Source of the DNA: Pseudomonadota bacterium
GTDB taxonomy: Bacteria > Desulfobacterota > Desulfobulbia > Desulfobulbales > Desulfurivibrionaceae
Direction of reading: 5' to 3'
Assembly: GCA_018830485.1 (NCBI GenBank)
Contig: JAHJRQ010000011.1
Location: 1-64,000, forward strand
DNA: 64,000 nt
The position numbers and the translations under genes were made by a program. The notes under the pieces are model-generated. The model saw only the letters and a list, made by a program, of their open reading frames with translations, was not told the DNA's origin and did not search any database. Positions 1-64,000 of the stretch are shown in pieces. How positions within the stretch are numbered: position 1 is the first letter of the stretch; each line of letters opens with the position of its first letter.

Positions 1-139
1 AAAATCAACTTCCTGTTGATTTTTCAAGCCGCAAAACCAAAACAAGTTTTGCCTTTTCTCACATTTTCAGCAACGTAAGTGGCTGAAAATGACGGGGCGT
101 CCTTGCCCCGCACAGGAGCCTTGAATTTTTCAAGGCTCC
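1..139. repeat. Five tandem perfect hairpins
   Basis: Five separate perfect inverted repeats follow one another downstream of the PA2778-like gene: 1-9 with 15-23, 31-37 with 46-52, 62-71 with 82-91 (10 bp), 93-98 with 105-110, and 115-125 with 129-139 (11 bp, 3-nt loop). The 115-139 stem starts a few bases after the stop codon of the minus-strand gene. None has a clear U-run on the minus strand inside the window, so it may be a compound terminator or an mRNA-stabilising array that continues outside the window. Confidence 0.6.
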
Positions 140-141
140 CT

Positions 142-1089
142 TTATTTTTTGCGGCGGCCTTTTTTGGGTGGCGGCTGTGCCTTGATTGCTTCCAGGGTTT
201 GCCGGAAGGTGTCAAGGTGCGGGCCGCCAAGCTCCACGGCCCGCTGTGCCATGGCCAGCCCCTCTTTCCGCTTGCCCTGTTTGTTCAGAACCTGGGCCAG
301 GTTGTTGAAGGGGATGCCGTTTTTGGGTTCAAGCAGGGTTGCCCTCCGAAAGGCCTCGGCTGCTCCGGCAAGATCGTCCTGGCTGTAGCGGCTGTTGCCA
401 AGGCCCATCAAGGCGCCAAAGCTCTGCGGCCATCGCTTTAAGGCCGTGGCGTAGCCGATTGCCGCCCCCCGCCATTGCCCGGTCCTTTCCAGCCCGGCAA
501 CAGCCTCAAGCCAAGCACCTTCTTCAACTGTATTCGGCAGCCGGTTCGGCGGCAGAACCAACAGCCCCCAGTACTCGCCGCGTTGCCAGGTATTCAGAAA
601 AACTCCGGATTTGAGATGCTCGTTGGCCGTGAGCCCCGAGTGGAGGATCACCTCATCGCGGTCCTGGTCAAAGCCGATCACCACGGCATAATGCCATTTT
701 GGGTACCAGGACAGGCCGAGATTGACCAGGACAATGACAGGATGGCCGGCCGCGACCTCGGCCAGCAGGGCCTCGCTGCCGGCGATGGGGTAGGCGAGCC
801 GTCCATGCCTGCGTGTTGCGCCGATCAGTCCGCTTTGCAGGCTGCCATGGAAGCCGGGGGTGAAGACTTCGGGGGTGAGCTCGGCGGGCTGGATGGAAAC
901 CCCGCTCCAGTTAAGGGCCATGGCCAGTGCGGCCGGGCCGCATTGCAATTCTTCCTGGGCAAAGAAGGGCACCTTGGCAACCATGGCCTTGGCAGGCCCG
1001 CCCGGCGTCTGGGGCAGACGTTCCGTCGACAGGATGCCGCAGCCGGAGAGAAGCATGGACAGCGCTAAAAACAACAGGCCGGCAATCAT
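142..1089 (-). CDS. PA2778-family C39-like cysteine peptidase lipoprotein with TPRs
   Basis: A lipoprotein signal (LLFLALSMLLSGC lipobox) is followed by a papain-like C39 domain: catalytic Cys in ELQCGPAALAMAL and His in WHYAVVIGFD. The C-terminal third carries tetratricopeptide repeats (GFSRYSQDD-like helices and a NNLAQVLNKQG unit). This architecture matches the PA2778 family, which is typically encoded with a PA2779-like membrane protein, as here. The protein would act in the periplasm, membrane-anchored; its substrate is unknown. The start is uncertain: an ATG at 1164 gives 25 more residues and would overlap the upstream gene by 32 nt. I prefer 1089 because it places the lipobox normally, although neither ATG has a good ribosome binding site. 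Confidence 0.8.
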   Translation of the reverse strand: MIAGLLFLALSMLLSGCGILSTERLPQTPGGPAKAMVAKVPFFAQEELQCGPAALAMALNWSGVSIQPAELTPEVFTPGFHGSLQSGLIGATRRHGRLAYPIAGSEALLAEVAAGHPVIVLVNLGLSWYPKWHYAVVIGFDQDRDEVILHSGLTANEHLKSGVFLNTWQRGEYWGLLVLPPNRLPNTVEEGAWLEAVAGLERTGQWRGAAIGYATALKRWPQSFGALMGLGNSRYSQDDLAGAAEAFRRATLLEPKNGIPFNNLAQVLNKQGKRKEGLAMAQRAVELGGPHLDTFRQTLEAIKAQPPPKKGRRKK

Positions 1090-1132
1090 CCGATTGCCGG
1101 CCCGGCTGAAACCCGACTGTTGTCTCCTCCGC

Positions 1133-1540
1133 TTAGCGTTGCGGCCTGACAAAGGAAAAAACATGGGTAAAACCGAGGATGTCGGTGATCAACAAGACGA
1201 GAAAGATCAACACCGCAGCGCCGATGACCGTCCCGATTCCGTCGCCGCCTGCAGGCAACTGGTCCATGGCCTGGGAAATCTTTGCCAGCTCCGCATCGGA
1301 AAGGCTGGCCACCCGTTTCTGGGCCTCAACTGCATCAACGCCGTGCTGCACCATGACCTGTTGCACATCGTCGCGGCCCAGGAAGGCGGCAACCCGCACC
1401 CGGCTGGCGTCCTGCTTCTGCGCCGCGATCACGGTGTTGGTGTCGATCATCTGCGCCCGTGCCGCCTGCACGGAAAGGTCGAGGAGAAGAAAGGAAAACA
1501 CCAAAAAGAAACTCATGGGTTTGATCATTTTTTGCAGCAT
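1133..1540 (-). CDS. PA2779-family membrane protein
   Basis: A 135-residue protein with an N-terminal signal or anchor segment (SFFLVFSFLLLDL), a soluble middle (RVRVAAFLGRDDVQQ, then AQKRVASLSDAEL) and a C-terminal hydrophobic helix (GAAVLIFLVLLITDIL). This outline fits the PA2779 family (DUF6627), the usual partner of the PA2778-type peptidase encoded immediately downstream. An AAGGAAG ribosome binding site precedes the ATG. The pair probably forms an envelope proteolytic or processing unit, but no biochemical role is established for the family that I can state with confidence. Confidence 0.8.
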   Translation of the reverse strand: MLQKMIKPMSFFLVFSFLLLDLSVQAARAQMIDTNTVIAAQKQDASRVRVAAFLGRDDVQQVMVQHGVDAVEAQKRVASLSDAELAKISQAMDQLPAGGDGIGTVIGAAVLIFLVLLITDILGFTHVFSFVRPQR

Positions 1541-1600
1541 GGATATTCTTCCTTGTCTTGAAGTTTGCTAAAAATCTGCACAATTAAACAACACTTTTAC

Positions 1601-1629
1601 TTTATAAATAATAGGGGCAAATACTGCAA
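1601..1629 (-). promoter_or_regulatory. Candidate sigma70 promoter for the PA2779/PA2778 pair
   Basis: On the minus strand TTGCAG (1624-1629) and TATAAA (1601-1606) are separated by 17 nt, in the AT-rich gap upstream of the gene starting at 1540. The -10 is good and the -35 weak. Confidence 0.35.
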
Positions 1630-1652
1630 TGGCTTTCCTGCTTTTTTGACCG

Positions 1653-2417
1653 CTACCAGTCCGTGGCCGCGGCAGGCACAGTGGCACGGTCGACAAGGCG
1701 GATGGCCCCGTGCTGGCAGGCGGGTCGGCAGACCCCGCAGCCATAGCAGGCGGCGGCATCGACCAGGCATTTTGTGTTGTCGCGGTCAACGGTGATGGCG
1801 TCAAAAAAGCAGCGCTTGCGGCAGAGGGCGCAGCCGGTGCAGGCCAGCGGGTCGATCTCGGCCACGTACTCAGCCTTCCACATGGTGCGCGTCACCCCCA
1901 GGGTGATCTGGGCCCGGTAGGCCATGCAGTCCTGGTCGCAGTTGCAGATCGCCCCGATGAACGGGGTGTTGAAGGTCCAGACGCTATGGGTCTTGCCCTC
2001 CTGGTCGAGCTGGCGGATGAAGCTGATGGCCTGTTCCTTGGTCCAGTGCTCAAAGGCGGCGAAATCCGGCGCTTGGGCGAGGATCGGGGTAAGGTCCATG
2101 CCCACCCCGAAGCAGTAGCGTTTTTCCGTGCCCAGGGAGACCCGGCGGCAGACGCAGGGCAGCCGGACGATGTGCTCCATCTGCGAGAGGATCGCTTCCA
2201 CATCCTCCAGGGGCACGATCTGGCCGAAGTGGGTCTTTTCCATCTTGCGGGAGAGAAGCGGATAGGCGATGAAGCGGTAGATCCGCGGAAAGCGGCGCTG
2301 CCAGCGAGCGGCCGCAGCAACATCGTCCCGCAGCGACTTGCTGAAGCCGCGCAGGAAGCGGAGGAGGTTCTGCTCGGAATTGACCTGGCGGAACGTCTCG
2401 GCCGTGTAGTTGGCCAT
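1653..2417 (-). CDS. 4Fe-4S ferredoxin-type protein
   Basis: The C-terminus has two classical ferredoxin motifs, CTGCALCRKRC and CYGCGVCRPAC, so it should bind two [4Fe-4S] clusters. The N-terminal 170 residues contain more cysteines (LPCVCRRVSLG, then CFGVG and CNCDQDC), a pattern seen in cytosolic 4Fe-4S binding proteins of anaerobes whose function is unassigned. The start at 2417 is chosen because MANYTAETF follows a purine-rich GGAGAAGGGAAG stretch; upstream codons to 2546 remain open but look non-coding. It lies 133 nt downstream of the last V-ATPase gene and could be co-transcribed. A role in electron transfer is inference. Confidence 0.75.
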   Translation of the reverse strand: MANYTAETFRQVNSEQNLLRFLRGFSKSLRDDVAAAARWQRRFPRIYRFIAYPLLSRKMEKTHFGQIVPLEDVEAILSQMEHIVRLPCVCRRVSLGTEKRYCFGVGMDLTPILAQAPDFAAFEHWTKEQAISFIRQLDQEGKTHSVWTFNTPFIGAICNCDQDCMAYRAQITLGVTRTMWKAEYVAEIDPLACTGCALCRKRCFFDAITVDRDNTKCLVDAAACYGCGVCRPACQHGAIRLVDRATVPAAATDW

Positions 2418-2549
2418 GTTCTCGTACCATTTCTTCCCTTCTCCATGTTGGGTGCAGAATCGGCACATGCCGCTCACCATTCCAGAAAAAATATGGGGCG
2501 CCGGTGATCCGGGCGCCAAGATTGCCGCGCAAATGCATTGTGCCAAGGA

Positions 2550-3197
2550 CTAAGGCCGGGCCACTCCGGCCCCCCTGTTTTTTTGCCGCATGTCTTTAAA
2601 ACGCTTCAGCCGGAAAAAATCCTCCCGCTCCCGCTCCCCGATGTATTGGCTTACCAAGTGGATACGGCCGGCCATCTCCGGCAGAATGCGCTCCTCAAGA
2701 ACCCGGAATTTCCTGGAGGTTTTCTGGATCTCTGCCCCGAGATTCTTGAGCTTGCTCTCATGGCCGGCAGCCTCAAGGAGCTCCTTCACCACCTGTTCAA
2801 AAGAGAAAAAAGTCTCCTCAAGATGCGGGGTGGTGGGACCGAAATCATACTGGCGGTCAGCGGCGGAGCGGACAATGGGCTCAAGGATTTCAGCGGTTCG
2901 GTAGCGTGCTCCCAGCACGTTTTTTTCTGCAAGCGCAACGCCGGGATCATACCGGTTCACCGCGGCCAGGGCGGAAACGGCCGACTCTCCTTCCAGCCCC
3001 ATACTCACCGCGAGATACTGCCGTGCCTGCCCGTAAAGCGCCATGATTTTTTTGCGGTTGAGGAGAAAGGGGCGGGTCGAGGCGAGAAACTCCACCACCA
3101 GGGCCTGGCGCCGTGCTTTGAGGATATTGAGGCTGTTGGCGATGATCTTTCTTTTTTCCTTCAGCCTCAGCAGATAGGTGCGGTTGGGGTGCATCAT
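2550..3197 (-). CDS. ntpD: V/A-type ATPase subunit D (central stalk)
   Basis: A 215-residue, charged, almost wholly helical protein with the subunit D pattern: N-terminal helix TYLLRLKEKRKIIANSL, then a long C-terminal helix ending in REDFFRLKRFKDM. Subunit D is the rotor shaft that turns inside the A3B3 head and couples it to the c-ring. Length fits the family. Its ATG overlaps the subunit B stop by 4 nt (ATGA), so it is translationally coupled, and it is the last ATPase gene of the operon. Confidence 0.9.
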   Translation of the reverse strand: MMHPNRTYLLRLKEKRKIIANSLNILKARRQALVVEFLASTRPFLLNRKKIMALYGQARQYLAVSMGLEGESAVSALAAVNRYDPGVALAEKNVLGARYRTAEILEPIVRSAADRQYDFGPTTPHLEETFFSFEQVVKELLEAAGHESKLKNLGAEIQKTSRKFRVLEERILPEMAGRIHLVSQYIGEREREDFFRLKRFKDMRQKNRGAGVARP

Positions 3198-4510
3198 GGC
3201 GGGCCGAACCTGGCCAGCAGCTCCTGGCCGAGATCGAGAGAGTCGAGAATCGGACGTCTGCCCGATTGCTGATGGACGAATTCCTTTTCAAAGGCCTCGC
3301 AAAAATCAAGGATCCGCCGGTCCGCCCCGGTCATGCCCTCGCGGCCGACAATTGCCGCCAACCCTCTCAGGTCGCTCCCCCGGGCGTATTGCCGATAGAG
3401 ATCATTGGCCACCTGGCGATGGTCTTTGCGGGTCAAGCCCTGGCCTATGCCGTGCTGCATCAGTCTCGAAAGGCTCGGCAGAACGTCGACCGGCGGATAG
3501 ATCCCCTGCTGGTGCAGTTCGCGGCTCAAAACAATCTGCCCCTCGGTGATGTAGCCGGTCAGGTCGGGGATGGGATGGGTGATGTCATCCTCGGGCATGG
3601 TCACCACCGGCAGCATGGTCACGGAACCGGGACGGCCCTTGATGCGGCCGGCCCGTTCAAAGAGCAGGGCCAGGTCGGAATACATGTAGCCGGGATAGCC
3701 CCGCCGCCCGGGCAGCTCTTCCCGGGCCGAGGAGATTTCCCGCAGGGCGTCGCAGTAGTTGGTCATGTCCGTGACCACCGCCAGGGCATCCATGCCGTGC
3801 TGGAAAGCGAAATACTCGGCCACGGTCAGGCCGAATCTGGGAGCCAGCAGCCGCTCCAGCACCGAATCCCCGGCCAGATTGATGATGGCCACATAATGGG
3901 TGTCCAGCTCTTCCAGGATGCGCATGTAAAAAGCATGTTCATGGTGGGTGAGGCCCAGGGCCACAAAGATCACCACAAAATTCCCCTGCGGCGTCCGGGC
4001 ATATTTGAGGATGTCGGCCACCATCTGCTGCGAGGGCAGCCCGGCACAGGAAAAGATGGGCAGTTTCTGGCCCTTGACCAGGGTCGCCAGGCCATCGATG
4101 GCGGAAATCCCCGTTTCGATGAACTCGCGCGGGCTCTCCCGGAGGGTGGGGTTGAGCGGGAAGCCGCCCGCCGGCCACCAGCGTTCAGGGACAAACATGG
4201 GCTTTTCGTCCAGGGGGTGCATGGAGCCGCTGAACACCCGGTTCAACATGGTGGGCGAAAGGGGGGTCTGCTTGATCGCATCGCCGAAGACCACGGTGGT
4301 GTGCTGCACATCAAGGCCCCGGCACTCACCGAAAACCTGAATGAGGACATCGTTTGCATGCACGGCCAGGACCTCCCCTTCCAGCTCCCTGCCGTCGGGG
4401 GCGATGACCTGGACCACCTCCCCCATGCGAACCGCCTCCACCTGCCCAACGAAAAGCAACTGGCTGCGGATTCCCCGCACCGTGGAATATCGGTATTCGG
4501 CAAGCCGCAT
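3194..4510 (-). CDS. ntpB: V/A-type ATPase subunit B (regulatory, non-catalytic)
   Basis: A 438-residue subunit B. It lacks a Walker A motif, as expected; the corresponding loop reads FSCAGLPSQQMV. Family signatures present include EISSAREELPGRRGYPGYMY and PDLTGYITEGQIVLSREL. It alternates with subunit A in the hexameric head and helps form the nucleotide site at the interface. Start and stop overlap neighbours by 1 nt (A) and 4 nt (D), indicating tight translational coupling. Confidence 0.95.
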   Translation of the reverse strand: MRLAEYRYSTVRGIRSQLLFVGQVEAVRMGEVVQVIAPDGRELEGEVLAVHANDVLIQVFGECRGLDVQHTTVVFGDAIKQTPLSPTMLNRVFSGSMHPLDEKPMFVPERWWPAGGFPLNPTLRESPREFIETGISAIDGLATLVKGQKLPIFSCAGLPSQQMVADILKYARTPQGNFVVIFVALGLTHHEHAFYMRILEELDTHYVAIINLAGDSVLERLLAPRFGLTVAEYFAFQHGMDALAVVTDMTNYCDALREISSAREELPGRRGYPGYMYSDLALLFERAGRIKGRPGSVTMLPVVTMPEDDITHPIPDLTGYITEGQIVLSRELHQQGIYPPVDVLPSLSRLMQHGIGQGLTRKDHRQVANDLYRQYARGSDLRGLAAIVGREGMTGADRRILDFCEAFEKEFVHQQSGRRPILDSLDLGQELLARFGPP

Positions 4511-6126
4511 CAGCGCATCTCCCGGAGAAGAACGGCCAGATCCTCGCCCTGGGCCAGGCGCGCCGCTCCCTGCTCATACTGCCGGACAAGGAGAGCGATC
4601 AGTTCGGCGGTTTGCGCGGGGGCGGAAAAGGCATCCTCGCTGAAGGAATTCTGACAGAGAAAGCGGCTCCGGATCCGGTCAGCCGCATGGAGGAGAAAAT
4701 GGTCTTCGTCCTGCAGCCCCTCGGCGCCCACGATCTCGGAAACCTCCCGCAGCTTCTCTTCCTTTTGCAGCAGGGTCATGCTTTTTTTTCGTAACTCGAC
4801 CCATTGGCGGCAGACGGCCTCGGTGCAGTGCCTGCCCACCTCCTCCCCATAGAGGGAATAGCTCTGTCCCCAGTGTATGGCAGGAAAGTGTCGGCGGTGG
4901 GCCAGAGCGGTATCCAGCATGTAGAAGGCGCCGCTTGCCCGCAGGCAGGCCTGGGTTGTCGGTTCGCTGAAGTCGCCGCCCGGCGGGGAAACGGAAAGAA
5001 TCATGCTCAGGGAGCCGGTTGTGCCGTTGAGTGTTTCCACCACCCCGGCCCGGGAGAAGTATCCGGAAAGACGCGAGGCAAGATAGGTGGGGTAGCCCTC
5101 TTCGCCGGGCATCTCCTCAAGGGCCGAGGATACCTCGCGCAGTGCCTCGGCCCAGCGGGAAATGCTGTCCGCCAAAAGGAGGACGTGGCAGCCCATGTCC
5201 CGGTAATATTCCGCCATGGTGACCGCGGTATAGATGGAGGCCTCCCGGGCCGCCACCGACATGTTGGAGGTGTTGGCCACCATGATGGTTCTTTCGGCAA
5301 GGGGTCGGCCGGACCAGGGATCGCTCAAGGAAGCAAACTCTTCGAGCATCTCCGCCATTTCGTTGCCGCGCTCGCCGCAGCCCACATAGACCACGACATC
5401 AACGGCCGCATGCTTGGCGATGGTCTGCTCCAGAATGGTTTTTCCGGTGCCGAACCCGCCGGGGATAATGGCGGTGCCGCCCAGGGCGAGGGGGAAAAAG
5501 AAATCAATCACCCGTTGGCCGGTGATCAAGGGCGAGGTGGGCGGCAGTTTCCGGCGAAAGGGCCTCGGGGTGCGGATGGGCCAATCCTGGGCAGCATGGA
5601 GAAGCCTGCCATCGTCAAGTTCCGCCACCGGGCGGCGCAAATCCATGTCGCCCTGGGCAATGGCGGTTATGACCCCGCCGGCTTGGGAAAAGAGAGCATG
5701 CGTAAAGGAATTTTCCCGGACAAAACCCAGGGCTTCTCCCACAGCAACCCGGTCCCCCACTTTTTTCAAGGGGGTGAACGGCCAGCCTTTGTCCTCCGGC
5801 AGACTGGGCAGATCGCAGCCCGGCCGGATAAAAGGGCCGAAGGTTTCCCCCATCAGGGGCAGCGGCCGCTGCAGCCCGTCGTACACCTGGCCCATCAAGC
5901 CCGGGCCGAGCCGGGCGGAAAGGGGCACCCCCAGGGGTTGGGCAGGCTCGCCGAGCCCCAAGCCCTTGGTTTCTTCATACACCTGCACCACCGCATGGTC
6001 CCCGGCAAGCCGCACCACTTCGCCCTGCAAACCGGCATGCCCCACCTTGAGCCGGTCGTAGAGCTTGAGATCCGCCAGATCCACCGTGACCGTGGGGCCG
6101 GTTATGCCGATAATGGTGCCTTTCAT
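4510..6126 (-). CDS. ntpA: V/A-type ATPase subunit A (catalytic)
   Basis: A 538-residue catalytic subunit. The P-loop is GGFGTGKT, a conservative variant of the family's usual GPFGxGKT. The catalytic glutamate region CGERGNEM and the arginine-rich EALREVSSALEEMPGEEGYP follow. The protein is about 40 residues shorter than many archaeal A subunits. It hydrolyses or makes ATP on the cytoplasmic face while the membrane part moves H+ or Na+. The ATG overlaps the F stop (ATGA). Confidence 0.95.
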   Translation of the reverse strand: MKGTIIGITGPTVTVDLADLKLYDRLKVGHAGLQGEVVRLAGDHAVVQVYEETKGLGLGEPAQPLGVPLSARLGPGLMGQVYDGLQRPLPLMGETFGPFIRPGCDLPSLPEDKGWPFTPLKKVGDRVAVGEALGFVRENSFTHALFSQAGGVITAIAQGDMDLRRPVAELDDGRLLHAAQDWPIRTPRPFRRKLPPTSPLITGQRVIDFFFPLALGGTAIIPGGFGTGKTILEQTIAKHAAVDVVVYVGCGERGNEMAEMLEEFASLSDPWSGRPLAERTIMVANTSNMSVAAREASIYTAVTMAEYYRDMGCHVLLLADSISRWAEALREVSSALEEMPGEEGYPTYLASRLSGYFSRAGVVETLNGTTGSLSMILSVSPPGGDFSEPTTQACLRASGAFYMLDTALAHRRHFPAIHWGQSYSLYGEEVGRHCTEAVCRQWVELRKKSMTLLQKEEKLREVSEIVGAEGLQDEDHFLLHAADRIRSRFLCQNSFSEDAFSAPAQTAELIALLVRQYEQGAARLAQGEDLAVLLREMR

Positions 6127-6443
6127 CCGCCCAGCCTCACATGGTAGCCGATGGCCTTGTTGATGAGCTGCATGGCGTAATCTTCGCGGGCAACCTCGCC
6201 AATATCCGGCGCGGGCAGGACGATGAGCAGGCCGGACCAGTTTTTTTCCAGAAACGGCAGGGCTTCCCTGTTGGTGTGGTCAAGCAGCCTTTCCTCCACC
6301 GCAATGGCGCCCACCCGCTCATCCTGCATCAATTCCCGGACACTCTGCAGTAGCTCGGCGGGCGAGCACTGCTGGGCGCGGATTCCGGCCAGGCCGAAGC
6401 CGGGGTGCACGTCCGGGGGGACTAGAAGGGCCATGTGTTTCAT
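6123..6443 (-). CDS. ntpF: V/A-type ATPase subunit F
   Basis: A 106-residue subunit F, a Rossmann-like central-stalk component that binds subunit D. It shows the pattern of this small family: an early glycine-rich segment HPGFGLAGIRAQ, then VGAIAVEERLL and a C-terminal helix (REDYAMQLINKAIGYHV). I chose the ATG at 6443, which overlaps the subunit C stop in an ATGA, instead of an in-frame start 21 nt upstream. The gene sits between C and A, its normal place. Confidence 0.85.
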   Translation of the reverse strand: MKHMALLVPPDVHPGFGLAGIRAQQCSPAELLQSVRELMQDERVGAIAVEERLLDHTNREALPFLEKNWSGLLIVLPAPDIGEVAREDYAMQLINKAIGYHVRLGG

Positions 6444-7363
6444 TGAATCACCTTTGCCTTGCACAGCTCTTCCCCGGCCAACCGGCCATGGAAGAGGAGC
6501 CCCCTGTTTCTGGCCAGGAGATCCTGCTGCCAGAGATAGTGGAGGATCTGCGCCACCGTATTGCTTCGGGCCCGCCGCTGTAAAATGAGGGCTTGGCGGC
6601 GCAGCAGGAAATCCTCCAGGCCGGAAAACTCCGCAATCCCCTGCGGCAGGCCGCTCTCCCAGTGAAGGGTGGCAAGCAGCCTGCCTGCCCGTTCCGGCTC
6701 AGCCAGAGCCTTTTCCCATTGTGCCTCCAGATGGCCGCCGGCCAGGAAAGTCATGGGCTCCTGCCAGTAGTGGGCCTTGGCAAGGGCGAGAATATTGCGC
6801 AGGTCAACGATATCTTTAAAGAAAGAACGCACCCCTGCCTCCGGAGCGACCAACCCCAGGTGGGCAAAAAAAAGTTCATAGAGCCGCCGTTCAAAGGCTG
6901 CGATCCCCTGTCCGGCATACACCGCGGCAAGGCCGGAAAAACCAGGGGCAAGCCGGGCGCAGAGCAGTGCCTCCAGCCGTTTCGTCAAGACCGGCGCCTC
7001 TTCCTCTGTCTGCAGGAGTTTTTGCAGCTCCGGGCAAAGGAGGGTGCGGGACGGGGAAAAATCGAGCCCGTCTGCCGAAGCCCTTGCCCTGCGGAGCCGC
7101 ACTCCATTCACCAGGGGTTTCAGTTCAAAAAAAAGAAACACCGGGGCCAGGCTGTGCCGCAAGCGGCTGTTCAACTGGTGATACAGCCAGACTCGCTCCG
7201 CCTGGGACCGCCCGGCTATGTCTTGCGCCGTGGCCCAGGGCAGAGGCTGTTTACCCTCGAGGCAGGCCTGAACATCCGCAGCACCGGCGGCTTTTCTCGC
7301 CAGCAGACGCGGGAGCAGGTAGCCGGAAGGAAATTCCGGCTGCGGCAGATTACGAAGCAGCAT
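6440..7363 (-). CDS. ntpC: V/A-type ATPase subunit C
   Basis: A 307-residue mostly helical protein with the V-ATPase AC39/subunit C signature region FFKDIVDLRNILALAKAHYW. Subunit C is the adaptor that sits between the c-ring and the central stalk. The ATG at 7363 has an AGGAGAA ribosome binding site and overlaps the end of subunit E by 14 nt; the longer in-frame opening to 7573 is only shadow of the E gene. It is less conserved than A and B, so part of the assignment rests on operon position. Confidence 0.85.
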   Translation of the reverse strand: MLLRNLPQPEFPSGYLLPRLLARKAAGAADVQACLEGKQPLPWATAQDIAGRSQAERVWLYHQLNSRLRHSLAPVFLFFELKPLVNGVRLRRARASADGLDFSPSRTLLCPELQKLLQTEEEAPVLTKRLEALLCARLAPGFSGLAAVYAGQGIAAFERRLYELFFAHLGLVAPEAGVRSFFKDIVDLRNILALAKAHYWQEPMTFLAGGHLEAQWEKALAEPERAGRLLATLHWESGLPQGIAEFSGLEDFLLRRQALILQRRARSNTVAQILHYLWQQDLLARNRGLLFHGRLAGEELCKAKVIQ

Positions 7364-7922
7364 GCGGTTTCTCCTGGTGCAGGGACCGGAAAAATTCCGG
7401 CAGGAGCCGGGGCCAGGCGCGTTCAAGCCGCTTTTCCAGGGTGTTGAACACCGAGATCTTGCCATCCGCGGATTGAGCGACAAGGCCGCCGGCCAGCCGA
7501 GGGTCTCCCTCGACCAGCGCCGTGGGGAAAAGCGCACGGGCCTGGGCGATCTCGTTTTCGCTGACGCGGACAAGCCCCCAATCTCCTTGGGGCAGCTCCG
7601 CGGCCAGGGCCGGGAGCAGCGTGTCGCCGCAGTGCGTCCGCAGCCAGGGCAACTCCGCTCGGGCCAGATCGTAAAGCCGCCCGGCCAGGGCTGTTTCCGC
7701 CTTGGCCCGAAGCAGCCAGGCCTGTTCTTCCGCTTCCCGCATCAGCCTGCGGCCAAGCTCCTGGAGGGCGTGCTCCCCCTCCAGGCGGCAGCGCCTCCTT
7801 TCCTCGGCCAGGGCAGTCTCCGCCTCCGCGGTGTGGCGTTGCACCTCGGCTTCCGCCTGCTCCCAGACGGCACGGACCTTTTCTTCCCCCTGGGCGCGGA
7901 GATGTTCGAAAAGCGTCTGCAT
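7350..7922 (-). CDS. ntpE: V/A-type ATPase subunit E (peripheral stalk)
   Basis: A 190-residue protein whose first 90 residues are a long charged helix (EKVRAVWEQAEAEVQRHTAE) and whose C-terminus is a small globular domain containing LPQGDWGLVRVSEN and LAGGLVAQSADGKISVFNT, the typical E-subunit head. E forms the peripheral stator with the G/H-type subunit encoded at the start of the operon. Location between K and C is standard. Confidence 0.85.
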   Translation of the reverse strand: MQTLFEHLRAQGEEKVRAVWEQAEAEVQRHTAEAETALAEERRRCRLEGEHALQELGRRLMREAEEQAWLLRAKAETALAGRLYDLARAELPWLRTHCGDTLLPALAAELPQGDWGLVRVSENEIAQARALFPTALVEGDPRLAGGLVAQSADGKISVFNTLEKRLERAWPRLLPEFFRSLHQEKPHAAS

Positions 7923-7932
7923 CCCGCAACCC

Positions 7933-8163
7933 CTAATGCAACAGAATCATGGCTGCGATTACAAAACCGAGAATCACCATGGTTTCCGGGATCGCCACCA
8001 GAATGATGATCGTCGCGGTCAGTTCCGGCTTTTCCGCCAGGGCTCCGGCTCCGGCAGCGCCTATCTTGGCCTGGGCCCAGGCCGTGGCCAAAGCGCTCAG
8101 CCCCATGGCCAGCGCCGCCGCAAAGGGGACTACGATCCTGTCCCAGGGAATTGCTCCATCCAT
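7933..8163 (-). CDS. ntpK: V/A-type ATPase rotor proteolipid (subunit K/c), single hairpin
   Basis: A 76-residue two-helix proteolipid. Helix 1 is residues 10-36 and helix 2 residues 50-75, with the ion-carrying carboxylate E60 in VAIPETMVILGF. Many bacterial V-type K subunits are about 150 residues (two hairpins); this one is a single hairpin, as in several archaeal enzymes. Gln31 on helix 1 and Thr61 next to E60 resemble Na+ ligands of Na+-type rotors, but the positions often filled by Gln and Tyr are Met62 and Leu65, so ion choice is open. A GGAGGAG ribosome binding site precedes the ATG. Confidence 0.9.
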   Translation of the reverse strand: MDGAIPWDRIVVPFAAALAMGLSALATAWAQAKIGAAGAGALAEKPELTATIIILVAIPETMVILGFVIAAMILLH

Positions 8164-8220
8164 AGCGCTCCTCCTTTTGTCTGTTGCCCTGCCGCACCGG
8201 CGTGGGCTTTTCCAGAACGA

Positions 8221-10113
8221 TTACGACTGGTTGTTCTTTTTCCCCAAGGGGGAGAACGCCCGGCCGCCCTTTTCCATGGTCTTGCTGAAGAACTCGACAT
8301 AATGGAGCCGCAGGGCATGGACCGTGGGGGCGAAGATGCCCAGCAGCACATTGAAGCCATGCAGCAGAATGCCGATGATAACCCCCAGCCAGATGCTGCC
8401 GGTCATGCCGGCAAGGTGATTGGCAACATAGGCGAGGAGCACCGAGGTAAGGCCGATGGCCATGATCCTGGCGTAGGAGATGATGTTTCCAAGATGTTTG
8501 ATCGCCTCCAGGGGAGCAAGCAACCCGCCGGTGAGGAGAAGCGCCGGGGCAAGGATGAAAAGCCCGGTGAGCAGGGGCTGTTGCCACAGGCCGGCAACGG
8601 GAAGGATATAGGTGGCGCCGAGCAGGGAGACGCACAGGATGAAAAGGATGCTAACGAATTTGAAGGCGGCCTCCCTGGGTTCTTTTTTGCGGCGGGCGCT
8701 CAAGCCACCGAGGAGAAGGGCCAGGGAGATGTGGACGACCCCGGCGGCAAGGGAAAAATACACCATGGGCAGAATCGTGTCATGCCGGGCCAGCAAAAGG
8801 GGCTTGAGCCCGAGCCAGGCCGCGCCAAGCGCGCCGAGGAACTCCCCATACAGCAGCCCGAATATCATGGCATACACCCCGCAGACCACCATGATCTTTC
8901 CGGCGTCGCGCACCAGCTTCCGGTGTCGCCAGCGGCAAAGGAGCGCCAGCCCCAGTCCGGAGACAATCAGGCCATACCCCACATCCCCGAGCATCATTCC
9001 GAAAAAGAGCGGGAAGAAAACCCCGATATAGGGGGTGAGGTCACAGGAAGAGTAGCGGGGCACGGGCAAGAGCCGGGAGAAAATCTCAAAGGGCTGGAAA
9101 TAAGCGGGATTATGCAGGGATGTGGGCACCCGGTCAAGATCCCGCACCAGGATCTCCTTTTCTTCAACCGTCACCTTGCCGGCAAATTCTGCGTGCAACT
9201 TACGGCTGAAACAGCCCACCGCATCCTCCGGGATCCAGCCGAAGATGAAAAAGCACATCGTGCTCTGGTAGACCGAGGCAGTGGCATTGAGGAGGGTGAG
9301 CTGGACCATGAGCCAGTTGCGCACATGGCGGTAGATTCCCTGCCAGCGTTGGGAAAAGGTTGCGACCTCGGCCTGGATTCGGTGCCGCCTTTCTGCAAGT
9401 TCCGACTGTTTTTCGGCAAGAGCGACGATTTTTTCAGACACCGGCAAGATGGCAAGCTCTTGGGGCAGCGCATGCTCCAGCATCAGATTGCCGCTCAGTT
9501 TTTTCCGGAGGAGGTTCGCAACTTCCTGCTCCGCCGTGATGACCCCGAGCAACCGGCCTTCCGCCCCTTCCACGGTGTCGATGGAGATTGGCTGGCCGGT
9601 CTCCTGCTCAAGGCGCCGCTTGAGTTCGGCCAGCGCCTTGCGGTCGCGGATGGAGACTCCGATATGATCCAGGAGGGTCGTTTGCTTTTCGGCGGCAAAC
9701 AGGGGGGAGATCGCCTCCAGAAACTGCTGGGCCTCCGCAAGCTCCTTGCGGCTCTGGTCGAGCTGCCGGAGCTCTTGGTCAAGACTTCGCAGATTGTCCA
9801 GGTGCTTGTCGATGACCTCCGCCAAGAACCGGGCGATGCCGGCATTATCCAGATAATATTCCCTGCCGGTCGCGGAAGGAAGGTAGGCCAGCAGCGCCTC
9901 GATCTTGTGGCGCAGCTCTTCGTATTGCAGGCGCTGGGCCAAGGCCCCGGTGTCAAGGGTGACGCTCTGCAGCGCCGGGGCAAGTTCCCTGAGCTGCTCC
10001 GGACTGCTTTCCTGGTCTATCTGGAGAAGGCCCATCTGTTCTATGGCGGCAAGAACATCCAGGAGCAGCTCCTTGGGGCCAATGACGGCTATTTTGGCCA
10101 TCCGGACGATCAT
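8221..10113 (-). CDS. ntpI: V/A-type ATPase subunit I (membrane stator, a-subunit)
   Basis: A 630-residue protein with a cytoplasmic N-terminal half rich in coiled coil (LRSLDQELRQLDQSRKEL) and a C-terminal half with about seven hydrophobic helices (for example LFFGMMLGDVGYGLIVSGLG and NIISYARIMAIGL). This is the subunit I/a architecture: half-channels for the ion and the link to the peripheral stalk. The GDVGYG and YARIMAIGL segments are family hallmarks. It overlaps the preceding small subunit gene by 4 nt and is followed 57 nt later by the proteolipid gene. Confidence 0.93.
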   Translation of the reverse strand: MIVRMAKIAVIGPKELLLDVLAAIEQMGLLQIDQESSPEQLRELAPALQSVTLDTGALAQRLQYEELRHKIEALLAYLPSATGREYYLDNAGIARFLAEVIDKHLDNLRSLDQELRQLDQSRKELAEAQQFLEAISPLFAAEKQTTLLDHIGVSIRDRKALAELKRRLEQETGQPISIDTVEGAEGRLLGVITAEQEVANLLRKKLSGNLMLEHALPQELAILPVSEKIVALAEKQSELAERRHRIQAEVATFSQRWQGIYRHVRNWLMVQLTLLNATASVYQSTMCFFIFGWIPEDAVGCFSRKLHAEFAGKVTVEEKEILVRDLDRVPTSLHNPAYFQPFEIFSRLLPVPRYSSCDLTPYIGVFFPLFFGMMLGDVGYGLIVSGLGLALLCRWRHRKLVRDAGKIMVVCGVYAMIFGLLYGEFLGALGAAWLGLKPLLLARHDTILPMVYFSLAAGVVHISLALLLGGLSARRKKEPREAAFKFVSILFILCVSLLGATYILPVAGLWQQPLLTGLFILAPALLLTGGLLAPLEAIKHLGNIISYARIMAIGLTSVLLAYVANHLAGMTGSIWLGVIIGILLHGFNVLLGIFAPTVHALRLHYVEFFSKTMEKGGRAFSPLGKKNNQS

Positions 10114-10433
10114 GGCGCATGCTCGGGGAGTGTCGTGAGGAGTGCTTTGCGGACCAGGGGCTTGAGGATGGAGTCGTCGGCGGCTTCAAGAAAAGCGGCC
10201 CGCTCTTCCGCCTGGCGCAGATGGGCCTTGGCCTTTTCCGCAAAATCCCGGCGGAGGCGCTCTTCCGCCTCTTCTTCCCGGGCGCAGAGCTCGTGCTGCT
10301 CCGCCGCAATCTTTTGCGCCAGGGCGGCTTTCCGTTCCTCTCTCCAGAGCTCGGCCCGCTTTTGCTCGGCGGCTATGCGCGCCTGAACCTCCTGCTCGAC
10401 CCGGAGAGTTTCTTCCAGCACATTGGGGGACAT
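10110..10433 (-). CDS. V/A-type ATPase peripheral stalk subunit G/H-like
   Basis: A 107-residue, continuous, highly charged coiled coil (RVEQEVQARIAAEQKRAELW, then EEEAEERLRRDF). It has the size and composition of the subunit G/H partner of subunit E in the peripheral stalk and is the first gene of the operon, where this subunit often sits. Sequence identity in this family is low, so the call rests on shape and context. A strong AGGAGG ribosome binding site precedes the ATG, and its stop overlaps the subunit I start (ATGA). Confidence 0.75.
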   Translation of the reverse strand: MSPNVLEETLRVEQEVQARIAAEQKRAELWREERKAALAQKIAAEQHELCAREEEAEERLRRDFAEKAKAHLRQAEERAAFLEAADDSILKPLVRKALLTTLPEHAP

Positions 10434-10531
10434 GGCAGCCTCCTTTCTGAGCCGTTGAAAAAAAATATAGAAGTAATCGGGAGGGCGCAGCCTTCTTCCC
10501 GCGGCAAACGCCTGAAAATCTCCCCATGATT

Positions 10532-10560
10532 ATTACAGCGGGGGCGCTTCGGAATGTCAA
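10532..10560 (-). promoter_or_regulatory. Sigma70 promoter of the V-ATPase operon
   Basis: On the minus strand a perfect TTGACA (10555-10560) and TGTAAT (10532-10537) are separated by 17 nt, about 100 nt upstream of the first ATPase gene. The leader between it and the ATG holds a short GC-rich stem followed by eight Ts, which could act as a weak attenuator. Confidence 0.7.
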
Positions 10561-10722
10561 GAAATCACGCAACAGCAGGACAAAAGAAATCTGTTTTTGC
10601 CGCCGCCGGCATTGGGGAACAACTCCTTTCTCCCCCGGCCGGGAAGCAAAAAATGGCTTGCCCCCTGTCTTGAAAAAAACCGAAAGCCTCTTCTTTTCCG
10701 CATGGTGAGATGGGCGTGGTTG

Positions 10723-11262
10723 CTAGGAGGAAACGCCCCCGGAAACTATGAATTTCATGACCTCTTTCGGGTTGGCGGTGAGGAGGGAGACTCGGCTCCG
10801 GTCGACGATGATCAGGTTGGCGGCAAAGTTGTACGACTGGGGCAGGTAGACGGCGACGCTCTCCACAATCCCGAGGCTGTTGAGATCTTCTCGGGTGATG
10901 AAGCCCAGCACGCTGATCCGGCTGTCCGCATCAAGGGCGACAAGAACCGGCTTGTTGAAGCTTTTCTTGTCGCCGACAAAGGCGTCGACCAGATCCTTGA
11001 TGGAGGTATAGAGCATGGTCACCAGCGGCATCCGGGCGAAGATCCGATCCACGCGGAGCATGATGCTGTTGGCCAGCAGGTTGGAGCTCACGAAGCCCAC
11101 GGCAAGGATGAGCCCGATGGTGAGCAGAAAACCGAGCCCGGGCACAGCAAAGGGGAACAGCCCGTCGATCTTGGAAAAAATGATATAAATTACATAGAGT
11201 GTGGCCACCACCGGTACGAGAAAAAGGAGGCCCTGCAGGAAATACTGGGTTATTTTATTCAT
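10723..11262 (-). CDS. DUF502 family membrane protein
   Basis: A 179-residue protein with two N-terminal membrane helices (FLQGLLFLVPVVATLYVIYI and GFLLTIGLILAVGFVSSNLL) followed by a soluble domain with the family segment RMPLVTMLYTSIKDLVDAF and a GFITREDL stretch. This matches DUF502, a conserved inner-membrane family of unknown function. The ATG at 11262 follows an AGGA ribosome binding site; the upstream open frame to 11379 has no coding character. It is a single gene, separated from the V-ATPase operon by about 290 nt containing that operon's promoter. Confidence 0.85.
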   Translation of the reverse strand: MNKITQYFLQGLLFLVPVVATLYVIYIIFSKIDGLFPFAVPGLGFLLTIGLILAVGFVSSNLLANSIMLRVDRIFARMPLVTMLYTSIKDLVDAFVGDKKSFNKPVLVALDADSRISVLGFITREDLNSLGIVESVAVYLPQSYNFAANLIIVDRSRVSLLTANPKEVMKFIVSGGVSS

Positions 11263-11487
11263 GGTTCGGTCCTGTGTGTTGTGCCGTTTGCGACGGGAGT
11301 CCGGCTGTCCTATGGAAATGTACGATCGCGCAGCGCCAAAGTGCAGGACCATCATACCGCGGCCGGGGAAAATTGCCACATCCCTGTTGCGAAGAAGGCA
11401 TTGCTCGGGCAGGGATGCCGTCCCGCCCGGCCGGGGAGCGAGTTTCGGTGGCTCAGGACCCGCGCCGCTGCGGGAATTGGGAAATGA

Positions 11488-11720
11488 TCACCAGCCTTCG
11501 AGGGCCTTGGCCTTTTCTTGATGGCATTGGGTGCAACCGGTGGGGCCTGCCTTTTTTCCTTATGGCAGCCCTGGCACAGGGCATGGGCCGCATTTTTTCC
11601 CTGCGTGTGCGGCCAGGGTTTCTTGTCGCCGCGGCACTGGTAGGTCTGTGGTTTTGCTCGATCGTTCCACCCAAATCCGTCGAAAATCCGGCGCGATTTA
11701 ATGCTTGAAAAAGTCGGCAA
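11488..11720 (-). pseudogene. Frameshifted remnant of a multihaem c-type cytochrome
   Basis: One minus-strand frame reads NAAHALCQGCHKEK (haem motif at 11562-11576) and then loses coding character. The next frame continues GPTGCTQCHQEKAKALEGW and stops at 11488, with a second haem motif at 11521-11535. The two join exactly at a six-T run (plus strand 11552-11557); one added base would restore a C-terminal pair of haem motifs like that of class III cytochromes (final CxxCH - GPTxC - xxCH). Upstream, no further CxxCH or signal peptide is visible, so the 5' part also looks lost. It may be a sequencing error at a homopolymer, but the missing N-terminus favours a real pseudogene. Confidence 0.65.
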
Positions 11721-11816
11721 AGACTATAAGCTGCGCGCAGTGTTATTGCGCAGTATGCCACAGACGGCTTCCCGTTGCCGAAGAAATAAAAAAACACCCC
11801 CGAGGAGGAATGCACC

Positions 11817-11945
11817 ATGAGTGGACATGACGAACACCACGACGACCCGCACGGATACGGACACGATGAACCGGATGTTGCCGCCAAGGTAGGCGTCATT
11901 TTCATCTGCGTTGCCGCGGCGCTGTACCTCATTTACCTGTTCTAG
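11817..11945 (+). CDS. His-rich single-pass membrane microprotein (42 aa)
   Basis: A GAGGAGGA ribosome binding site stands 5 nt before an ATG opening a 42-codon frame. The first 20 residues are extremely rich in His, Asp and Glu (HDEHHDDPHGYGHDEPD) and the rest is one membrane helix (VGVIFICVAAALYLIYLF) ending at the C-terminus. The organisation suggests a small inner-membrane protein with a metal-binding tail. I do not recognise the family; tiny oxidase or cytochrome-complex subunits have a similar build. No neighbour is clearly co-transcribed. Confidence 0.65.
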   Translation: MSGHDEHHDDPHGYGHDEPDVAAKVGVIFICVAAALYLIYLF

Positions 11946-12038
11946 CCTCCTGCGGCAGGGGGAAATGGCGGCAGAACAAGGCCACGGTCGCATTTCCCCC
12001 TTTTTGGTTGTTCCCCCGTTGTCCCCCCTGAGGCTGCC

Positions 12039-13079
12039 ATGTCCCTTTCCCGGTTCGGTCCCCTAGGTTTTTTTCGCACCCTTTCCCTGTGTTTCCTGTG
12101 CCTTGTTGCGCCGGCGCCCTCCCTGGCCGGAGAAGAACCGCAATTGCCGTGGACCATGCATCTCTATTTTGAAAACGATCTTTTTACCGGCACGGACCGC
12201 AACTACACCAACGGCGTCAAGATTTCCCTCATTTCTCCCGATCTGCTCCGCTTTGTCGAAAGCGGCAAGCTGCCGGACTGGAGCCTGGAATATATCTACC
12301 GGCTGCCCTTTATCAACGATCCCGACCCGGCCTTGAAGCGCAAGGTGGAGTTCTCCCTCGGCCAGAACATCTATACCCCGGCCGACATCTCTCGCAGCGA
12401 TCTGATTGCGGACGATCGTCCCTATGCGGGCTGGACCTATTTTGCCGCGGCATTCCACAGCAGAAGCAAGGAGTGGATGGACACCATCGAGCTGCAATTG
12501 GGCATGGTCGGACCGAGTTCCTGTGCCGATGAAACGCAAAAGGCGGTGCACGACCTCCGGGACCTGCAACGGCCAAACGGCTGGGAGCATCAGTTGAAAA
12601 ACGAGCCGGGGGTGGCCGCTATTTACGAACGCAAATGGCAGCTTGCCCCCTTCTTCAGCAACGGCGCCTTTGCCATGGATGCCATCTCCCATCTGGGCTG
12701 CTCCCTGGGCAATGTCGCCACTTACGCCAATACCGGTTTTGAAACCCGCTTGGGTTGGAACCTGCCCGACGATTTCGGGGCCAGCCTGATCCGGCCGGCG
12801 GGGAACACCTCTTTTTCCGCACGGCAGCAGCAGGGCGGCTACCTTTTTGCCGCTGTAAACACCCGTGCCGTGCTGCGGGATATCTTTCTTGACGGCAATA
12901 CCTTCGCCCACAGCCACAGCGTCAGCAAAAAACCGGTTGTCGCCGATCTGGCAGGCGGAGCAGCCCTTTATTTCAAGCAGTGCAAGCTGACCTGGACCCA
13001 GGTGCTTCGCACCAAGGAATTCGACGGCCAACCGGACAACCACAGCTTCGGCTCCCTCATTCTTTCCTTCTTTTTTTAG
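12039..13079 (+). CDS. LpxR-like lipid A deacylase family protein (DUF2219)
   Basis: A signal peptide ending near PAPSLAG precedes a 320-residue outer-membrane domain. The N-terminal motif YFENDLFTGTDRNYTNGVK contains the Asn-Asp and Thr residues that form the active site region of Salmonella LpxR, which removes the 3'-acyloxyacyl chain of lipid A in a Ca2+-dependent way. A C-terminal aromatic residue (LSFFF) is typical of beta-barrel outer-membrane proteins. Enzyme activity is inferred from family; some DUF2219 members are uncharacterised. It converges with the endonuclease IV gene. Confidence 0.85.
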   Translation: MSLSRFGPLGFFRTLSLCFLCLVAPAPSLAGEEPQLPWTMHLYFENDLFTGTDRNYTNGVKISLISPDLLRFVESGKLPDWSLEYIYRLPFINDPDPALKRKVEFSLGQNIYTPADISRSDLIADDRPYAGWTYFAAAFHSRSKEWMDTIELQLGMVGPSSCADETQKAVHDLRDLQRPNGWEHQLKNEPGVAAIYERKWQLAPFFSNGAFAMDAISHLGCSLGNVATYANTGFETRLGWNLPDDFGASLIRPAGNTSFSARQQQGGYLFAAVNTRAVLRDIFLDGNTFAHSHSVSKKPVVADLAGGAALYFKQCKLTWTQVLRTKEFDGQPDNHSFGSLILSFFF

Positions 13080-13135
13080 CGCCCTGTCCCAGACGGCAAC
13101 GGCGAGCAGCACAAAGAGTGCCGCCATGGCCCCTT

Positions 13136-13999
13136 CTACAAAGACTCTTGCCTGACAAGGCTCCGCAGCAGCCGGAGGTTCTCCCGGTCTTCGTGGAGAT
13201 CCTCAGACTTGGGGGTTTCCAGGACCATGGGATGGTTGCTGAAGCGTGGGTCATTGACCAGGTTGCGGAAGCCCTCCACGGTGATCTCTCCTTGGCCGAT
13301 ATGGGCGTGGCGGTCGATCCGGCTGCCCAACCCTTTGCCGGCATCGTTGAGATGGAAAAACCGGAGCCGCTCCAGGCCGAGCACCTGGTCGAATATTGCC
13401 ATGGTCTCGGCATATTTCTTGGGGGTGCGAATATCGTAGCCGGCCGCAAAGGTGTGGCATGTGTCGTAGCAGACCCCCAACTGCGCCGGATGGTGGGAAT
13501 CGGCGATGATCGTGGCCAGTTCCTCGAAGCTCGCTCCAAGATTGGTGCCCTGGCCGGCGGTGGTCTCAAGCAGCACCATGACCTGACCGCCGGTGCCGGC
13601 CTCGGCCAGAGTCCGGTCCAGGTTGGCGGTGAATCTGCGCAATCCCGCTTCGACCCCCTCGCCGAGATGGGAGCCGGGATGGACAACCAGATATTCGATT
13701 TCCAGCGCAGCGCAACGGCGCAGCTCGTCGCGGAAGGCGGCGATGGATTTGGCCGTTGTTTCCGGATTGGGCGAGGCGAGGTTGATCAGGTAGGAATCGT
13801 GAGAGGCGACCGGAATACCGGGAATTTGCCGCCGTCTGGCCTTGAAGGCCTCAACCTCGGCAGGATTCGGCGTCTTGGGCTGCCATTGCCGCTGGTTGGC
13901 AGTGAAAATCTGCAACGCCTGGCCTTCCACCTGGGTCAAACGGTCGAAGGCCAGGGATATCCCGCCGGAGATGGACATGTGGGCGCCGAATCGGGGCAT
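13136..13999 (-). CDS. nfo: Endonuclease IV (deoxyribonuclease IV)
   Basis: A 287-residue TIM-barrel AP endonuclease. All zinc ligands can be placed: His in ASHDSYLINL, His in VVHPGSHLGE, Glu in LLETTAGQG, Asp and His in YDTCHTFAAGYD, His in HLNDAGKGLG, Asp and His in RIDRHAHIG, and Glu in VLETPK. It nicks DNA 5' of abasic sites in base excision repair. Length fits the family. A decayed fragment of the same gene lies about 5.6 kb to the right (19448-19557). Confidence 0.95.
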   Translation of the reverse strand: MPRFGAHMSISGGISLAFDRLTQVEGQALQIFTANQRQWQPKTPNPAEVEAFKARRRQIPGIPVASHDSYLINLASPNPETTAKSIAAFRDELRRCAALEIEYLVVHPGSHLGEGVEAGLRRFTANLDRTLAEAGTGGQVMVLLETTAGQGTNLGASFEELATIIADSHHPAQLGVCYDTCHTFAAGYDIRTPKKYAETMAIFDQVLGLERLRFFHLNDAGKGLGSRIDRHAHIGQGEITVEGFRNLVNDPRFSNHPMVLETPKSEDLHEDRENLRLLRSLVRQESL

Positions 14000-14032
14000 G
14001 GTTCATTCCTCCACTCGCGAAAATGGGGTGGT

Positions 14033-14659
14033 TCACGGGGTAAATGCCGTGTCGTCAAGGGAGACGTCGACGCTGAGGTTCCGCAGGAAGACAATTTCTT
14101 TTTCACCGCCGGCGAACAGTTTGACTACCTTGATGGGCAGGAGAAGTTCCGGATGAATCCAGACAAAATATGTTGTTTTCGCGCCTTCTACGCGAAGCCG
14201 CGGACAGACGAGATTCTCATGCGTTTCAGGCGGCAGGTGAGTAACGGAACCTTCACGGGCGCTTGCCGCCATGGACCGGAGCAACGCGCCGATGTCGGAT
14301 TGGTCCACGGTATGGCCCTTTGCATCGGTGATCAGCCGGTTTCCAGGATCGAGGCTGAAGGTGAAAAACAATTGTGCAAAGGGACGCAGGGTCGCCTTGT
14401 GTGTGATGGGATTGAAAACAAGCGTTGCCCCCCGATGGGGCTGGATAAAATCCATCCGGATAAATCCGGGTTTTTTGTAGGTGTACACAATCTTACTGCG
14501 CCCACCGTCTCCTTCCGAATCAAGAAGGGTGGTGTAGTTACTCAAGGCAGTGAATTTTTTTGTCATTTCCGAAAGCACAGGATCTTCTTCCCCCCAAGCA
14601 GGAGCGGCAATGAACAAAAAACTCCAGAGCAGAAAAGCCGCTGGGCATTGGCGGATCAT
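14033..14659 (-). CDS. LolA-like outer-membrane lipoprotein carrier
   Basis: A signal peptide (LLWSFLFIAAPAWG) is followed by a 185-residue LolA-type half-barrel: SEMTKKFTALSNYTTLLDSE, then FIRMDFIQPHRGATLVFNP and a C-terminal PIKVVKLFAGGEKE strand. LolA family proteins carry lipids or lipoproteins across the periplasm. It is only a family-level match, and the protein could belong to the LolA-like outer-membrane lipoprotein-sorting group rather than being the housekeeping LolA. It overlaps the SRPBCC gene upstream by 4 nt, so the two are co-translated. Confidence 0.75.
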   Translation of the reverse strand: MIRQCPAAFLLWSFLFIAAPAWGEEDPVLSEMTKKFTALSNYTTLLDSEGDGGRSKIVYTYKKPGFIRMDFIQPHRGATLVFNPITHKATLRPFAQLFFTFSLDPGNRLITDAKGHTVDQSDIGALLRSMAASAREGSVTHLPPETHENLVCPRLRVEGAKTTYFVWIHPELLLPIKVVKLFAGGEKEIVFLRNLSVDVSLDDTAFTP

Positions 14660-15150
14660 GCGGTCTCCGATCCCCGTGCGAGGTGCATCGTAAAGCCATG
14701 CATGCCCGTGGCCATGATCAGATTGTGGTTTCTGGTAAAGAACCGTTTTAAGAATGGAGAGAAAAGGCTCATCCAGATGGTGTTTGTTCGCACATCAAGA
14801 AAAAAATACCCTCGGGTTTCTCCCCGGCCTTCCGTGATGCGACAGGTGCAGACCCCGGTGATGTCCCCGTGAATGTCGGCGACGATCAAGGCGTGACTAC
14901 TGGCTTTCCTGATTACGGCGTTGATCTTGAGCCGGTAGCGCAACGGACTTTTCCAACCGGTTTTGTACTGTTTGCCCTCCATGCCCTGGGGAAGTTTGTC
15001 GGCGGAATATGAGAATTCCAATCCTTTCCACCAAATGGGCCAACTCTCCACATTGACAAGACTGTTCCACACCGTTTCAATGGGTGCTTCCACAACCCAT
15101 TCATCCTCAAAGCGGTAGCTCCGCCATCGATTCAGCCATGCACACAACAT
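14656..15150 (-). CDS. SRPBCC (START/polyketide cyclase-like) protein
   Basis: A 164-residue protein with the hallmark start of the SRPBCC fold, DEWVVEAPIETVWNSLVNVE, followed by WPIWWKGLEFS. This fold binds hydrophobic ligands. The start at 15150 has a strong GGAGGGG site 7 nt upstream; a longer frame to 15198 has none. The 4-nt overlap with the LolA-like gene suggests a joint role in handling lipids or other hydrophobic molecules, which is inference. Confidence 0.75.
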   Translation of the reverse strand: MLCAWLNRWRSYRFEDEWVVEAPIETVWNSLVNVESWPIWWKGLEFSYSADKLPQGMEGKQYKTGWKSPLRYRLKINAVIRKASSHALIVADIHGDITGVCTCRITEGRGETRGYFFLDVRTNTIWMSLFSPFLKRFFTRNHNLIMATGMHGFTMHLARGSETA

Positions 15151-15247
15151 TTTCGCGCCCCTCCGGTTTGCTGGCGGTTGATTTTCACACAGAGCCATTC
15201 ACCCTGATAGGGTATGGAATAGTAGAGGAAAAGTAAACCGGGATCTC

Positions 15248-15413
15248 TAGCAGGATGTTGAAAAAAGCCGTCCTGGCTTTTTTCAACCACGATCGGCCGG
15301 AAGTGAATTCCGGCCGATCTCACAATTTCACCGAGTTGGAACACGTTGAAATCGGCGATCCATCCCTGGATCGCACGCAGGGCGTCGAAAAACGAGTTTT
15401 TTAGCACCCTGCT
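15248..15413. repeat. Three-copy inverted-end element, copy A (with nested insert)
   Basis: Left end contains a perfect 13-bp hairpin (15257-15287, GTTGAAAAAAGCC arm); the right end (about 15359-15413) matches the left half of the other copies at 55566 and 58846. Compared with copy B, about 67 bp are inserted in the centre, carrying its own perfect hairpin (15294-15316) and flanked by CGATC on both sides. It fills the gap between the SRPBCC and chemoreceptor genes. Confidence 0.7.
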
Positions 15414-15497
15414 CGGCACAAGCAGGGAAATGCCGGCGGCGCGGGGGAGAAAGCCGCTGGAAGAATGGAATCTCCCGAGCCTGTGGCGGAACAACCG

Positions 15498-15531
15498 AAA
15501 AAAAATCCCTTGCCGCGAGGCAAGGGATTTT
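15498..15531 (-). terminator. Rho-independent terminator of the chemoreceptor gene
   Basis: A perfect 13-bp stem (15502-15514 with 15519-15531, tetraloop) is followed on the minus strand by eight Ts, 25 nt after the chemoreceptor stop codon. Confidence 0.9.
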
Positions 15532-15555
15532 GCGAAAGATCCAACCCGGCGGACC

Positions 15556-17520
15556 TTAAAAATCCTCGAATTCATCACCCGTTTCCTGCCGCTGGGGAAG
15601 GGCCTTGACGGAAGAAGGTTTGTTTGCCGGCGCCGGTGCGGGTTTTGCCAGTGCACGGGCAAGCAGTTTTTGTTTGTTGGGCGGCCGCTGCGAGGAGGTC
15701 GCCGACCGTCCTTCTCCCCTCCCTGCGGACTGAAGACTCTCCTCTCCGGAAACCAGGGCGGCAAGGCCACCGACAATCTCCTGCACGCGGCCTGCCTGTG
15801 CGCTGAGCACTTCGGAAGAAGAGGCGGATTCCTCGGCGCTGGCGGCATTCTGTTGGGTGACGGAGTCTATATGCCCGATTGCCTTGTTGATTTGGCTGAT
15901 GCCATGGGCCTGTTCTTTCGAGGCCGAGGCAATTTCGCTGATCAAAAGGTTGATGCGGCCAGAAGCCTCGGAAACCTCGGCGAAGGATTGATTGGTTTTG
16001 GAAACGAGTTCCGATCCCGTCTGGACCTTGCCAACAGTCCCTTCGATGAGGGTGGCGGTATTTTTGGCTGCTTCCGCCGCGCGCATGGCGAGATTTCTTA
16101 CCTCGTCCGCAACAACGGCGAACCCGGCCCCGGCCTCGCCGGCCCGGGCCGCTTCCACCGCCGCATTAAGCGCCAGGAGATTGGTTTGAAAGGCAATTTC
16201 GTCGATGGTTTTGATGATCTTGGATGTCTGCTCGCTGGCCTTGGATATATCCTGCATGGAACCGGTAAGGCGCTGCATGGATTCCCCTGCCTCGCTGATG
16301 GTCCGGCTGGCCTCCTTCATCAGGGTTTCCGTTTGGCTGGCGTTGTCTGAATTGCGGAGGGTCATCGAGGCCATTTCTTCAAGGGACGAGGAGGTTTCCT
16401 CAAGCGAGGCAGCCTGCTCTGAAGCTCCTTCTGCCAGTTGATGGCTGGTGCTGTTGATCTCCTGGGCGGCGGAGAGCATGTTGCCCCCGGCCTCGCCCAA
16501 GGTGTCGATGGTTTGATTGAGCCGGCGGGTGATTGTGCCCGAGGAGAAGAAGAGCAGCACCGAGAGCAGCGCAACCAGGGCAATCCCGCCCAGGGTTAAG
16601 CCCCATTGCAGATAGCGGATCTTACTGACCATGGGGCTGGCGTCCCGGACATACACCAGAACCCCCTTGGTCTCATCGGCGAAATCGAGAATGGGCATGG
16701 CGGTTATGAGCCGTCCGCCGTTTTCCTCCATGCTGATTTCCGTTTTCGCGCGTTGGAGTATTTCTTCCGTGACAAACGGGTCGGTTTCGGTGGCAACGGA
16801 ACTGAATATCCTTGCCATGTCGCCCACAATGGGGGGATTCAGCTCCTTGGCTTTTTTGGCGAAATCCAATTGGGAGGAAAGCAGGTAAATGGCCACATTG
16901 TCTGTCTCAAGGGCCTTGGAGGTTTCAAACACCTTGCCCATGGGCATCAATCCTTCCACGGAGCCGAGATGTTCGCCGTTGGGACCGGTAATCGGAATGA
17001 CGCCGCGGATGGCAAACCCCTGGTCCCCCACTTCGAGGCCGGAAACCTGGGTTTTTTCGTTGTTGGCCTTGAGAATGGTTTTGCGGAAGGCGGAAAGATC
17101 ATCGCCGCCGTCCCGGTCGCCCGGCTTGCGCCAGATGCGGAGAAAGCTCTTGGCCGGGGGGAGGTGAAAATGGATTTCCACGGTCTTGAGACCGAGGGTT
17201 TTGGCGAGTTCTTCATGGATGGGGTCAAAACTTTTGCGCAGCATCCCGCGGCCTTCGGCCTCATTGCCTTGCCGGGCCAGCTCATAGGCCTCCTGCACGC
17301 CCGGGACCTGGGCGGCGAAGCCCGCTAAAACAAGGGACTGCTTCTTGAGGCTCTCAAGGCTTTTTTCCGTGAGTCCTGCCTGGCTTTTGGCAAGGGTCTG
17401 CAACTCGGCTTGCCACATGATGTTCACCACCCACAAGGACACCGCCACCAGCGATACGATGGACGCCGCCACCAGCGCCAGCGGGATACCCATTACCCTT
17501 GTCCGAAGCGAGAGTTTCAT
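15556..17520 (-). CDS. Methyl-accepting chemotaxis protein with double Cache-like sensor
   Basis: A 654-residue chemoreceptor. TM1 ([20 protein letters not shown]) and TM2 ([18 protein letters not shown]) bracket a periplasmic domain of about 290 residues with the dCache_3-like segment [20 protein letters not shown] and [18 protein letters not shown] short HAMP-like linker leads to the signalling domain with the hairpin tip [20 protein letters not shown]. There is no CheR-binding pentapeptide at the C-terminus. The ATG at 17520 has an AAAGGAG ribosome binding site. The ligand is unknown, and no other chemotaxis genes are nearby. Confidence 0.93.
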
Positions 17521-18004
17521 AGTGTTCAACTCCTTTCCTTGAAAAATAGGGTTGCGTGTCTTGATGAAATCCGAACAGTATCTATACAATCGTTGAAAAA
17601 ACAAGAGAAGTCAAAAAAAAGCGTCACGCGACTCCTGTATTTACCGGAGCTGAAGGGGGGGCAGGGAGAATTCCGGGAGGGGAAGCAGCACGAAGGAAAG
17701 CACGGCGAAACATTTTCGTGTCAGTCATTGAGGCGGAGATCGCAGCCGCCGGCAGGCGCCTCCGCTTCTGCGGGGATGCGGCGATGAGCGGGGTCGCTGT
17801 GTGAAGCCTGTTCGGATTGGGCGAGCCGGAGTGATCCGGCCGGGAGGAAGAGGGGCAGGTCTTTTTTTCGGGAACGGAAAGAGGGGCAGGCGCGGCATTC
17901 GGAGATTCGATGCTCTCCCGTCCGGCAGGAATGGACGAACCGCCACCCGCCCCCCATGCTTTCAGGCCCGGGGGTGTTTTGTGCCTCAAGCTACAACAGG
18001 GGGG
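17521..18004. other. Intergenic region without a recognisable gene
   Basis: Short open frames on both strands lack ribosome binding sites and look like compositional noise. At about 17811-17850 a 13-nt identity (CGGATTGGGCGAG) and weaker flanking similarity to the endonuclease IV gene are visible, possibly another decayed scrap related to 19448-19557, but this is weak. Confidence 0.4.
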
Positions 18005-18247
18005 CTACGCCTTCTTGATATAAAAAGTGAAAACCCCTTCATTTTCCTTGTTGCCCAAAAATTCATGGCCGCAGCGCGCACACCAGTTGGGGAGGTCATT
18101 TTTGGATCCGGGGTCGGTGCCGTGAACTTCCAGAATCTGGCCCGAACCGATGGACTCAATGGCCTTTTTGGTTTTGAGCAGCGGCATAGGGCAACACATG
18201 CCCTTCACATCAAGGGTCTGGTCCGGTTTAACGATTGTGAAATCCAT
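18005..18247 (-). CDS. TusA-family sulfur carrier protein
   Basis: An 80-residue TusA/SirA/YedF-like protein with the CPxP signature in DVKGMCCPMPLLKTKKAIE; the Cys would carry persulfide sulfur. The C-terminus has two further cysteines (LPNWCARCGHEF), absent from classic TusA, as in variants associated with sulfur-metabolising anaerobes. A GAGGAGG ribosome binding site precedes the ATG. It lies directly downstream of a dodecahaem cytochrome, separated by a perfect 16-bp hairpin, suggesting co-transcription and a link between sulfur transfer and electron transfer (inference). Confidence 0.85.
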   Translation of the reverse strand: MDFTIVKPDQTLDVKGMCCPMPLLKTKKAIESIGSGQILEVHGTDPGSKNDLPNWCARCGHEFLGNKENEGVFTFYIKKA

Positions 18248-18295
18248 GCATTCCTCCTCTGAAGATTGTAATAAAACCCCACTATTGGCAAGACT

Positions 18296-18334
18296 ACCCA
18301 TGCGGGGCATGTTTCGATCATGCCCCGCATGGGT
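18296..18334. promoter_or_regulatory. Perfect 16-bp hairpin between cytochrome and TusA genes
   Basis: ACCCATGCGGGGCATG (18296-18311) pairs perfectly with 18319-18334 across a TTTCGAT loop. It begins 7 nt after the cytochrome stop. No U-run follows on the minus strand, so it more likely stabilises the cytochrome mRNA 3' end or partially attenuates than fully terminates. Confidence 0.6.
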
Positions 18335-18340
18335 GACGAA

Positions 18341-19141
18341 TTATTTGTGCAGGTCATGGGCCGTCCCATGGCACTGACTGCACTGCGGGAAAGTCTGGTG
18401 CATGGCCGAGGCGTGCGGTTTTGCGCCATGGCAGTTCTGGCACTGCAGGATCATCCTGTGTTTCTCCTGATGACAGGTGGCGCATTCCATCTTGGCATGT
18501 TTGGCCGCGCTCTTTTTGAGTTTTTCATAGGCTGCGGCATGGCATCCCGCGCAATTCTTGGAGGGAATATCTCCCGGGTAGGTGACGTTCTTCGGCGAGT
18601 GGGCCTTGTGGCAGGTAAGGCAATCTTTCTGCGCCTGCCCTTCGGAATGGGGCGAATGACAGTCGGTGCAGTTGGGGATAAGGCCGTGCCGTTCCCGGTG
18701 GCAGGTGGAGCAGGCCACGTTGGTGTGCTTGCTGACCTCCTGCTGCAACTCGGTCATTTGCTTGCTATGGCAACTCAGGCACGGCTCGGTAATTCCCGAG
18801 GGAATCGTCACCACCAGCGGAGTATGCGGATTGCTGTGGCAGCCGGCACACCCTGGCAACTTGAAGTGGGGGGTGTCGGCATGGCAGGTACTGCATTTCG
18901 GGATGATATCCTTGGATTTGGGAGGATGGCTGACATGGCAGTCCACGCAGCTTATTTTTTCCTTGTGCGCTCCCCCTGCCTTGGCAATATCCAGGGGTGC
19001 CTGGTCGTGGCATTTTATGCAGTCTGCGGGAAGGAGTTCGCTTCCCGCCGCAATGGCCTGCGCCCATGCCGCCGTGGTCAGAAGCAGCCCCCCGGCAACT
19101 ATTCCCGCCCAATGTCGTCCTCGGTTTTTTGATCGCATCAT
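18341..19141 (-). CDS. Periplasmic dodecahaem c-type cytochrome
   Basis: After a signal peptide (GIVAGGLLLTTAAWAQAIAA) the 266-residue protein has twelve CxxCH haem motifs (CIKCH, CVDCH, CSTCH, CAGCH, CLSCH, CSTCH, CTDCH, CLTCH, CAGCH, CATCH, CQNCH, CSQCH), one per about 20 residues, and many extra His for distal ligation. This is the build of small periplasmic electron-wire cytochromes; the ExtA-type 12-haem cytochromes of Geobacter are a possible parallel, but I cannot confirm orthology. It is likely to shuttle electrons through the periplasm. An AGGGG site precedes the ATG, and TusA follows. Confidence 0.9.
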   Translation of the reverse strand: MMRSKNRGRHWAGIVAGGLLLTTAAWAQAIAAGSELLPADCIKCHDQAPLDIAKAGGAHKEKISCVDCHVSHPPKSKDIIPKCSTCHADTPHFKLPGCAGCHSNPHTPLVVTIPSGITEPCLSCHSKQMTELQQEVSKHTNVACSTCHRERHGLIPNCTDCHSPHSEGQAQKDCLTCHKAHSPKNVTYPGDIPSKNCAGCHAAAYEKLKKSAAKHAKMECATCHQEKHRMILQCQNCHGAKPHASAMHQTFPQCSQCHGTAHDLHK

Positions 19142-19447
19142 TTCTATGTGTGCCCCTTGAAAAAAAATTCAGTGTGATTGTTCCTGTCTCCGGAAACAAA
19201 ACCGCGATTCTCCCCCTGGCGTTCAGCAATTCCCATGCCATTGCAATCATCGGGGAGATTGTTCGCACCAACCCGCGTCAACTGCGGCTGTTGGCGGGAA
19301 ATGCTCCGCCAGCCGCCCGTGGGGGGGGAGTGCGGTCCATCAAAAAATGACCGGTCCAGTCAGAAACTGTTGAGCGGAGAAAAACGGAAGGCCGCGACAC
19401 GCGACAGATAAGGAAAAGGGGAAGGATCGGAGAATCCTTTGTTGCCT
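19142..19447. other. Intergenic region upstream of the dodecahaem cytochrome
   Basis: About 300 nt with no gene. It should contain the cytochrome promoter on the minus strand, but I see no convincing -35/-10 pair. Confidence 0.4.
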
Positions 19448-19557
19448 GATTGGGCGAGGCGGGGTTGATCAGGCAGGAATCGCGGGAGGACCGGAATACC
19501 AGGAATGTTTCGCCGTCTGGTCCTTCACCTGGGCCAACCCGGGGAAGGGGGGCAGGG
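19448..19557 (-). pseudogene. Decayed fragment of endonuclease IV (nfo)
   Basis: Bases 19448-19524 match 13765-13841 of the intact nfo gene at roughly 85 percent by eye (shared GATTGGGCGAGGC and GTTGATCAGG and GACCGGAATACC blocks), with small indels that break the frame. The match then jumps to nfo 13925-13957 (ACCTGGG block), implying an internal deletion of about 80 bp. It is in the same orientation as nfo. It is best read as the last scrap of a duplicated or horizontally acquired second nfo. Confidence 0.7.
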
Positions 19558-19568
19558 CTTGGTGTATA

Positions 19569-20117
19569 TCATTGCTTTTCAAACAGAGCCGCATGGCTCA
19601 AAGAGATGAGAGGCGAACCAATACGTCTGAGCCCTGTTTCTTGGGCGATGTTCAACATTTTTTGGAAGTTATCTCCGGTGACATGGAGCTTGGGTTCGGC
19701 CAGAAGGAGCGTGCCCGTTTTTTTGAGGATCGTCTGGACCTGCGTGAAAAAGAGTCTTTCATCCGGAGTTTCATGAGCCATCCAGAAGGCCAGGGCGAAA
19801 TCAACTTCGTCGTGGTTGCCGATGTTGTTCTCATCGCAGAGCAAGGGGGTGATGCGGCCGGCGACCCCTGTTTGTTTGGCGCGCTGCATCAGGGTGTCCA
19901 GCATCTGTTGTTGCAGATCAACGGAAATAACCTTGCCGGTTTCGCCAACCATCCTGGCCATGGAGATGGAGAAATAGCCCATGCCGCAGCCGAGGTCGAT
20001 GGCGGTCATCCCTTCCCTGATGTACGGGGCAAACATCTCCTCCGGCTTGTGGAAGATCCGCCGCAACGGATTGTCAAAGGCATAGGCCAGCCACCAGGGG
20101 CAGAGATGTTTTGCCAT
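19569..20117 (-). CDS. Class I SAM-dependent methyltransferase
   Basis: A 182-residue Rossmann methyltransferase with motif I DLGCGMGYFSISMA, an acidic motif II (VISVDLQQQML) and the post-motif LLAEPKLHVTG. Such proteins transfer a methyl group from S-adenosylmethionine; the substrate cannot be told from sequence. The N-terminal CPWWLAYAFDNPLRR stretch is common among methyltransferases of anaerobes. It stands alone, with an nfo scrap downstream of its stop. Confidence 0.85.
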   Translation of the reverse strand: MAKHLCPWWLAYAFDNPLRRIFHKPEEMFAPYIREGMTAIDLGCGMGYFSISMARMVGETGKVISVDLQQQMLDTLMQRAKQTGVAGRITPLLCDENNIGNHDEVDFALAFWMAHETPDERLFFTQVQTILKKTGTLLLAEPKLHVTGDNFQKMLNIAQETGLRRIGSPLISLSHAALFEKQ

Positions 20118-20306
20118 GGGGGGGAATCCCTGTTTCTATTTGGCGCCAAAAACTTTTTTTAATAAGGCAGTCGTCTGTTTTGCCGGGTCGTTGCGAATAC
20201 CGGCCTCTTCCTTGGCGGTATAAAAGAATATCCCGTCATCCCTTTCTGGAGGACATTTTGTGCGTAGCCTCAGAAGGTTCGCGGGGCCTGGTCTGTTTTA
20301 CATGGA

Positions 20307-20993
20307 TTATTTCTTTTCTGAAACGAGCACCTCCAGGCGCAAATTCTCCATTATTGTCAGGCAGTTATCATTATTTTTCACCGCAACATTTTCATCCGGA
20401 CCTACAAAAAAGAAGCCATGATTGGGGCGAGCGCCGGACATCCAATCCCGGACGGTCGAACTGACATTGACATTCCCCGTTGGCCAGTCAACATTCAAAT
20501 CCTCGCCTTGAGTTGTTGTGTTCTGTTGCCACGGCTCAAGGGCAATAAAAACTTTTTTTACGCAGGTGCCTTCATTTGAGGCGGTATCCCCATAACTTTT
20601 TTGTGTTGAAGAATCCCATTTGAGATTCGCGGAGCCAATGCCTTTTCCGTGCAGCGCTGACAAATTAAAACCCACATAGCCCCTGTATGCGCAGTTTGCA
20701 TATTCCCAGCATCGGCAAGGCTCGGTGCCGTGGTCATAGTTGTGGGAAAAGCCAACGATCGTTGAATCGTCCGATGGCAGTTGAACGGTGCAACTGGTTC
20801 CCATGGTTGCGAAACAAGCGCCAGGGCATGGGATGCCTATGGGAGATTCCGGCATGGTTGCGTGGCCCGATTTGGACGTGGGAAAATAAAATCTTTTAGA
20901 GTCCGGTTTGATGGTTACGGTTTCCAGGACGCATCCAGACACAGTTAATGCGAGGATGCTCAGTGCGGTGGAAATTGTGGTCGATTTTTTCAT
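20307..20993 (-). CDS. DNRLRE-domain lipoprotein
   Basis: A lipobox (LALTVSGC) opens a 228-residue secreted protein. The middle and end look like the DNRLRE beta-sandwich fold (GYVGFNLSALHGKGIGSANL, then VSSTVRDWMSGARPNHGFFF), a surface and adhesin-associated domain in anaerobes. Eight cysteines outside the lipobox (for example CPGACF and CRCWEYANC) suggest disulfides. No partner genes are adjacent. The function is unknown, with cell-surface display likely. Confidence 0.7.
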   Translation of the reverse strand: MKKSTTISTALSILALTVSGCVLETVTIKPDSKRFYFPTSKSGHATMPESPIGIPCPGACFATMGTSCTVQLPSDDSTIVGFSHNYDHGTEPCRCWEYANCAYRGYVGFNLSALHGKGIGSANLKWDSSTQKSYGDTASNEGTCVKKVFIALEPWQQNTTTQGEDLNVDWPTGNVNVSSTVRDWMSGARPNHGFFFVGPDENVAVKNNDNCLTIMENLRLEVLVSEKK

Positions 20994-21110
20994 GTCCCCC
21001 CCTGCTTTCGCCGTCAGAATGGCAGTAAGATTGCAACCTTGGAATCGGGCCCGGTTATTCTTGGTATATTGTCTGATAGGATTTAGAATATGGAAAGCCG
21101 GGAGAAAAGT

Positions 21111-21275
21111 AAATAGTGTCCTTCCGGAAACAATGTTTCCTGCTGGATGCTATCAGCGGTAAGCTATCAGGGTTCAGAAAAAAACTTAATAAAGTAAGCA
21201 CGTTAAGCTAAAAACTGATAGCTGATAGCTTACCGCGTTCATCTGGAAAGACGAGTTTCCGGATGAACACTAAAT
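21111..21275. repeat. MITE-like element with imperfect terminal inverted repeats
   Basis: Ends are TAGTGTCCTTCCGGAAAC (from 21114) and its near inverse (to 21272, reading TAGTGTTCATCCGGAAAC on the minus strand). Inside, GCGGTAAGCTATCAG and CTGATAGCTTACCGC form a second inverted pair. It carries no ORF and lies upstream of the DNRLRE lipoprotein, downstream of the RluA gene. Confidence 0.65.
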
Positions 21276-21324
21276 ACAATCCAACGCAACCCGGCCGCAA
21301 AAAAATGGCCAAGCGTGGAAAACG

Positions 21325-22302
21325 TCAGACCTGCGGTCCTGTTAGCAAAGCGGCAATGGCCGACGGCAACGGCACGGAAAACTCCAGCATCTGTCCGGTT
21401 GTCGGGTGGTTGAGGCGCAGGCTGGAAGCATGCAGGGCCTGACGGGGGAGACGGAGGCGGGCGTGGTCGGCTTCGCTGAGGCGATCTTCCTGGAAACGGA
21501 GGAAAAGCTGTTCGTCCACTCCATAGAGCTTGTCGCCCACCACCGGAAAGCCCAGGTGTAACAGGGTGGCGCGGATCTGGTGGCAGCGGCCGGTGTGCGG
21601 CCGTACTTCCAGCAGGGATAGGCTGGCGTTGCTTGCGGTGGAGATGCGCAGGAACCGGGTGCTGGATGCCACGGCGCCGGGCGGCACAGCGCATTGCTTG
21701 GGATAAAACCGCATCTTTTTGCGGATCGCGCTCTCCGGGTCCACCCCCATCCAGCCCGTGGCCTCCACCGTGCCTGGCGTGTCCGGGAAATCTCCTTCCA
21801 CCACCACGAGATAAACCTTCTCCACCCGGTGCTGGGCAAACTGCTCCTGGCACAGGCGGGCTGCGGCCTTGTTCTTGGCCACCAGGATGAGGCCGGAGGT
21901 CTCCCGATCCAGCCGGTTGACGAGCCTAGGCTCGGCTAGGTTGTGCTTTTCTTTGAGCAGGGCCCAGAGGGTGTGGGCGAAGAAGCGGCCGCCGGGATGG
22001 CAGGGCAGGGGGGCGGGCTTGTCGATCACCAGCAGGTCGCCATCCTCGTGGAGTACGGTGTAGTTGGGGTCAACCGGCGGCTCCACCAGGGCGGGCATCA
22101 GGTAGACGAGCAGGTCGTCCGGGGCCAGGATGGCATCACCCCGCGCTTCGGTATCGTTGAGCAGAAAGCGGTGGGCTGCCAGCTCCGTTTGCCATTCCTC
22201 GCGGTTCCGGTAGGTGAAGCGTTGGCTGACGAAATCGAGGAGCTGCCGGCCTGCCTGGTGGGGCTGGATGCGCACCGAGGTTTTTCTGTGCATCATAAAC
22301 AT
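21325..22302 (-). CDS. RluA-family 23S rRNA/tRNA pseudouridine synthase
   Basis: A 325-residue pseudouridine synthase with the catalytic motif VNRLDRETSGLILVAKN (Asp in RLDxxTSG) and RPHTGRCHQIRATLLHLGFP. An N-terminal S4-like segment is probable (QLLDFVSQRF). The exact target uridine cannot be assigned. The start is chosen at 22302; the frame is open further upstream but that part is a dispersed repeat (22313-22379). The stop lies near a MITE-like element. Confidence 0.85.
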   Translation of the reverse strand: MFMMHRKTSVRIQPHQAGRQLLDFVSQRFTYRNREEWQTELAAHRFLLNDTEARGDAILAPDDLLVYLMPALVEPPVDPNYTVLHEDGDLLVIDKPAPLPCHPGGRFFAHTLWALLKEKHNLAEPRLVNRLDRETSGLILVAKNKAAARLCQEQFAQHRVEKVYLVVVEGDFPDTPGTVEATGWMGVDPESAIRKKMRFYPKQCAVPPGAVASSTRFLRISTASNASLSLLEVRPHTGRCHQIRATLLHLGFPVVGDKLYGVDEQLFLRFQEDRLSEADHARLRLPRQALHASSLRLNHPTTGQMLEFSVPLPSAIAALLTGPQV

Positions 22303-22312
22303 CACAATATTA

Positions 22313-22379
22313 TCACCCCGGCGAAGGCCGGGGTCCAGAAATTCATAAGTGCTGGATTCCGGCCTTCGCCGGAATGACG
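22313..22379. repeat. Short dispersed palindromic repeat (REP-like)
   Basis: CCCCGGCGAAGGCCGGGG and ATTCCGGCCTTCGCCGGAAT are two long palindromes spaced by about 20 nt. A related pair is present inside the nested element at 58901-59031. Repeats of this general kind (CCGGAATGAC ends) are widespread in Proteobacteria. It sits directly in front of the RluA start and between that gene and the efflux channel gene. Confidence 0.65.
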
Positions 22380-22387
22380 TGGAGGTT

Positions 22388-23818
22388 CTACAAGCCCGAC
22401 CCATCGCTGACAGTGGTCTTTTCCGTCTGCCAACCGCCGCCCAACGCCTTGAACAGGGCAACCAGATTGGTGGACATGGTGCGGCTGGATTGGGCCAGGC
22501 TATCCTCGGCGGTGTAGAGGGAGCGCTGGGCGTCGAGCACGGCGAGGAAATCGTTTTGCCCCGCGGTGTAGAGGGCGGTGGCCAGTTCCACCGCGGTGCG
22601 GTTGGCTGCCACGGCCTGGGCCATGGACTTGCGGTGCTCCTCCTCCTTTGTCGAGGCGATCAGGGCGTTTTCCACCTCCCGTAGGGCATTGAGTACTGTC
22701 TGTTCATAGGCCAGAAGCTCTTCTTCCTGGATGGCCTTCTGCAGCTCCAGATTGGAGCGGGTGCGGCCCATGTCAAAGAGCGGCCAGTTCAGGGCCGGGC
22801 CGAGGGACCAGAAGCTGCTGGCGGTGTTGAAGAGTGCATTGGAATTGGTATTCTGGTAGCCGAAGGCTCCGGAGATGGTGAATTTGGGAAAGAGATCAGC
22901 CTTGGCCATCCCGATCCGGGCGGTGGCTCCATGGATCTTCGCAACCGCCCGGCGGATGTCCGGCCTGCGCAGGAGCAGGTCCGATGGCAGCCCCACGGGC
23001 ACCGTGGCCTGGGCCGCTGGCAACGGTGCCTCCGGGGTCAGTTCCGCCAAGAGGACGGCCGGTTCGCCGCCCAGCAGCAGGCTGAGGCTGTAGATCGTTT
23101 GCCGAACCTGCGCCTCCAGCAGCGGGATCTGTCCGGCCGTGGTGGCGGCCAGGGATTCCGCCCGCACCACATCGAGTTTGCTGGCAAAGCCCACGTTGAA
23201 GCGCTGGCGGGTCAGGTCGGCGGTGTGGGCCTGGGCCTTGAGGTTCTCTCTGGCAATGGCGAGCCGCTGCTGCAGGGAGCGCAGGTTGAGGTAATTGCTG
23301 GCCACCTCGGCGCTCAGGCTCACCAGCAGATCGTTGCGGTTTTCCATGGCCGCGTCGAGATCCGCGCCCGCTGCTTCAACTCCGCGCCGCAAGCCGCCGA
23401 AGAGATCGATCTCCCAGCCGGCGTCAAATCCCGCCTGGTAGAGATTGGAGGTCGTCACCTCGCTCCGGGTCGAAGATGCCGGAGTCCGGCTGCGGGTAAG
23501 CGAGGCATTGGTGTTCACGGTCGGGCCGAGGTCCGCCCCGGCGATGCCCATGGAGGCGCGCGCTTGCCGGATGCGGCTTTGGGCCATGCGCAGGTCCAGA
23601 TTGGCCTGCATGCCCCGCTCTATCAGGGAGGTAAGCTGGGGATCGTTGAAGATCGTCCACCATTGGGCCAGGTTTTGTTCCGCTGTGGGCGCTTGCCCCA
23701 GCCACTGGGAGGAGACCTTGGCTTCCGGGCGCTGAAAATCAGGGCCAACCATGCAACTGGCCAGGAGGGGCAGGCAGAGGCAGAGGGCCAGGGAGGTTCG
23801 GTATGGTTTGGGGATCAT
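22388..23818 (-). CDS. OprM/NodT-family outer-membrane efflux channel lipoprotein
   Basis: A lipobox (CLPLLASC) starts a 476-residue TolC-fold channel with two OEP repeats; hallmarks are the IERGMQANLDLRMAQSRIRQ helix and DLLLRRPDIRRAVAKIHGA. It is the outer-membrane exit duct for the MacA/MacB-type pump encoded upstream on the same strand. An inverted repeat (23921-24028) and about 100 nt separate it from the permease gene. It is the last gene of the operon. Confidence 0.92.
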   Translation of the reverse strand: MIPKPYRTSLALCLCLPLLASCMVGPDFQRPEAKVSSQWLGQAPTAEQNLAQWWTIFNDPQLTSLIERGMQANLDLRMAQSRIRQARASMGIAGADLGPTVNTNASLTRSRTPASSTRSEVTTSNLYQAGFDAGWEIDLFGGLRRGVEAAGADLDAAMENRNDLLVSLSAEVASNYLNLRSLQQRLAIARENLKAQAHTADLTRQRFNVGFASKLDVVRAESLAATTAGQIPLLEAQVRQTIYSLSLLLGGEPAVLLAELTPEAPLPAAQATVPVGLPSDLLLRRPDIRRAVAKIHGATARIGMAKADLFPKFTISGAFGYQNTNSNALFNTASSFWSLGPALNWPLFDMGRTRSNLELQKAIQEEELLAYEQTVLNALREVENALIASTKEEEHRKSMAQAVAANRTAVELATALYTAGQNDFLAVLDAQRSLYTAEDSLAQSSRTMSTNLVALFKALGGGWQTEKTTVSDGSGL

Positions 23819-23920
23819 GGGGATGCTCCTTATAATAAAGATGTGCCGGGAGGTTGGCCCGGTTGCTTGTATACAGTAACTGTTCAGCTCGAAGCAGGGG
23901 AATAAGGATAATCCCAGAAC

Positions 23921-24028
23921 GGTAATTGCCCAGCAGCACCGCAGATGCTAGGAAGAGGCCGGCGAAATGTGCTGTTGCACATGAGCCGACCGATGACAAC
24001 GCAGATGCGGTGCTGCTGGGCAATTACC
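23921..24028. repeat. Intercistronic palindrome family, copy 1
   Basis: Perfect 23-bp arms (23921-23943 and 24006-24028, starting GGTAATTGCCCAGCAGCACC) flank a core with a second hairpin. It directly abuts the stop codon of the MacB-type permease. The core, read on the minus strand, matches the repeat at 43793-43870 after the zwf stop. Confidence 0.75.
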
Positions 24029-25396
24029 TTATTCATAACGCAGAGCCTCGATGGGATCGAGCCGCGAGGCCTTCCAGGCCGGATAGAATCCGAAGATGAT
24101 CCCCACCCCGGCCGAAACCAACACCGCGGTGGCAATGGCCGCGGGCGAGGTCTCCACCGGCCACTTGAACAGGAACCGGACCAGCAGGGAGCCGCCGTGC
24201 CCGAGGACGATGCCCATGGCCCCGCCGGTGAGGCAGAGGACCACGGCTTCGACGAGAAACTGGCGGAGAATGTCGCGGCCCCGGGCGCCGACGGCCATGC
24301 GCAGCCCGATCTCCCGCGTTCGCTCGGTAACCGAGACGAGCATGATGTTCATGATCCCAACCCCGCCCACCACCAGGGAGATCATGGCCACGGCCAGCAA
24401 GAGGTTGGTCATCAGCTTGGTGGTGGTGGAGAGGGTGCGGGTCAGTTCGGCCATGTCGCGGATGTTGAAATCATCCGGTTCGTCGGCACGGATGCGATGC
24501 CGCTCCCGGAGCACCTCGGAGATCTGCTCAATGGCCAGGGGAATCTCCGCCGAGCTGTTGGCGGCGAGCATGATCTGGTCGATATTGGCAAAGCGCACCG
24601 GCATGGGGTTGTTGGCCAGCTGGACAGCGGAACGTTCCGGATAGAGGCTGCGCTGGGCCGTGGGATAGAGATTGGACAGGGTATTCACCGAGTCGCTGGC
24701 AACAGAGGCGCTCTGATTGGCGGTGGAGGCGCTCGCGCCGGTGACCCGGTATTTGATGGTGGTCCAGGGCGCGAGGATGACATCGTCCTGGTCGAAGCCC
24801 ATCATGTTGGCGCCCTTGGGGCTCAGCACTCCAACCACCCGAAAGGCGATGTTTTTGATCCGGATCTCCTTGCCCACCGCGGATTCACCATCGAACAGTT
24901 CCCGGACCAGGCTTTGGCCCAGGATGCAGACCCGGTTGCCGTTTAAGACATCCCGGTCGTTAAAGGGCTCGCCCTCGGCCAGGATGGACCAGTCCTGCAC
25001 ATCGAGATAGGCCGGGGTCGTGCCGTAGATGGCGTTGGGCACCCAGTTGCGGTTGCCGTACACCACCTGGGTGCGGGCCCGGACCATGGGCGCGGCGTTG
25101 CGCACGGCCGGGCATTCCCGCAGGATGGCCTGGCAATCTTCCGGGGTCAGGGTGGTGGTGGTGCCCGCGCCGAAGGAGACTCCGCCGCTGGAGGCGGTGC
25201 CGGGCCGGATCACCAAAACATTGGCTCCCATGCTGGCAATGGTTTTTTTCAGAGCGCCCGAGGCGCCGGCGCCGATCTCCATCATGGCGATGACCGCGCC
25301 CACGCCGATGACGATGCCCAAGGTGGTGAGCATGGCCCGCATGGGATTGCGGCGCAAGGTCCGAAAGGCGGTGCGGGCGGTGGTGTACATCATCAT
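24029..25396 (-). CDS. MacB-type ABC transporter permease (separate from ATPase)
   Basis: A 455-residue permease with an N-terminal TM (AMLTTLGIVIGVGAVIAMMEIG), a large periplasmic domain and three C-terminal TM helices in an FtsX domain (SLVVGGVGIMNIMLVSVTERT). In E. coli MacB the ATPase and permease are fused in one protein; here they are two genes that overlap by 4 nt. With the upstream adaptor and the OprM channel it should form a tripartite mechanotransmission pump exporting drugs, toxins or peptides; the substrate is unknown. Confidence 0.92.
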   Translation of the reverse strand: MMMYTTARTAFRTLRRNPMRAMLTTLGIVIGVGAVIAMMEIGAGASGALKKTIASMGANVLVIRPGTASSGGVSFGAGTTTTLTPEDCQAILRECPAVRNAAPMVRARTQVVYGNRNWVPNAIYGTTPAYLDVQDWSILAEGEPFNDRDVLNGNRVCILGQSLVRELFDGESAVGKEIRIKNIAFRVVGVLSPKGANMMGFDQDDVILAPWTTIKYRVTGASASTANQSASVASDSVNTLSNLYPTAQRSLYPERSAVQLANNPMPVRFANIDQIMLAANSSAEIPLAIEQISEVLRERHRIRADEPDDFNIRDMAELTRTLSTTTKLMTNLLLAVAMISLVVGGVGIMNIMLVSVTERTREIGLRMAVGARGRDILRQFLVEAVVLCLTGGAMGIVLGHGGSLLVRFLFKWPVETSPAAIATAVLVSAGVGIIFGFYPAWKASRLDPIEALRYE

Positions 25397-26121
25397 GGCG
25401 CGCTTTCCGGGGTTTTTTGGTTTGGCTCGGCTGCAGGGGGGGCATCGCCCTGGATCACCCCGTCTTCCATGCGGATCAACCGGTTGGCGTGCCCGGCCAC
25501 CTTGGGATCGTGGGTCACCATGATGATGGTGATGCGGTCCTCGGTGTTGAGCCGCTCGAACATCTGCAGCACCTCTTCGCTGGTCTTGGAGTCCAGATTG
25601 CCGGTGGGCTCGTCGGCAAAGAGCACCGGCGGGCGGTTGATCAGGGCACGGGCGATGGCCACCCGCTGCTGCTGGCCGCCGGAAAGCTGGGAGGGATGGT
25701 GGTCCAGCCGATCGGCCAGCCCCACCCTGGTCAGCATTTCCGCGGCCCGCTCTCGTGCTTCGCGCTCGCTCAAATGCTCGGCGCCGTAGGAGAGGGGCAT
25801 GGCCACGTTTTCCAGGGCGCTGGTTCTGGCCAGCAGGTTGAAGCTCTGGAAGACAAAGCCCAGCTTGCGGTTGCGAAGCAGAGCCCGCTCGTCGGCGGAA
25901 AGCTGGGAGACCTCCTGGCCCTCCAGCCAGTATTCGCCCGCACTCGGCCGATCCAGGCAGCCCAGGATATTCATCAGGGTGGATTTGCCGGAGCCGGATG
26001 AACCGGTGAGCGCGACCAGCTCCCCCTGCCGGATGGCTAAAGAGATGCCTTTCAGCACAGGCACGGCGATGTCGCCCATCTGGTAGGTTTTGGTAATGGA
26101 GCGCAGGGTGATGAGTTCCAT
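25393..26121 (-). CDS. MacB-type ABC transporter ATP-binding protein
   Basis: A 242-residue nucleotide-binding domain with Walker A LTGSSGSGKSTLMNILGCLD, signature LSGGQQQRVAIARAL and Walker B VLFADEPTGNLDSKT, characteristic of the LolD/MacB class. The ATG at 26121 starts MELITLRSITKTYQ; upstream frame is shadow of the adaptor gene. It overlaps the permease start by 4 nt (ATGA) and powers the pump. Confidence 0.93.
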   Translation of the reverse strand: MELITLRSITKTYQMGDIAVPVLKGISLAIRQGELVALTGSSGSGKSTLMNILGCLDRPSAGEYWLEGQEVSQLSADERALLRNRKLGFVFQSFNLLARTSALENVAMPLSYGAEHLSEREARERAAEMLTRVGLADRLDHHPSQLSGGQQQRVAIARALINRPPVLFADEPTGNLDSKTSEEVLQMFERLNTEDRITIIMVTHDPKVAGHANRLIRMEDGVIQGDAPPAAEPNQKTPESAP

Positions 26122-26128
26122 GGCGTCC

Positions 26129-27391
26129 CTACTTCTCTCCCTTGGGCTTCTTGCCGGCGCCGAACTTGGGGGTGAAGGGGTTGCCGCCCCCGCTCCCGTT
26201 CCTGTCGGCCTCGGACATCCGTATCCCGGTGATGACCTGCATCCCCTCGCGCAGCTCCGTGCTCTCCAACGCGGTGTTGATGCCGTCGCTGGGCCCGGTT
26301 TGGACCTCGATCCTGCGGGGTTTCTGTTTCTCGTCCAGCACCCAGAGGCTGGCGCCGGCCGGTCCCTTTCCCGAGGCGGGTCCCTTGCCTGCGTCCTCGC
26401 CCTCCTTGGCAGGCGGATTCCAGCGCAGGGCCGCGTTGGGCGCCTGGAGCACATTCTCCAGCTTTTGCAATTGGAACAGGACATTGGCGGTGAGATAGGG
26501 CAGGAGCCGGCCATCAGCGTTATCGGTGGCGATCTCCACCGTGTAGGTCACCACGTTCTGGGTCATGGCGGCGTTGAGCCGGATCTTGCCCACCTCGCCC
26601 CGGAAGGTTTCATTGGGGAAGGCGTCCACCGTGAAGGTCACGGGCTGGCCCGGATGGATTTTGCCGATATCCGCTTCGTTCACCGCCACCCAGACCTGGA
26701 TGCGGGTAAGATCCTTGGCCAGCAGGAAGAGGCTCGGCGCATTGAGGCTCGCCACCACGGTCTGGCCGATATTGACCCGCCGGTCGATGATGATGCCCTT
26801 GACCGGCGAGGTGATGGTGCAGTAGCCGAGATTGCGTTGGGCGCGCTTGAGCGCCGCCTCGGCCTGGCGGATTGAGGCCTCGCTTACCGCCACCTGGGCC
26901 AGCGCGGTTTTCTGCGCCGCTTCGTACCCCTCATAACTGGATTGCGACAAGGCTTGGGAGGGGCCGAGCTGTTGGGCCCGCTTCCACTCCTGTTCGGTTC
27001 GGACAAGATCCGCCTTGGCCTTTTGCAATCCGGCCTTGTTCGAGAGGAGCTGGGCCTCGGCCTGGGCCACGTCGGCTGCGTAAAGCGAGTCGTCGATCCG
27101 GGCCAGCACCGTGCCCGCCTCAACCAGCGAGCCATAGTCCACGGTTTTGTCCTTGGCATCCTTGCCAAAGGAGAGGATCCGCCCGGCCACCTGGGCGCCG
27201 ACGTCGATGACTTCTTCCGGTTCCACGGTGCCGGTGGCGTTGATGGTAACCACCAGATCCCCGCGCTTGAGTTCGGCGGTCCGGTAGGCAATACTATTTC
27301 CCTGGCTCCGGGTAAGCTGCCAGGCTGCCAGGCCGACGAAAAGCAGCACGGCGACGAGGGTGATGAGGGTTTTTTTTCCGGGGTGTTTCAT
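26129..27391 (-). CDS. MacA-like periplasmic adaptor (HlyD family)
   Basis: A 420-residue membrane-fusion protein: N-terminal TM (TLITLVAVLLFVGLAAWQL), a lipoyl half-motif (TGTVEPEEVIDVGAQVAGRI), a coiled-coil hairpin of about 100 residues and the second lipoyl half (CTITSPVKGIIIDRRVNIGQ). It bridges the inner-membrane MacB-type permease and the OprM channel. A glycine/lysine-rich tail (KGPASGKGPAG region and GSGGGNPFTPKFG) is unusual but seen in MacA relatives. It overlaps the TetR gene by 4 nt. Confidence 0.92.
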   Translation of the reverse strand: MKHPGKKTLITLVAVLLFVGLAAWQLTRSQGNSIAYRTAELKRGDLVVTINATGTVEPEEVIDVGAQVAGRILSFGKDAKDKTVDYGSLVEAGTVLARIDDSLYAADVAQAEAQLLSNKAGLQKAKADLVRTEQEWKRAQQLGPSQALSQSSYEGYEAAQKTALAQVAVSEASIRQAEAALKRAQRNLGYCTITSPVKGIIIDRRVNIGQTVVASLNAPSLFLLAKDLTRIQVWVAVNEADIGKIHPGQPVTFTVDAFPNETFRGEVGKIRLNAAMTQNVVTYTVEIATDNADGRLLPYLTANVLFQLQKLENVLQAPNAALRWNPPAKEGEDAGKGPASGKGPAGASLWVLDEKQKPRRIEVQTGPSDGINTALESTELREGMQVITGIRMSEADRNGSGGGNPFTPKFGAGKKPKGEK

Positions 27392-28065
27392 GGGTCAACC
27401 TCTGGGTGGGATTGTTGCGGCTGCCGGCGACGGAGCGCACGGATTCCGGCCAGGCTGAAGCGGGTGACATGGTCCGCCAGTTGCTCCACATTTTCGAGCA
27501 GGGATTCAAAGCCGGTGGTGGGCAGCCCCTGCACGCTCTTGCGGCACCGGGCGTGGAGCAAGGGGCCGAAGCACTGGGCCCGGATGGACATGGCGCAGAG
27601 CTGCACTTCCTGGGAGTCTGTTTTTTTGTCCAGCAATTCGCAGACCAGGAGCGTGAGGCCTTTGAATATCTGCTCCATCGATTCTTGCGTGGCCGTGGCC
27701 AGGAGACCGGTGGGGTTTGCCATCTCCTTGTGGAAGATGTCGAAATCATGGCTTTGCGGGTCGGTGATCCGCCGCATGATCGCACGGATCCGTCCGTGCA
27801 GGCGTTCTTCCGCCGGGGCCTCGGCCGGGATGCCGCCGTCCGGGGGGTAGATGCTCAAGGAGCGGGTGAAGGCATAGCGCCAGCTCTCCACGTACAGGGC
27901 TTCCTTGCTGCCGAAATGATAGCTGACCGCGGCGGTGTTGGCTTCCGCCTGCGTGCAGATCTCGGCGATGGTCGTCTCCCGAAAGCCTTTGGCGGCAAAG
28001 ATTTCGCCTGCGGCCGCCAGCAGATTCCGGCGGGTTTCCTGGCCGTCGCTTCGTTGTTTTCGCAC
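27388..28065 (-). CDS. TetR/AcrR-family (CerR-like) repressor of the efflux operon
   Basis: A 225-residue TetR regulator with a helix-turn-helix in TTIAEICTQAEANTAAVSYH and a C-terminal ligand-binding domain resembling CerR/DUF1956 proteins. It starts with GTG after an AAGGA site. It is the first gene of the operon and overlaps the adaptor gene, so pump and repressor are co-regulated; a 26-bp imperfect palindrome just upstream is the likely operator. Confidence 0.9.
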   Translation of the reverse strand: MRKQRSDGQETRRNLLAAAGEIFAAKGFRETTIAEICTQAEANTAAVSYHFGSKEALYVESWRYAFTRSLSIYPPDGGIPAEAPAEERLHGRIRAIMRRITDPQSHDFDIFHKEMANPTGLLATATQESMEQIFKGLTLLVCELLDKKTDSQEVQLCAMSIRAQCFGPLLHARCRKSVQGLPTTGFESLLENVEQLADHVTRFSLAGIRALRRRQPQQSHPEVDP

Positions 28066-28082
28066 GGGATAGGTCCTTTAAG

Positions 28083-28108
28083 ATAAGTTAAATGTATATT
28101 TGATTTAT
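28083..28108. promoter_or_regulatory. Candidate TetR operator palindrome
   Basis: An AT-rich imperfect palindrome (ATAAGTTAAATG half) lies 18 nt upstream of the GTG start of the TetR gene and overlaps plausible -10 sequence (TATACAT on the minus strand). Its position suggests autoregulation. Confidence 0.5.
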
Positions 28109-28221
28109 TTGCCCGGCTGCGTCAAGGGTTTTCGAGCGGGGGCGTACCGGTAAGTGTGCGCGTCATTTTTCGCGAGGCATCATTTTTTGAAACAGGGAGG
28201 GAAATATGGTACAGAGGGTGC

Positions 28222-29325
28222 ATGGATATGAAACACAAAGAACAGCGTGCGCACAGGACGGATACGGGCTCTCCGCGGGGCGGGCCAACCGATCTGCGCG
28301 ATCTTCCCCTGGAGCGGCTGGCCGAGTTTGTCGCGGGGCTGGGGCTGCCCGGCAAGCGGGCCAAGCAGATCTTCGCCCGGCTGTACCGTCCCGGGGTTTT
28401 TGCTTTTTCCCAACTCGGGATCAGCCGGGAGGTGACGGCGTTGCTGGCCCAGGATGCCGCCATGAGCAGCCTTTTCCCGGTTACCGTGGAAAAATCGGCC
28501 GACACCACCGAAAAGTTCGCCTTCCGGCTCGAAGACGGCGCCATGATCGAGAGCGTGCTCATTCCCGAGGACGGCCGTCATACCCTGTGCGTTTCCTCCC
28601 AGGCGGGCTGCGCCATGGGCTGTGGCTTCTGCCTCACCGGGGGGTTGGGCTTTGTCCGTAACCTGCGTCCCGCCGAGATCGTGGGCCAGGTGTTGGCGGT
28701 GATGACCCATATGGTCGCGTGCGGCATCGAGCGGGCCACCCCGCGGGAGCTGCTCAACAATCTGGTGTTCATGGGCATGGGCGAGCCCCTGGCCAATTAC
28801 GACAACCTGTTGACCGCGCTGTCGATTCTCATGGACGACCATGGCCTCGGCTTTTCAGAACGGCGGATCACCGTCTCCACCTGCGGCATCGTGCCGCGCA
28901 TGGATGATCTGGGCCGGGACATCCGGGTCAATCTGGCCGTGTCCCTGCACAGCGCCGATGACGCGGTGCGCAGCAGCCTGATGCCGGTGAACAGAACCCA
29001 TGGGCTGGAAGCCCTGCTCGCCGCCTGCCGCAGGTATCCGCTGGGCAAAAAGAAGGTGATTTTGTTCGAGTACATCATGCTCAAGGGGATCAACGATTCC
29101 CTGGCCGATGCGCACCTGCTGGCGGAGAAGCTGCAGGGTATCCCCAGCCGGATCAATCTGCTGCCCTACAACGGCTCCGGGGATACGGAATTCTCCTGCC
29201 CGGACGGAGCGCAGACCCTGGCCTTTCAGAAGGTGCTGCGCGAGGCGGGGTTCAACACCTTTATCCGGCAGAGCCGGGGCGCGGATATCTCCGCGGCCTG
29301 CGGCCAGCTGGCAGGCAAGGGTTAG
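28222..29325 (+). CDS. rlmN: 23S rRNA/tRNA adenine-C2 methyltransferase RlmN
   Basis: A 367-residue radical SAM methyltransferase: [4Fe-4S] motif AGCAMGCGFCLTG, the methyl-carrying Cys near the C-terminus (SAACGQL), and the FMGMGEPLANYDN and RINLLPYNGSG signatures. RlmN methylates A2503 of 23S rRNA and A37 of some tRNAs. The start at 28222 follows a GAGGG site. It converges on, and overlaps by 4 nt, the radical SAM gene downstream on the other strand. Confidence 0.95.
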   Translation: MDMKHKEQRAHRTDTGSPRGGPTDLRDLPLERLAEFVAGLGLPGKRAKQIFARLYRPGVFAFSQLGISREVTALLAQDAAMSSLFPVTVEKSADTTEKFAFRLEDGAMIESVLIPEDGRHTLCVSSQAGCAMGCGFCLTGGLGFVRNLRPAEIVGQVLAVMTHMVACGIERATPRELLNNLVFMGMGEPLANYDNLLTALSILMDDHGLGFSERRITVSTCGIVPRMDDLGRDIRVNLAVSLHSADDAVRSSLMPVNRTHGLEALLAACRRYPLGKKKVILFEYIMLKGINDSLADAHLLAEKLQGIPSRINLLPYNGSGDTEFSCPDGAQTLAFQKVLREAGFNTFIRQSRGADISAACGQLAGKG

Positions 29326-30200
29326 AAGGATTGCCTAAAGGTACAGCGCCGGCAGAGGGGCTCGGTAAGCCGCCATTGGGAAAAGCCGGTGCGCATGGCC
29401 ACGGCGCGGGGGCTGGCGAGAATCCCGGCCAGGGATTGCGCGTGGATGTTGCCCAGGGGGATATCCGCCTCACCGTCAAGACAGCAGGGCGCCACGGTGC
29501 CGTCCACCAGGATGGCGACATGGTCCTTGAGTCCCCGGCAGGTTCCCTTGTCGCCCAGGTCCGGGGCCGGACCATGGGGCCAGGTGAAGCGGTTATTTTG
29601 GCTCAGGAATACCTTGGGGGCCAGGGTGATGCCGTGGCCGGGGGTGAGCCGGGCAACCAGCGGCTCGGACAGCCCGAAAAAATACTCGAGCGTCTTCAGG
29701 ATGGTCTCGTTGGGGGATGGTAGGCTGGTACCGGTTGGCGGCAGATTCCAGAGCCGCAGGCTGATCAGCAGCCCGGTTGCCTCGGCTTCCCGGATAAAAC
29801 TCAGTATTTCGGGGAGATATCCGGAAATGGTTGGGTCACCATCGTGCTCGCTGAAGCTGTGCAACGAGATATTGACCTGGCGCAGGGCAGGGCTGGCCAG
29901 TAAAAGTTCCTGGCGCTGGGGGAGCAGGGTGCCGTTGGTGGTCAGGTTGACCTTGAGGGAGTGCTCCTGGCAGAGGGCGAGGAGAACGCCCAACTCCGGG
30001 TGCAGCAAGGGCTCGCCCAGCACGTGCAGGGCAAGATGATCGGTGTACCCCTCGATTGCGCCGAGGATGGCGCGGAACTCCTCCGGCCGCATGAAGGATT
30101 TTTTTCGCTCGCTCCGGGGGCAGAAGCTACAGGCAAGATTGCAGCGGTTGGTGATCTCGATATATATCTTCTTGAATTTTTTCAAGGAGAGCGGGATCAA
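29322..30200 (-). CDS. Radical SAM/SPASM-type protein
   Basis: A 292-residue radical SAM protein with motif EITNRCNLACSFCPRS near the N-terminus, a GEPLLHPELG segment and a C-terminal pair of cysteine groups (VAPCCLDGEADIPLGN and LCRRCTFRQ), as in SPASM/twitch proteins that bind a second cluster. The substrate cannot be predicted; such enzymes modify peptides or cofactors. Its start is overlapped by the stop of a 55-aa zinc-ribbon gene, so the two are translationally coupled. Confidence 0.85.
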   Translation of the reverse strand: MIPLSLKKFKKIYIEITNRCNLACSFCPRSERKKSFMRPEEFRAILGAIEGYTDHLALHVLGEPLLHPELGVLLALCQEHSLKVNLTTNGTLLPQRQELLLASPALRQVNISLHSFSEHDGDPTISGYLPEILSFIREAEATGLLISLRLWNLPPTGTSLPSPNETILKTLEYFFGLSEPLVARLTPGHGITLAPKVFLSQNNRFTWPHGPAPDLGDKGTCRGLKDHVAILVDGTVAPCCLDGEADIPLGNIHAQSLAGILASPRAVAMRTGFSQWRLTEPLCRRCTFRQSF

Positions 30201-30364
30201 TCAAAGATTTCGATGTCGCCATGTTTGCATTCGGAGCAGCGGAGCATGGGGTCGATTTTTGTAAAGGCCACCCGCCAGCCCTCTTTGGTGATGGTCTCGG
30301 CAAACTCCTTTTCGCATTCGGAGCAGAGCCAACGGTCGCCTTGGGGCGTAACAAAGAGTTTCAT
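30197..30364 (-). CDS. 55-aa zinc-ribbon protein
   Basis: MKLFVTPQGDRWLCSECEKE opens a 55-residue protein with two CxxC knuckles (CSEC, then CSECKHGD) that would bind one zinc. It is followed, with a 4-nt overlap, by the radical SAM gene on the same strand. The family is unknown to me. The overlap suggests it is co-made with and may assist the radical SAM enzyme. The frame is open further upstream to 30934 only because it runs through a dispersed repeat. Confidence 0.7.
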   Translation of the reverse strand: MKLFVTPQGDRWLCSECEKEFAETITKEGWRVAFTKIDPMLRCSECKHGDIEIFD

Positions 30365-30486
30365 TCTTTTCACCTGGTTGCGAAGGTAATGGGAGCATCG
30401 CCATTTGCGGCTTCGCGGCGATGGTGTATTCTTGCTTGGGCAACATAGTTGAAATTGGGAGATGCGGCAAGAAGTGAGTATGTTCA

Positions 30487-30869
30487 TTTCTTTGCTTGCC
30501 CAAAGAAACGAACCAGCAGCGAAGCGGCGAAGAAAGGGCACCCGTGTCACTTGTCCCGCCGTTGGCGGGATGCCCTGCGCTCCTCGATGCTGCCGGGGCT
30601 TTGCAAACTCGCTGCGCTCAAACAGTGCAAATCCCCTTTTCGGCAGCCTCTCCGGTGCTCGGCTGCGTACCAATGGGACTCTTTCCCCTCCCCCATTTGT
30701 CCTGCCGCGCCTCGCAGGCGAGGGCGGAAAAGACGCGGGAACTGTTTGAGGGCGAAGCCCGAGTTTTTCCGCGTCCCGCCCTCGGCGAGAAGTAAGGGAA
30801 GCCCGCAGGGCCAGGACTGGCTGGGGTGCCTTTTTCTTGTTTCTTCTTTTGGGCACGCAAAAGAAGAAA
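30487..30869. repeat. Long dispersed repeat with inverted ends, copy 1 (full)
   Basis: Left end TTTCTTTGCTTGCCCAAAGA and right end (to 30869) read as near inverted copies, including a second matching block AAAGAAAGGGCACC / GGTGCCTTTTTC. The left half is repeated at 48756-48932. It holds long but non-conserved open frames. It occupies the gap between the zinc-ribbon and RNase H genes. Elements with this start occur widely in Proteobacteria and are often mis-annotated as small proteins. Confidence 0.75.
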
Positions 30870-30941
30870 GAGAGAACCGCAGAAAGGTCATAGCTATATT
30901 CCCCGGAATTTCCGGCGGAACCAAAAAAGGACAACTCATAA

Positions 30942-31643
30942 ATGGCGGCAAAGAAATTTTACGCAATCCTGGCCGGGCGAGTGCCTGGCATCTACGATAA
31001 CTGGCCCAAGGCCCAGGCCCAGGTCATCGGCTTTCAGGGCGCCAGATTCAAGGGCTTTGCCACCCGCGCCGAGGCCGAGGCCTGGATGCAGAATCCTACC
31101 TCGGGCCAGGTCGGTCCGGGCAGCGCCAAAAGTGCAGCGAAGGCCGCGCCGCAGGCAGGCGATACCTCCCCCAAGGAGGGTGTGGTCTGCCTCTACACCG
31201 ACGGCGGCGCCCGCTATAACCCAGGGCCGGGCGGTTACGGCATCGTGCAGATTTACAATGGCCAGCGCAAGGAGCTGAGCGGCGGCTTTCGCTTGACCAC
31301 CAATAACCGGATGGAGCTGATGGGCTGCATCGTGGCTCTGCGTGAGCTGGAATACCGCGACAAGCCGGTGGCCCTCTATTCCGATTCCAGCTATGTGGTG
31401 AACGGGATCAGTAAGGGCTGGGCCAAGGGGTGGCGGAAACGGGGCTGGGTCAAGGCGGACAGGCAGCCCGCCATCAATCCCGATCTCTGGGGCCAGTTGC
31501 TGGACCTCATCGAGGGGCTCAACATCACCTTCAACTGGGTCAAGGGCCACAACGGCAACCCCTTTAACGAGCGCTGCGACGAACTGGCCGTGGCCTCGGC
31601 CCGGCAGCCCAACCTGCCGGTGGATACCGGGTACAAGGGCTGA
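30942..31643 (+). CDS. rnhA: Ribonuclease HI with N-terminal viroplasmin/hybrid-binding domain
   Basis: A 233-residue protein. Residues 1-50 form the caulimovirus viroplasmin-like hybrid-binding domain (FYAILAGRVPGIYDNWPKAQ). A linker leads to RNase HI with catalytic acids in LYTDGGARYNPGPGG, MELMGC, LYSDSSYVVNG and the last Asp in RCDELAVA. It removes RNA from RNA:DNA hybrids. An AAGGA site precedes the ATG. It overlaps the SprT-like gene by 1 nt. Confidence 0.95.
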   Translation: MAAKKFYAILAGRVPGIYDNWPKAQAQVIGFQGARFKGFATRAEAEAWMQNPTSGQVGPGSAKSAAKAAPQAGDTSPKEGVVCLYTDGGARYNPGPGGYGIVQIYNGQRKELSGGFRLTTNNRMELMGCIVALRELEYRDKPVALYSDSSYVVNGISKGWAKGWRKRGWVKADRQPAINPDLWGQLLDLIEGLNITFNWVKGHNGNPFNERCDELAVASARQPNLPVDTGYKG

Positions 31644-32752
31644 TGGCGATGAGCGAAAAAGAGAGCCGCCTCATGGAGGCTTGGCGCAGGCAGTTGGCCC
31701 AGGAGTACCGCCATCTCTGCTGGCTGTACCGGGTGCAGCTTAAGCTGCCGCTCTTTGAGATCAGCGAGGGCCAGAGCCGGGCCGGCTCGTGGTCGTCGGG
31801 GCTGGGTACCCTCAGCCTCGCTTCCTGGCTGATCCGGGACCATTCCTGGGATGTGGTGCTGGAGGTGTTGAAGCATGAGATGAGCCACCAGTATGTCGAG
31901 CACCTGGGGCGTGGGGATGAGCTGCCCCACGGCCCTGCCTTTCAGGAGGCGTGCGACCGTCTGGGGGTGCATCCGGAATTTCGCGTTTCCCAGGGGGCAA
32001 TCCCGCGGTTGCTCAACGGGGAGGGAGAGAGGTCCGGGGGCATGCTCGGCAGGGTGGAAAAGCTCTTCGCCCTGGCCCAGAGCGCCAACGAGCACGAGGC
32101 TGCCCTGGCCATGGCCAAGGCCAATGCCATTCTGCGCCGCTACAATATCGAACGGCTCGACTGCCGGGCAGCCACCGATTATGATTACCTGGTCATCCAC
32201 CCGGGCGGCAAGCGGATCGCCGTCCACCAGCGGCTCATTGCCGCGATCCTCAAGGATTTCTTTTACGTCAACGTGGTCATCGCCCGGCAGTTTGAGGCGA
32301 AAAGCGGCGAAACCCTGCGGGTGATCGAGCTGACCGGCGCCAAGGAAAACCTGGCAGTGGCCGGACATGTCTATCATTTCCTCGTCAGGCGGCTGGAGTA
32401 TCTCTGGCAGGAGTACCGGAAAAGCACGGGGGCCGCAGGACGGGAGAAGAATTCCTACTGGCTCGGGGTGCTCAACGGCTTTCGGGAAAAGCTCGCGATT
32501 CAGGACCAAGAGGCCATGCGCACCAGGAGTGACAGCACGGACTCCAGTCTGATCTGCGCCTCGGACCCGGGGTTGATCCGTTATTACCGGGCCCGTTATC
32601 CCCGCCTGCGCACCGTGCAGCACAACGGCCCCCAGGTGTATGGAGATCCCTATCAGGCCGGGCAGCAGGAGGGGAAGCAGTTGGTGATCCACAAGGGGGT
32701 CGGCTCCGAGGCTGCCGGAGCCGGCACCGGTTTGTTGCTGGCCGAGGGCTAG
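31643..32752 (+). CDS. SprT-like metalloprotease with DUF2786 domain
   Basis: The N-terminal third is a SprT-like zinc metallopeptidase with HExxH in VLKHEMSHQYVEH and a further His (LPHGPAF). The rest matches DUF2786 (KLFALAQSANEHEAALAMAK). SprT family proteins of bacteria are uncharacterised; the eukaryotic relative Spartan cleaves DNA-protein cross-links. Its 1-nt overlap with RNase HI, a genome-maintenance enzyme, fits such a role (inference). The gene is 369 residues, with a natural start at 31643. Confidence 0.8.
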   Translation: MAMSEKESRLMEAWRRQLAQEYRHLCWLYRVQLKLPLFEISEGQSRAGSWSSGLGTLSLASWLIRDHSWDVVLEVLKHEMSHQYVEHLGRGDELPHGPAFQEACDRLGVHPEFRVSQGAIPRLLNGEGERSGGMLGRVEKLFALAQSANEHEAALAMAKANAILRRYNIERLDCRAATDYDYLVIHPGGKRIAVHQRLIAAILKDFFYVNVVIARQFEAKSGETLRVIELTGAKENLAVAGHVYHFLVRRLEYLWQEYRKSTGAAGREKNSYWLGVLNGFREKLAIQDQEAMRTRSDSTDSSLICASDPGLIRYYRARYPRLRTVQHNGPQVYGDPYQAGQQEGKQLVIHKGVGSEAAGAGTGLLLAEG

Positions 32753-32770
32753 CAGCAGCGGGCCGGCGGT

Positions 32771-33145
32771 CTACTTTTTCTCCTTCAGCAATGCCCCGAG
32801 GGCGGCAAAGGGATTCGAGGTGGCAATCGTTTCCTGTTTCCCTCCCGGTTTCAGCGCGGCATAGGAGTCGGCAACGCTCTGGCGGTCGTGTTCGTTGTCG
32901 TGGCAGTAGATGCACAACAGCTCCCAGTTGCTGCCGTCGGGCGGATTGTTTTCGTGGTTGTGGTCCTTGTGGTGCACCGTGAGGTCGCGCAACGCCTTGC
33001 CGCTGAATTCCCGGCCGCATCTGCCGCAGATCCAGGGATACATCTTGAGCGCTTTTTCCCGGTAGGTCTGGGCCCGCTGTTCCTGTGCCCGCTGGGCCTC
33101 GGGCAGCAGCCGGTTTTGGGTATCGCTTGTGGCCGGTGGTGTCAT
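32771..33145 (-). CDS. yajD: YajD-like HNH nuclease family protein
   Basis: A 124-residue HNH protein: zinc knuckle CGRCGREF, then HHKDHNHENNPPDGSNWELL with the HNH core and LLCIYCHDNEHDR, matching E. coli YajD in length and motif order. Likely a nuclease; target unknown. The start at 33145 is the one giving the family length. It converges with the SprT-like gene. Confidence 0.85.
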   Translation of the reverse strand: MTPPATSDTQNRLLPEAQRAQEQRAQTYREKALKMYPWICGRCGREFSGKALRDLTVHHKDHNHENNPPDGSNWELLCIYCHDNEHDRQSVADSYAALKPGGKQETIATSNPFAALGALLKEKK

Positions 33146-33246
33146 GGGTTTTTGGTTCCGTGTTGAAAAAGGGGCTTCCTGGCGCAAGCCCCTGTGGCTG
33201 GCTGAATTTTCGCGCTGTCCGAGGTGATTGTTCCCTCGCCGCGGCA

Positions 33247-33777
33247 TCAGAGGGCCGGGGGGCCGCCCAGCAAGGAAAACAGCAGCGCCAGGATCAGGGT
33301 TTGAATGATCCAGCCGATGGCGCATACTGCCACGGCCCGCCAGGTGGCGGTGTAATCAAGGGCCTGGCGGACCGCAATTACCATGGCCACCAGCATCCAG
33401 ATGGAAGCCATGGTGAAAACCACCGTGCCCAGTCCCGGGATGAGTCCGAATATCCGGATCAGGCCGGGGGCACTTGAAAAACCGGTGGTGCGCAGCAATT
33501 GGCCAAGATCGGCTTCGGTTTGCGGTTCCGGCAGAAATTTGGTGCCGATGAAATAGGCGAGATAGGCCCAGACATACCATCCGCCAAGGGCGCCCGCCGT
33601 CCCGAGCAAAATCCCGCCGATCCCCAGGTTGGAGATACTGCCTATCCCCGCGGCGAGGCTGGAAAGCACCACCACCGCCATGGCCTGGCGCATGGCGCCT
33701 TTGTCCGCCTCGACCTCTTCATAGAGGTGGACATCCAATTTCGCCGCGCGAATCATCCGATCCGTCAATGTGGTCAT
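33247..33777 (-). CDS. YIP1-family inner-membrane protein
   Basis: A 176-residue protein with a soluble N-terminus (ADKGAMRQAMAVVVLSSLAA starts the first helix) and about five TM segments, matching the YIP1 domain. Bacterial members have no known role. An AAAAGGAG ribosome binding site supports the start at 33777. It stands alone between the HNH gene and a divergently transcribed Dus. Confidence 0.8.
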   Translation of the reverse strand: MTTLTDRMIRAAKLDVHLYEEVEADKGAMRQAMAVVVLSSLAAGIGSISNLGIGGILLGTAGALGGWYVWAYLAYFIGTKFLPEPQTEADLGQLLRTTGFSSAPGLIRIFGLIPGLGTVVFTMASIWMLVAMVIAVRQALDYTATWRAVAVCAIGWIIQTLILALLFSLLGGPPAL

Positions 33778-34015
33778 GGGAGCTCCTTTTTTGTGTTGAA
33801 AGAGTGGGGCAAGTAAGGATGATTTCAAACCCGCCTTCAGTCTGCGGCTATTATGCGCGGCGCATCGGGGGACGCGCAAGTATTTTTATGCCGTTGGCGC
33901 CGAATGCTGGCCGTTTTTTATTTGCCTCTCCTTTTCCAGGCACGGCTTCCCTTGACGGCCAGGCGCCGGACAGGGTATGCACCGGCAAGCGTTGAACTGT
34001 ATACTGTGAGGATGA

Positions 34016-34990
34016 ATGCTGATGGGCGAGATGCATGCCAATACCAAACTGCCGTGGGCGGAGGGAAGCCTGCCTCTGATGCTGGCCCCGATGCAGGGAC
34101 TGACCAACCGGGGTTTGCGCGGTCTGTTCATCGAGCGGGTTCGGCCCGATGTGGTTTTCACCGAGTTTGTCCGGGTCAAGGTGAGTACGAAAAAGAATAT
34201 CACCGCAAACGACCGGCAGGAGGTGGTGAGCACCGAGGGCGGGGTGCCGCTGGTGGTGCAGTTGATCGGCACAGACACCGAGGCGTTGCTGGCCGCGGCC
34301 AACACCGTGCAGGAGCTGGGGGCCGAGCACCTCAATATCAACCTCGGCTGCCCCTATGGCCGGATGACCAGCCAGACCGCGGGCGGGGCCTTGTTGCGCG
34401 AGCCTGTTGCCCTGGCGCGAATGCTTGCCGCTTTGCGCCGGGAGATCCGGGGCAGTTTTTCCGTCAAGGTGCGGTCCGGTTTTGACGATCCGGCCCAGAT
34501 CTTTTCCCTGCTGACGCTCTTTGCCGACAGCGGCATCGATTTTCTTGTGGTCCACCCGCGCACCGTAAAACAGATGTACAGCGGCGCGGCGGACCATGGG
34601 GTTACCGCTGAAGTGGTGCTCCAAACCCCATTGCCGGTCATCGCCAACGGGGACATCTTCACCGCGGCCATCGGCCACCGGGTACTGGCCGAGACCGGGG
34701 CTGCCGGGCTGATGCTGGGCAGGGGGGCCATCGCCGATCCCCTGCTGTTTGAACGGCTGCGGGGCAGGTGTCCCGGCGAATCGGCCCCGGACGCCAAGGT
34801 TGCCGAGCTGCGCGACTATCTGCAAGCGCTCCTGATCCGCTACCAGGCGCTGTTCTGCGGCGAGCACCAGATCCTCTGCAAGATGAAGGAGGTGCTCTGC
34901 CATGTCCACGATCCCGAAGTGGCGGGTCTGGCGCGGCAGCTCAAGCGGAGCAAGAGCCTGGCCCAGTTCGGGGAGTTGCTTATTTCATGA
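34016..34990 (+). CDS. tRNA-dihydrouridine synthase
   Basis: A 324-residue Dus family enzyme: FMN-binding start PLMLAPMQGLTNRGLR, catalytic Cys in NINLGCPYGRMTSQTAGG and HPRTVKQMYSG followed by VIANGDIFT. It reduces uridine to dihydrouridine in tRNA. DusC-like by overall appearance, but subclass is uncertain. It overlaps the convergent NhaR gene by 11 nt at the 3' end. Confidence 0.9.
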   Translation: MLMGEMHANTKLPWAEGSLPLMLAPMQGLTNRGLRGLFIERVRPDVVFTEFVRVKVSTKKNITANDRQEVVSTEGGVPLVVQLIGTDTEALLAAANTVQELGAEHLNINLGCPYGRMTSQTAGGALLREPVALARMLAALRREIRGSFSVKVRSGFDDPAQIFSLLTLFADSGIDFLVVHPRTVKQMYSGAADHGVTAEVVLQTPLPVIANGDIFTAAIGHRVLAETGAAGLMLGRGAIADPLLFERLRGRCPGESAPDAKVAELRDYLQALLIRYQALFCGEHQILCKMKEVLCHVHDPEVAGLARQLKRSKSLAQFGELLIS

Positions 34991-35885
34991 TGAAAAGGTT
35001 GTGGCGGGCGGCCTCCAGGATAGCGGCCACGGCGGGATGCTTGATAATCCGCTCCACCGAAATGGCGTAATAGCGCTCCTTCACCGCCTGGGTCCGGCCG
35101 ACTACCTGTACCGTGTGCTGGCGCAGCACCTCGGGTTCCACGACCGTGGGCGCCGCAAAGACGCCGTCGCCTTCCTGTCCGAAAACATTGAGCAGGGCGT
35201 TGTCGTCGAACTCTCCGGCAATGGCGGGCCGGATACCGAGGGAGGCAAACCAGCGATCCAGCCCGCCCCGGAGCGCGGTCCTCTCCATGGGCAGCAGCAT
35301 GGGCGCCTCGTGGAGCGAAAGGGGGAATTTCTCCCGCAGCGGTTCGGCCAGGGTTCCCACCGCGAAAAAGGTGATGCCGCATTCGCCGAGCAGATGGCTG
35401 TAAGCCTTGACGCTCAAGCCCGCCCGCAAGGGAGCATCGCTCAGCACCACATCCAGGGAGTGCATGGCCAGTTCCGCCAGCAGGGCGTCCTCCTTGTCTT
35501 CAAGACAGACCAGCTTCACCCGCTCCGGCAGTTGCAGGGCCGGTTCCAGCAGGCGGCGGACAATGAGCTTGGGCAGCACGTCCACCACCCCGGCCTTGAG
35601 GGACAAGGGGCCTGCCGTGGGTCTGCCTCGGATGGTGTCCAGCATCTCGCGGCCCAGGGAGAAGATTTCGTCGGCATAGCGGAACACCAGGCGGCCCAGG
35701 TCGGTGGGCTCCAGGTTGCGTCCCGCCCGTTGAAAGAGCTTGCCGCCCAGGGATTCTTCCAGTTTTCCCAACTGGGCGCTGACCGTGGAGGGAGCCAGGC
35801 TGAGCCGGGCGCTGGCCGCAGTCAGGCTGCCTTCGCGCATCACGGTCCAGAAGTAGAAAAGATGGTGGTAGTTGAGCCATTCCAT
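34980..35885 (-). CDS. nhaR: NhaR-like LysR-family regulator
   Basis: A 301-residue LysR protein beginning MEWLNYHHLFYFWTVMREGS, the characteristic NhaR start, with HTH LTAASARLSLAPSTVSAQLG. NhaR of E. coli is a Na+-responsive activator of the antiporter gene nhaA. No antiporter is present here; instead it is divergent from a P-type cation ATPase, its probable target. It shares a 152-nt promoter region with that gene containing a perfect hexamer palindrome. Confidence 0.88.
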   Translation of the reverse strand: MEWLNYHHLFYFWTVMREGSLTAASARLSLAPSTVSAQLGKLEESLGGKLFQRAGRNLEPTDLGRLVFRYADEIFSLGREMLDTIRGRPTAGPLSLKAGVVDVLPKLIVRRLLEPALQLPERVKLVCLEDKEDALLAELAMHSLDVVLSDAPLRAGLSVKAYSHLLGECGITFFAVGTLAEPLREKFPLSLHEAPMLLPMERTALRGGLDRWFASLGIRPAIAGEFDDNALLNVFGQEGDGVFAAPTVVEPEVLRQHTVQVVGRTQAVKERYYAISVERIIKHPAVAAILEAARHNLFIMK

Positions 35886-35915
35886 GGGGAGCCTCAGTTT
35901 CGTTTATTTCGAACT

Positions 35916-35943
35916 ATTATAACAATATTTTCTAATTGTTCAA
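35916..35943 (-). promoter_or_regulatory. Sigma70 promoter of nhaR
   Basis: On the minus strand TTGAAC (35938-35943) and TATAAT (35916-35921) are spaced by 16 nt; the palindrome at 35921-35940 sits between them. Confidence 0.7.
35921..35940. promoter_or_regulatory. Candidate NhaR operator (AACAAT-N8-ATTGTT)
   Basis: A perfect 6-bp inverted repeat with an 8-nt centre lies between the -35 and -10 of nhaR and overlaps the -35 of the ATPase promoter, the classic placement for LysR autoregulation and divergent activation. Confidence 0.6.
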
Positions 35944-35964
35944 ACTATGTTCCTGCGGTATAAT
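35936..35964 (+). promoter_or_regulatory. Sigma70 promoter of the P-type ATPase gene
   Basis: TTGTTC (35936-35941) and a perfect TATAAT (35959-35964) are separated by 17 nt. The weak -35 overlaps the NhaR-type palindrome, as expected for an activator-dependent promoter. Confidence 0.65.
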
Positions 35965-36037
35965 AGAGTTTTGGCATGGAAGCAAGTCAGGCTGGCCGGG
36001 ATGTCGGCCCCGGCCGCAGCAATAGAGAGGAGAGACC

Positions 36038-38776
36038 ATGAAAATTGATAATTTGATCGCCAGGCACTGGCACCACCTGCCCATCGACGAGGTGGCGGAG
36101 CTGCTGGAGTCGGACCGGGAGCACGGGCTTGACCGGTTCGCGGTGGAGCACCGGCTGGAAGCGTTCGGGCCCAATGCCATCACCGCCCAGAAAGGACAGG
36201 GGCCGCTGATCCGGTTTCTGCTCCAGTTCCATCAGCCCCTGATCTATATCCTCATCGCTTCCGGCCTGGTCACCGCTTTCTTGCAGGAGTGGGTGGATTC
36301 CGGGGTCATCTTCGGGGTGGTGCTGGTCAACGCCGTTATCGGCTACCTCCAGGAAGCCAAGGCGGTCAACGCCCTGGCCGCCCTGGCCCGGACCATGACC
36401 ACCGAGGCCACGGTCCTGCGGCAGGGGGAGAAACGCCGCATTCCGGCCACGGAACTGGTGCCTGGCGACATCGTTTTTCTGCAAAGCGGCGACAAGGTCC
36501 CCGCTGACCTGCGGCTCTTTCAGGTGCGCGACCTGCAGGTCGCCGAAGCGGCGCTTACCGGTGAGTCGGCGCCCGTGGTCAAGGATCACGGGCGCCATGG
36601 CCGCGACACCGTCCTGGCAGACCGGCGGAACATGGCCTATGCCTCTACCCTGGTCACCTACGGTCAGGGCTGGGGCATTGTCACGGCCACCGGGGATGCA
36701 ACCGAGGTGGGGCGCATCTCCCAGTTGATTTCAACGGCCGAGGCGCTGGCCACTCCGCTCACCCGCAAGATCAGCGAATTCAGCAACGTCCTGCTCTACG
36801 TGATTCTGGGTTTGGCCGGGTTGACCATTATGATCGGGCTTCTCCGGGGCCAGGCTTTTGTCGACATATTCATGGCTGCGGTGGCCCTGTCCGTGGGCGC
36901 CATTCCCGAAGGTCTGCCCGCCGCAGTGACGATCACCCTGGCCATCGGCGTGTCGCGCATGGCTCAAAAACGGGCCATTATCCGCAAGTTGCCAGCGGTG
37001 GAGACCTTGGGCTCCACCACGGTGATCTGCACCGATAAAACCGGCACCCTCACCGAAAATCAGATGACCGTGCAGGAGATTATGGCCGGCGGCATGTCCT
37101 ACGCAGTAACCGGCACCGGCTACAACCCCACGCAGGGCAGGATCGAGTCAGCGGAAGCGGCTTCCGGCGGCACAGCCGGCACATCCCCGGCGCTGCTGGA
37201 ATGTTTGCGGGCTGGGCTCCTCTGCAATGACAGCCAGCTTGCCGAAGAAGGCGGGGCCTGGCTGGTGCATGGCGATCCCACCGAGGGGGCGCTGCTGACC
37301 TCGGCCCGCAAGGGCGGCCTCGGTCCGGAAACCGTGGCCGCAAGCCCCAGGCTGGATACGGTGCCCTTTGAATCGGAACATCAGTACATGGCCAGCCTGC
37401 ACGGGGCCGGGCCGGGCGTGGCGACCAGGCGGGTCTATCTCAAGGGCGCGGTGGAGGCGGTCCTGGCCAGATGCGCCAGCCAGCTTGACGGCTTGGGCAA
37501 CCCGGTTCCCCTGCGCGGTGCCGAAATCCAGTCCGCGGTGGAGAATATGGCTGCCAAGGGCTTACGAGTATTGGCCATGGCCGGCAAGGAGATGGGTCCC
37601 GCGGCCTCGGAGATCCACCATGGCGATCTGATCGACGGGTTGGTCTTTATCGGGTTGCAGGGGATGATCGATCCGCCGCGGCCGGAAGCGGTGGCCGCGG
37701 TCAAGATCTGCCAGGGCGCGGGAATCCGGGTCAAGATGATCACCGGCGATCATCCGGTGACCGCCGCGGCCATTGCCAAAAAGGTCGGGCTCTACAACCT
37801 GGGGTCAACCCGGGGGAACGGGGTTCCGGTACTCACCGGCGCGGAGCTGGAAAAGCTCTCGGACAACGAATTCATCGACCGGGCTGAAGACACCGTGGTC
37901 TTTGCCAGGGCGACCCCGGAGCAGAAGCTCCGTTTGGTGGAGGCGCTCCAGGCCAGGGGCCAGGTGGTGGCCATGACCGGCGACGGGGTCAACGACGCCC
38001 CGGCCCTGAAGCGGGCGGATATCGGCGTGGCCATGGGGATCACCGGCACCGAGGTTGCCAAGGAGGCGGCGGACATGGTGCTCACCGACGACAACTTCAG
38101 CTCCATCGAGTCGGCGGTGGAAGAGGGGCGGGGGGTGTTCGACAACCTGGTCAAGTTCATTACCTGGACCCTGCCCACCAACCTGGGCGAAGGATTGGTG
38201 ATACTGACCGCCATCTTCCTCGGCGTCACCCTGCCCATCCTGCCGGTGCAGATCCTCTGGATCAATATGACCACTGCGGGGTTTCTCGGGTTGGCCCTGG
38301 CCTTTGAGCCCAAGGAGCCGGGCATCATGCTGCGGCTCCCCCGGCAACCCAACTCGCCGATCCTCAGCCGCACCATGATTTTCCGGATCACCCTGGTGAG
38401 CTTATTGATGCTGGGCGCGGCCTTCGGGATCTTTTCCTGGGAGCTATCCGGCGGCGCTACCCTTGCCCAGGCGCGCACCGCAGCGGTCAACGCCTTTGTC
38501 ATGGTGGAGCTGTTTTATCTGTTCAACTGCCGCTCCCTGGACAAGTCCTTTTTTCAGCTCGGGTTTTTCTCGAATTTCTGGGTGCTGGCCGGCGTAGTCA
38601 CCATGTCCCTGGTGCAGATTGCCTATACCTATCTGCCGGTGATGAACCGGCTCTTCCAGAGCGCCCCGGTTGGTCCGGCTGTCTGGGGGAAAACAATTGC
38701 CGCAGGGCTGCTGGTTTTCGTGATTATTGAAATCGAAAAAATGGTGTGGAGAAAAGCAGGGACCGGGGGGCCGTGA
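36038..38776 (+). CDS. P-type (type II-like) cation-transporting ATPase
   Basis: A 912-residue P-type ATPase with actuator motif LTGESAP, phosphorylation motif [11 protein letters not shown] (Asp about residue 332), [17 protein letters not shown] hinge and ten predicted TM helices. The M4 motif [11 protein letters not shown] keeps the Ca2+-type Glu, and M5 TNLGE keeps Asn and Glu. In M6, however, WINMTTAG has Ala747 where SERCA has Asp800, so it is unlikely to be an ordinary Ca2+ pump. The ion is unknown; regulation by NhaR suggests Na+ or a related cation. A GAGAGGAGAG site precedes the ATG. Confidence 0.9.
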
Positions 38777-38949
38777 TTGTCCGCTCGCGGAGGGGAAGAG
38801 AGAGTTGGCATGAAGAAAAGCCCTCTGCCGGGCATTCCGGATTGTTTTCCGCAAGAACCGGCACGACCCGCTTATGGTACTACGTTGTCGGCGGTTTCAG
38901 CCCCGTTTCATGAAGTCATGTTCGCAGTTGGCCACGAAGGAGAAGAGGG

Positions 38950-39636
38950 ATGTTTGAAAGCATAACAGTTTGGCTGGTGGAAACCATAAGCGTCTTGGGA
39001 TACCCCGGCATCTTTCTGTTGATGATGGTTGAAAGTTCCGCACTCCCTTTTCCCAGTGAATTGGTCATGCCCCCTGCCGGGTATCTGGTCTTCCAGGGCC
39101 GGATGAATCCGTGGCTGGTGGTGCTGGCCGGAGGGCTCGGTTCGCTGGCCGGCGCCTATGCAAACTATTTCGGCGCCCTGTATCTGGGACGGCCCCTGTT
39201 GCTCAAGTATGGCAAGTTTGTCGGTCTTGCCGAGGAAAAACTCGAAAAAACCGAGTATTTTTTCCGGCGGCATGGCGAAATTTCCACCTTCATCGGCAGG
39301 CTGCTGCCGGTCATCCGGCAACTGATCTCCATCCCTGCGGGACTCGGCAGGATGAATCTTGTCAGATTTGCTTTGTATACCAGCCTGGGCGCTACGATCT
39401 GGTGCGCGGTACTGGCCTGGATAGGGTACGCCATCGGCGACAACCAGCAGTTGATCATGAGCCTGTCGCGGCAGGCAAGTGCCTGGATCATCGGCGGCTG
39501 TGTCCTGCTGCTGGCCGGTTATCTGTATTGGCACAAAAAGAGGCGCACACAACCATGGGGTGAGATGCCTGCGGCATATGGAACCGATACATTGCACAAA
39601 CAACCAATCACACCAAACCAAGGAGAAGATCAATGA
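38950..39636 (+). CDS. DedA-family membrane protein
   Basis: A 228-residue DedA/SNARE-associated protein: ESSALPFPSELVMPPAGYLV re-entrant loop, RHGEISTFIGRLLPVIRQLI with the conserved Arg residues, and C-terminal TM helix. DedA proteins act as lipid (undecaprenyl-phosphate or phospholipid) scramblases/transporters and support proton-motive-force and antimicrobial resistance. The GGAGAAGAGGG site supports the start at 38950. It heads an operon of five genes; its stop overlaps the next ATG by 4 nt. Confidence 0.9.
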   Translation: MFESITVWLVETISVLGYPGIFLLMMVESSALPFPSELVMPPAGYLVFQGRMNPWLVVLAGGLGSLAGAYANYFGALYLGRPLLLKYGKFVGLAEEKLEKTEYFFRRHGEISTFIGRLLPVIRQLISIPAGLGRMNLVRFALYTSLGATIWCAVLAWIGYAIGDNQQLIMSLSRQASAWIIGGCVLLLAGYLYWHKKRRTQPWGEMPAAYGTDTLHKQPITPNQGEDQ

Positions 39637-39836
39637 AAAAGCCAAGCAGCTCCGCAACCAGCCTGAAAGAACTCATCAATCATGCCATCAGCGATCTTGA
39701 GATCACGCCGAGCGAATATAAGCAGATCATGGACCACGCGCACGACGATGGCCACATCGACAAAGAAGAACAGGTTCTGCTTGCCCAGTTCCATGCAATG
39801 CTCAACAATGGGACCATCAAGAGGGTCCGTGAGTAG
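39633..39836 (+). CDS. 67-aa protein with TerB/EF-hand-like acid loop
   Basis: A 67-residue soluble protein of three predicted helices. The loop HAHDDGHIDKEE (residues 35-46) resembles EF-hand and TerB acid loops (DG, then I, then E twelve positions in), but has His at loop positions 1 and 3, so Ca2+ binding by the standard geometry is unlikely; another metal is possible. It overlaps the DedA stop (ATGA), strongly implying co-function. I do not recognise a named family. Confidence 0.7.
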   Translation: MKKPSSSATSLKELINHAISDLEITPSEYKQIMDHAHDDGHIDKEEQVLLAQFHAMLNNGTIKRVRE

Positions 39837-39924
39837 AGTCGTTGGTTATTGCAAGCGCAATCGTGAAAAGGAAAGGGCTCGTGTCCGAGGGGCATTACGC
39901 AACAACACAAAAAGGAGTTTTACA

Positions 39925-40146
39925 ATGAAGTATGCCCAAGCAATCACCGTTTTTCTGTGTCTCGCGGCCATGGGCCTGAGCGGTTGCGATCAGGTGAAGG
40001 AACTGGCAATCCAGGAGGCGGATAAGGTGAAGAAGGACGTTGTTTCCGAGATCGGTAAGGCCGTCAACGGTGGCGGGGATCAGGAGAAAAAGGAAGATGG
40101 CAAGTCGGATAAAGAGACGGAGCAAGAAGAAGACGAAAAAAAATAA
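39925..40146 (+). CDS. Small lipoprotein with charged tail (73 aa)
   Basis: A 73-residue lipoprotein (lipobox AAMGLSGC) with a helical stretch and an extremely acidic/lysine-rich C-terminus (KEDGKSDKETEQEEDEKK). An AAAGGAG site precedes the ATG at 39925. It is inside the DedA operon. Highly charged tails of this kind can bind peptidoglycan or cations, but no function is known. Confidence 0.75.
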   Translation: MKYAQAITVFLCLAAMGLSGCDQVKELAIQEADKVKKDVVSEIGKAVNGGGDQEKKEDGKSDKETEQEEDEKK

Positions 40147-40164
40147 ACAGATGGGAGAGAACCA

Positions 40165-40422
40165 ATGAAATGTCCGGTATGCGCAGGGGTGGACTTGGTT
40201 ATGACGGATCGGCAGGGAGTGGAGATCGATTATTGCCCGCAATGCCGTGGCATTTGGCTGGATCGTGGGGAGCTGGACAAGATCATCGAGCGCACCGCAG
40301 CCCCTGCCCCGCCACAGCATCAGGCCATGCAGCAGCCCCATGGCGGCTACGACAAGCAAGGCCACGGGTATCACAAGAAACAGAAACACAAGAGCCTGTT
40401 GGGCGAGCTGTTCGACTTCTAG
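40165..40422 (+). CDS. zf-TFIIB domain protein
   Basis: An 85-residue protein with the TFIIB-type zinc ribbon MKCPVCAGVDLV and YCPQCRGIWLDRGELDKI, a domain shared by many uncharacterised bacterial membrane-stress proteins. The C-terminus is His/Gln-rich (PPQHQAMQQPHGGYDKQ) and ends in a basic KKQKHKSLLG. It lies 18 nt after the lipoprotein gene in the DedA operon. Confidence 0.85.
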   Translation: MKCPVCAGVDLVMTDRQGVEIDYCPQCRGIWLDRGELDKIIERTAAPAPPQHQAMQQPHGGYDKQGHGYHKKQKHKSLLGELFDF

Positions 40423-40489
40423 CCGCACCTGCTGACCGTCGGCACCCAGCGCGGCTGTAATGCACTTTCCCATCAAAGGATATTCATTT

Positions 40490-41455
40490 ATGTCTATGCA
40501 TTGTCCTAAGTTTATCGCGGTTTTTCTTTCCTTCTTCTTTTTTTCCGTCATCGGCATAGGGCTGAGCGCAGATGATGCCGAGGCCCGCTCTCGGTCCGGC
40601 GGACGGTCCTTCAGCAGCCCCCGTGTGGCGAAGCCGCCGATCCAGGCCCCGGCGCCGAACAAGAATGCAACAAATCCAAATAACAACAGCGGTGGCGGAT
40701 TCATGCCCGGTCTTGCCGGCGGCCTGGTGGGCGGGGCGGTCGGGGGCCTGCTCTTTGGCAGCCTGGCCAATGCCGGCACGGGTGGCGGGATCGGCGGCAG
40801 TGGCATCGGGCTGTTGCAGATTCTCTTGTTTGCCGGAGCGGGGTATTTCATCTACAGCCGCTTTTTCAAAAAACGGCCGGCTCCTGCTTCCGCGCAGTAT
40901 TACCAGCCCGCGTCCGGATCGGAAGGATATTTCACCGGTAACCCGGCAGGAGTTGCCGGGTATATGCCCGATCAGCAGCCCTCTTCGTCCATGGGCGCCG
41001 GGACGGTTGCCGAAGGTCTTGAGCAAATCCGGCGCAGCGATCCGTCTTTTGACCCGGAACACTTCAAAGAAGTGGCCCAGGATGTCTTTTTTAAGGTGCA
41101 GGCCGGGTGGATGCGCCGGGATATCGAGACCTACCGGCATCTGCTGGGAGAACATCTGGCCCGGGAATATGAGGGGCATTTTGCCGAATTGCGGGAGAAG
41201 GGGCAGATCAACAAGCTGGAGAGCATTGCGGTGCGGAAGGTCGAACTGGTTGACGCCGGCACTGACGCCAGTGAGGATTTCGTGACCCTGCTCACTACTG
41301 CGAACCTGCTCGACTACACAATCGATGAGCGGAGCAACGAAATAGTGAGCGGCAGCATGACGGAGCCGGTGAAATTCGCCGAGAAATGGACCTGGGCCCG
41401 CCCGGTCGGCACCCTCAACTGGAAGCTTGAAGGGGTTGAGGTCGTCACCGGCTAG
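40490..41455 (+). CDS. Tim44-domain membrane protein
   Basis: A 321-residue protein: signal/TM near the N-terminus (FFFFSVIGIGLS), a glycine-rich segment (GLAGGLVGGAVGGLLFGSLA), a second TM and a C-terminal Tim44-like domain (FDPEHFKEVAQDVFFKVQAG). Such proteins are common in Desulfobacterota and are annotated as Tim44-like transporters without evidence of import function. An AAGGA site precedes the ATG. It is the last gene of the operon and converges, with a 4-nt overlap, on the 3'-5' exonuclease gene. Confidence 0.85.
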   Translation: MSMHCPKFIAVFLSFFFFSVIGIGLSADDAEARSRSGGRSFSSPRVAKPPIQAPAPNKNATNPNNNSGGGFMPGLAGGLVGGAVGGLLFGSLANAGTGGGIGGSGIGLLQILLFAGAGYFIYSRFFKKRPAPASAQYYQPASGSEGYFTGNPAGVAGYMPDQQPSSSMGAGTVAEGLEQIRRSDPSFDPEHFKEVAQDVFFKVQAGWMRRDIETYRHLLGEHLAREYEGHFAELREKGQINKLESIAVRKVELVDAGTDASEDFVTLLTTANLLDYTIDERSNEIVSGSMTEPVKFAEKWTWARPVGTLNWKLEGVEVVTG

Positions 41456-42057
41456 GATTTCCTCTCTGCTCCTAATTTCAGATACAACTCCCTCCCCACC
41501 CAGGCGTCGGTGGCCGCATACTGGATCTGGGCCGGGGCCAGGACGTCTCTGGCCCAGTTCGAGGTCTGCGTCCCCTTGGCGATGCGAAAGCCCAGCAGCA
41601 CCGCGGCCAGCCCCCGCAGCCCGTGGTTTTTTATCTCCGCCTTCTTGGCAAGGGTGCCGAGATCCACAAAGCCAGCCGGCCTGAATTGCGCCAGCTTGTG
41701 CAGTTCCTGCAGATCATAGGCCAGGGCAACCCCTGCCTTGACCACCTTGGGGTCGGCCAGGATTTCCCGTAACGGGGCTGGCAGGCCGAGATGCTTCAAC
41801 TGAAAGAGGTACACCTCGTTTTCCCCGGCCAGTTGCAGGAGCGAGGGCAGGTAGCTTTCCCCCTTCTGGTAGGCGGGCCTGGTTTCCGTGTCAAAGCCGA
41901 GGATGGTTTCCGTTGCCAGGGCTTGGATCGCCTGGCTTAACTCCTCTTTCGTGCGGACCACGCGAACCACCCCCTCCCATCTGCGCATGGGGCAGGCGTT
42001 GATTTCTTCCTTGGTCATGCGCTGGGCAAAACCGGGGCGGGGGTCGGCGGTGTGCAT
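41452..42057 (-). CDS. RNase D-like 3'-5' exonuclease domain protein
   Basis: A 201-residue DEDDy exonuclease: ILGFDTETRPAY (Exo I), LAYDLQELHKLA (Exo II region) and YAATDAWVGRELY (Exo III, Tyr and Asp). It has the RNase D catalytic domain only, without an HRDC domain, like small 3'-5' exonucleases acting on RNA or DNA. The start at 42057 is preceded by GGGTGA; an alternative ATG at 42018 would remove 13 residues. Confidence 0.85.
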   Translation of the reverse strand: MHTADPRPGFAQRMTKEEINACPMRRWEGVVRVVRTKEELSQAIQALATETILGFDTETRPAYQKGESYLPSLLQLAGENEVYLFQLKHLGLPAPLREILADPKVVKAGVALAYDLQELHKLAQFRPAGFVDLGTLAKKAEIKNHGLRGLAAVLLGFRIAKGTQTSNWARDVLAPAQIQYAATDAWVGRELYLKLGAERKS

Positions 42058-42236
42058 GGAGTCTATTCACCCTGCGGGTATAAGTTTTGTAGGGCAGACA
42101 AGCTACTCACTCAGCTATATACGGGAACCGTTGCCGGTTTGGGAAGGAAATTTATTCGTCCGCCGGCAATGATCTCCGTTTTCTTTTCTTCCTCCGGAAT
42201 CCGGGCCGGGAGCGCGGGTTTTCTCCCATATTTTCC

Positions 42237-42266
42237 TTGACTTCATTTTTGAAACAGCCGTAGTCT
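42237..42266 (+). promoter_or_regulatory. Candidate promoter of the zwf-pgl-edd operon
   Basis: TTGACT (42237-42242) and TAGTCT (42261-42266) are spaced by 18 nt, about 70 nt before the zwf ATG. The -10 is weak. Confidence 0.4.
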
Positions 42267-42334
42267 TTTGAGAGAAGCTGCGCGATGCGCGGGATGGTCC
42301 CCTTCATCGGGCCGGGAAGACCAGGGAGAGAAAA

Positions 42335-43786
42335 ATGCAGCCATGTGATTTTGTCGTGTTCGGAGCCTTGGGCGATCTGGCCACCCGCAAGCTGGTGCCC
42401 TCGCTCTACCAACTGGACAAGGCTGAACTCCTTGAGCCGGAGATGCTGATTGTCGGGGTGGCGCGCAAGGAGATGGGTGATGACGAGTATATCGCCCTGG
42501 CCAGGGAAAGCCTGGCAACCTTCATGAAGGAGGAGGTGGACGACGCGGTCTGGGAGCGGTTTGCCGGGCGTCTGCGGTATGTGCATCTCGATCTTGCCAG
42601 CCACGATCAGTACCGCAAGCTTTGTGAGATCATCGATCCGGCCAAACGGGTCATGGTCAACTACTGCGCAGTGCCGCCCTCCATCTACGGCGATATCTGC
42701 AAGGGCTTGGCCCAGGCCGGGCTGATCACGGAGCAGACCCGGGTGGTGCTGGAAAAACCGCTGGGCACCGACCTTGCCTCCTCAAAGGTGATCAACGATG
42801 CAGTGTCCGAGTTCTTCCAGGAAAAGCAGGTCTACCGCATCGACCATTACCTGGGCAAGGAAACGGTGCTCAACCTGGTGGCGCTTCGTTTCGCCAATTC
42901 CATCTTCACCACCAACTGGGACAACACCACCATCGACCATGTGCAGATCACCGTGGCCGAAGAGGTGGGCATCGAGGGCCGCTGGGGCTATTTCGACAAG
43001 TCCGGTCAGTTGCGCGACATGGTGCAGAACCACCTGTTGCAGATCCTTTCCCTGGTGGCCATGGAGCCGCCGGTCACCCTGGGCAGCGAGAGCATCCGCA
43101 ACGAAAAGCTCAAAGTGCTCAAGGCGCTGCGCCCCATCACCAGGGATAACGTTGAAGAAAAAACCGTCCGGGGCCAGTACTCCGCCGGGTTCCTCAAAGG
43201 CGGTCCGGTGCCGGGCTACCATGAGGAGGAAGGGGGCAATCCCCGGAGTTTCACGGAAACCTTTGTCGCCCTGCGGGTGGATATCGACAACTGGCGCTGG
43301 GCCGGGGTGCCTTTTTATCTGCGCACCGGCAAGCGCATGACCAAGAAGCTCTCCGAGGTGGTGATCTATTTTAAAAGGCTGCCCCATAACATCTTCCGGG
43401 AAAGCTACAAGAATCTGCCCTCCAACAAGCTGATTATCCGCCTCCAGCCCAATGAAGGCGTGGAGATCGAGATGCTGAACAAGGTCCCCGGCATCGGCGC
43501 GGGGGTCAAGCTGCAGCGGACCACCCTGGATTTGAGTTTTTCCGAGGCCTTCGAATCGGCGCATGTTGCCGATGCCTATGAGCGCTTGCTTTTGTCAGCC
43601 CTGGAAGGAAGTCAGTCCTTGTTTATTCGCCGCGACGAGGTGGAGCAGGCCTGGACCTGGATCGATTCCATTCAGGATGCCTGGCGCACCAGCAACGATG
43701 CGCCCATGCCCTATCCGTCCGGAACCTGGGGGCCGGTGGCCTCGGTGGCTTTGATGGCGCGCGATGGGAGGGCCTGGGACGAATAA
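42335..43786 (+). CDS. zwf: Glucose-6-phosphate 1-dehydrogenase
   Basis: A 483-residue dehydrogenase with the nucleotide-binding start GALGDLATRKLVPSLYQL and the active-site motif RIDHYLGKE. It oxidises glucose 6-phosphate to 6-phosphogluconolactone with NADP+ or NAD+. Length fits the family. It is first of zwf-pgl-edd, all on the plus strand, committing sugar to the Entner-Doudoroff route. A repeat follows its stop before pgl. Confidence 0.96.
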   Translation: MQPCDFVVFGALGDLATRKLVPSLYQLDKAELLEPEMLIVGVARKEMGDDEYIALARESLATFMKEEVDDAVWERFAGRLRYVHLDLASHDQYRKLCEIIDPAKRVMVNYCAVPPSIYGDICKGLAQAGLITEQTRVVLEKPLGTDLASSKVINDAVSEFFQEKQVYRIDHYLGKETVLNLVALRFANSIFTTNWDNTTIDHVQITVAEEVGIEGRWGYFDKSGQLRDMVQNHLLQILSLVAMEPPVTLGSESIRNEKLKVLKALRPITRDNVEEKTVRGQYSAGFLKGGPVPGYHEEEGGNPRSFTETFVALRVDIDNWRWAGVPFYLRTGKRMTKKLSEVVIYFKRLPHNIFRESYKNLPSNKLIIRLQPNEGVEIEMLNKVPGIGAGVKLQRTTLDLSFSEAFESAHVADAYERLLLSALEGSQSLFIRRDEVEQAWTWIDSIQDAWRTSNDAPMPYPSGTWGPVASVALMARDGRAWDE

Positions 43787-43792
43787 ACGCCC

Positions 43793-43870
43793 GGCAGCAA
43801 GGCATCTGCGGCGTCATCGGTCTGCTCAAGTGCGATAGCACACTTCGCAGGCCTCTTCCTTGCACCTGCA
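43793..43870. repeat. Intercistronic palindrome family, copy 2
   Basis: This 78-bp block shares the core GTCATCGGTC, GCTCA, AGCACA, TTCGC and GGCCTCTTCC blocks, in the same order, with the minus-strand reading of 23921-24028. Like copy 1 it begins just after a stop codon inside an operon (zwf, before pgl). Outer arms are much less conserved here. Confidence 0.7.
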
Positions 43871-43952
43871 TTACTGATGGACGTTTACTCTCTGGGGTTG
43901 AACCATTTTTGTGGTTCCGGTCGACGTTTACGATAAATAAGGAGGGCAGATC

Positions 43953-44648
43953 ATGCCTGAATTCAAGGAATTCAAGGATTCCGCCACGCTGGTGGGGGCG
44001 TTGGCCGCACGGGTGGCCGAGTTGCTGCGGGCCGGGCTTAAGGCGCGGGAGAGAGCCAGTCTGGCAGTGTCCGGCGGCTCTACCCCGGTGCCGTTTTTTG
44101 CTGCCCTTTCGGATCTGCCGCTTGACTGGGAAGATGTGACGATCACCCTGGCGGACGAACGCTGGGTCGAGCCGAGCGATGCGGCCAGCAATGAACGTCT
44201 GGTGCGGACCCATCTTTTGCAGAACCGGGCGGCGTTGGCCCGTTTCGTGGGGCTCAAAACCGGAGCAGCCACGGCGGCCGAGGCGGAAAGCGAGTGCGCC
44301 GACCATCTTGCCGAAGTGCCCCGGCCTTTTGATGCCCTTATCCTGGGCATGGGCAACGACGGTCATACCGCCTCGCTGTTTCCCGAGGCCGCGCGGCTGA
44401 AAAGCGCGCTTTCTCTGGACTCCGGCAAACTCTGCATGGCGATCACCCCGCCGGCCGCGCCCCATGAGCGGATGACCCTGACTCTGCCCACCCTCTTGCA
44501 AAGCCGGCAGATTATCCTGCATCTTGTCGGGCCGAAAAAGCGGGCGGTGTACGAAAAGGCGCTCACCGAGGGGCCGGTCGCCCAGATGCCCATCCGGGCG
44601 GTGCTGAATCAGACGATTTCGCCGGTCACGGTTTTCTGGTGCCCATAA
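43953..44648 (+). CDS. pgl: 6-phosphogluconolactonase
   Basis: A 231-residue lactonase of the NagB/6PGL fold: LAVSGGSTPVPFFAAL, VTITLADERWVEPSDAASN and GMGNDGHTASLFPEA. It opens 6-phosphogluconolactone to 6-phosphogluconate. It lies between zwf and edd, and is followed 14 nt later by edd. A TAAGGAGG site precedes the ATG. Confidence 0.95.
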   Translation: MPEFKEFKDSATLVGALAARVAELLRAGLKARERASLAVSGGSTPVPFFAALSDLPLDWEDVTITLADERWVEPSDAASNERLVRTHLLQNRAALARFVGLKTGAATAAEAESECADHLAEVPRPFDALILGMGNDGHTASLFPEAARLKSALSLDSGKLCMAITPPAAPHERMTLTLPTLLQSRQIILHLVGPKKRAVYEKALTEGPVAQMPIRAVLNQTISPVTVFWCP

Positions 44649-44662
44649 TATAAGGAACAGCC

Positions 44663-46519
44663 ATGAACAGCGTTGTTGAAAAAGTCACCCAACGGATCAT
44701 CGAGCGCAGCCGGACCAATCGTGAGGGATATCTGCGCAATATGGAGGCGGCCAGGGTGGCCGGGCCGTTTCGCCACCATTTGCCCAGCAGCAATCTGGCC
44801 CATGGCCTGGCGGTCTGCCAGGGCGGGGAATGCCAGGCCTTGCGCGTCGGTCAGGGCCCCAATATCGGGATCATCACCTCCTACAACGACATGCTTTCGG
44901 CCCACCACACTTATGAGCACTACCCGGCCATGATCAAGAAGGCGGTGGCTGCGGCAGGGGGCACGGCCCAGGTGGCAGGCGGGGTGCCCGCCATGTGCGA
45001 CGGGGTCACGCAGGGCGAACCGGGCATGGATCTCAGCCTGATCAGCCGGGACGTCATCGCCATGTCCACGGTGATCGGTCTGTCCCACAACGTCTTTGAC
45101 GGCGCCCTGCTCCTGGGGATCTGCGACAAGATCATGCCCGGCCTGCTGATGGGGGGGTTGCAGTTCGGCCACTTGCCCATGATCCTGGTGCCGGGCGGGC
45201 CCATGCGCACCGGGCTCCCCAATCGGGAGAAGGCTTTAGCCCGGGAGCAGTTCGCCCAGGGCAAGATCAGCAAGGAGGAGATGCTAGGGGTGGAATGCGC
45301 CTCCTATCACGGGGCAGGAACCTGCACCTTTTACGGCACGGCCAACAGCAACCAGTTGATCGCCGAGATCATGGGGTTGCACCTGCCCGGCGCCTCCTTT
45401 GTCAACCCGGACGACCCGCTGCGCGAACCGTTGACCAATGCGGCTTCGGCCAGGGTCTGCGAGTTGACCCATCTGGGCGGCAACTATACCCCCATCGGGA
45501 GGGTGGTCAGCGAACGGGCCGTGGTCAACGGCATCGTCGGACTGGTCGCCACCGGCGGCTCCACCAACCAGACCATGCATCTGGTGGCCATTGCCAGGGC
45601 CGCGGGCATCCGGATCAACTGGGATGATTTCTCCGAGATCTCCGATGCGGTGCCCCTGCTGGTGCGGATCTACCCCAACGGCCCCGGCGATATCAACAGC
45701 TTTCAGGCTGCGGGCGGCATGGCGGTGCTGATCCGCGAGCTGCTGGAGGGCGGCTTCCTGCACAACGAGGTACTGACCGTGGCCGGGGAGGGACTTGAAC
45801 GCTACACCCGGAGCCCCACATTGATTGAGGGCACGATCCGCTGGTCCGAGGAGCCCAAGGAATCGCGGGAAAAAGAGGTCATCGCCCCGCTGGCCCAGCC
45901 TTTTTCCCCCTCCGGCGGGCTCAAGGTGGTCTCCGGCAATCTCGGCCGCGCGGTGATCAAGGTTTCGGCCCTGGCGGACGGGGCAGCCACCACAATCGAG
46001 GCCCCGGCCATGGTTTTCCACACCCAGGCCGCATTGGAAGAGGCCTTCCGGGCAGGCACGCTGGACCGGGATGTGGTGGCGGTCATCCGTTTTCAAGGCC
46101 CCCAGGCCACGGGCATGCCCGAGCTGCACAAGCTGATCACCCCCCTGGCCGTGGTCATGGGCAGGGGCTTTCGGGTGGCCATGGTCACCGACGGCAGGCT
46201 CTCCGGCGCATCCGGCAAGGTGCCGGCCGCCATCCATGTGACCCCGGAGGCGTTGTGCGGCGGCTTGCTGGCCAAGGTGCGGGATGGGGACCTGATCCGG
46301 CTCGATGTGGGTGCCGGGGTTCTGGAGTTGCTGGTGGATGCGGCGGAGCTAGCCAAGCGGGAATATGCCGAGGCCGAACTTGGCGAACAGCGGTGCGGGG
46401 TGGGCAGGCAGATCTTTGCTGCCCTGCGCAGCGATATGCTGGGGGCCGAGGAAGGGGCGAGTTCGCTGTTTACCTATGTGAAGGAGAAATGTAAGGTGAA
46501 CTTTGCCACGGATGCGTAG
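44663..46519 (+). CDS. edd: Phosphogluconate dehydratase
   Basis: A 618-residue IlvD/Edd dehydratase with Fe-S cysteines in PAMCDGVTQGEPGM and GAGTCTFYGTANSNQ, and C-terminal RVAMVTDGRLSGASGKVPAA. It converts 6-phosphogluconate to KDPG, the defining Entner-Doudoroff step; the oxygen-sensitive [4Fe-4S] suits an anaerobe. Normally eda follows; here about 1.6 kb with a toxin-antitoxin set separates them. Confidence 0.96.
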   Translation: MNSVVEKVTQRIIERSRTNREGYLRNMEAARVAGPFRHHLPSSNLAHGLAVCQGGECQALRVGQGPNIGIITSYNDMLSAHHTYEHYPAMIKKAVAAAGGTAQVAGGVPAMCDGVTQGEPGMDLSLISRDVIAMSTVIGLSHNVFDGALLLGICDKIMPGLLMGGLQFGHLPMILVPGGPMRTGLPNREKALAREQFAQGKISKEEMLGVECASYHGAGTCTFYGTANSNQLIAEIMGLHLPGASFVNPDDPLREPLTNAASARVCELTHLGGNYTPIGRVVSERAVVNGIVGLVATGGSTNQTMHLVAIARAAGIRINWDDFSEISDAVPLLVRIYPNGPGDINSFQAAGGMAVLIRELLEGGFLHNEVLTVAGEGLERYTRSPTLIEGTIRWSEEPKESREKEVIAPLAQPFSPSGGLKVVSGNLGRAVIKVSALADGAATTIEAPAMVFHTQAALEEAFRAGTLDRDVVAVIRFQGPQATGMPELHKLITPLAVVMGRGFRVAMVTDGRLSGASGKVPAAIHVTPEALCGGLLAKVRDGDLIRLDVGAGVLELLVDAAELAKREYAEAELGEQRCGVGRQIFAALRSDMLGAEEGASSLFTYVKEKCKVNFATDA

Positions 46520-46630
46520 GGGTGAAGGATGTCCCCTGTTCTGTAAGATTGACACAGTGTAACATATAATCTACCGTGAGCCATGCCGGAAACGACATAT
46601 TTATTGGGCAAGCCACAGGGAAAGAGCAGC

Positions 46631-46939
46631 ATGAGAGAAATGACGCACTACGAAAAAGACTTGAGTGAATGGCTGAAAGACCCTGACAATGCCGCCGAAT
46701 ACCTTACGGCCTCCATTGAAGAGGGGGATAAAGACGCCATGCTGCTGGCCTTACGGCGGATAGCCCAAGCTCAGGGTGGGATGGCCTTGGTCGCGGAAAA
46801 AGCCCAGGTGCCGCGGGAAAGCCTTTACCGGGCGCTCTCGCTCCGGGGCAATCCTGCCTTGTCCAATCTTCTGGCCATCCTGCACGGCATGGGGCTGAAA
46901 ATGACCATCCAGCCGGAAAAAAGGGTCGCCGCAGCGTAA
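46631..46939 (+). CDS. HI1420-like addiction-module antidote protein (orphan)
   Basis: A 102-residue antitoxin of the HI1420 type: NAAEYLTASIEEGDKDAMLL, then VPRESLYRALSLRGNPALSN with its HTH. Members normally follow a RelE/HigB-like toxin; no toxin or remnant is visible in the 110 nt upstream, so it looks orphaned. It is the first gene of the block lying between edd and eda. The ATG at 46631 follows a GGGAAAGAG site. Confidence 0.8.
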   Translation: MREMTHYEKDLSEWLKDPDNAAEYLTASIEEGDKDAMLLALRRIAQAQGGMALVAEKAQVPRESLYRALSLRGNPALSNLLAILHGMGLKMTIQPEKRVAAA

Positions 46940-46985
46940 ATTTGGCACCCTCCAACCCAGACAGAAAATGGAGAGGATTTTTTGT

Positions 46986-47171
46986 ATGCAGACAGCGAGA
47001 GAGAAAATTGTAGAAGTCGTTTTGGCTCAGCCGGAAGATGCTACTTACGAAGAAATTGTGCGGGAATTGGCATTCGAAAGAATGGTGGAACGGGGCATGA
47101 ATGACTCTCGATCTGGAAGGGTTATTTCAGATGAAGAGATGTCGCGCCGGATTCGCACATGGCAGAGTTGA
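46986..47171 (+). CDS. Antitoxin of a ParE-type module
   Basis: A 61-residue protein (MQTAREKIVEVVLAQPEDAT) overlapping the ParE toxin start by 13 nt, the standard antitoxin-toxin order. The pattern EEIVRELAFERMVERGMNDS is common in small antitoxins upstream of RelE/ParE toxins. A GGAGAGGA site precedes the ATG. It should bind and neutralise the toxin and repress the pair's promoter. Confidence 0.8.
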   Translation: MQTAREKIVEVVLAQPEDATYEEIVRELAFERMVERGMNDSRSGRVISDEEMSRRIRTWQS

Positions 47172-47455
47172 GATGGACCAGGGAAGCCGAACAATGGCTG
47201 AAGGATATCCTGGAATATATTGCCCGTGATAATCCGGCCGCTGCAGGAAAGGTTGTTGCCGGTATTCACCACAAGGCTCAACTATTGCGAGAATTCCCGG
47301 AGCTTGGCCAGAAATACCGTTCGGAACCAGAAGGCGAAATCCGAATCGTGCTTTATGGTCATTACCGAATTGTGTATCTGATAAGAACGGAAGGCGGTAT
47401 CGATATTTTGGGCGTGTTTCATGGTGCCTTGGATATTGAGAGATACTTCCCGTAA
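47159..47455 (+). CDS. parE: RelE/ParE-family toxin
   Basis: A 98-residue ParE/RelE-fold toxin: EAEQWLKDILEYIARDNPAA, REFPELGQKYRSEPEGEIRI and HYRIVYLIRTEGGIDILGVF. ParE members poison gyrase, RelE members cleave mRNA; sequence alone does not tell. It overlaps its antitoxin and is part of the block between edd and eda. Codon composition is more AT-rich than the ED genes, consistent with transfer. Confidence 0.88.
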   Translation: MAELRWTREAEQWLKDILEYIARDNPAAAGKVVAGIHHKAQLLREFPELGQKYRSEPEGEIRIVLYGHYRIVYLIRTEGGIDILGVFHGALDIERYFP

Positions 47456-47520
47456 GAATGGCTAGCAAATTAGCAGGCAACGTCCCTTCGCAATCCCGAA
47501 CCAACTCATTGGAGAATCCT

Positions 47521-47907
47521 ATGCAGAAAAAGAGCCTACTTGTGGCCTTACTGTTGGTTTTGACTTCTGGGTGCGCCGTAATCCCCAGCCCAGAAGCTAT
47601 TGGTCCATTTCCAAACGACTACAAGGAAATCATCATGGATCATATTTTGCACACATATTTTGATCCTTATTCTATACGTAGTGCTTCCATTTCTTATCCA
47701 GTACGAGGTCATATCTTGTTTCAGCAAGGATGGATTGTATGCCTAGAGTCTAACGCAAAAAACAAGATGGGTGGTTACATCGGTCTCCGACGTACGGCTT
47801 ACCTACTGCACGGGGGATCAGTCGTTAGAGAAGCATCCAACGCTCCTTTGTGCGAGGATTCCTTAGTATATTATGATGAATGGCCCGAGCTTGAACAAAT
47901 TAAATGA
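47521..47907 (+). CDS. Hypothetical lipoprotein (128 aa), AT-richer
   Basis: A lipobox (LVLTSGC) opens a 128-residue protein of unknown family containing DPYSIRSASISYPVRGHILF and GGYIGLRRTAYLLHGG. A TTGGAGAA site supports the start at 47521. The base composition is lower in GC than neighbouring metabolic genes, and it sits with the toxin-antitoxin pair, so it probably arrived with that island. Confidence 0.7.
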   Translation: MQKKSLLVALLLVLTSGCAVIPSPEAIGPFPNDYKEIIMDHILHTYFDPYSIRSASISYPVRGHILFQQGWIVCLESNAKNKMGGYIGLRRTAYLLHGGSVVREASNAPLCEDSLVYYDEWPELEQIK

Positions 47908-48028
47908 TCTATACCACTGCGGGTCTAATTTTCCATTCAAGTTGATTGAGCAGGGGGCCTTGAGGGGGCCATGGGGGCGTTGTTGATATTGATCATTTTG
48001 AAAAACAAATAAACACCTAACAATGTGT

Positions 48029-48068
48029 TCCAGGGGGAAATCTGACCTCCGGCCAATTTTCCCCTGGA
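48029..48068 (+). promoter_or_regulatory. Hairpin in the eda leader
   Basis: TCCAGGGGGAAAT (48029-48041) pairs with 48056-48068 through 13 bp including one G-U, 26 nt before the eda ATG. It could be a leader structure or a terminator remnant of the preceding insertion; function unknown. Confidence 0.4.
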
Positions 48069-48094
48069 GTGTTGTCGTCGCGAGGGAATCAAGG

Positions 48095-48745
48095 ATGGCG
48101 CTGATAAGAAAATGGAAGATGGCCCCTGGTGAGGTTTTTGCCCAGGGGGCGGTGGTGCCGGTTATGGTGATCAAGGACCTCGCCCACGCGGTACCCTTGG
48201 CCCGCGCTCTGGTGGCTGGCGGGATCAAGGTGCTGGAGATTACCCTGCGGACCCCGGTTGCTGTTGAGGCTATCCGGGAGATTGCCCGTTCGGTGCCGGA
48301 GGCGGTGGTGGGGGCTGGGACCGTGACCTCTGCCGAGGATTTGGCGGCGGTGAGCGAGGCCGGGGCGGTTTTTGCCATCAGCCCTGGGCTTACCCCGGAG
48401 CTGCTGGACGCGGCCAATCAGGGGGATATTGGGCTGATCCCTGGCATTGCCACGGTTTCCGAACTGATGGCCGGGTTGCAGCGGGGCTATGACCATTTCA
48501 AGTTTTTTCCCGCCGAAGCGGCGGGCGGCATCCCCATGCTCAAGGCCATTGGAGGGCCGTTTCCCAAGGTGGTTTTTTGTCCCACCGGCGGGATTGGTTT
48601 GAGGAATTATCGCGACTATCTGGCCTTGGCCAATGTGGCCTGCGTGGGCGGCTCTTGGGTGGCGCCGCCTGAGGCGGTGGCCCAGGGGGATTGGGGGCGC
48701 ATCAGTCAACTGGCCCGGGAGGCGGTGCAGGGCGCCGGGAGATAG
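48095..48745 (+). CDS. eda: KDPG aldolase (2-dehydro-3-deoxyphosphogluconate aldolase)
   Basis: A 216-residue class I aldolase: [40 protein letters not shown] with the Schiff-base Lys in [11 protein letters not shown], and PTGGIGLRN phosphate site. It splits KDPG to pyruvate and glyceraldehyde 3-phosphate, completing the ED route begun by zwf, pgl and edd. An AAGG site 4 nt before the ATG supports 48095. It is followed by a truncated repeat. Confidence 0.94.
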
Positions 48746-48755
48746 GTCTCGTTCA

Positions 48756-48932
48756 TTTCTTTGCTTGCCCAAAGAAACGAACCAAAGAAAGGGCACCCTG
48801 TGTCCTTGTCCCGCCGAAGGCGGGGTGCCCTGTGCTCCTCGATGCTGCCGGGGCTTTGCAAACTCGCTTCGCTCAAACAGTGCAAAGCCCTTTTTCGGCA
48901 GCCTCTCCGGTGCTCGGCTGCGGCCAATGGGA
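48756..48932. repeat. Long dispersed repeat, copy 2 (left half only)
   Basis: Nearly identical to 30487-30675 apart from a small deletion near the start; similarity ends at CAATGGGA. The right half, including its inverted end, is missing. It lies just after the eda stop codon. Confidence 0.75.
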
Positions 48933-48944
48933 TTTTAACGGCAA

Positions 48945-50582
48945 CTACAGACTCAACGCCACCTCTCCATTGCTCAGCGATTCCCGTAGCTCCATCACCT
49001 CCGCACTTTCCAGATAATCGTCAAACGGCATCCGTTTATCAATAATCCCGTTGGGGAGGATTTCGATGATCCGGTTGGCGGTTGAGGCCACCATCTGGTG
49101 GTCGTGGGAGGCGAAGAGGATTACCTCCGGGAAGGCGATGAGCCCGTTGTTTAAGGCGGTGATCGATTCCAGGTCCAGATGGTTGGTGGGCTCGTCCAGG
49201 ATCAGGGCGTTGGCTCCGGTGAGCATCATTCTCGAAAGCATGCAGCGCACCCGCTCGCCGCCCGAGAGCACGCTGGTTTTTTTCAGGGCCTCTTCCCCGG
49301 AGAAGAGCATCTTGCCCAGGAAACCTCGGGCAAAGCTCTCTCCCTCGTTGGGCGGGGTGTACTGGCTCAGCCAATCCACCAGGGTTATATCCTTGTCGAA
49401 AAAAGCGCTGTTTTCCTTGGGGAAATAGGCGGTGGACATGGTGATCCCCCAGCGGAAGGTGCCGCGATCCGGGGTCATCCCTTCGGTGAGAATCTCAAAA
49501 AGGGTGGTTTTGGCCACGGAGTTGAGGCCGATGAAGGCGATCTTGTCGCCCTTGTGCACCGTGAGGGAGAAGTCGTTGAGGACCGTGACCCCGTCGATCT
49601 CCTTGCCCAGGTCGGTGATCTCTAAAATGATGTCGCCGCAGGGCCGCTCGGGCTTGAAGACCACGAAGGGGTATTTGCGCGACGAAGCGGGCATGTCCTC
49701 GATGGTCAGTTTGTCCAGCAGCTTCTTGCGCGAGGTGGCCTGCTTGGCCTTGGAGGCGTTGGAGGAAAAGCGCTGGATAAAGTCGGTGAGTTCCTTGGCC
49801 TTGGCCGCGGTCTTCTTGTTTTCGTCCTGCTTTTGTTTGAAGAAGAGCTGGCTGGCCTGGTACCAGAAATCGTAGTTGCCCACGTAGACCCGGATCTCGC
49901 CAAAATCGATGTCCGCGATATGGGTGCAGGCCTGGTTTAAGAAATGGCGGTCATGGGAGACGATGATCACCGTGTTCTGGAAGCGGAAGAGAAAATCCTC
50001 CAGCCAGGTGATGGACTTGAGGTCCAGATGGTTGGTGGGTTCGTCCAGCAGCAGCACGTCCGGGTTGCCGAACAGGGCCTGGGCGAGCAGCACCCGCACC
50101 TTGTCGCCGCCTTCCAGCTCCTTCATCTTCTTGTCGCGGAACTCCTCGGGGATGCCCAACCCCTTGAGCAGCACGCCCGCCTCGGATTCCACCTCGTAGC
50201 CGTTCATCTCGGCGAACTCCGCCTCGATGTCCCCGGCCCGGATGCCGTCCGCCTCGCTGAGCTCCGCCTTGGCATAGAGGGCGTCGCGTTCGTGCATCAG
50301 CTCGTACAACCGCTTGTGGCCCATGACCACGGTGTCGAACACGCTTTCCTCGTCAAAGGCGAAATGGTCCTGGCGGAGCATGGCGATCCGCTCCTTGGGT
50401 CCGACCACGATCTCGCCCTTGTCCGCTTCCTTTTCCCCGGCCAGGATCTTGAGGAAGGTGGATTTGCCGGAACCGTTGGCCCCGATGAGCCCGTAGCAGT
50501 TGCCCGGGGTGAACTTAATGTTGACGTCCTTGAAGATAATCCTCTTTCCGTAGGAGAGGGCGATATTGACTGCGCTGATCAT
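48945..50582 (-). CDS. ABC-F family ATPase (YbiT/YkpA-type)
   Basis: A 545-residue protein of two nucleotide-binding domains without membrane segments. Domain 1 is canonical (GANGSGKSTFLKILAGE). Domain 2's Walker A is GLNSVAKTT, lacking the usual glycines, as in YkpA-type ABC-F proteins. Both signature regions (LEGGDKVRVLL, then LSGGERVRCML) and both Walker B/EPTNHLDL motifs are present. ABC-F proteins act on the ribosome in translation rescue. Downstream of the stop is a dispersed repeat. Confidence 0.88.
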   Translation of the reverse strand: MISAVNIALSYGKRIIFKDVNIKFTPGNCYGLIGANGSGKSTFLKILAGEKEADKGEIVVGPKERIAMLRQDHFAFDEESVFDTVVMGHKRLYELMHERDALYAKAELSEADGIRAGDIEAEFAEMNGYEVESEAGVLLKGLGIPEEFRDKKMKELEGGDKVRVLLAQALFGNPDVLLLDEPTNHLDLKSITWLEDFLFRFQNTVIIVSHDRHFLNQACTHIADIDFGEIRVYVGNYDFWYQASQLFFKQKQDENKKTAAKAKELTDFIQRFSSNASKAKQATSRKKLLDKLTIEDMPASSRKYPFVVFKPERPCGDIILEITDLGKEIDGVTVLNDFSLTVHKGDKIAFIGLNSVAKTTLFEILTEGMTPDRGTFRWGITMSTAYFPKENSAFFDKDITLVDWLSQYTPPNEGESFARGFLGKMLFSGEEALKKTSVLSGGERVRCMLSRMMLTGANALILDEPTNHLDLESITALNNGLIAFPEVILFASHDHQMVASTANRIIEILPNGIIDKRMPFDDYLESAEVMELRESLSNGEVALSL

Positions 50583-50784
50583 GGTGGTTCCTTGGGTGCG
50601 ATGAATAAGGCATGGGTGGTTCCGGGACCCTCGGCGGGGATGAGGGAGCCGGCTGGCGTAAACCGCGTATTATACTGTAGGTGGGTGGAAATAACAACGG
50701 CGGGGACGTTTTTTCCTGGAGCGGAGGCAAGGGGCGCGCCGGACAGTCGACGCCAACCTTTGAGAAGCGCCTCTGAAAATGGGC

Positions 50785-53499
50785 CTATCCGGAAATCCCC
50801 GTGCCATTGGGGGATGGGGAGGAAATCACCAATTTTTCAAGTTTGTCAAAAGTGTAGGTCGTGTCTTTTCGCAGATCGATATGTTGGGGGTCAACCGTTA
50901 TTCCCGAGCCTGCCAGGCTGGAAAAATCGGCGAATGCTGTGCCTTCCATGTCAAAATGGTGTTTGGCGAGGACGGCGAAATCATTGCCGTAAGCCCTGAA
51001 AAGCAGGGCCTGGGGATACCGTGCCTGGAGTTCGGTGGCGAATTCCAGAAAAAATCGATTTCCCCGCTCCCATCCCTGCCGCTTGTTGTATTCCAGGACG
51101 TTGGTCAGATGCAGAACATGGAGGCAACTGTATTCCTGGAGATTCCGGTTATTCTGCAGAAAGATCCGCAGGTAGTCCTCATTGTACAGCCCGGTCAGTT
51201 TGTCATTGAAGAAGTACGAAAATCTCTTTTTCTCAATATCCGTGATCGGCGCCTGGGTGATGGACACCGGGCTTGTCGTCCCTTTGAGTGCGGTGAGGGC
51301 CGCCTCGACGACTGTGGGATGAAACTGGCTGCCGGCGAGTGCGGCAAGCTCGTCCAGGGCTTCCTGGATTTTTTTCCGCGGCTTATAGATGCGGTTGGTG
51401 GTCATGGCATCAAAGGCATCGGCAGCGGTCAGGATGCCGGAGAGCAAAGGAATGTCGTTGCCTCGCAGTCCGTCGGGGTATCCGTGGCCGTCATACCGTT
51501 CATGGTGGTGGAGAATGATCTCGGCCAGTTCCTTGTACATTTCGATGTTGGAAAGCATTTCGTGGCCGGCCGAGGCATGGAGTTTGATCAGATCATAGTC
51601 CAAGGTGCTGAGTTTTCCCGGTTTGAGAAGAACCGAGTCCGGGGTGGCTATCTTGCCGATGTCATGGAGGATGGCCGCCTTGTAAAGCTTCGCCGTCTCC
51701 TGCGGCGGAACGCCCATCTCCTTGGCGATCTGCTGGCAATACCGGGCCACCCGTTCGGTGTGTCCCGCCGTGTAGGTGTCCCGTTGTTCGATCATGTCCA
51801 CAAAGGTGAAGATCGTTTCTTCATAATTGGCGGTGCGCTCTATGGTAAGTCTGGCTACTTCCTCCCGGTGGCGAAAGGAGCCAATGGCGAAGCCAAGATC
51901 CCCTGCAAGTTCTTCGAGCATGGCGATCTCTTCCCGTTCAAACCCTTCGTGCAGCCAGGTATAGACCGTGAGTGCGCCAAGCGGTTCAGTCGATTGCCTG
52001 GTCCGCAGGGGGAGGGCGATAACCGACTGAAACCCTTTCATTTCAAGCTGATCGCGCCAGGGGGTAAAATCCTGATCTTGGTGGCGGTCATTGATCACCG
52101 TGGTGTCTTCGCGGATACATCTGGCTGTCGGGCTGTGAAAAAATGAAACTTCCGGGACAACGACAGCATAGGGGGGATCGGCCAGGTATTTTTCGACATC
52201 GTCGGAGCTGTATATGGTCTGAATCCTGTCATCCTTCAGCAGACCGATCCAGCAGAAGCCGTAGTGCCCATGTTGGACGAATCGTTCGCAGGACTTTTTC
52301 AGCAGGACTTCCAGGTCGGGAGAGGTGATCAGTAGTTTGTTGATGTCGGCCACGGTCTGCAGGATGCCCTTGAGATAGATCTGTTGATCGAGAAGGGCGT
52401 TGACCTTTTCCGTTCGTTGCGCCACCTTGCTTTCGAGGCTGACATTGAGCAGGTCCACCTCACGTTTTTTCTTGCGCAGGCTCCGGTTGAGGAGAAGAAT
52501 GTACCAGGCGACGGAGAAAACCAGGAAGACAACCGCGCCCAGAAGGGCAAATTGCCGCCAATACCGGGTGAGAACATCCGTGAGGGAGAAAGTGCCATAG
52601 TATTGATAGGGGCCGATTTTCAGATCAAAAAGGCAGTCATGCACGGGCTGATAATTCAGGGGAATGGTCCAGCCGGCCGATTGGCTGACCAGGGCCGCCG
52701 GATGGGTGCTTTCCATGGTCATCAGCGCACCGGCCACCAGGCGGGCAATTCTGTCCGGGGTGGTTTTGGTCGCGGCCATGGGCCATTCCGGGTAGAGCGC
52801 GGTGCTGAGCAGAAAGGGGAAGCCCTGTTCGGTTCGCTGATGAAGAATCTTCAGATCCTTCAGACGGATGGTCCCGTTTTCCGCCATTCGTTCAAGGGTG
52901 TCGGTGCGGGCTGTTCCGGCGTCAACCGTCCCCGCAAGCACGGCATGGACAACACCCTCATGGGTGCCTGCATAGCGCAAAAAGGAAAAATCGCTGAACG
53001 GGTCCATGGCCTGTTTGTGAAACTCCCGCCAGGCCACGATCCAGCCGCCGAAAGAGAGGGAATCCACAGCCATGAAGGACTTTCCCTTGAGATCGGCGAG
53101 GGTGTTGATGTCGTGGCGGCCGGTCTTGGTGAAAATCACGCCGCCAAAGGTTGTTGTCTGCTGTCCCGGGAGATTCTGGTTGATCAGGGTGGCAATCCGG
53201 CTGATTCCGGAGAGTTTCTCCAGTTCCACATAAAAAGCGGGATTGGTCAGCACGAAATCGACCCGGTTCTGTTGCACGGCCTGATGAATCTCTTTGAATC
53301 CCAGCGGGGTGATGGCGAAATGGAAATCGGGGAGTGTTGCGGAGAGGTAGTCCGCGGTTGCGGACCATTTTTCCACGGCGATATCCTCTCCGCTTTTGGC
53401 GAGGACGCCTATGGAAATGGTCTGGGGAGCCGCCCGCAGCAGGTGCGGCTGGACCAGGAGAAAGACAAGCAAGCAGGTCGTCCGGAAAAGTACAGTCAT
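50785..53499 (-). CDS. PhnD-like sensor - TM - GAF - HD-GYP - degenerate GGDEF protein
   Basis: A 904-residue five-part signalling protein. Signal peptide, then a PhnD/SsuA-like periplasmic binding domain (IGVLAKSGEDIAVEKWSATA), a TM (ALLGAVVFLVFSVAWYILLL), a GAF domain, an intact HD-GYP domain (LHDIGKIATP and HHHERYDGHGYPDGL, metal ligands present) and a C-terminal GGDEF fold whose site reads YGNDF, so probably not a cyclase. HD-GYP proteins hydrolyse cyclic-di-GMP. The sensor domain of the phosphonate/thiosulfate-type family suggests that a small periplasmic ligand controls it. The start at 53499 gives a normal signal peptide. Confidence 0.85.
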   Translation of the reverse strand: MTVLFRTTCLLVFLLVQPHLLRAAPQTISIGVLAKSGEDIAVEKWSATADYLSATLPDFHFAITPLGFKEIHQAVQQNRVDFVLTNPAFYVELEKLSGISRIATLINQNLPGQQTTTFGGVIFTKTGRHDINTLADLKGKSFMAVDSLSFGGWIVAWREFHKQAMDPFSDFSFLRYAGTHEGVVHAVLAGTVDAGTARTDTLERMAENGTIRLKDLKILHQRTEQGFPFLLSTALYPEWPMAATKTTPDRIARLVAGALMTMESTHPAALVSQSAGWTIPLNYQPVHDCLFDLKIGPYQYYGTFSLTDVLTRYWRQFALLGAVVFLVFSVAWYILLLNRSLRKKKREVDLLNVSLESKVAQRTEKVNALLDQQIYLKGILQTVADINKLLITSPDLEVLLKKSCERFVQHGHYGFCWIGLLKDDRIQTIYSSDDVEKYLADPPYAVVVPEVSFFHSPTARCIREDTTVINDRHQDQDFTPWRDQLEMKGFQSVIALPLRTRQSTEPLGALTVYTWLHEGFEREEIAMLEELAGDLGFAIGSFRHREEVARLTIERTANYEETIFTFVDMIEQRDTYTAGHTERVARYCQQIAKEMGVPPQETAKLYKAAILHDIGKIATPDSVLLKPGKLSTLDYDLIKLHASAGHEMLSNIEMYKELAEIILHHHERYDGHGYPDGLRGNDIPLLSGILTAADAFDAMTTNRIYKPRKKIQEALDELAALAGSQFHPTVVEAALTALKGTTSPVSITQAPITDIEKKRFSYFFNDKLTGLYNEDYLRIFLQNNRNLQEYSCLHVLHLTNVLEYNKRQGWERGNRFFLEFATELQARYPQALLFRAYGNDFAVLAKHHFDMEGTAFADFSSLAGSGITVDPQHIDLRKDTTYTFDKLEKLVISSPSPNGTGISG

Positions 53500-53711
53500 G
53501 GTCTGCCTGTGAAAAGGTGATAAGGCTTGGCGCGACTGGGCTCCGAGCTTGGGCACGGTTGTCCGCGGGCCGCCCTATACCCTAACACCGGGGCGGCCAT
53601 GGCGTCAAGTGGCCCTCTGGGTCAGGCGAATCCGGGTGATTCAGAGGGAGGGGAGTCTTTCCCTGGCAATCGATTGGGGCGGTCGGACGTATGGCAGTCC
53701 GCTGATTCCCC

Positions 53712-53741
53712 TTGACAGTGCCGGGAATTTTTTTGTATTAT
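53712..53741 (+). promoter_or_regulatory. Sigma70 promoter of the Arn-like cassette
   Basis: A perfect TTGACA (53712-53717) and TATTAT (53736-53741) are spaced by 18 nt, 177 nt before the first cassette gene. A long untranslated leader follows. Confidence 0.65.
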
Positions 53742-53917
53742 TTCGCGACCATCCAGCCGGGGGCAGGTATTTTTTCAAGGGGCGCGACGCCGCTGCCAAA
53801 GCAGGTGGCGGTGGGTGTGTCTGTTTCCCCCGGAATCTTCCACTGGGCTCGTCCCTGTTTCCCTCCTGCCGACTACGGACCCCAAAGAGCGCAGTGACCA
53901 TCGTGCCAACTTCCTCC

Positions 53918-55555
53918 ATGCAGAAATGGCTTTTTCGCGGCGCGGCACTTCTGTTCGCCGCCACCCTTGCCGCCCTTGGCGTGTACATCTTCTGCTCGTA
54001 CCGGGCGTTCTTCAGTTCCGACGCCGCCATTGCCAATATCCTGGCGGAAGAAATTGTCCGGGCCGGCGAGCTTTTTCCAAAAAACTGGTGGTATGTCAAC
54101 GATGATCTCTGGGTGTTTTACAAGCATCTGCTGCTGATCCCGTGGGTCATGGCCGGGGAAAACAGCTTTTTTGCCCATGGCGTTTCCGTTGCCGTCGTGG
54201 TCCTGATTACCATGGCGGTGCTCGCCTTGCTCCTAAGGGATCTGGGACTGTCGAAAACAGCGGCGCTGATGGGTTGCATCATTATCGGCCTGGGGTATTC
54301 GCCCCTGTATCTGCGGGAGGTTTACGGCGAGGCCGCCTACACCTGGTACTTTGCCTTCATCATTTCCTTTCTGCTCCTGTGGCTCCGCGCCGACCGGCCG
54401 GATTCCGGAAAGAATGCGAGGCGGGCCTTGTTCGGCCTTCTGCTCGTTCTTCTCTATCTCGTGGTGCTCGAAAATCCGGTGCGGTTTATGATTTACTACG
54501 TCGCGCCGTTTTGTGGCGCTTTCCTGCTGCTTGTGTATGCGGAGCGGGAGGCGCTGCGCAGGGGCGAATACGGTGATTGGCGGGCAGCGCTTTCTGCCAA
54601 GAGCATTCCGGCGGGAGCCATTGCCGGGGTGTTCGTGCTGGGGGTCTTCTGCTATAAGGTGTTGCTCGCCGAGGTTCTCCATGCCGAAGGCGCCAATCGT
54701 GCGCTGCTGGTCCCGCTCCAGGAACTGCCTTTCCATGCCGCCTATTCGGTGCTGGGGCTGTTGCACTTCATCGGCGCTGAGTGGCAGGACAAGGTGGAAT
54801 TGGCCTCCGTGGAAGGGGTGGTTTCCCTGTTGCGGTTGGGGTTCTACCCCCTGGCCCTAGTGCTTCCAGCCTACTATGCCAAGAGAAATTTTTCCCGCCT
54901 GGAGCAGGGGCAAAGATTTTTCGTGGTCCTCTCCTACCTCGGCTTTGCCCTGATCTTCTTTTTATACTCGGTGAGCACCCTGCACGAAAATGCGTACGCC
55001 GCCCGCAACAACATCAGGTATATCATTCCCTATTTGATGATGGTTCTGGTCTGCCCGGTGGTGGTGTGGCGTTTTTTCCCCCAGATCGCCAAGGCGGCGC
55101 TGGGCGTGGCCTTGGTGCTCGCAATCGTTTCCACCTGGAACAACATCTCCCCCGAGGGCTGGCGGGAGACGGCCCAATCCCGCGCCGATCTGATCACGGT
55201 TCTCAAAAAACGCGGGCTGGTCTCCGGGTATGCCCCGTACTGGGATTCGCACGTCTACACCGTGCTGAGCAAGGGCGAGGTCAGCATCCGGCCCCTTGAT
55301 ATCGACACGCGCGGAGTCGGCTTGTGTCTGTGGCTCTCCAGCGACCGCTGGTACGAAAAGGGCTATGCCGACGGCAAGGTTTTCTTTCTTGTGCCCAGTG
55401 AAAAGCTCGAAAACTGGGAGGATGGGTGCGAAACCCTTTCCCTGCCCCAGCCCGTCGAATCCTTTCCCCATGGCAACTACACGGTGTTTGTCTTTTCTGA
55501 GAATCCCCTTCCCGGCATCGTCGAGAAAGGGCGCGTCTGCAGAGAGGGCGAATGA
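53918..55555 (+). CDS. GT-C-type multi-pass membrane glycosyltransferase-like protein
   Basis: A 545-residue protein with about ten TM helices. After TM1 the first external loop reads FFSSDAAIANILAEEIVRAG, then FPKNWWYVNDDLWVF, the acidic-loop pattern of GT-C/ArnT-like lipid-linked sugar transferases. The C-terminal 100 residues form a soluble tail. Its placement before ArnC-like, ArnB-like and ArnE-like genes suggests it transfers a lipid-linked amino-sugar to an acceptor. A GTG at 53894 with a purine-rich site is an alternative start. No close family is recognised. Confidence 0.65.
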   Translation: MQKWLFRGAALLFAATLAALGVYIFCSYRAFFSSDAAIANILAEEIVRAGELFPKNWWYVNDDLWVFYKHLLLIPWVMAGENSFFAHGVSVAVVVLITMAVLALLLRDLGLSKTAALMGCIIIGLGYSPLYLREVYGEAAYTWYFAFIISFLLLWLRADRPDSGKNARRALFGLLLVLLYLVVLENPVRFMIYYVAPFCGAFLLLVYAEREALRRGEYGDWRAALSAKSIPAGAIAGVFVLGVFCYKVLLAEVLHAEGANRALLVPLQELPFHAAYSVLGLLHFIGAEWQDKVELASVEGVVSLLRLGFYPLALVLPAYYAKRNFSRLEQGQRFFVVLSYLGFALIFFLYSVSTLHENAYAARNNIRYIIPYLMMVLVCPVVVWRFFPQIAKAALGVALVLAIVSTWNNISPEGWRETAQSRADLITVLKKRGLVSGYAPYWDSHVYTVLSKGEVSIRPLDIDTRGVGLCLWLSSDRWYEKGYADGKVFFLVPSEKLENWEDGCETLSLPQPVESFPHGNYTVFVFSENPLPGIVEKGRVCREGE

Positions 55556-55565
55556 CCGTGGTTTT

Positions 55566-55667
55566 CAGCAGGAGGTTGAAAAACTCGTTTTCCGGCACCC
55601 TGCGTGCGACCCAGGGATGGATCGTGGTTGAAGAAAGCCCGGACGGCTTTTTTCAACATCCTGTTAG
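55566..55667. repeat. Three-copy inverted-end element, copy B (compact)
   Basis: A 102-bp copy without insertion: left end AGCAGGAGGTTGAAAAACTC, right end the near inverse (TTTTTTCAACATCCTGTTAG), internal CTGCGTGCGACCCAGGGATG. It serves as reference for copies A (15248) and C (58846). It separates two cassette genes. Confidence 0.75.
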
Positions 55668-55700
55668 AGCGGCACGCGTCAACGATACAGAGGAATTCCC

Positions 55701-56645
55701 ATGGACAAGCCGGTAAAGATCAGCGTGGTATCCCCGGTGTATGGCTGCCGGGCGTGTCTAGGCGCGCTCTGCGAAAGGGTTGCCGCAACCCTTGCCCCCA
55801 TTGCCGACGATTTTGAGATCATTCTGGTCAACGACGCCTGCCCCCAGGGTTCGTGGGAGCAGATCCAGGCGCTTGCCCGCCAGGACCCCAGAATCAAGGG
55901 GATCAATCTTTCCCGCAATTTCGGCCAGCACTACGCCATCACCGCCGGGCTCGACCATGCCCGGGGCGACTGGGTGGTGGTGATGGACTGCGACCTCCAG
56001 GACAAGCCCGAGGAGATCGATAAGCTCTACGCCAAGGCACGGGAGGGCTACGACATCGTTTTCGGGCAGAGGGTGGAGCGGCAGGACAGCTTTTTCAAGA
56101 GGCTCTCCTCCCGCCTGTTTTACTGGGTGCTGGAGTATTTCACCGACACGGAGCATGACAAGACCATTGCCAATTTCGGCATCTTTTCGCGCCAGGTGAT
56201 CGAAACCGTCAACCGCTTCCGGGAGCAGAACCGTTCTTTTCCGCTGTTTGTCAAGATCGCCGGCTTCAAGAGGACCCAGATCCCGGTGGAGCACGATGAC
56301 CGGTTGTACGGCAAATCCTCCTACAATTTCAGCAAACTGGTCAATCTGGCCATCGACTCCATCGTGGCCCACTCCAACAAACCGCTGCGGCTCTTCATCC
56401 AGTTCGGCTTCTTCATTGCCCTGGGCAGCATGCTCTACGCCCTGTGGCTGGTGTTGAGCTATTTCCTCTACGGCGATATCACCGAGGGTTGGACCAGCCT
56501 GATGGTTTCGATGTTTTTCATGTTCGGCCTTCTTTTCGGCATTTTGGGGATTCTGGGCCTGTACATCGGCAAGATCTTCGACGAGGTCAAAGGGCGGCCG
56601 CTGTACATCATCCAGGAAGTTGTCAATATCGAGCCCAGGTCATGA
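55701..56645 (+). CDS. Family 2 glycosyltransferase (ArnC/GtrB-like)
   Basis: A 314-residue GT2 enzyme with KISVVSPVYG, LVNDACPQGS and the DxD-like catalytic site VVVMDCDLQDKPEEID, plus two C-terminal TM helices (LRLFIQFGFFIALGSMLYAL and the next), the ArnC/GtrB/DPM1 arrangement. These enzymes load a sugar onto undecaprenyl phosphate. It overlaps the WbqC gene by 4 nt. Here it likely loads a 4-amino-4,6-dideoxyhexose, inferred from neighbours. Confidence 0.9.
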   Translation: MDKPVKISVVSPVYGCRACLGALCERVAATLAPIADDFEIILVNDACPQGSWEQIQALARQDPRIKGINLSRNFGQHYAITAGLDHARGDWVVVMDCDLQDKPEEIDKLYAKAREGYDIVFGQRVERQDSFFKRLSSRLFYWVLEYFTDTEHDKTIANFGIFSRQVIETVNRFREQNRSFPLFVKIAGFKRTQIPVEHDDRLYGKSSYNFSKLVNLAIDSIVAHSNKPLRLFIQFGFFIALGSMLYALWLVLSYFLYGDITEGWTSLMVSMFFMFGLLFGILGILGLYIGKIFDEVKGRPLYIIQEVVNIEPRS

Positions 56646-57334
56646 AGAAGGTCGCCATTCTCCAGTCCAACTACATCCCCTGGAAGGGATATTTCGACAT
56701 CATCGGCAGCGTCGACGAGTTCGTGCTCTACGACGACATGCAGTACACCAAGAACGACTGGCGCAACCGCAACAAGATCAAGACCCAAAAGGGCCTGGAG
56801 TGGATCACGATTCCGGTGCGGGTGGAATCATTGTCCCAGACGATCCTTTCGACCAGGATCGCCAATCCGGCCTGGCACAAGCAGCACTGGAAGATGCTGG
56901 CCCAGAACTACGCCAAGGCCGCCCATTTCAAGGAGTATAAGGATGTTTTCGAGGCGCTGTATCTGGGCGCCACCGAAACCTTTCTCAGCGAGATAAACCG
57001 GAAATTCATCCAGGCCATCAACGGGCTGCTGGGGATCACCACCACCATTCGCTGCTCCAGCGAATTCACCCTGGCGCCGGGGAAAAGCGAACGCCTCCTG
57101 GAGTTATGCAAGACACTGGGGGCGAGCACCTATCTGAGCGGCCCGGCAGCCAAGGACTATCTCGACGCCGCGATTTTCGCCGAAGCGGGGATCGCGGTCG
57201 AATGGATGGACTACAGCGGCTACCCCGAATACACCCAGCTCTTCCCGCCCTTTGAGCACGGGGTGAGCATTGTGGATCTGCTGTTCAACGAGGGCGCCAA
57301 TGCCCCGAAATTCATGAAAGGCGTGCAACGATGA
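56642..57334 (+). CDS. WbqC-family protein
   Basis: A 230-residue WbqC-like protein (KVAILQSNYIPWKGYFDIIG and MQYTKNDWRNRNKIKTQKG). The family is found in O-antigen and surface polysaccharide loci, often near amino-sugar genes, and is suspected to help add an acyl or aminoacyl group; I am not sure of any demonstrated reaction. The ATG overlaps the GT2 stop and its stop overlaps the aminotransferase start, so the three are translationally coupled. Confidence 0.88.
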   Translation: MKKVAILQSNYIPWKGYFDIIGSVDEFVLYDDMQYTKNDWRNRNKIKTQKGLEWITIPVRVESLSQTILSTRIANPAWHKQHWKMLAQNYAKAAHFKEYKDVFEALYLGATETFLSEINRKFIQAINGLLGITTTIRCSSEFTLAPGKSERLLELCKTLGASTYLSGPAAKDYLDAAIFAEAGIAVEWMDYSGYPEYTQLFPPFEHGVSIVDLLFNEGANAPKFMKGVQR

Positions 57335-58467
57335 TTCCCTTCAACAAGCCCCCGCATACCGGCAACGAAGAGCAGTACGTCCTCGAGGCGATGAAGAGCC
57401 CGCGGATTTCCGGTGATGGCCCGTTCGGCAAGCGGTGTCAGCGGTGGTTCGAAGAGCAGCTCGGCTGCCGGAAAACCCTGCTCACTCCCTCCTGCACCCA
57501 TGCCCTGGAGATGGCCGCGATCCTCATCGGCATCCAGCCTGGGGATGAGGTGATCATGCCCAGCTATACCTTTGTCAGCACCGCCAATGCTTTTGCCCTG
57601 CGCGGGGCGCGCATCGTCTTCGTGGACATCCGCCCGGACACCATGAACATCGACGAAACCCGGATCGAGGCGGCGATCACCCCGCAAACCAAGGCCATTG
57701 TGCCGGTGCATTATGCCGGGGTGGGCTGCGAGATGGACACCATCATGACCCTGGCCGAGAAGTATGGCCTTTTTGTCATTGAGGATTCGGCCCAGGGGAT
57801 GATGAGCCGCTACAAGGGCAGGCCGCTGGGGACCATCGGTCATCTCGGCTCCTACAGCTTCCATGAGACCAAGAACTACACCAGCGGCGGCGAGGGCGGG
57901 CTGCTGATCATCAACGATAGCCGCTTTACCGAGCGGGCCGAGATCATCCGCGAGAAAGGCACCAACCGCAGCCAGTTTTTCCGCGGCATGGTGGACAAGT
58001 ACAGTTGGGTGGACATCGGCAGCAGCTACCTGCCCTGCGAGCTCCAGGCCGCCTACCTCTGGGGGCAGTTGGAGGTGGCGGAGGATATCAACGCAAACCG
58101 GCTCACAAGCTGGCGGGCCTACCGCGACACGCTTGCCCCCCTGGCTGCGGCCGGAGTCATCGAACTTCCGGTGGTCCCGGAAACCTGCCAGCACAATGCC
58201 CACATGTTCTATCTCTTAGTCAAGGATCTGGAGGAGCGCACCGCGCTGCTCGATCTTTTCAAGCAGTATGTGATCTGGGCGGTGTTCCACTATGTGCCGC
58301 TGCACAGCGCGCCGGCCGGGTTGAAATACGGGCGTTTTTCCGGCAGGGATATCCATACCACCAGCCAGAGCGAACGGCTGATCCGTTTGCCGCTGTATTA
58401 TGGCATTACCACGGAAGAGGTTGATACGGTCTGCGAGAAAATCACGGAATGGAGCGGGAAAAACTGA
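57331..58467 (+). CDS. rffA: DegT/DnrJ/EryC1-type sugar aminotransferase (RffA/WecE-like)
   Basis: A 378-residue PLP enzyme starting MIPFNKPPHTGNEEQYVLEA, the RffA/WecE pattern, with the PLP lysine in YSFHETKNYTSGGEGGL. RffA makes dTDP-4-amino-4,6-dideoxygalactose from the 4-keto sugar and glutamate; ArnB is a relative. No RmlA/RmlB genes are in the window, so the dTDP-keto sugar must come from elsewhere. It overlaps neighbours by 4 nt and 1 nt. Confidence 0.93.
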   Translation: MIPFNKPPHTGNEEQYVLEAMKSPRISGDGPFGKRCQRWFEEQLGCRKTLLTPSCTHALEMAAILIGIQPGDEVIMPSYTFVSTANAFALRGARIVFVDIRPDTMNIDETRIEAAITPQTKAIVPVHYAGVGCEMDTIMTLAEKYGLFVIEDSAQGMMSRYKGRPLGTIGHLGSYSFHETKNYTSGGEGGLLIINDSRFTERAEIIREKGTNRSQFFRGMVDKYSWVDIGSSYLPCELQAAYLWGQLEVAEDINANRLTSWRAYRDTLAPLAAAGVIELPVVPETCQHNAHMFYLLVKDLEERTALLDLFKQYVIWAVFHYVPLHSAPAGLKYGRFSGRDIHTTSQSERLIRLPLYYGITTEEVDTVCEKITEWSGKN

Positions 58468-58829
58468 TGGCACATCTGTACATCTTCGGCACCATACTCT
58501 TTACGGTTTACGGCCAGTTGATCATCAAGTGGCGGGTGCCGTTTCACGGGAGCCTGCCCGGCGAGATGCTCCCCAAGCTGATTTTTCTGCTCAAGCTGTT
58601 TTTCGACCCCTTTATCATGAGCGGCTTTGTCGCGGCCTTTGTGGCCTCGCTCTGCTGGATGGCCGCCATGACCGCCTTTGATCTCAGCTATGCCTATCCC
58701 TTCATGGGCCTCAACTTTGTCCTGGTGTTTCTGGCCTCGGCGATTCTGCTCAACGAACAGGTCACCCTGTACAAGGTGGTTGGCTTGACCCTTATTGTGC
58801 TGGGAATCCTCATCTCAAGCAGGGGCTGA
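58467..58829 (+). CDS. EamA/SMR-type small transporter (ArnE/ArnF-like)
   Basis: A 120-residue protein with four TM helices, the last LTLIVLGILISSRG, like half-size EamA/SMR proteins ArnE and ArnF that flip undecaprenyl-phosphate-linked aminoarabinose. It is the last cassette gene, with TGATG overlap (1 nt) to the aminotransferase. By context it is the flippase of the lipid-linked amino-sugar. Only one half is encoded, so it would work as a homodimer. Confidence 0.75.
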   Translation: MAHLYIFGTILFTVYGQLIIKWRVPFHGSLPGEMLPKLIFLLKLFFDPFIMSGFVAAFVASLCWMAAMTAFDLSYAYPFMGLNFVLVFLASAILLNEQVTLYKVVGLTLIVLGILISSRG

Positions 58830-58845
58830 TTTCCTCCCCCATTCT

Positions 58846-59087
58846 TAGCAGGGTGTTGAAAAACTCGTTCTTCGATGCCCCTGCGTGCGATCCAAGGATG
58901 ATGGAACCCTAACAACTCGTCTCCCCGGCGAAGGCCGAGGTCCAGCCTTATTGTAACTGCTTGAAAACACTGGGTTCCGGCCTCCGACGGAATGACAGGA
59001 TATCGCGGTGTTTGAGTTGTTACATGTCCATCAAGGATGGATCGTGGTTGAAAAAAGCCAGGATGGCTTTTTTCAATATCCTGTTAG
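58846..59087. repeat. Three-copy inverted-end element, copy C (interrupted)
   Basis: Left part 58846-58900 and right part 59032-59087 match copy B (55566) end to end. A 131-bp element (58901-59031) interrupts it. The right end supplies the stop codon (TAA on the minus strand, 59084-59086) of the neighbouring L,D-transpeptidase gene. Confidence 0.75.
58901..59031. mobile_element. 131-bp nested MITE with 8-bp target duplication
   Basis: Terminal inverted repeats (ATGGAACCCTAACAACTC against ATGGACATGTAACAACTC, 14 of 18) flank a core containing palindromes related to 22313-22379. CAAGGATG is present on both sides (58893-58900, 59032-59039), a direct target duplication, so it inserted into a pre-existing copy of the other element. 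It encodes nothing and would need a transposase in trans. Confidence 0.75.
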
Positions 59088-60253
59088 TGTTGCGGAACCG
59101 GATCGCGGTTGTAGATATCCCGCCGAAACTGGACCGTGCCGTCACGATCAACCCAGGCGGTCATATAGGCCATATATATGGCGATGGGCGAGGGGAGGGG
59201 TATGGTCCGCGTCTTTTCGCCGGCGATCGCCGCAGTCAGGGCTTCCATGGAGCCCAGGGGAGTGCCCTGGAGGAGATGGACCGCCAACTCCAGAGGCCGC
59301 GCCAGCCGGATGCAGCCGGAGCTGAAGGTGCGGTCGTCCTTCTGGAACAGCTCCCGGGAAGGGGTGTCGTGCAGGTAGACATCGTAGGGGTTGGGAAAGA
59401 GGAACTTCACCCGGCCAAGGGCATTGTCTGGTCCGGGTTCTTGACGCAGCCGGTAGGGAAAGCGCGAAGGGGAAAGGCTTGCCCAGTCGACACCGGCCGA
59501 GTCGACCTCCGTGCCGGGGTTCCAGCCTCGAAATACCCGGATATCGGATGTGCGGAGATAGCCTGGATTTTTTTTGATCTTCGGCAGGAGATCCTTGGTG
59601 GCGATGCTGTGCGGCACCTCCCAGGCCGGATTGAGCACCAGGGAAGAGATGCGCCCGTTGAACACCGGGGTTTGCCGGTAAGTCTTGCCGACAATCACGG
59701 GCATGGAGAGCCGGAGTTCGCCATCCTCATAGAGCTTGAGGGTGAAATCGGCGATATTGATCAGGATATGGCGCGGCTCCAGCAGGGACGGCAGCGGCTG
59801 GCAGCGTTCGAGGCTCGCGGTGAGTTGCCGGATGCGTTCGCTGAGCGGAACGTTGAGTTCGGTCAGGGTTTTGGCTCCGACAAGGCCATCGGCAATGAGG
59901 CCATGGCGGGCCTGAAACCTCTGCACCGCCTCGCGGAGAGTTGTGTCGAAAAGGAAAAAGGATCCCTCTACCGTTGGCGCAGTCAGGTCTCCGCTCGCGA
60001 CAAGGCGTTGCCGCAGGAGGGGGGTGCGGACATCCATGTCGCCTTCGTGCAGGGTGGGGCCGGCAGGAACCTGCGGCCAGCCGCCTTGCGCGGCAAGCTG
60101 GTGATACTGGGCAAGGGCCTTCTCCAGCCCGGGCAGCAGGCAAAGCTCTCCTCTTGCCGGGGGCGCTTCGGGCGCGGCCATTGCCGAAACCGGAAGCAGG
60201 GCAATGATAAGGAGGCAGCAGAAAAAGCGGAAGAGGCGCGGGGGCGGAAACAT
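59084..60253 (-). CDS. ldtD: L,D-transpeptidase (YcbB/LdtD type)
   Basis: A 389-residue protein: signal peptide (FFCCLLIIALLPVSAMA), peptidoglycan-binding domain (AVQRFQARHGLIADGLVGAK) and YkuD catalytic domain with YLHDTPSRELFQKDDRTFSS and SGCIRLARP (catalytic Cys). YcbB-type enzymes form 3-3 peptidoglycan cross-links. It follows a MepK-like gene with which it pairs functionally. The ATG at 60253 gives a clean signal peptide; TTG at 60286 overlaps the upstream stop. Its last codons and stop border an interspersed repeat. Confidence 0.9.
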   Translation of the reverse strand: MFPPPRLFRFFCCLLIIALLPVSAMAAPEAPPARGELCLLPGLEKALAQYHQLAAQGGWPQVPAGPTLHEGDMDVRTPLLRQRLVASGDLTAPTVEGSFFLFDTTLREAVQRFQARHGLIADGLVGAKTLTELNVPLSERIRQLTASLERCQPLPSLLEPRHILINIADFTLKLYEDGELRLSMPVIVGKTYRQTPVFNGRISSLVLNPAWEVPHSIATKDLLPKIKKNPGYLRTSDIRVFRGWNPGTEVDSAGVDWASLSPSRFPYRLRQEPGPDNALGRVKFLFPNPYDVYLHDTPSRELFQKDDRTFSSGCIRLARPLELAVHLLQGTPLGSMEALTAAIAGEKTRTIPLPSPIAIYMAYMTAWVDRDGTVQFRRDIYNRDPVPQH

Positions 60254-60279
60254 GGGAGCAGATGGGTTTTTCGCTCTGA

Positions 60280-60834
60280 CTACCAAGTGCGGAAGGTTCC
60301 TGAATCGATATGGACGAAGTCTCCGCTGGGGTAATAGCCCACTCCGCCGATGCGGAACGAGAGGGCAGTGCGTTGGAGGTCGGCCAGGCGGGTGCCGGGG
60401 ATGCGGATATCCAGGGCGCGGCCTTCGAGGTGCAGGCTGTGTTTGGCCACCTTGTGGCCCCGGCTGATGAGGATGTCGTTGTATTTCGGCGAACGGTAGC
60501 CTGAGATGATGTGGATTTCGTTGTCGCGCCCCAATCGGGTGTTCACCAGGTCGAGAAAATCCAGGGTTTGGATGTCAATGGGATGCTGCTCGTTTGTATG
60601 GTGGCAGCGCAACAGCCGGTTCAGTTCCTGGATGGCTTGCGGATTGTACTGGCCGTCCGGGTCGCGATAGGTGGCGTTGATTTGTTCGCCGGTATGGATG
60701 TTGTAGAGGTTCAACCGGCCAGAAGGCTGATTCGCGGGAGAAAAATTGGCCCATGTCTTTTCAGGATGGAGAAAAGCAAGGGTAGTCAGCAGCGAGGCTT
60801 TGAGGAATGAGCGTCTGCTGGAGGGAAGGCGCAT
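60280..60834 (-). CDS. mepK: MepK-like M15 murein endopeptidase (YcbK/DUF882), Tat-exported
   Basis: A 184-residue peptidase M15 (DUF882) with a Tat signal (SSRRSFLKASLLTTLAFL) and zinc motif residues in HSLHLEGRALDIRI and FVHIDSG. E. coli MepK cleaves the 3-3 cross-links made by LdtD; in E. coli ycbB and ycbK are also adjacent. It is the first gene of this two-gene unit. Confidence 0.9.
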   Translation of the reverse strand: MRLPSSRRSFLKASLLTTLAFLHPEKTWANFSPANQPSGRLNLYNIHTGEQINATYRDPDGQYNPQAIQELNRLLRCHHTNEQHPIDIQTLDFLDLVNTRLGRDNEIHIISGYRSPKYNDILISRGHKVAKHSLHLEGRALDIRIPGTRLADLQRTALSFRIGGVGYYPSGDFVHIDSGTFRTW

Positions 60835-61067
60835 GGAAAGGGTCTCCTGGTGTATCGGGGCAGATGGGGCGATGCGTGCGGCAGCAAGGGAAATACGGTC
60901 ATGACACAGTTTTCGTTAATGATTCTCAGTTTAACCGCATTTTCCAGGAGTTGCACATTTTTTTCACATGCATGGTCCGGGGGGTCGGAAGCAAGACAAT
61001 ATGGCGTAAGTGACTCCTGCTGAAACCATGGTATTTCCGCGCTCTCCGGCCGGAATTGTTTTTTTCG

Positions 61068-61289
61068 CTAAAACGGCTCGAAATCGATCTTGCCGTCGAA
61101 CTCTTCGGCGTAGTGTTCGCTGTGGAAGAAGGAGCAGCGCAGACACCGTTCACTTTTTTGGGCAAAGGTGAACAGGGGTCGGCCGGAGCCGATGGTGCCG
61201 GCCAGTAAAGCGCAGTTTTTTCCCGAAACCGGGAAGGCCGGGCAGCTTTTTTTCTTTTCTCCGCAGTTGTGAAAATCCCAGCACTGCAT
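61068..61289 (-). CDS. Two-CW-domain protein (73 aa)
   Basis: A 73-residue protein beginning MQCWDFHNCG with later cysteines CPAFP, NCALLAG, CLRCSFF, a two-CW pattern found in anaerobes, suggesting a small metal- or Fe-S-binding protein. A GGGAGGAG site precedes the ATG at 61289. It stands alone upstream (on the minus strand) of the MepK gene and downstream of the REC-TPR gene. The role is unknown. Confidence 0.8.
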   Translation of the reverse strand: MQCWDFHNCGEKKKSCPAFPVSGKNCALLAGTIGSGRPLFTFAQKSERCLRCSFFHSEHYAEEFDGKIDFEPF

Positions 61290-61444
61290 GGCGCTCCTCC
61301 CGGAAACGGATCGATTGGCGGTCAAGCCGCTCATCGTATTCTCCGGCTGAACGGAAATGGGGGAGGGCGGCTTGGACAACACCATAACAAAAGGCTGGAA
61401 GCCGAGTCAATACGTGAAAAATACGGATAGACGCGGCGGCCTCG

Positions 61445-62614
61445 TCAGTATGCCTCGCGTTTGTCCAGCGTGATGATGAGGGCCAGGGCATTCTCGGATT
61501 CGGGGTTTTGCCGGAGCACATGGTAGAGATGGCTGCGTGCGGCCTTGTAATCCTTCAGGTCGACAAGCAGCACCGCATAGTTGTAGTTGAGCGATTCGTC
61601 ATCCGGGGCAATCTGCAGGGCGCGTTTATAGTATTTTTGGGCCCGTTCATGCTCCCTGCGATGCCGGCAGACAATGCCCATCTGATTTAAAAGGGCAATG
61701 TCCTCCTTCTCCCCGCCCATGCTCCGGTGCATGATCGCCTCGGCTTCGGTGTCCATGCCGAAGTCCAGACAGGCCTCGATATATCTGGGGGGCAGCTTCA
61801 TCGTCTTTTTGGAGAGCTTCAGCGCCGTTGCCAGGGAGGCTTTTGCTTCGGCGGTGTTGCCCACGGCTCTGAATTGCCCGGAAAGATCCATGTGCCGATC
61901 CGGGGTGTTGGGCGAGATCGCGATCGCTTTTTTGAGCACTTCCAGGGCATTGACGTGATCGCCCTTGCGTTGATAGATCCGGGCCAGCCCGTCCAGTGAC
62001 CGGACATACAGGTCATTGCTGGAATCCTTGCAAAGCTTGTAGTTTTCCTCGGCCTCGTCTATTCTGCCGACCCCTTCCATTGCCTGGGCAAGATAGAAAT
62101 AGGTGGCGGACTGCCCGGGTTGCAGATTTCTGGCCTCTTCGAGGGATTGGATGGCGCTTTCGTGCTGGCCTTCGCGCAGGCATTTTTTTCCGGTGAACAG
62201 GGCGCGGTGGTAAGGGTCGGGATCGTATGCCTTTTTTATCGCCGAGTAGATCTTTTGGCGGAGGACCGTTTCGGTGACCGGTTTGACCAGGTAGGCGTCG
62301 ATGTGTTCCTCGGTCACGGACATGATTCGGTTCATGTCGTCGACGCAGGTCACCATGATGAAGGGCAGGTGCCAGTGTTTCTCCGAATTCCTGATGCGCT
62401 GGAGGAGCTGGAGGCCATCCTCCTCGGGCATGAGCATGTCCGAAAGAACGATTTTAACCTTGGATTCCGGAGCTTGGATCTTTTCCCATGCATCCTTGCC
62501 GTTTCTGGCCGTGATGACGTTCTTGTAGCCAAGATTGTTTAACATGTTGACTATCATGGTGAGCGTGGAAATATTGTCTTCAACAACCAGGAATGTGTAT
62601 TTTTTGTGGCTCAA
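61445..62614 (-). CDS. Response regulator (REC) fused to tetratricopeptide repeats
   Basis: A 389-residue protein with an N-terminal CheY-like receiver (phospho-Asp in VLSDMLMPEEDG, Lys in LVKPVTETVL) and about six C-terminal TPRs (ATYFYLAQAMEGVGRIDEAE, ERAQKYYKRALQIAPDDESL). There is no DNA-binding or enzymatic output domain, so output must be through protein contacts. The likely start is TTG at 62614, 8 nt after GGAGAA; the frame is open to 62749. A cognate kinase is not nearby. Confidence 0.85.
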   Translation of the reverse strand: MSHKKYTFLVVEDNISTLTMIVNMLNNLGYKNVITARNGKDAWEKIQAPESKVKIVLSDMLMPEEDGLQLLQRIRNSEKHWHLPFIMVTCVDDMNRIMSVTEEHIDAYLVKPVTETVLRQKIYSAIKKAYDPDPYHRALFTGKKCLREGQHESAIQSLEEARNLQPGQSATYFYLAQAMEGVGRIDEAEENYKLCKDSSNDLYVRSLDGLARIYQRKGDHVNALEVLKKAIAISPNTPDRHMDLSGQFRAVGNTAEAKASLATALKLSKKTMKLPPRYIEACLDFGMDTEAEAIMHRSMGGEKEDIALLNQMGIVCRHRREHERAQKYYKRALQIAPDDESLNYNYAVLLVDLKDYKAARSHLYHVLRQNPESENALALIITLDKREAY

Positions 62615-62782
62615 ACCACGTTCTCCGGGCACGATACGATCTCCATGCTGTGTGGTGAGTAGTTCGTTGATTTGCCGCTGCGGGTATTGGGCAATTATCA
62701 TCGGAATGGAGCTGAAAGTCAAGAATCTCAAAAAAAAGCGGGCTTGCAAGCAATTTCAAGCCGGGGCGCCGGCCCTGGGAAT

Positions 62783-62818
62783 GAAAAAAAGGGCTTAGAG
62801 GATAACCCCTAGGCCCTT
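62783..62818 (-). terminator. Rho-independent terminator of tRNA-Arg
   Basis: A 13-bp stem (62789-62801 with 62806-62818; one mismatch and one G-U) with an ATAA loop is followed on the minus strand by eight Ts, directly downstream of the tRNA. Confidence 0.9.
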
Positions 62819-62826
62819 GCTGTTTC

Positions 62827-62903
62827 TGGTGCGCCCGGCACGATTCGAACGTGCGACCTGCGGATTCGTAGTCCGACACTCTATCCAGCTGAGCTACGGG
62901 CGC
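62827..62903 (-). tRNA. tRNA-Arg (anticodon ACG)
   Basis: On the minus strand the molecule folds as a full cloverleaf: acceptor GCGCCCG/CGGGCGC, D-arm with GCTCAGCTGGATAGAG, anticodon loop CTACGAA (ACG), T-arm GTTCGAATC, discriminator A and encoded CCA. The ACG anticodon (deaminated to ICG) reads CGU, CGC and CGA arginine codons. Confidence 0.97.
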
Positions 62904-62918
62904 ATAAATGAGATGGGA

Positions 62919-62947
62919 TTTATAACGCACATTGTCCTGTTCGGCAA
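62919..62947 (-). promoter_or_regulatory. Promoter of tRNA-Arg
   Basis: On the minus strand TTGCCG (62942-62947) and TATAAA (62919-62924) are 17 nt apart, ending 16 nt before the tRNA 5' end. Confidence 0.6.
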
Positions 62948-63092
62948 CAAGTTTATCATTCAAGTGTATCATTCGCTCCCTGCGGAAAATTTTTGACAAA
63001 AGTCAAGCGCTTCTGCGGGCAAAGGGGGCCAGGGTAACCCGGAACTCGCGGCGCAGTGTGAGCGGGCCGGACACCCGGCCTTGCAAGAATTC

Positions 63093-63332
63093 CTAGAGGC
63101 TGTGGCTGCGCAGCAGTGACTCCAACCGCTTGTTCAGGTTCTCCTCGGTGTCGATGCGGTTGGGGCAACAGGTCTGGCCGAAACAGGATTCCACGGTAAA
63201 GCCATGCGCCTCGTTTCCCTGGTGGTGCAGGTGGCGTTGCTTGCAGGCCGGGACTGATACATACCGTATGGTTTGCAGTCGAGAATATTGCGGAAAGCGG
63301 CGGAAGGCCTGATCAAAGCCAAGGGAGGCGGA
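63093..63332 (-). pseudogene. Open frame after the LysR stop, lacking a start (79 codons)
   Basis: In the LysR frame, immediately after its TGA, 79 codons stay open to a TAG at 63093. The last 53 (from VSVPACKQRHLHHQGNEAH to SCFGQTCCPNRID and KRLESLLRSHSL) use codons like a real gene and have a cysteine cluster, but no ATG, GTG or TTG start exists in the region. I do not recognise the family. It is most simply a 5'-truncated gene fused next to LysR by deletion; alternatives are a CTG start or stop-codon readthrough. Confidence 0.5.
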
Positions 63333-64000
63333 TCAATCCGGTACTTGTTGCAAGAAAGCCAGAAAGGTGCTGCAGATGGGGGAAGGTTGCCGGTTTTTTC
63401 GGGTGATCAGGTAAAACGGGCGCGAAAGGCGGGTGTTGGTCAAGGGGACCGTTGCAAGGGAGCCGCGCTCGATATCCTCGGCCACGGCCCGGCGGGAGAG
63501 GATGGCTATGCCGACCTCTGCCTTGACGCCTTGGCGGACCGCCTCGGTGCTGCCCATCTCGGCGACGATACGCAACCGGGAAAGATCCAGATGTTTTTCG
63601 AGCAACTGGGTCACCACCCGGCGGGTGCCGGAGTCCCGTTCCCGGATGATCATCGGTTCGGTGAGCAATTGCGTGGGCTCAACCTCCTTTTCCTTGGCAA
63701 AAGGATGGCTCGGATATACGGCAAGGACCAGTTCATCGTCGAGGATTTCCCGCCATTCCAGGGCCGGGTCGCTCCAGCGGGCGCCGACCACGCCGAATTC
63801 GGTGTCGCCGGCCAGGACGCCATCCGCCACCGCACGCGAGTTGCCGATGGAGAGGGTGATCTGGATGGCGGAATGGATTTTTTTGAAACCGCCGATCCGT
63901 TGCGGCAGGACATAGGCACCGGGGATGGTGCTGGCTCCGAGGGAGAGGTGCCCGGCCAAGGTGCCGCGAAAGCCTGCCATGGCCTGCATGGCCTCCTGGC
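63333..64000 (-). CDS. LysR-family transcriptional regulator, C-terminal part
   Basis: The frame stays open to the window edge (QEAM precedes the first internal Met), so the HTH lies outside. Visible is the linker helix and substrate-binding domain: GTLAGHLSLGASTIPGAYVL and RERDSGTRRVVTQLLEKH. This pattern resembles LysR regulators linked to selenium metabolism in anaerobes, but that is a resemblance only. The gene ends at 63333 (PD then TGA) and is followed by the unexplained open frame. Confidence 0.85.
   Translation of the reverse strand, partial: QEAMQAMAGFRGTLAGHLSLGASTIPGAYVLPQRIGGFKKIHSAIQITLSIGNSRAVADGVLAGDTEFGVVGARWSDPALEWREILDDELVLAVYPSHPFAKEKEVEPTQLLTEPMIIRERDSGTRRVVTQLLEKHLDLSRLRIVAEMGSTEAVRQGVKAEVGIAILSRRAVAEDIERGSLATVPLTNTRLSRPFYLITRKNRQPSPICSTFLAFLQQVPD

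Follow-up and report, generated by a model that had tools for sequence, protein, structure and literature searches.

A gene for a dodecahaem c-type cytochrome and a gene for a TusA-family sulfur carrier form a real, conserved, and lineage-specific unit, which is probably under the control of sigma-54. The parts are known; it is their combination that is new, and our literature searches found no published record of a cytochrome-TusA unit. The conserved signal lies upstream of the pair, and not in the striking hairpin that separates the two genes. Our preferred reading, which we consider likely but some way from settled, is that a sigma-54-controlled unit co-induces a periplasmic, electron-carrying cytochrome and a cytosolic TusA, probably for sulfur oxidation.

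The window, by which we mean the whole 64-kb stretch of DNA that was analysed, is from contig C8 of a 2.89-Mb draft genome (G000). The features on which the argument depends are listed here:

18005-18247, minus strand: tusA paralogue (80 aa; CPMP motif with catalytic C19, plus C18, C56, and C59)
18296-18334, minus strand: perfect 16-bp intercistronic hairpin (loop of 7, no U-tract)
18341-19141, minus strand: dodecahaem c-type cytochrome gene (266 aa, 12 CXXCH motifs)
19225-19240, minus strand: sigma-54 (-24/-12) promoter TGGCATGGGAATTGCT, 99 nt upstream of the cytochrome start codon
19340-19350, minus strand: candidate enhancer (UAS) site 2, TCATTTTTTGA, 20 bp from site 1
19360-19370, minus strand: candidate enhancer (UAS) site 1, ACAGTTTCTGA, a conserved upstream site

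The cytochrome and the sulfur carrier

The cytochrome is the twelve-haem protein that the initial annotation had described, with the length, motif count, and position given above. It matches PF14537 (42.3 bits against a cut-off of 25), and its twelve CXXCH motifs are kept in all 30 of the orthologous loci that were fetched. An alignment of 29 sequences (A1, without row L022, which is near-identical to L021) contains exactly 24 invariant histidines, namely the 12 within the CXXCH motifs and 12 more at residues 59, 72, 92, 106, 139, 152, 165, 181, 215, 228, 243, and 262. All twelve haems are probably bis-His ligated. Since every haem has an invariant second histidine and no open catalytic site is apparent, we regard the protein as an electron carrier and not an enzyme; a catalytic role is unlikely.

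The extra histidines follow the haem histidines at spacings of 14/3/5/4, 14/4/3/3, and 14/4/5/4 residues, the simplest reading of which would be three fused tetrahaem blocks. The earlier label “wire-type,” an interpretation on the part of the annotator, holds in the sense of an electron-transfer protein, to judge from the histidine count, but it does not necessarily imply a filament. The N-terminus resembles, by eye, a Sec-type signal peptide without a lipobox, and the protein would presumably be exported. A predicted structure was discarded (mean pLDDT of 35, from a model built on two sequences). The best match of the cytochrome profile to a solved structure is PDB 3ov0, at an E-value of 2.8e-7, although this match is weak, composition-prone, and split into two pieces. 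3ov0 is GSU1996, which likewise carries 12 haems; its chain is longer (318 aa) than that of the window cytochrome.

Like ExtA of Geobacter sulfurreducens, as presented in the accessible text of PMC6148476, the window protein is a periplasmic-type dodecahaem c cytochrome. Unlike with ExtA, no outer-membrane porin or lipoprotein cytochromes were seen adjoining it: the open reading frames of the window, together with the Pfam results for seven neighbours, include no adjoining multihaem gene or porin match, and no ExtA-named family appears among the NCBIfam matches of the window proteins. With no porin gene seen beside the cytochrome in the window, an ExtA-type module is not supported.

Orthologues or close paralogues of the cytochrome occur in 51 of 97 relatives (E ≤ 1e-10), and a contig search with it matched a single locus, in Desulfobulbaceae bacterium UBA2273, the closest relative. 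Outside the clade with the pair, the cytochrome gene is on its own or, in several other families, adjoined by a second 12-haem gene. At one locus of the latter kind (L083; L080-L082 are similar), the 12-haem genes are followed by genes for a histidine kinase and a response regulator of the sigma-54 type, and a 10-haem protein and an NHL propeller protein are encoded nearby, the whole being a large multihaem cluster.

We place the start of tusA at 18247 and not at 18310, because GAGGAGG is found just before the ATG at 18247; the 101-aa reading frame from 18310 begins within the hairpin and is unlikely to be the gene. The product matches the TusA family PF01206 (93.3 bits, cut-off 28.6), with the CPxP catalytic cysteine present as CPMP at residues 19-22. 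Against the NCBIfam TusA equivalog PRK00299 it scores 59.1 bits, below the cut-off of 78 bits. No signal peptide was seen in this TusA, which is presumably cytosolic.

The initial annotation had presented it as cysteine-rich, with two extra cysteines. Four cysteines (C18, C19, C56, and C59) are indeed present, but C56 is not “extra,” being found in 52 of the 54 related TusA rows; E. coli TusA (1dcj) also carries its equivalent in the alignment. C18 and C59 are rare (5/54 and 4/54 rows, respectively), and both are missing from the TusA of G001, though that genome has the cytochrome-tusA pair. They are not supported as a defining feature. The extra cysteines were rejected as a motif from the 54-row alignment, in which the cysteine-rich character of the window TusA reads as local variation.

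The same genome encodes a second, housekeeping TusA on contig C13, which is 59% identical to the window protein. Its gene adjoins a YeeE/YedE-type transporter gene (Sulf_transp) and three small genes; no Pfam match was found for these three, which by position and size we take to be dsrEFH type II. The yeeE-tusA-dsrEFH type II arrangement is named YTD in the accessible text of PMC13293266 and PMC13047784. The window TusA has in common with the YTD cluster of Desulfobulbales, as those sources present it, the TusA family, the order, the CPMP motif, and the W-C cysteine, and the sulfur partners of the two are likely identical. Unlike the YTD tusA on C13, the window tusA has no adjoining yeeE or dsrEFH; it stands between the cytochrome gene and a gene for a chemoreceptor. 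A third type of TusA is encoded at L097, L100, and L103 (G003, G007, and G016). On one side of it is a gene for a PAS sigma-54 activator; on the other are genes encoding a NarJ-like chaperone and an iron-sulfur protein, probably those of a molybdenum oxidoreductase.

Distribution and gene order of the pair

Co-oriented cytochrome and tusA genes occur in six genomes (G000, G001, G002, G004, G007, and G016), all from the window's genus, with 93-104 bp between them (93 bp in the window). The neighbourhood check therefore confirms that the pair is not unique to the window. In G003, tusA is near the cytochrome gene but convergent with it, beyond a terminator, and has a weak sigma-54-like site. At the 23 other cytochrome loci, the flanking 1.5 kb on each side contain no TusA, bearing in mind that some of these stretches end at contig ends.

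Across the order, the cytochrome (E ≤ 1e-70) is found in 36 of 257 genomes, and TusA (E ≤ 1e-33) adjoins it in 7 of these 36. All seven belong to the window's genus, and in one the two genes are convergent. We consequently rejected the idea of an order-wide pair. A general Desulfobulbales module is likewise not supported: the cytochrome is widespread, but this genus alone has tusA beside it.

The cytochromes of the six pairs group in a single clade (support 100/97), as do the paired TusAs together with the unlinked TusA of G012 (support 100/99); the placement of the G003 TusA is poorly resolved, in an alignment of 83 columns. Around the pair, gene order varies. In G000, G007, and G016 the flanking genes are nfo and one for a chemoreceptor; in G001 a Crp-type regulator gene is found at one end and cooS at the other. 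In G002 and G004, tusA is followed by a small gene and a gene for a C39-type peptidase, and these two genomes differ from each other in front of the pair. The order and spacing of the pair are held through at least three such contexts. Values of dN/dS between 0.05 and 0.32 for both genes indicate purifying selection. Because the two genes are co-oriented, are kept together while their neighbours change, and have a common sigma-54 promoter, they very probably make up one transcription unit.

As a separate observation, a CooS-like gene (Prismane/CO dehydrogenase family) is found near the tusA cassette in G001, G002, G004, and G012 (L067, L068, L069, and L105), and a Crp-type regulator gene near the cassette in G001 and G004.

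Of the 17 genomes in the genus, 8 have the cytochrome together with a window-type TusA (defined as at least 75% identical), and the other 9 have neither. On a DsrAB tree covering 16 of the 17, this pattern needs just 2 changes, so co-occurrence is not an independent test and was rejected as independent evidence. G012 has both genes apart, with the cytochrome on contig C1 and tusA on contig C8.

The promoter region and the hairpin

In an alignment of the upstream regions, TGGCATGGGAATTGCT is identical in the six paired genomes and has a canonical form in G003 and G012. A sigma-54 site precedes the cytochrome gene in all eight members of the genus that have the cytochrome versus none of 22 other loci, with a background expectation of 0.013 sites per 300 nt. 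Upstream of the promoter by 100-130 bp, all eight genomes carry two 11-bp UAS-like sites that are 20-22 bp apart. The pattern of these sites has 11 matches in the 17 genomes of the genus, 7 of which are found before cytochrome-tusA or tusA; a reversed control gave 3. The -24/-12 element has the correct spacing, is conserved across genomes, and occurs in an organism with RpoN, which is encoded once in the window's own genome together with 20 strong activator ATPase domains.

In G012, the separated cytochrome and tusA genes each have their own sigma-54 promoter. The sequence upstream of tusA can be aligned with the promoters of the paired cytochromes, and the alignment extends to the first upstream site and, less perfectly, to the second. 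To judge from this alignment, one can recognise in it the promoter of the pair, with the cytochrome missing. The YTD tusA on C13, unlike the paired tusA, has no sigma-54 site that could be seen, and no element of this kind was seen for the YTD-type TusAs of the genus. In this check of TusA loci, L106 (G010b) yielded no TusA. Taken as a comparison of sequences, co-regulation of the cytochrome and tusA is well supported.

A restricted sigma-54 pattern matches four sites in the window's own genome, one of which is the promoter of the pair. Because this pattern was drawn up with the site already known, the other three are best treated as leads. They precede an 8-haem PF11783 cytochrome (L151, region of G000:C4:132370), a 5-haem cytochrome beside an activator gene (L153, region of G000:C17:16673), and, judged by eye, an Amt-like ammonium transporter; the two cytochromes possibly belong to one electron-transfer regulon. 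A looser matrix gives equally high scores in 0.5-3.5% of random 480-nt windows, so the strength of the case is in conservation and not in any single site. When this matrix was used to search for sigma-54 sites in other families, nothing convincing was found.

Cytochrome genes under sigma-54 and activators, as is probable for the pair, are described for ohcBAC of Desulfovibrio vulgaris (PMC4641369), and cytochrome genes are similarly tied to sigma-54 and activators in the RpoN regulon of G. sulfurreducens (PMC2725144). The window pair includes a sulfur carrier, whereas the accessible text of these two reports mentions none for their units.

The hairpin exists much as the initial annotation had reported it, perfect over 16 bp, with arms at 18296-18311 and 18319-18334, a loop of 7, and a position between the cytochrome gene and tusA. 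It is the longest perfect stem with a loop of 3-15 in the 64 kb (the next is 13 bp), and in 20 first-order Markov simulations the longest stem was at most 12 bp. The fold of the intergenic region has a z of -4.8, and 0 of 200 shuffles were equally stable. Among the other pairs, G016 and G007 have a similar strong stem and G001 has a stronger one of different sequence (z -8.0); no stable hairpin was found between the genes in G002 (z +0.5) or G004 (z +1.1). A strong hairpin in only four of six pairs led us to reject it as a conserved element, and its absence from the other two is at odds with the claim that it is a conserved setter of the expression ratio. As neither the hairpin nor the two rare cysteines are conserved across the paired genomes, they do not explain the pair. 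The hairpin may affect the mRNA where it is present; it does not define the unit.

The hairpin was rejected as an intrinsic terminator, since there is no T-run after the stem and the terminator scan does not list it, and as a dispersed repeat, since six other one-mismatch matches to an arm come without a second arm. Ten unpaired cytochrome loci, out of 24, were inspected at their 3' ends: all ten have a stable stem, followed in eight by a run of at least five Ts. Elsewhere in the window, three more perfect stems of 12-13 bp cluster at 15257-15531, between the chemoreceptor gene and small genes. Sequence around CCCATGCGGGGCATAAACTCC is shared by G000:C5:14215, C9:104442, and C14:13892 (L129, L131, and L133); two of these places are alike over ~100 bp, and this is a small repeat.

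Proposed role and competing explanations

Under the preferred reading, a putative enhancer-binding activator, probably acting at the two upstream sites, would open the sigma-54 promoter on sensing a signal, and this one promoter would drive both the cytochrome and tusA. The exported cytochrome would carry or store electrons in the periplasm without catalysis, and the window TusA would carry sulfane sulfur on C19 in the cytosol. Induction would raise the delivery of sulfur from TusA to DsrE and DsrC and then to a reversed DsrAB; periplasmic electron-carrying capacity would be raised together with it, for the electrons released and presumably for whichever acceptor takes them up. Because the two proteins would be in different compartments they could not meet, and shared induction would be what ties them.

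In the genus, the sulfite reductase gene dsrA is matched in 17 of 17 genomes and above the cut-off in 16. In cable bacteria, transfer from TusA to DsrEFH type II and on to DsrC has been obtained in vitro, according to the accessible text of PMC13293266, and reversed use of Dsr is reported for Desulfurivibrio in that of PMC12545173. Homology, the published TusA transfer, and Desulfurivibrio Dsr would together place the pair in a sulfur-oxidation pathway by analogy. The earlier proposal of a sulfur-oxidation or extracellular electron-transfer module is plausible but unproven.

It is conceivable that the genes form an operon of convenience, with a sigma-54 tusA and a cytochrome gene joined by rearrangement in one lineage, kept together by short linkage, and sharing no pathway. 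The pairing is restricted to one clade of one genus, few evolutionary events are needed, the products belong to different compartments, and G012 has the genes apart, all of which fit such an origin. Set against this, the two genes of the pair remain neighbours in at least three contexts with different flanks, and the separated genes of G012 both retain sigma-54 promoters; we consider an operon of convenience rather unlikely. Far more doubtful is an explanation in which the hairpin is the functional core and, by terminating transcription in part or by stabilising the 3' end, sets the cytochrome:TusA ratio. The perfect 16-bp stem, its z of -4.8, and the strong hairpins of G007, G016, and G001 (the last of different sequence) speak for it, but it lacks a U-tract, and G002 and G004, which have no stable hairpin, indicate that the pair does not need one. 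In the four genomes where a hairpin is present, it may nonetheless have an effect.

The unit might, alternatively, be a general respiratory or stress switch (for metal reduction, CO-linked redox, or sulfide stress), with TusA serving biosynthesis, such as tRNA thiolation, and not dissimilatory oxidation. Several observations are compatible with this: the other restricted sigma-54 sites precede multihaem cytochromes and the Amt-like transporter; the CooS-like gene is near the pair in G001, G002, and G004, and the Crp-type regulator in G001 and G004; and RpoN is linked to cytochromes in Geobacter, as the accessible text of PMC2725144 has it. However, a housekeeping TusA is already present in the YTD cluster, so biosynthetic need alone calls for no second copy behind an inducible promoter, and we judge this explanation, too, to be rather unlikely.

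We therefore return to the co-induced unit, probably for sulfur oxidation, as the preferred reading. A bolder extension of it, which we offer as speculation more apt to fail than to hold, is that a dedicated sigma-54 regulon of the genus turns on a periplasmic dodecahaem wire in step with an additional, inducible sulfur carrier. The reversed dissimilatory sulfite reductase would then be supplied only if electrons could be wired to a sink in the periplasm or outside the cell, and the regulon would act as a genetic switch, with reduction of sulfate or sulfur in one position and sulfur oxidation with export of electrons in the other.

The conserved sigma-54 promoter that the cytochrome and the extra sulfur carrier have in common provides a concrete regulator and two reporter genes. 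The unit hints that the movement of electrons and the handling of sulfur are switched on together, and it bears on how sulfate-reducer-like Desulfobulbales come to run the Dsr pathway backwards.
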